Shown: positions 1 through 9,757 of the stretch, piece after piece
Numbering within the stretch: position 1 is the first letter of the stretch
Layout: every line of letters starts with the position of its first letter
Assembly: GCA_026706165.1 (NCBI GenBank)
Contig: JAPOZF010000819.1
Location: 1 to 9,757, forward strand
Reading direction: 5' to 3'
Source: Gemmatimonadota bacterium
GTDB taxonomy: Bacteria; Latescibacterota; UBA2968; UBA8231
Length of the DNA stretch: 9,757 nucleotides
The notes under the pieces: model-generated
Seen by the model: the letters and a program-made list of their open reading frames with translations, nothing else
Databases searched by the model: none
Told to the model about the DNA's origin: nothing
Made by a program: the position numbers and the translations under genes

Positions 1-723
1 TGCAGCGAAAGCGGGCGCCGCCTCGCCCGCAAGATGGCGGGAGAGCTGGCCGCCTCCGGCATCTGCGTCGTCAGCGGCCTGGCGGACGGCATCGACGCCG
101 CGGCTCACGGAGGCGCCCTCGAGGCCGGCGGCGCCACCGCGGCCGTACTGGGCAGCGGCCTCGACATACCCTCCCCCGCGGGGAACCGCGCCCTGTACCG
201 GCGGATACTGGAGACGGGCGCGGCAGTTTCGGAGCAGCCGATGGGCGTGCCGGCTTCGGCCGGCGCATTTCCCAGGCGCAACCGCATCATCAGCGCCCTG
301 TGCACCGCGGTAGTCGTCGCCGAGGCCCCGGCGCGCAGCGGCGCCCTGATCACCGCGCGCATAGCCGGCGACCTCGGCCGCCCCCTGTTCGCGGTGCCGG
401 GAGACGTCGCCGGCGGCAGGAGCTCCGGATGCCACGGGCTGATCCGCCGCGGCGAAGCCGGGCTGGTCGAACGGGCCGCGGACGTGCTGGAGTCCCTGGG
501 ACTCGCGGCTGCGCCGCATCCCGGGCCGCAGCCGTCCCCGCCGCCGGCGGACGACGGTTCGCCCGAGGGAGCGGTCGCCGCTCTGCTCGACGAGACCCGT
601 CACGTCGACGAGCTGTGCGAGCTCAGCGGCCTGGGCCCGGCGCGGACCCTCGATCTGCTGCTGCGGATGGAGATGGCGGGCAGGGTGGTCCAGCTGCCGG
701 GCAAGCGGTTCTGCCGGCCATGA
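1..723 (+). CDS. dprA: DNA-processing protein DprA, 3' part (5' end outside window)
   Basis: DprA binds single-stranded DNA entering or present in the cell and loads RecA on it, protecting it during natural transformation and recombination. The frame is open from base 1, so the gene starts upstream of the window; the first ATG at 34 lies inside a conserved block and is not the true start. Visible Rossmann-fold signatures are SGLADGIDAAAH, the glycine-rich AVLGSGLD, FPRRNRIIS, SGALITA and the FAVPGD loop, followed by a cysteine/glycine segment and LIRRGEAG. The last about 55 residues (EGAVAALLDE onward to the terminal RFCRP) match the DprA winged-helix tail. Small departures from the family are SP for the usual YP and ISALC for IxGLS. 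The GSR motif expected just before the first visible residues falls outside. The stop overlaps the next gene's start (ATGA), suggesting translational coupling. Family assignment is very sure. Confidence 0.95.
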   Translation, partial: CSESGRRLARKMAGELAASGICVVSGLADGIDAAAHGGALEAGGATAAVLGSGLDIPSPAGNRALYRRILETGAAVSEQPMGVPASAGAFPRRNRIISALCTAVVVAEAPARSGALITARIAGDLGRPLFAVPGDVAGGRSSGCHGLIRRGEAGLVERAADVLESLGLAAAPHPGPQPSPPPADDGSPEGAVAALLDETRHVDELCELSGLGPARTLDLLLRMEMAGRVVQLPGKRFCRP

Positions 724-1556
724 AGACGCAGTGCCCGCCCCCCTATCGACGCATCGAGGTCCAACCGCTCTCCGGGGCCATCGGAGCCGAGATCAGGGGC
801 GCCGATCTTTCCAGCCCTCTCGACCCCGACCTCCTTTCCGAGGTCCGCCGCGCCTTCCTCGACCGCCTGGTCATCTGCTTCCGCGACCAGGAGCTCACCC
901 CGGCGGAAGAGCTCGCCTTCGCCCGGCAGATGGGAGAACCGATTCCCTACCCGCAGCTCGAGGGGCTGCGGGGATTCCCCCTGATCACGGAGGTCGTCAA
1001 ACGGGAGAACGAGCGGGTGAACTTCGGCGGCGTCTGGCATTCGGATACCGCCTACCTCGAATCCCCCCCGAAGGCGAGCCAGCTGTACGCCGTCGAGGTC
1101 CCTCCTCATGGGGGCGACACGATCTTCGCCAACCAGTACATCGCCTGGGAAACCCTTTCGGAGGGGCTGAAGAAGACCCTTGGCGGCCTTGCCGCGGTCA
1201 ACATCTCCTCCAAACCGGAAATCTCGAGGACAAGGGATGATCGCCTGCGGGAAAAGGGGGAAACGCTCAAGGTGCTGAGCGCGGTGCATCCGGTCGTGCG
1301 CATCCATCCGGAGTCCGGGCGCAAGGCGCTGTACGTCAACCGCGCCCATACGGTTCGCTTCGAAGGTTGGACTGAGGGGGAGAGCCGGCCCTTGCTCGAA
1401 TACCTGTTCGAGCACCAGGTCCGCCCGGAGTTCACCTGCCGTATCCGCTGGGAAAAGGGAACCCTCACCCTCTGGGACAACCGCTGCGCCCAGCACCTGC
1501 CGCTGAACGATTACCAGGGGTACCGGCGTCTCATGCACAGGGTGGCGCTGGCCTGA
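720..1556 (+). CDS. TauD/TfdA-family Fe(II)/2-oxoglutarate-dependent dioxygenase
   Basis: The 278-residue product has the size and motifs of cytoplasmic TauD/TfdA dioxygenases, which use Fe(II), O2 and 2-oxoglutarate to hydroxylate small acids such as taurine or chlorophenoxyacetates. The iron facial triad is visible: H107 and D109 in WHSDTAY and H259 in WDNRCAQH. R270, eleven residues after the distal His, matches the 2-oxoglutarate arginine of TauD. R274 lines up with the TauD sulfonate-binding arginine, but many family members keep it. The TauD substrate His70 appears to be replaced around I75 (GEPIPYP), so taurine is not a safe substrate call. The ATG at 720 is chosen because it overlaps the dprA stop as ATGA and the protein then begins at the usual family N-terminus; no strong ribosome-binding site is seen, which fits coupling. 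The frame is also open upstream to 300, but that part is only a shadow of dprA. Family sure, substrate unknown. Confidence 0.93.
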   Translation: MKTQCPPPYRRIEVQPLSGAIGAEIRGADLSSPLDPDLLSEVRRAFLDRLVICFRDQELTPAEELAFARQMGEPIPYPQLEGLRGFPLITEVVKRENERVNFGGVWHSDTAYLESPPKASQLYAVEVPPHGGDTIFANQYIAWETLSEGLKKTLGGLAAVNISSKPEISRTRDDRLREKGETLKVLSAVHPVVRIHPESGRKALYVNRAHTVRFEGWTEGESRPLLEYLFEHQVRPEFTCRIRWEKGTLTLWDNRCAQHLPLNDYQGYRRLMHRVALA

Positions 1557-1600
1557 GCGGGGAAAAGCGCGGGTTCTGGTATCGCGCGGCAGCGTATTTC

Positions 1601-1639
1601 CTAAAAAGGAAAACGAGGAAATCCTCCGGGCCCCGGAGG
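1601..1639 (-). terminator. Possible intrinsic terminator of the feo operon
   Basis: Positions 1623-1639 form a GC-rich palindrome, CCTCCGGG-C-CCCGGAGG. Read on the - strand it is followed by a pyrimidine-rich run with T clusters (complement of 1601-1622, including TTTT and TTTTT). It lies about 140 bases downstream of the last feo-cluster gene. Read on the + strand the palindrome is not followed by T residues, so it would not serve the dioxygenase gene as a classical terminator. The T tract is interrupted by C residues, so this is only a moderate candidate. A weak AT-rich hairpin, TTTCCT-AAAA-AGGAAA (1597-1612), overlaps the tract. Confidence 0.4.
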
Positions 1640-1710
1640 TGCGGGATTCCCGGAACCGTCCCAGGCCAGGATGTCCAGGGATTTTGTTCCCGGCGGTCGG
1701 GTGAGAGAAT

Positions 1711-1748
1711 GAGCGCGGGCGGCCTTTTTCCGCCTGGTGCCGGCGCTC
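1711..1748. repeat. Nested inverted repeat in convergent intergenic region
   Basis: GAGCGC at 1711-1716 pairs with GCGCTC at 1743-1748, and an inner GGCGG/CCGCC pair encloses a CTTTTT loop. It sits between two convergent transcription units. No U-tract follows on either strand, so a transcription-end or RNA-stabilising structure is possible but unproven. Apart from this and the candidate terminator, I see nothing in 1557-1781. Confidence 0.35.
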
Positions 1749-1781
1749 GTTGTCAAGCTTTCAAAACAACGCGCCGGGACA

Positions 1782-1973
1782 CTATTTGCGGCTCGGCGGG
1801 TCGATCTCGACAAGGGGGGAAGGTGAGTCGGGGCCTTGCACCTTCTCCTTCTTCGCGCCGCCGCGCCGGCCCGCGAACGGCCCCAGAACTCGCACGGCAA
1901 CCCAGCCGGCGCAGAACCCGGCGGCGAGCAGCGCCGCCCAGGTCTGCCAGTTCTCGGTCAGGAAGGCGGCCAC
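1782..1973 (-). CDS. Small single-pass membrane protein downstream of feoB
   Basis: A 63-residue protein starting at a GTG at 1973, 19 bases after the feoB stop, with GGAG eight bases upstream of the start. The frame is open further back to 2021, but that start would overlap feoB and has no better ribosome site. Residues about 4-31 (FLTENWQTWAALLAAGF then VAVRVLG) form one hydrophobic membrane segment with a single Cys at 21. A basic segment RRGGAKKEK follows, then a short proline-rich, acidic tail. Small single-pass proteins often end feo operons (FeoC or FeoB-associated cysteine-rich proteins). This one lacks the Cys-rich tail of the latter and has no FeoC winged helix, so only its position and topology argue for a role with FeoB. 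A real gene is likely because of the ribosome site and operon position; its function is not recognised. Confidence 0.62.
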   Translation of the reverse strand: MAAFLTENWQTWAALLAAGFCAGWVAVRVLGPFAGRRGGAKKEKVQGPDSPSPLVEIDPPSRK

Positions 1974-1992
1974 GGTTGTATCTCCGTTCCCG

Positions 1993-4179
1993 TCACCCCA
2001 GCCCCAGCCACAGGGCGCCACGGTAAGTGGCCAGGGCGCCGACGTAGGCGAGAAGGGTCATGTAGGCGAAGGTCAGCAGCGGCCACCCCCAGGATCCGGA
2101 CTCCCGCCTGATCACGGCCAATGTCGACATGCACTGGGCGCAGAGCGCGAAGAAGACCATGATCGACAGCGCGGCAGGGATTCCGATCGCCGGGCTTCCG
2201 TCCGGGCGCCTGGCGGTCTTCAGGGCGTGGCTCAGGTCCTGGGAGGTTTCGTCCTGATCTCCTCCGAGGCTGTAGATCGTTCCCAGCACCGATACGATCA
2301 CCTCCCGGGCCGGGAAGGAGGCAAGCGTCGCCATTCCTATGCGCCAGTCCCACCCCAGGGGGGCGACGAGCGGCTCGACGAGCTTGCCCGCCTGTCCGAG
2401 ATAGCTGACTTCCAGCAGGTGGGCGGCCTCGCGGCGTTCGATGTCGGCGAGCTCCCCGGCCGCGGCCTGGGGCTCGGTTTCGTACTGCTGCACCACCTCG
2501 ACGGGCCGCGGGAAGTAGGCCAGCGCCCACATGACGATGGTGGTAGCGAGAATGATGCTGCCGGCGCGGATGACGAAGGCCTTGCTGCTGTGGTATACCC
2601 GCAGGGCGACTGTGCGCGGCGCCGGCAATTTGTACGACGGCATCTCGAGCAGAAAGGGGGGCGGGTCCCCCTTGAGCAGGATCCCCTTGAGCAGCCAGGC
2701 GACCGGGACGGCGACCGCGGCCCCGACGCAGTACATGGCGAAAAGGGTCAGTCCCTGAAGGCCGACCCAGCTGCCGAGGAGGGCGCGGTCGGGGATGAAG
2801 GCGCCGATGAAGAGGACGTACACCGGCAGCCGCGCCGAGCAGCTCATCAGCGGCGCCACCATCATCGTCGTCAGGCGGTCGCGCCGGTCCTCCACGGTGC
2901 GGGTCGCCATCACCCCTGGAACGGCGCAGGCGAAGCTGGAGAGCAGCGGCAGGAACGACTTCCCCGACAACCCGCAGCGGCTCAGCAGCCGGTCCATGAG
3001 CAGGGCGGCGCGCGCCATGTAACCGCAGTCCTCGAGCACGGAGATGAACAGGAAGAGGATGGCTATCTGGGGGAGAAAAATCACAACTCCGCCGACTCCG
3101 GCCACGACCCCGTCGACGATCAGGCTGTGAAAGGGGCCGGGGGCCATAACCGCGGAGACCGCCGCCCCGAGGGCGGAGAACAGCGCGTCGATGGCGTCCA
3201 TGACCGGCACCGCCCAGGCGAAAATCGCCTGGAAAACGAGAGCACTGAGGAGGGCGAAAACCGCAACTCCGGCGACCCGGTGCATCAGGAGGCGGTCGAT
3301 CCTGTCGGAACCGCTCGGGAGCAACGGGTCTCCCTGAACCACCGAGTCCTCGAGCACTCGTTCGATCCAGGCATAGCGGACCTCGGTCTCGAGCGCGGCC
3401 AGCGGGCCCGGGGAGCCCACCTCGCCCCGCATCCGCTCCAGGCGGGTGTTGATGGCGGTTCCCAGAGAGGCGCCGAGGCGTTGTTCGATCACCCCGCCCG
3501 CGTCGACGAGGGCGCGAAACGCCTCGACCCGGGACAGGCTCCTCTCGCCGCCGCCCGCGGCCACCGCCATGCCCTCCAGGGCCTGTGCCTGCTGGCGCAG
3601 GGGCTCGGGAAACTGCGGCAGGTTCGGGTGCGGTTGCTCTCCTGAATGCAGCACCGCCTCGATGGCCTGCTTCAGCGCCCTCAGGCCAAGGCGCCGTCTC
3701 GCGGAGACCGGAACGACCGGCACCCCGAGACGCGCGGACAGGATGCTGGCGTTGACCTCGACCCCGCGGCGCCGGGCGATGTCGGTCATGTTGAGGGCGA
3801 CGACGACCGGGGTGCCGACTTCGAGCAGCTGGGAGACCAGGTAGAGGTTGCGGCGCAGGTTGCTGGCATCGACGATGGCGAGAACGAGGTCGACCTCGGG
3901 AGCCCCGGCCTGCTGGCCGAGAAGGAGGTCGACGGCGATGAGCTGGTCCGGGGCGTGGGCGGCGAGGCTGTAGGTCCCCGGCAGATCGATCAGCTCGGCG
4001 GTCCCGCCCCCGCTCAGGGAGAGGGTGCCGCTCATGTGCTCGACGGTCACCCCGGGGTAGTTGCCGACGTGCTGCGAGAGCCCGGTGAGGGCGTTGAAAA
4101 GAGTGGTCTTGCCGGTGTTGGGGTTGCCGATCAGGGCGATCGACGGCGCCGGCTGGCGCCCGGGTGACGCTGCGGTCAT
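1993..4179 (-). CDS. feoB: Ferrous iron transporter FeoB
   Basis: FeoB is the inner-membrane Fe(II) importer with an N-terminal cytoplasmic G-protein domain; at 728 residues this copy has normal length. G motifs are complete: G1 GNPNTGKT (18-25), G2 threonine 45 in GVTVE, G3 DLPG (65-68), G4 NMTD (130-133) and G5 SA (159-160). A linker/helical region (about 165-295) leads to the membrane domain with both gate repeats. The first holds CGYMARAALLMDRLL, C418 in FACAVPGVM and C447 in SCSARLPVYVL. The second is around GMATLASFPAREVIVS (615-630). FALCAQC (677-683) lies near the C-terminus. The ATG at 4179 is right for the family, which starts a few residues before the first strand; only a weak CAGGGC precedes it. 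It lies 30 bases after feoA and is clearly co-transcribed. No truncation or missing key residue. Confidence 0.97.
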   Translation of the reverse strand: MTAASPGRQPAPSIALIGNPNTGKTTLFNALTGLSQHVGNYPGVTVEHMSGTLSLSGGGTAELIDLPGTYSLAAHAPDQLIAVDLLLGQQAGAPEVDLVLAIVDASNLRRNLYLVSQLLEVGTPVVVALNMTDIARRRGVEVNASILSARLGVPVVPVSARRRLGLRALKQAIEAVLHSGEQPHPNLPQFPEPLRQQAQALEGMAVAAGGGERSLSRVEAFRALVDAGGVIEQRLGASLGTAINTRLERMRGEVGSPGPLAALETEVRYAWIERVLEDSVVQGDPLLPSGSDRIDRLLMHRVAGVAVFALLSALVFQAIFAWAVPVMDAIDALFSALGAAVSAVMAPGPFHSLIVDGVVAGVGGVVIFLPQIAILFLFISVLEDCGYMARAALLMDRLLSRCGLSGKSFLPLLSSFACAVPGVMATRTVEDRRDRLTTMMVAPLMSCSARLPVYVLFIGAFIPDRALLGSWVGLQGLTLFAMYCVGAAVAVPVAWLLKGILLKGDPPPFLLEMPSYKLPAPRTVALRVYHSSKAFVIRAGSIILATTIVMWALAYFPRPVEVVQQYETEPQAAAGELADIERREAAHLLEVSYLGQAGKLVEPLVAPLGWDWRIGMATLASFPAREVIVSVLGTIYSLGGDQDETSQDLSHALKTARRPDGSPAIGIPAALSIMVFFALCAQCMSTLAVIRRESGSWGWPLLTFAYMTLLAYVGALATYRGALWLGLG

Positions 4180-4209
4180 GCCCTGATTCGCCGCGCGGAT
4201 TCCGGTATG

Positions 4210-4515
4210 CTACGTCGCCGCCGGCGGGTGGGAGCCGCCCGGTGAAAACGTCCGGTCGAGAGCCCGCACGCGAATGGTGGAGGCGTCTTCCCGGCGCATG
4301 GCGACCCGCCCCTCTCCTACCTGGAGGACGATCCGGCTGCCGCTTCGGATGACGCGGACGCGCACCCCCGGAACCAGGCCGATTTCGCGAAGCCGCGTCT
4401 CGACGGAGGTATTGCAGGGAGCTTCGACGACCTCGGCATCGACATCGAGGCCGCACTCGGACAGATTGGTAACCGGGGCGTTCTGCCCGTTCCGGCAGGT
4501 TCCGTTGGTGTTCAT
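4210..4515 (-). CDS. feoA: FeoA-domain protein, ferrous iron transport
   Basis: FeoA proteins are small cytoplasmic SH3-like partners that support FeoB. The core runs from about residue 18 (LSECGLDVDAEVVEAP) through RLREIGLVPGVRVRVIRSG, the strand IVLQVGEGRVAMRREDA and IRV at about 83, the usual FeoA order. At 101 residues it is longer than the typical 75-85: there is a 17-residue polar N-terminal extension and a short Pro/Gly-rich C-terminal tail. Cysteines at 7, 21 and 34 are noticeable, but no known cluster motif is formed. The ATG at 4515 is supported by an AGGA ribosome site about six bases upstream. It is the first gene after an AT-rich operator/promoter region and heads feoA-feoB-small membrane protein. 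The family is sure; the N-terminal extension depends on the start choice. Confidence 0.92.
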   Translation of the reverse strand: MNTNGTCRNGQNAPVTNLSECGLDVDAEVVEAPCNTSVETRLREIGLVPGVRVRVIRSGSRIVLQVGEGRVAMRREDASTIRVRALDRTFSPGGSHPPAAT

Positions 4516-4553
4516 TCGATTCCTGCCGTTATCGAGCCGTTACCTGCCGTATG

Positions 4554-4603
4554 CATGGCAAACAATCTGTTTGGCATGACAAACAGATGATTGATATGCC
4601 AAA
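4554..4603. promoter_or_regulatory. Interlocked palindromic operator upstream of feoA
   Basis: The same half-site, roughly TGTTTG-N-CATG, occurs several times in alternating orientation. CAAACA (4559-4564) and TGTTTG (4568-4573) flank ATC; with flanks this is an 11-nt-arm palindrome, 4554-4578, with one mismatched pair. TGTTTG (4568-4573) pairs again with CAAACA (4580-4585) around CATG. The outer TTTGGCAT (4570-4577) repeats inverted as ATGCCAAA (4596-4603). The array sits just downstream of and over the predicted -10, where a repressor would block transcription. A metal-responsive regulator of Fur or DtxR/MntR type is likely from the context (feo operon); the sequence does not match a consensus I can name with confidence. 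Confidence 0.65.
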
Positions 4604-4631
4604 GATAGATGCCTCCGTCAGCGTGCGTCAA
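4602..4631 (-). promoter_or_regulatory. feoA: Putative sigma70-type promoter of the feo operon
   Basis: On the - strand a -35-like TTGACG (4626-4631) is followed after 18 bases by a -10-like TATCTT (4602-4607). Transcription would start near 4595, giving a leader of about 80 bases that runs through the palindromic array. The -10 is weak (4 of 6), consistent with a regulated promoter. It is the best pair in the interval between the importer operon's last gene and feoA. Confidence 0.5.
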
Positions 4632-4733
4632 TCGCCTTTTGCCGGGTTCCGCCGGTGTGTCAGGCCTCGCTGCGCGCCTGGCCGGCGGCGCCAAACTCCT
4701 CCCGGAACGCTCGTCCCGCAGGCTGCGACGATA

Positions 4734-4758
4734 CGGACACCCTGTCCGGATTTTCCGG
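4734..4758. repeat. Two overlapping short palindromes between the metal operons
   Basis: CGGACA-CCC-TGTCCG (4734-4748) overlaps CCGGA-TTT-TCCGG (4746-4758). They lie about 55-80 bases past the end of the importer operon and upstream of the feo promoter. They may be part of transcription termination or a protein site; no T tract follows on the - strand. The rest of 4632-4797 holds nothing recognisable. Confidence 0.3.
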
Positions 4759-4797
4759 GAGGGCCGGATGCGGTGCAGTGGAAAGGGGAGGAATGGA

Positions 4798-4812
4798 ACC
4801 CCTCGACGGGGT
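4798..4812 (-). terminator. Short hairpin at the stop of the second permease
   Basis: On the - strand ACCCC-GTCGA-GGGGT begins inside the stop codon of the second permease gene and is followed by a pyrimidine-rich stretch (TCCATTCCTCCCC) without a real T run. It could end or stabilise the importer transcript, but the 5-bp stem and missing U-tract make this tentative. Confidence 0.25.
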
Positions 4813-6092
4813 CAGCGGGTGGGGATCTCCTTGCCCTGGGGGTCCAGGGCACGCTCGGCCACCTGCCGGTCGATCTCGCGTTCGAGGCGCTCGTCGATGT
4901 AGTGCTCGAGGATGTCGGCCGGATCGTGCACGTGGTCGGGCCGTATCCCCAGCTCGTTGAGATAGGTCTCCCACAGCCGGTGGCCGCGCAGCAGGCGCAG
5001 CCCCTCGCTGTGGCCCAGTTCAGTCAGCCGCAGCCCGGTCGCGGTCTGCCGGAGCAGGGCGCGGCGGCGCAGGCGGAGCAGGGCGAGGCGGGCGAGCAGG
5101 GGATTTACCGAGGCCTTCCCGCGCAGCTCCGGGGCCGGCCAGCGCCGGTTCTCGTCGACCTCGGCGGCCCGCACCATGGAGAGCAGCAGGTGGTCCTGGG
5201 CGATTCTGACCGACAGCTGGGTCCGCTGCCAGAGCCGCGCCAGCAGCCCCTGCCGCGGCGCGAGGGTAACCGACAGGGCGAAGATCCCGCCGAGGAGAAC
5301 GACGATCGCCCCGGCGATCGAGCTGTTCCACAGGCCGGCGGCGTAGTAGCCCCCCAGGGCGGCGGCGACCCCGAACAGGACCGCAGCGGTCAGCACCATC
5401 GGCAGGCGGTCGCTCCACAGACAGGCCGCGGCCCCGGGAACGATAAGCAGGGCGACCACGAGAATGGCCCCTACCGACTCGAAGCTCGCCACGGTGGTCA
5501 CCGATACCGCTCCCATCAGCAGGTAATGGACGACGGTGGCGTTGATGCCGACGGACAGCGCCATGGCCGGGTCGAACGAGGCGATCACCAGCTCCTTGTA
5601 GAGCAACCCGACGAACAGCAGGTTGAGGAGGAGGACCGGGCCGAGGATCCACAGGGGCCGCGGACCGAGGTCGGTATCCCCCCAGACCAGGACGTCCCAC
5701 GGGGTGTAGGCGATTTCGCCGTAGAGGACGCACTCTTGGTCGAGGTCGACCTGCCCGGCGTAAGCGGAAATCAACACCACCCCGAAGGCGAACAGGGAGG
5801 TGAAGACGATGCCGATCGAGGCGTCTTCGGGGACCTGCCAGCGGCGGTGGAAGGCTTCGACGAGAAGAGCGGTGACCAGCCCGAAGGCGGCGGCGCCGGC
5901 AAACATCGGAAGAATGGCCCGGCTCTCGGAGAAGAGGAAGGCGATGGCGATTCCGGGAAGCACCGCGTGGCTGAGGGCGTCGCCGAGCAGGGACATCCTG
6001 CGCAGCACGAGGAAGGTGCCGAGAAGGGCGCAGGAAGCCGCGGCGAGCGCCGCGGTCAGAAGAATGGACCACTCCCCCTGGACCGCGGTCAC
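4812..6092 (-). CDS. Metal ABC transporter permease 2 with C-terminal DtxR/MntR-like tail
   Basis: A 426-residue protein. Residues about 1-285 are an ABC-3-type (ZnuB/TroCD/MntB) inner-membrane permease with repeated hydrophobic segments and hallmarks LGTFLVLRRMSLLGDALSHAVLPG, SFDPAMALSVGI and SVGAILVVALLIVPGAAA. Ordinary permeases end near here. Residues about 297-426 resemble DtxR/MntR regulators: LRLTELG, then GHRLWETYLNELG (370-382), DILEHYIDERLE and a closing LDPQGKEIP like the DPHG-x-IP ending of the family. By alignment to MntR, H371, D393, E396 and H397 fall on the H77/E99/E102/H103 metal ligands and D300 on D8. The recognition-helix part (about 318-350) is Leu/Arg-rich and poorly conserved. 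The GTG at 6092 is chosen because its GTGA overlaps the preceding stop and the protein then starts at the family N-terminus; the frame runs open upstream to 6302 only as a shadow. Last gene of the importer operon. Confidence 0.9.
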   Translation of the reverse strand: MTAVQGEWSILLTAALAAASCALLGTFLVLRRMSLLGDALSHAVLPGIAIAFLFSESRAILPMFAGAAAFGLVTALLVEAFHRRWQVPEDASIGIVFTSLFAFGVVLISAYAGQVDLDQECVLYGEIAYTPWDVLVWGDTDLGPRPLWILGPVLLLNLLFVGLLYKELVIASFDPAMALSVGINATVVHYLLMGAVSVTTVASFESVGAILVVALLIVPGAAACLWSDRLPMVLTAAVLFGVAAALGGYYAAGLWNSSIAGAIVVLLGGIFALSVTLAPRQGLLARLWQRTQLSVRIAQDHLLLSMVRAAEVDENRRWPAPELRGKASVNPLLARLALLRLRRRALLRQTATGLRLTELGHSEGLRLLRGHRLWETYLNELGIRPDHVHDPADILEHYIDERLEREIDRQVAERALDPQGKEIPTR

Positions 6093-7423
6093 GAGGCCGC
6101 CCTGTCTTCGCCGCCGGCTCCGTAGCGGCTGCCGGTCTGGTGGATGTTGATCACCCTGGCCGGGTCGAGCCCGTGTTCGCGCTCGAGGATTTCCTCGAGG
6201 CGGGCGATGATTTCGGGCGTCAGCAGGTGCTCGACCTCGTCGGCCGCCCGGTCGACGTGGTCGGGGGCGAGGATGTCGCGGTAGACGAGGAAGTGTTCCC
6301 ACAGGCGGTGCGACTTGACGACGAAGGTCGCCTCGGACATCCCCGCCACTGTCAGCTCGATGCCGCCGTTCCCGGCCCCGGCGAGGCCGGCGCGCCCCAG
6401 CCCCTTCGCCTCGGCTCGTACGCGGTCCGTATCCCAGCCCAGCTCGGCGGCGATCTCGCCGACGGAAAACCGCTGGCGGCCGGGATGCGCCTCGAGCAGC
6501 TCGATCACTGCCCGCAGGAAATGGTGGCGCCGCTCGCGGCGCTCGTTGGCGCGCCGCCGGCGCAGCCGCGCCAGGATTCCGCGCCGGGGGCCGAAGACTG
6601 CCGACAACAGGAAGAACCCGGTCGCCACCATGACCATCACCGGCCCGGTCGGCAGGCGCGGGGCCATGGCGCTCAGGCAGGTACCGGCGATACCGGAAAG
6701 ACCTCCGAAGAGGGCGGCGGTCAGCACCATCCGGTGCAGGCGCTCGGTCCAGAAGCGGGCGGCCACTGCCGGGGTGATCAGCATGGCGGCGATCAGCACC
6801 ACTCCGACCGCCTGCAGTCCGACCATGACCGTCATCACGATCAGGCCCATCAGGGCGAGGTCGACGGCGCGCACCGGAAAACCGAGGGACTGCAGGAAGC
6901 CCGGGTCGAAGATCAGGGCCTTGAACTCCTTGTAGAGCAACAGCAGGACGGCGATGATGGCGAGGCTCATCGCGGCCATGACGAGGATGTCCTCCCTGAC
7001 GATGGCCGCGGCCTGGCCGAACAGGAACTTGTCGAGGCCGCTCTGGTTGCCGACGCGGCTGCGCTGGATGTGGGTGAGCAGGACGATGCCGCCCCCGAAA
7101 AAGACCGAGAGCACGATGCCGATGGCGGAGTCGGCCTTGAGGCGCGTGTGGTGGACGACGAAATGGATGACCAGCATGCCGGCCACCCCGGTGGCGGTGG
7201 CCCCGGCGATCAGCACCGGCAGCGACTTGCTGCCTGTCAACATGAAGGCGAGGGCGACGCCGGGAAGAGCGGCGTGCGCCAGGGCGTCACCCATCAGGCT
7301 TCGGCGCCGGAGGACGGCGAAGGTCCCCAGCATGCCGCCGGTGGCGCCGATGAGAAGAGAGCCGGCGAGGACGAAGCGCACGTTGGCGTCGCCGAGCGCA
7401 AGGACTTCCCAGGGTGCCGTCAT
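6089..7423 (-). CDS. Metal ABC transporter permease 1 fused to DtxR/MntR-like regulator domain
   Basis: A 444-residue fusion. Residues about 1-283 form an ABC-3-family Mn/Fe/Zn permease, with LGTFAVLRRRSLMGDALAHAALPG near the N-terminus, IFDPGFLQSLGF for ATPase contact and VGVVLIAAMLITPAVAARFW. After a basic linker (RLRRRRANERRERR, 287-299), residues about 300-368 look like a full winged helix: helix HFLRAVIELLEAHPG, SVGEIAAELGWDTDRVRAEAKGL as helix-turn-helix, then ELTVAG. Residues 369-430 resemble the DtxR/MntR dimerisation domain (SHRLWEHFL, ADEVEHLLTPEI). H372, D395, E398 and H399 align with MntR ligands H77, E99, E102 and H103; the D8 and E11 ligands seem changed. The arrangement is that of chlamydial YtgC-YtgR, whose tail is released as an iron-dependent repressor. 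The ATG lies 12 bases after the ATPase stop codon, in the same frame, so no earlier start is possible; GGGAGG directly abuts it. Confidence 0.93.
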   Translation of the reverse strand: MTAPWEVLALGDANVRFVLAGSLLIGATGGMLGTFAVLRRRSLMGDALAHAALPGVALAFMLTGSKSLPVLIAGATATGVAGMLVIHFVVHHTRLKADSAIGIVLSVFFGGGIVLLTHIQRSRVGNQSGLDKFLFGQAAAIVREDILVMAAMSLAIIAVLLLLYKEFKALIFDPGFLQSLGFPVRAVDLALMGLIVMTVMVGLQAVGVVLIAAMLITPAVAARFWTERLHRMVLTAALFGGLSGIAGTCLSAMAPRLPTGPVMVMVATGFFLLSAVFGPRRGILARLRRRRANERRERRHHFLRAVIELLEAHPGRQRFSVGEIAAELGWDTDRVRAEAKGLGRAGLAGAGNGGIELTVAGMSEATFVVKSHRLWEHFLVYRDILAPDHVDRAADEVEHLLTPEIIARLEEILEREHGLDPARVINIHQTGSRYGAGGEDRAAS

Positions 7424-7432
7424 CCTCCCGGA

Positions 7433-8238
<806 letters not shown>

Positions 8239-8242
<4 letters not shown>

Positions 8243-9186
8243 TCAAGGGCCTCGACGATGGTGTCGACGTTGGACCGCACCATGCCGGCGTAGGTGTCGG
8301 CGCCGCTGCCGGACCCCCCCATGGCGTCGGAGTAGAGGGTGCCGCCGATGACGACCTCGTGGCCGCGGGCGAGACAGCCCTCGCGCACGGCGTTGATCGA
8401 ACGCTCGGGCACGCTGCTTTCGACGAAGATCGCCGGCACGCGGCGGGCGACGATGAGGTCGACGAGGTGGCGCACGTCGGCGACTCCGTACTCGGCCACG
8501 GTCGAGATCCCCTGCAGCCCGACGACGTCGATTCCGTAGGCGCGGCCGAAATAGCCGAAGGCATCGTGGGCGGTGACCAGCACCCGCCGTTCCTCCGGGA
8601 TCTGCCCCAGGCGCTCGCGCACCCAGGCATCGAGCCCGGCGAGCTCGGAGCCGTACCTCGCCCCGTTGGCCTCGAACAGGGAGGCCCCCTCGGGGTCCGC
8701 CTTCGACAGGGCGGCGACGACGACGCCGATCGTCGACCGCCACATGTCGACGTCGAACCAGATGTGGGGGTCGTAGTTGCCGTCGAACCCGGCGGGCTTG
8801 CGCAGCTGCTCCTCGGGAACCGCGCTCGAGACGGCGACCACCGTCACGGTGCGGGCCATCTTGCGGAAGATCTCGTCGAGCTTGCCCTCGAGGAAGAGGC
8901 CGTTGTAGAAGATGACGCGCGCCGCGGTCAGGTGTTCGAGGTCTCCCCGGGTCGCCTTGTAGTAGTGGGGATCGACGCCGGGTCCCATCAGGCCGGTCAC
9001 CTCGACCCGCGAGCCGCCGACCTCGGCGACCAGATCGGCGACCATACCGGTGGTCGCCACCACCTTGAGGCGGTCAGGGGGGGACTGGCCGGGTTCGACC
9101 CGAGGATCGCCGCATCCGGCCATGCAGGCCGCGGCGATGGCGGCAGCGGCGATTGCCGCGATTGTTCCAGAAGGCTGTGTACCCAT
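8239..9186 (-). CDS. Metal-binding lipoprotein of ABC importer (TroA/ZnuA/MntC family)
   Basis: The 315-residue substrate-binding protein captures metal outside the inner membrane and delivers it to the permeases. A signal segment of alanine/isoleucine ends in a lipobox MAGC with C25 as lipidated cysteine. Predicted metal ligands are H74 (VDPHYYKATRGD), H141 (YDPHIWFDV), H207 (TAHDAFGYFGRAYG) and D287 (GTLYSDAMG), the His-His-His-Asp set of TroA-type proteins. PsaA/MntC-type Mn proteins usually have Glu third. The ATG at 9186 is preferred: it has GGAAAG upstream, and the only earlier start, a GTG at 9216, coincides with the predicted transcription start. The GTG start would add ten residues including two lysines and give a more normal charged n-region, so it stays an alternative. 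It is the first gene of a four-gene importer operon. Confidence 0.93.
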
Positions 9187-9222
9187 TTTCTTTCCAGTGG
9201 TGGGGGATGAAAGCACGGCGAC

Positions 9223-9242
9223 AATTTAGTCTTGGCTAAATT
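9223..9242. promoter_or_regulatory. 20-bp palindromic operator (DtxR/MntR-like) of the importer operon
   Basis: AATTTAGTCTTGGCTAAATT is a near-perfect dyad: seven-base arms AATTTAG/CTAAATT around a six-base centre that itself keeps a C-G pair. It covers the -10 and spacer of the importer promoter. TTAG...CTAA arms of about this size and spacing resemble operators of DtxR-family metalloregulators (DtxR, ScaR/SloR, TroR). This is a likeness, not a consensus match. The natural candidate binder is the DtxR-like tail encoded in the same operon. Confidence 0.72.
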
Positions 9243-9251
9243 TAAAGTCAA
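9223..9251 (-). promoter_or_regulatory. Sigma70-type promoter of the metal importer operon
   Basis: On the - strand TTGACT (9246-9251, five of six to the -35 consensus) is separated by exactly 17 bases from TAAATT (9223-9228, four of six to the -10). Transcription would start close to 9216, leaving a leader of about 30 bases before the ATG at 9186. The palindrome overlaps the -10, a classical repressor arrangement. Between this promoter and the gene at 9425 I found no convincing + strand promoter. Confidence 0.72.
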
Positions 9252-9424
9252 CGACCAGCTAGTTGCCCGATCTTCGAGGGGATCGCACTGTTCGGTGGCC
9301 AAGCCGGGTTCCGGGGAAAGCGCCCAGGCCCTCCCGGTGCCGGGTCTCCTCCCCGCGCCTGTCTCGGGAGGGGTGGTACCGCAGGAGAAGCCGGCTGCAC
9401 AGACCGTTGACCGGAGAAAAGAGG

Positions 9425-9757
9425 ATGAACCGACTGCATGCGACCGCCGCGGTGCTGGCGGCGGCCCTGTCGCCCGCCGGGGCGCAGGATTTCTACGCGC
9501 ACTGGGGGGATGGACGCGCCGAGCTCTCGGGCTACCGCATCGAGCAGCCCCGCTACGGAGAGTCGAGAGAGGCGTACGGTGTCATGATCTTCGTCACCGA
9601 AGACCTGAACGCCGGCACCGGTATCAAGGTGGAGTCGCCGACGCCGGCGGCCGACCGCGTCTACGTCCTCAAGCTCAACAACGTGCTGAAGTTCACGACC
9701 GGTATCTACGACTACTCGGTGATGACGTCGGTGTTCAGCGCCGTGGAGCCGCGCACC
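9425..9757 (+). CDS. Secreted protein of unknown function, 5' part (cut by window end)
   Basis: The first 111 codons of an open frame running off the right edge. The ATG is preceded by GGAG eight bases upstream (GGAGAAAAGAGG-ATG). The N-terminus looks like a signal peptide: R3, an alanine/leucine core (ATAAVLAAALSP) and a cleavage-like AGA-QD at about 20/21. The mature part has WGDGRAELSGYRI, PRYGESREAYGVMIFVTED, VLKLNNVLKFTTGIYDYSV and MTSVF. This pattern recalls a family of exported proteins often labelled 'septum formation inhibitor Maf' in databases, a name that does not fit since no Maf nucleotide-pyrophosphatase motif is present. The recollection is from memory and unverified; function unknown. 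It is divergent from the importer operon with a 238-base intergenic region. Confidence 0.75.
   Translation, partial: MNRLHATAAVLAAALSPAGAQDFYAHWGDGRAELSGYRIEQPRYGESREAYGVMIFVTEDLNAGTGIKVESPTPAADRVYVLKLNNVLKFTTGIYDYSVMTSVFSAVEPRT

Follow-up and report, generated by a model that had tools for sequence, protein, structure and literature searches.

The window, the whole 9,757-nucleotide stretch analysed here, encodes a divalent-metal importer of the TroABCD/ZnuABC type. Each of its two permeases carries what sequence matches and predicted structures identify as a cytosolic DtxR/MntR-like module with a degenerate recognition helix. Fusion of a permease to a DtxR domain is already known from YtgCR of Chlamydia; a tail on both permeases is the feature added here, and no paper on such twin tails appeared among the literature matches listed. 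The features of the locus are:

4812..6092, minus strand: ABC-3 permease D of 426 aa, bearing the second of the two DtxR-like tails (Pfam, PDB, Foldseek)
4857..5024, minus strand: core of the D tail for metal binding and dimerisation, residues 357-412 (Pfam, PDB, conservation)
5025..5156, minus strand: eroded winged helix of the D tail, residues 313-356 (AlphaFold2 secondary structure; low conservation; PF01325 in 0/40 D sequences)
6089..7423, minus strand: ABC-3 permease C of 444 aa, ending in a DtxR-like tail (Pfam, Foldseek)
6176..6352, minus strand: core of the C tail for metal binding and dimerisation, residues 358-416 (Pfam, conservation, phmmer)
6353..6487, minus strand: eroded winged helix-turn-helix of the C tail, residues 313-357 (AlphaFold2 secondary structure; low conservation; PF01325 unmatched to E 1)
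7433..8242, minus strand: ATPase subunit of an ABC metal importer (Pfam)
8239..9216, minus strand: ZnuA/TroA-type metal-binding (lipo)protein (ZnuA PF01297, 254.5 bits)
9223..9242, no strand: perfect 7-6-7 palindrome AATTTAG-N6-CTAAATT, a candidate operator conserved in relatives (sequence, shuffles, relatives)

Domain architecture of the two permeases

The order binding protein, ATPase, permease C, permease D, with a DtxR domain placed C-terminally on an ABC-3 permease, is ytgABCD-like, as the first-pass annotation had described it. The ATG at 9186 may be the true start of the binding (lipo)protein gene. The ATPase (269 aa) matches only ATPase and P-loop families in Pfam, and the GTG start of permease D overlaps the stop of permease C.

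In permease C, the ABC-3 match (227 bits) is joined by a region, residues 284-444, that Pfam, phmmer, AlphaFold2 and Foldseek identify as a DtxR/MntR-like winged helix and metal/dimerisation domain. PF02742 (Fe_dep_repr_C) was matched at about residues 357-414 with 41.2 bits (cut-off 27). A phmmer search of the PDB aligned the tail to DtxR (best E 1.3e-4), placing H301 on DtxR residue 10, H372 on 79, E376 on 83, D391 on 98, D395 on 102, E398 on 105 and H399 on 106. H372, E376, D391, D395, E398 and H399 make up the core ligand set, together with H301 in helix 1, and we take the DtxR residues to which these seven align to be its seven ligand positions. AlphaFold2 models the winged helix as helices 321-328 and 332-344 and strands 348-351 and 354-357, and places a long helix at 359-380; the ligand loop 387-398, which holds D395 and E398, has pLDDT below 50. 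With permease C as query, Foldseek ranked 17 ABC-permease chains first (top match PsaBC, 7kyp) and then returned IdeR, SloR, DtxR and MntR (E 0.01-0.06). The fusion previously proposed for this reading frame holds in its coordinates, linker and domain. In a first PDB search the C-terminal end of the C tail matched TAL-effector repeats; these matches were gone with a shorter query and were taken as artefacts.

The tail on permease D, which the first-pass annotation missed, changes the likely architecture. Its PF02742 match (64.2 bits, residues 357-425) is clearer than that of the C tail, its best E value against the PDB is 3.6e-13, and its best DtxR-family match in Foldseek is Deinococcus DR2539 (8pw0; E 7.6e-5, TM 0.78 by target length). 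The core ligand set is H371, E375, H389, D393, E396 and H397, plus H301. Each tail is joined to its permease by a single continuous helix in the AlphaFold2 models (283-312 in both, with N293 invariant in C sequences), so that the linker of both permeases is predicted to be a continuous helix rather than an obvious flexible cleavage site. The tails resemble the transcription factors DtxR, IdeR, MntR and SloR in combining a winged helix with a metal/dimerisation core; unlike them they are tied to a membrane permease by one helix, lack a PF01325 match and have no FeoA/SH3 domain found by Pfam in either window tail.

Among the homologs listed, precomputed PF02742 matches were present in 119/120 C and 117/120 D sequences (236/240 together), and source names, where given, say just metal transport permease. 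Both permeases are tailed in Latescibacterota and Gemmatimonadetes-labelled MAGs, and in single loci of KSB1, Omnitrophota, Planctomycetota, Uabimicrobium and an Actinomycetota-labelled genome, and in many lineages the tail is on permease C only. The nearest genomes found share 70-71% identity over permease C, and the viral contigs scanned held no relative.

Conservation and ancestry of the tails

Ligand positions are nearly invariant in an alignment of 121 C and 121 D sequences. In the C tail, the residues conserved are H301 (121/121), H372 and E376 (120/121 each), D395 (119/120), and E398 and H399 (120/120 each). H372, D395, E398 and H399 had been assigned to metal-ligand positions from the window alone, rightly according to the phmmer alignment, and H301 and E376 can be added to them. 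In the D tail, H301 is conserved in 121/121 sequences, H371, R372, W374 and E375 in 119/119 each, H389 in 118/119, D393 in 107/119, and E396 and H397 in 118/118.

The DNA-recognition helix of the fused tails, judged from sequence comparison, is eroded and fast-changing relative to that of stand-alone DtxRs. Identities were compared within genomes holding every class compared (19, of which 15 near; 24; and 13), the genome pairs not being independent of one another. In the 15 near genomes, mean pairwise identities of recognition helix and metal core were 0.49 and 0.77 for C tails, 0.34 and 0.56 for D tails, and 0.77 and 0.75 for stand-alone DtxRs, giving recognition-to-core ratios of 0.64, 0.60 and 1.02. 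Separate alignment of each class (13 genomes) gave ratios of 0.69, 0.63 and 1.04, and where only a C tail is present (24 genomes) the two identities were 0.36 and 0.69 for the tail versus 0.66 and 0.65 for the stand-alone protein. PF01325, the Pfam model of the DtxR DNA-binding domain, was unmatched to E 1 in both window tails and, up to E 0.1, was found in none of the 40 D sequences and at most one of 40 C sequences, despite the winged-helix fold predicted by AlphaFold2 in both tails.

Some features compatible with DNA binding persist. In C tails the recognition helix remains basic and retains part of its conservation (R334 in 81/121, R337 in 94/121, R344 in 95/121), with A at 337 and G at 341 in the window protein, where R is the commonest residue. 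Other winged-helix models were matched in the 40 C sequences (Rrf2 in 12, HVO_A0261_N in 7, MarR_2 in 7, HTH_IclR in 6, HTH_Crp_2 in 5), with a best E of 3.2e-6 among winged-helix DNA-binding models. For the C tail, the basic helix and these matches make nucleic-acid binding possible. In the closest D homolog, P0123, conservation of the HTH (0.85) is close to that of the core (0.88).

The dimerisation cores of tails and stand-alone DtxRs are homologous (hhalign probability 99.8-99.9), and the fused tails appear from the trees to form one lineage apart from the stand-alone proteins. The main tree comprised 110 of 150 rows, with 15 near-duplicate loci and the Bacillota-type C rows L026, L054, L056, L058, L064 and L071 left out; a second tree of 107 rows left out L005 as well. 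A single branch separates tails from stand-alone DtxRs (support 100/93; 99/92 without linker columns), and D and C tails have support of 100/94 and 90/82. Tails also show class-specific core residues relative to stand-alone DtxRs, in a comparison that left out loci L081-L120 (mostly second copies) and tail matches below 20 bits. 'HRLWE' was dropped as a fused-tail signature because its W also occurs in 22/47 stand-alone DtxRs.

The promoter palindrome and stand-alone DtxRs

The palindrome noted on the operon promoter by the first-pass annotation is real. The core, TTTAG-N6-CTAAA, is found at a single place in the window and in 0/200 shuffles, and the palindrome overlaps a promoter-like -10 (9223-9228), with a -35 at 9246-9251 on the minus strand, both by consensus match only. 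The promoter survey of relatives used 70 of 81 loci, the rest having no binding-protein gene or too little upstream sequence. In close relatives the palindrome accompanies an adjoining stand-alone DtxR gene. Forward counts across eight genomes gave 16 sites versus 49 for a reversed-pattern control, with no excess, so only promoter position, and not frequency, counts as evidence; G062 alone had one site versus none for the reversed pattern. Two of the eight, G060 and G062, have their sole exact site outside the contig that carries permease C. The permease C contig of G060 starts too near the gene to contain the promoter, and in G062 the operon promoter is apparently on the permease C contig, apparently without an exact site. 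A feoAB-promoter palindrome was absent from the relatives examined, bar one shorter match in L022.

No stand-alone DtxR gene lies within the 9.8 kb window. Counting stand-alone DtxRs by open-frame length (~120-320 aa) above the Pfam cut-off, we found a frame of this size in 59/63 genomes with fused tails: 27/28 fused-importer genomes of the nearest phylum group and 32/35 other fused-tail genomes. The DNA-binding domain was examined in four proteins. In three operon-linked stand-alone DtxRs PF01325 scored 57.8, 53.8 and 65.7 bits, indicating an intact domain, and in one small feo-linked DtxR paralogue it scored 26.2 bits (cut-off 26). Genes for tail and stand-alone DtxR lie side by side in 16/20 twin-tail loci and 22/40 loci with a C tail only.

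A DtxR core also accompanies another importer. FeoB-linked loci L121-L125 of related genomes, four of five beside a separate stand-alone DtxR, encode a protein of 341-368 aa with an apparent N-terminal membrane helix (by eye), a DtxR core and FeoA domains (Pfam run on two of the five). Like the window tails, these proteins have a DtxR metal core that is apparently membrane-tied and encoded with a metal importer; they differ in having their own membrane helix and FeoA domains and in being linked to FeoB rather than an ABC permease, and they form a separate tree branch (100/100).

Proposed gating and its alternatives

Permeases C and D probably pair about a pseudo-twofold axis, and the two tails could therefore form a DtxR-like heterodimer under the transporter. 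As cytosolic metal rises it would bind the tails and close the heterodimer, and transport would be slowed or stopped, a trans-inhibition by analogy with other importers; the imported metal could be Mn, Fe or Zn. The operon would be repressed separately at TTTAG-N6-CTAAA by a stand-alone DtxR-family repressor, whose gene adjoins the operon in most relatives and presumably lies elsewhere in the window's genome. We prefer such a metal-sensing tail pair gating the transporter, with a stand-alone DtxR as repressor, to a tethered or cleaved autorepressor, in a judgement that is evenly balanced. Counted in favour of gating were the tails on both permeases, their near-invariant ligands, the relaxed recognition helix, the near-restriction of PF01325 to stand-alone proteins among the sequences scanned, the stand-alone frames, the separate tail clade, the shared linker helix, the FeoB-linked parallel and the precedent of MetNI and ModABC. 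Counted against it were the basic C-tail helix, the winged-helix matches, the conserved HTH of P0123, the C-only lineages, the low pLDDT of the C loop and the cleavage to a DNA-binding repressor reported for YtgCR, the sole studied fusion. A heterodimer of C and D tails cannot be the general arrangement, because in many lineages D is tailless.

In MetNI and ModBC the regulatory domain sits on the ATPase subunit. For MetNI and ModABC it is established that added regulatory domains trans-inhibit the ABC importer (PMC10710835). The window importer, as proposed, would resemble MetNI and ModBC in having an added cytosolic domain that senses the imported substrate, and differs in the fold of that domain and in its place on the permeases.

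Permease C is like Chlamydia trachomatis YtgCR in its C-terminal DtxR-like domain and ytgABCD-type operon. Unlike that system, permease D is tailed too (to our knowledge YtgD has no tail), the recognition helix is eroded, and relatives have kept a stand-alone DtxR. YtgCR is reported to be cleaved to a DNA-binding, iron-dependent repressor fragment of 28-30 kDa, and YtgR is described as the sole identified iron-dependent regulator in Chlamydia (PMC5599777, PMC6504234, PMC7755916); a review describes the DtxR metal-coordinating residues as conserved. An autorepressor of this kind, in which one or both tails, tethered or cleaved, would repress the operon by binding the palindrome as metal-induced dimers, accords with the shared gene order and fusion, the perfect palindrome on the window promoter, the absence of a stand-alone DtxR gene from the window and the basic helix 3 of the C tail. 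We nevertheless consider it unlikely, because the palindrome of close relatives is accompanied by an adjoining stand-alone DtxR, whose DNA-binding domain is intact where scanned, and nearly all fused-tail genomes contain a frame of that size, whereas the tails, but not the stand-alone proteins, have an eroded recognition helix (A337 and G341 in the window protein) and the window tails no PF01325 match; a cut at the window linker would also release 16-18 kDa, versus the larger chlamydial fragment. The first-pass interpretation is partly supported: the metal-ligand fusion, the operon and the palindrome stand, and a role of the tail as regulator of that palindrome is not supported, though the tail may still be cleaved or bind DNA.

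Conserved ligands without a conserved recognition helix would suit any metal-binding role, including that of an acceptor or buffer on both permeases which takes over imported ions at the cytosolic mouth, then passes them on with neither gating nor DNA binding; retention of the DtxR dimerisation core and winged-helix fold goes beyond the needs of a simple metal relay and makes this quite improbable. There is a slim chance that tails pair with stand-alone DtxR subunits, as decoys or flux signals, so that transporter activity tunes operon repression: the dimerisation cores are homologous, the genes are often adjacent, and a tail that dimerises in C-only lineages requires another partner, but the tails group in a clade apart, class-specific residues mark their core, and nothing points to mixed pairing. 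Passive carriage of a decayed fused repressor is very improbable, since a vestige would lose the ligands that are near-invariant in the 121 + 121 sequences of the window's family. In favour of decay, the tails of some Bacillota relatives (L056, L071 and L058) have lost their metal ligands, and in other Bacillota no tail is recognisable. MntC/MntD-type permeases of Brevibacillus, Alkalihalobacillus and others resemble the window in that permease C, encoded in an ABC metal operon, is extended C-terminally by a winged helix, but several have lost the metal ligands and D has no tail; L058, the one such genome examined, encodes a separate MntR-size frame elsewhere.

More broadly, we propose, at a little short of even confidence, that the DtxR/MntR fold was co-opted once, anciently, as a non-DNA-binding metal gate of ABC divalent-metal importers, with the twin-tail heterodimer trans-inhibiting the importer, a soluble paralogue repressing its genes and membrane-anchored DtxR-FeoA proteins acting likewise for FeoB. 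On this view YtgR of Chlamydia is a gate domain that serves as repressor since the soluble repressor was lost. A cell replete with metal needs its importers to stop fast, and transcriptional repressors are slow. Were the tails to gate transport, a single sensor fold would serve both the fast arm of metal homeostasis, at the transporter, and the slow arm, at gene repression. Such dual use would span many phyla and at least hundreds of sequences, and the chlamydial permease-repressor fusion would become one branch of a wider family.

A regulator-like tail on each permease

The importer genes lie on the minus strand, followed by feoA and feoB.

Gene content of the window
8239-9216, minus: ZnuA/TroA-type binding protein
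7433-8242, minus: ATPase
6089-7423, minus: permease C, 444 aa
4812-6092, minus: permease D, 426 aa, whose GTG start overlaps the stop of permease C
4210-4515, minus: FeoA
1993-4179, minus: FeoB
9424-9757, plus: start of a divergent gene, putative exported protein (NCBIfam gave no match at E 0.1 or better)

The first-pass annotation held that the permease part of permease C stops at about residue 283, with a DtxR/MntR-like module after it; this was confirmed using Pfam, phmmer, AlphaFold2 and Foldseek. This tail scored 41.2 bits against Fe_dep_repr_C (cut-off 27), and phmmer aligned DtxR residues 10-120 to it, placing H301, H372, E376, D391, D395, E398 and H399 opposite DtxR residues 10, 79, 83, 98, 102, 105 and 106, which we take to be the DtxR metal-ligand positions. 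The AlphaFold2 model contains the expected winged helix, connected to the permease by a single unbroken helix (283-312); confidence is low at residues 387-398. The top Foldseek hit was PsaBC; below 17 ABC-permease chains came the anticipated likeness to DtxR/MntR (IdeR, SloR, DtxR and MntR, E 0.01-0.06).

Permease D carries a second tail of the same kind, which the first-pass annotation missed. It scored higher in Pfam (64.2 bits), its best PDB match had an E of 3.6e-13, and the model of permease D shows a complete DtxR-like module with an unbroken helix 283-312 as in C, so that a continuous linker helix is predicted between both permeases and their tails. Its best DtxR-family match in Foldseek was DR2539 (8pw0), a Mn-dependent repressor (TM 0.78 by target length, rmsd 2.6). 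As both C and D are tailed, each half of the importer bears a repressor-like tail, two in all.

Conservation, distribution and origin of the tails

The ligand positions are almost unchanging in the 121 sequences compared for each permease (the window's own among them), both in C tails (H301 121/121, H372 and E376 120/121 each, D395 119/120, E398 and H399 120/120) and in D tails (H301 121/121, H371 and E375 119/119, H389 118/119, D393 107/119, E396 and H397 118/118). The tails have kept these positions and the metal core, and their recognition helix has eroded. Fifteen near genomes combine both tails with a stand-alone (unfused) DtxR; among these, the recognition helix and the metal core had mean pairwise identities of 0.49 versus 0.77 for C tails, 0.34 versus 0.56 for D tails and 0.77 versus 0.75 for stand-alone DtxRs. 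Helix/core ratios were 0.60 (C), 0.48 (D) and 0.91 (stand-alone) over all 19 three-class genomes, 0.69, 0.63 and 1.04 with the classes aligned separately (13 genomes), and 0.52 for the C tail versus 1.02 for the stand-alones of 24 C-tail-only genomes. Within the window's lineage, the homolog P0006 shares 0.96 identity with window permease C in the membrane part, 0.92 in the core and 0.67 in the helix-turn-helix, but the contrast is absent from the closest D homolog, P0123 (core 0.88, helix-turn-helix 0.85). The Pfam DtxR DNA-binding model, PF01325, gave three operon-linked stand-alone DtxRs 53.8-65.7 bits and a small feo-linked DtxR 26.2 bits; it matched none of 40 D sequences scanned and at most one of 40 C sequences (12 families of one member or fewer being unlisted). 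Counting against erosion, helix 3 remains basic among the 121 C sequences, and other winged-helix models matched 5-12 of the 40 C sequences, mostly weakly.

With 8,000 candidates scored per homolog search, 7,815 for C and 6,866 for D were within E 1e-3; among the matches listed, 119/120 C and 117/120 D homologs carry a precomputed PF02742 (Fe_dep_repr_C). The best 80 loci retained, at one genome per species, span Latescibacterota, Gemmatimonadetes-labelled MAGs, Planctomycetota, KSB1, Bacteroidota, Bacillota and others. Among the 70 loci with a usable promoter (window counted in), tails occur on both permeases in 20, on C with none seen on D in 40 (4 with no D gene found, 6 with weak Bacillota-type tails), and are not recognisable in 10; no locus is tailed on D alone. 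These proportions reflect ranking by similarity to a tailed protein and not frequencies in nature. In one Bacteroidetes MAG (L031, 3381-5612), ATPase, permease C and tail share a 743-aa open frame, which may be a fusion or simply a frame left open over the junction.

In a 110-domain tree, C and D tails form one side of a branch (100/93; 99/92 once linker columns were removed), with D tails grouped at 100/94 and C tails less firmly at 90/82, and profile comparison gave a 99.8-99.9% probability of homology between tails and stand-alone DtxRs. Among the sampled loci, this favours a single ancient lineage of fusions rather than repeated capture. Several Bacillota relatives have a tail without metal ligands: MntC-like permeases at L056 9004-10335, L071 8998-10365 and L058 8983-10326 keep the winged helix, for which we know of no explanation.

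The operator and its likely repressor

Palindromes in the window
9223-9242: AATTTAG-N6-CTAAATT, overlapping a promoter-like -10
4565-4588: ATCTGTTTG-GCATGA-CAAACAGAT, feoA promoter, perfect 9-6-9

The palindrome previously noted on the operon promoter stands: it occurs once in the window and in 0/200 shuffles. TTTAG-N6-CTAAA lies near the binding-protein gene start in 14/14 close relatives with that gene (fetched loci L001-L006, L008-L014, L017); in four of these (L009, L010, L013 and L017) it is 14 bases into the called frame, probably because the start was set too early. Within promoter windows reaching from 300 bases upstream to 150 inside, the site is present in 16/20 twin-tail operons (window included), 9/40 C-only and 0/10 no-tail operons; elsewhere in these loci, 1,117,922 bases hold 18 exact matches, which gives about 0.007 expected per promoter window.

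Stand-alone DtxRs coexist with the tails in relatives. Such a gene accompanies 16 of 20 twin-tail loci: it sits immediately upstream, is divergent at no more than 0.8 kb, or follows downstream by at most 1.5 kb. In L015 it is some 0.8 kb upstream and in L022 some 0.3 kb; L023 has none near the operon but one elsewhere in its genome, and the window has none near the operon; dtxR is the first gene in 6/9 C-only operons with the site. In L001-L006 and L008 the gene is on the side corresponding to 9424-9757. Counted by frame length rather than as checked proteins, and mostly in MAGs, which makes absences weak, a stand-alone-size DtxR occurs in 27/28 genomes with a fused importer from the phylum group of L001 (missing in G050) and in 32/35 other fused-tail genomes (missing in G080, G087 and G100). 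Of those 28, 27 show the D tail; in G051 the D gene is cut. The simplest reading of these sequence patterns is that the stand-alone DtxR would be the operon's repressor, and we infer that the window's organism has one.

The feoA palindrome has the spacer of the importer operator and a different half-site; it was not found in fetched relatives, save one shorter match in L022. In the Latescibacterota-type relatives L009, L010, L012, L013, L014 and L017, the feo genes are immediately preceded by a second, small DtxR-like paralogue, separate from the DtxR next to the ABC operon. Its frames (172-303 aa; for example L009 3949-4515) lie just 5' of feoA/feoB.

Possible roles of the tails

In the mechanism we propose, the tails would pair beneath the dimer of C and D, respond to metal in the cytosol and gate transport. 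For MetNI and ModABC, trans-inhibition through added regulatory domains is established; term counts in a 2023 review tabulating many transporter-regulation cases (PMC10710835) gave no occurrence of DtxR. The main rival is that the tail acts as the operon's own repressor, as the first-pass annotation proposed, and it keeps that place because of the YtgCR precedent, reported in three papers (PMC5599777, PMC6504234, PMC7755916). The Chlamydia YtgCR fragment is given there as 28-30 kDa, whereas 16-18 kDa had been predicted for window permease C. YtgR is also described as the one iron regulator identified in Chlamydia, which would fit a tail that took the repressor role where the soluble repressor was lost. 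Permease-DtxR fusions are already known; titles and abstract openings of the open-access literature on such fusions, YtgCR, membrane-tethered DtxR and transporter trans-inhibition describe neither twin tails nor a gating role of the tail.

A comparable arrangement adjoins FeoB genes in five loci of the same genome group, as a 341-368-aa protein with a DtxR core followed by FeoA-type domains and, judged by eye, an apparent N-terminal membrane helix.

DtxR-FeoA proteins, apparently membrane-anchored
L121: 4287-5324
L122: 3163-4203
L123: 5119-6144
L124: 2170-3276
L125: 4049-5074

In the two of five scanned with Pfam, PF02742 and FeoA were above cut-offs and PF01325 was absent or below its cut-off. 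The FeoB genes are split in four of the five loci; a separate stand-alone DtxR lies beside four, and on another contig for L122. The DtxR-FeoA protein is possibly a metal sensor of the Feo importer. Together with the permease tails, membrane-tied DtxR cores beside soluble DtxRs therefore seem to occur with two unrelated importers.
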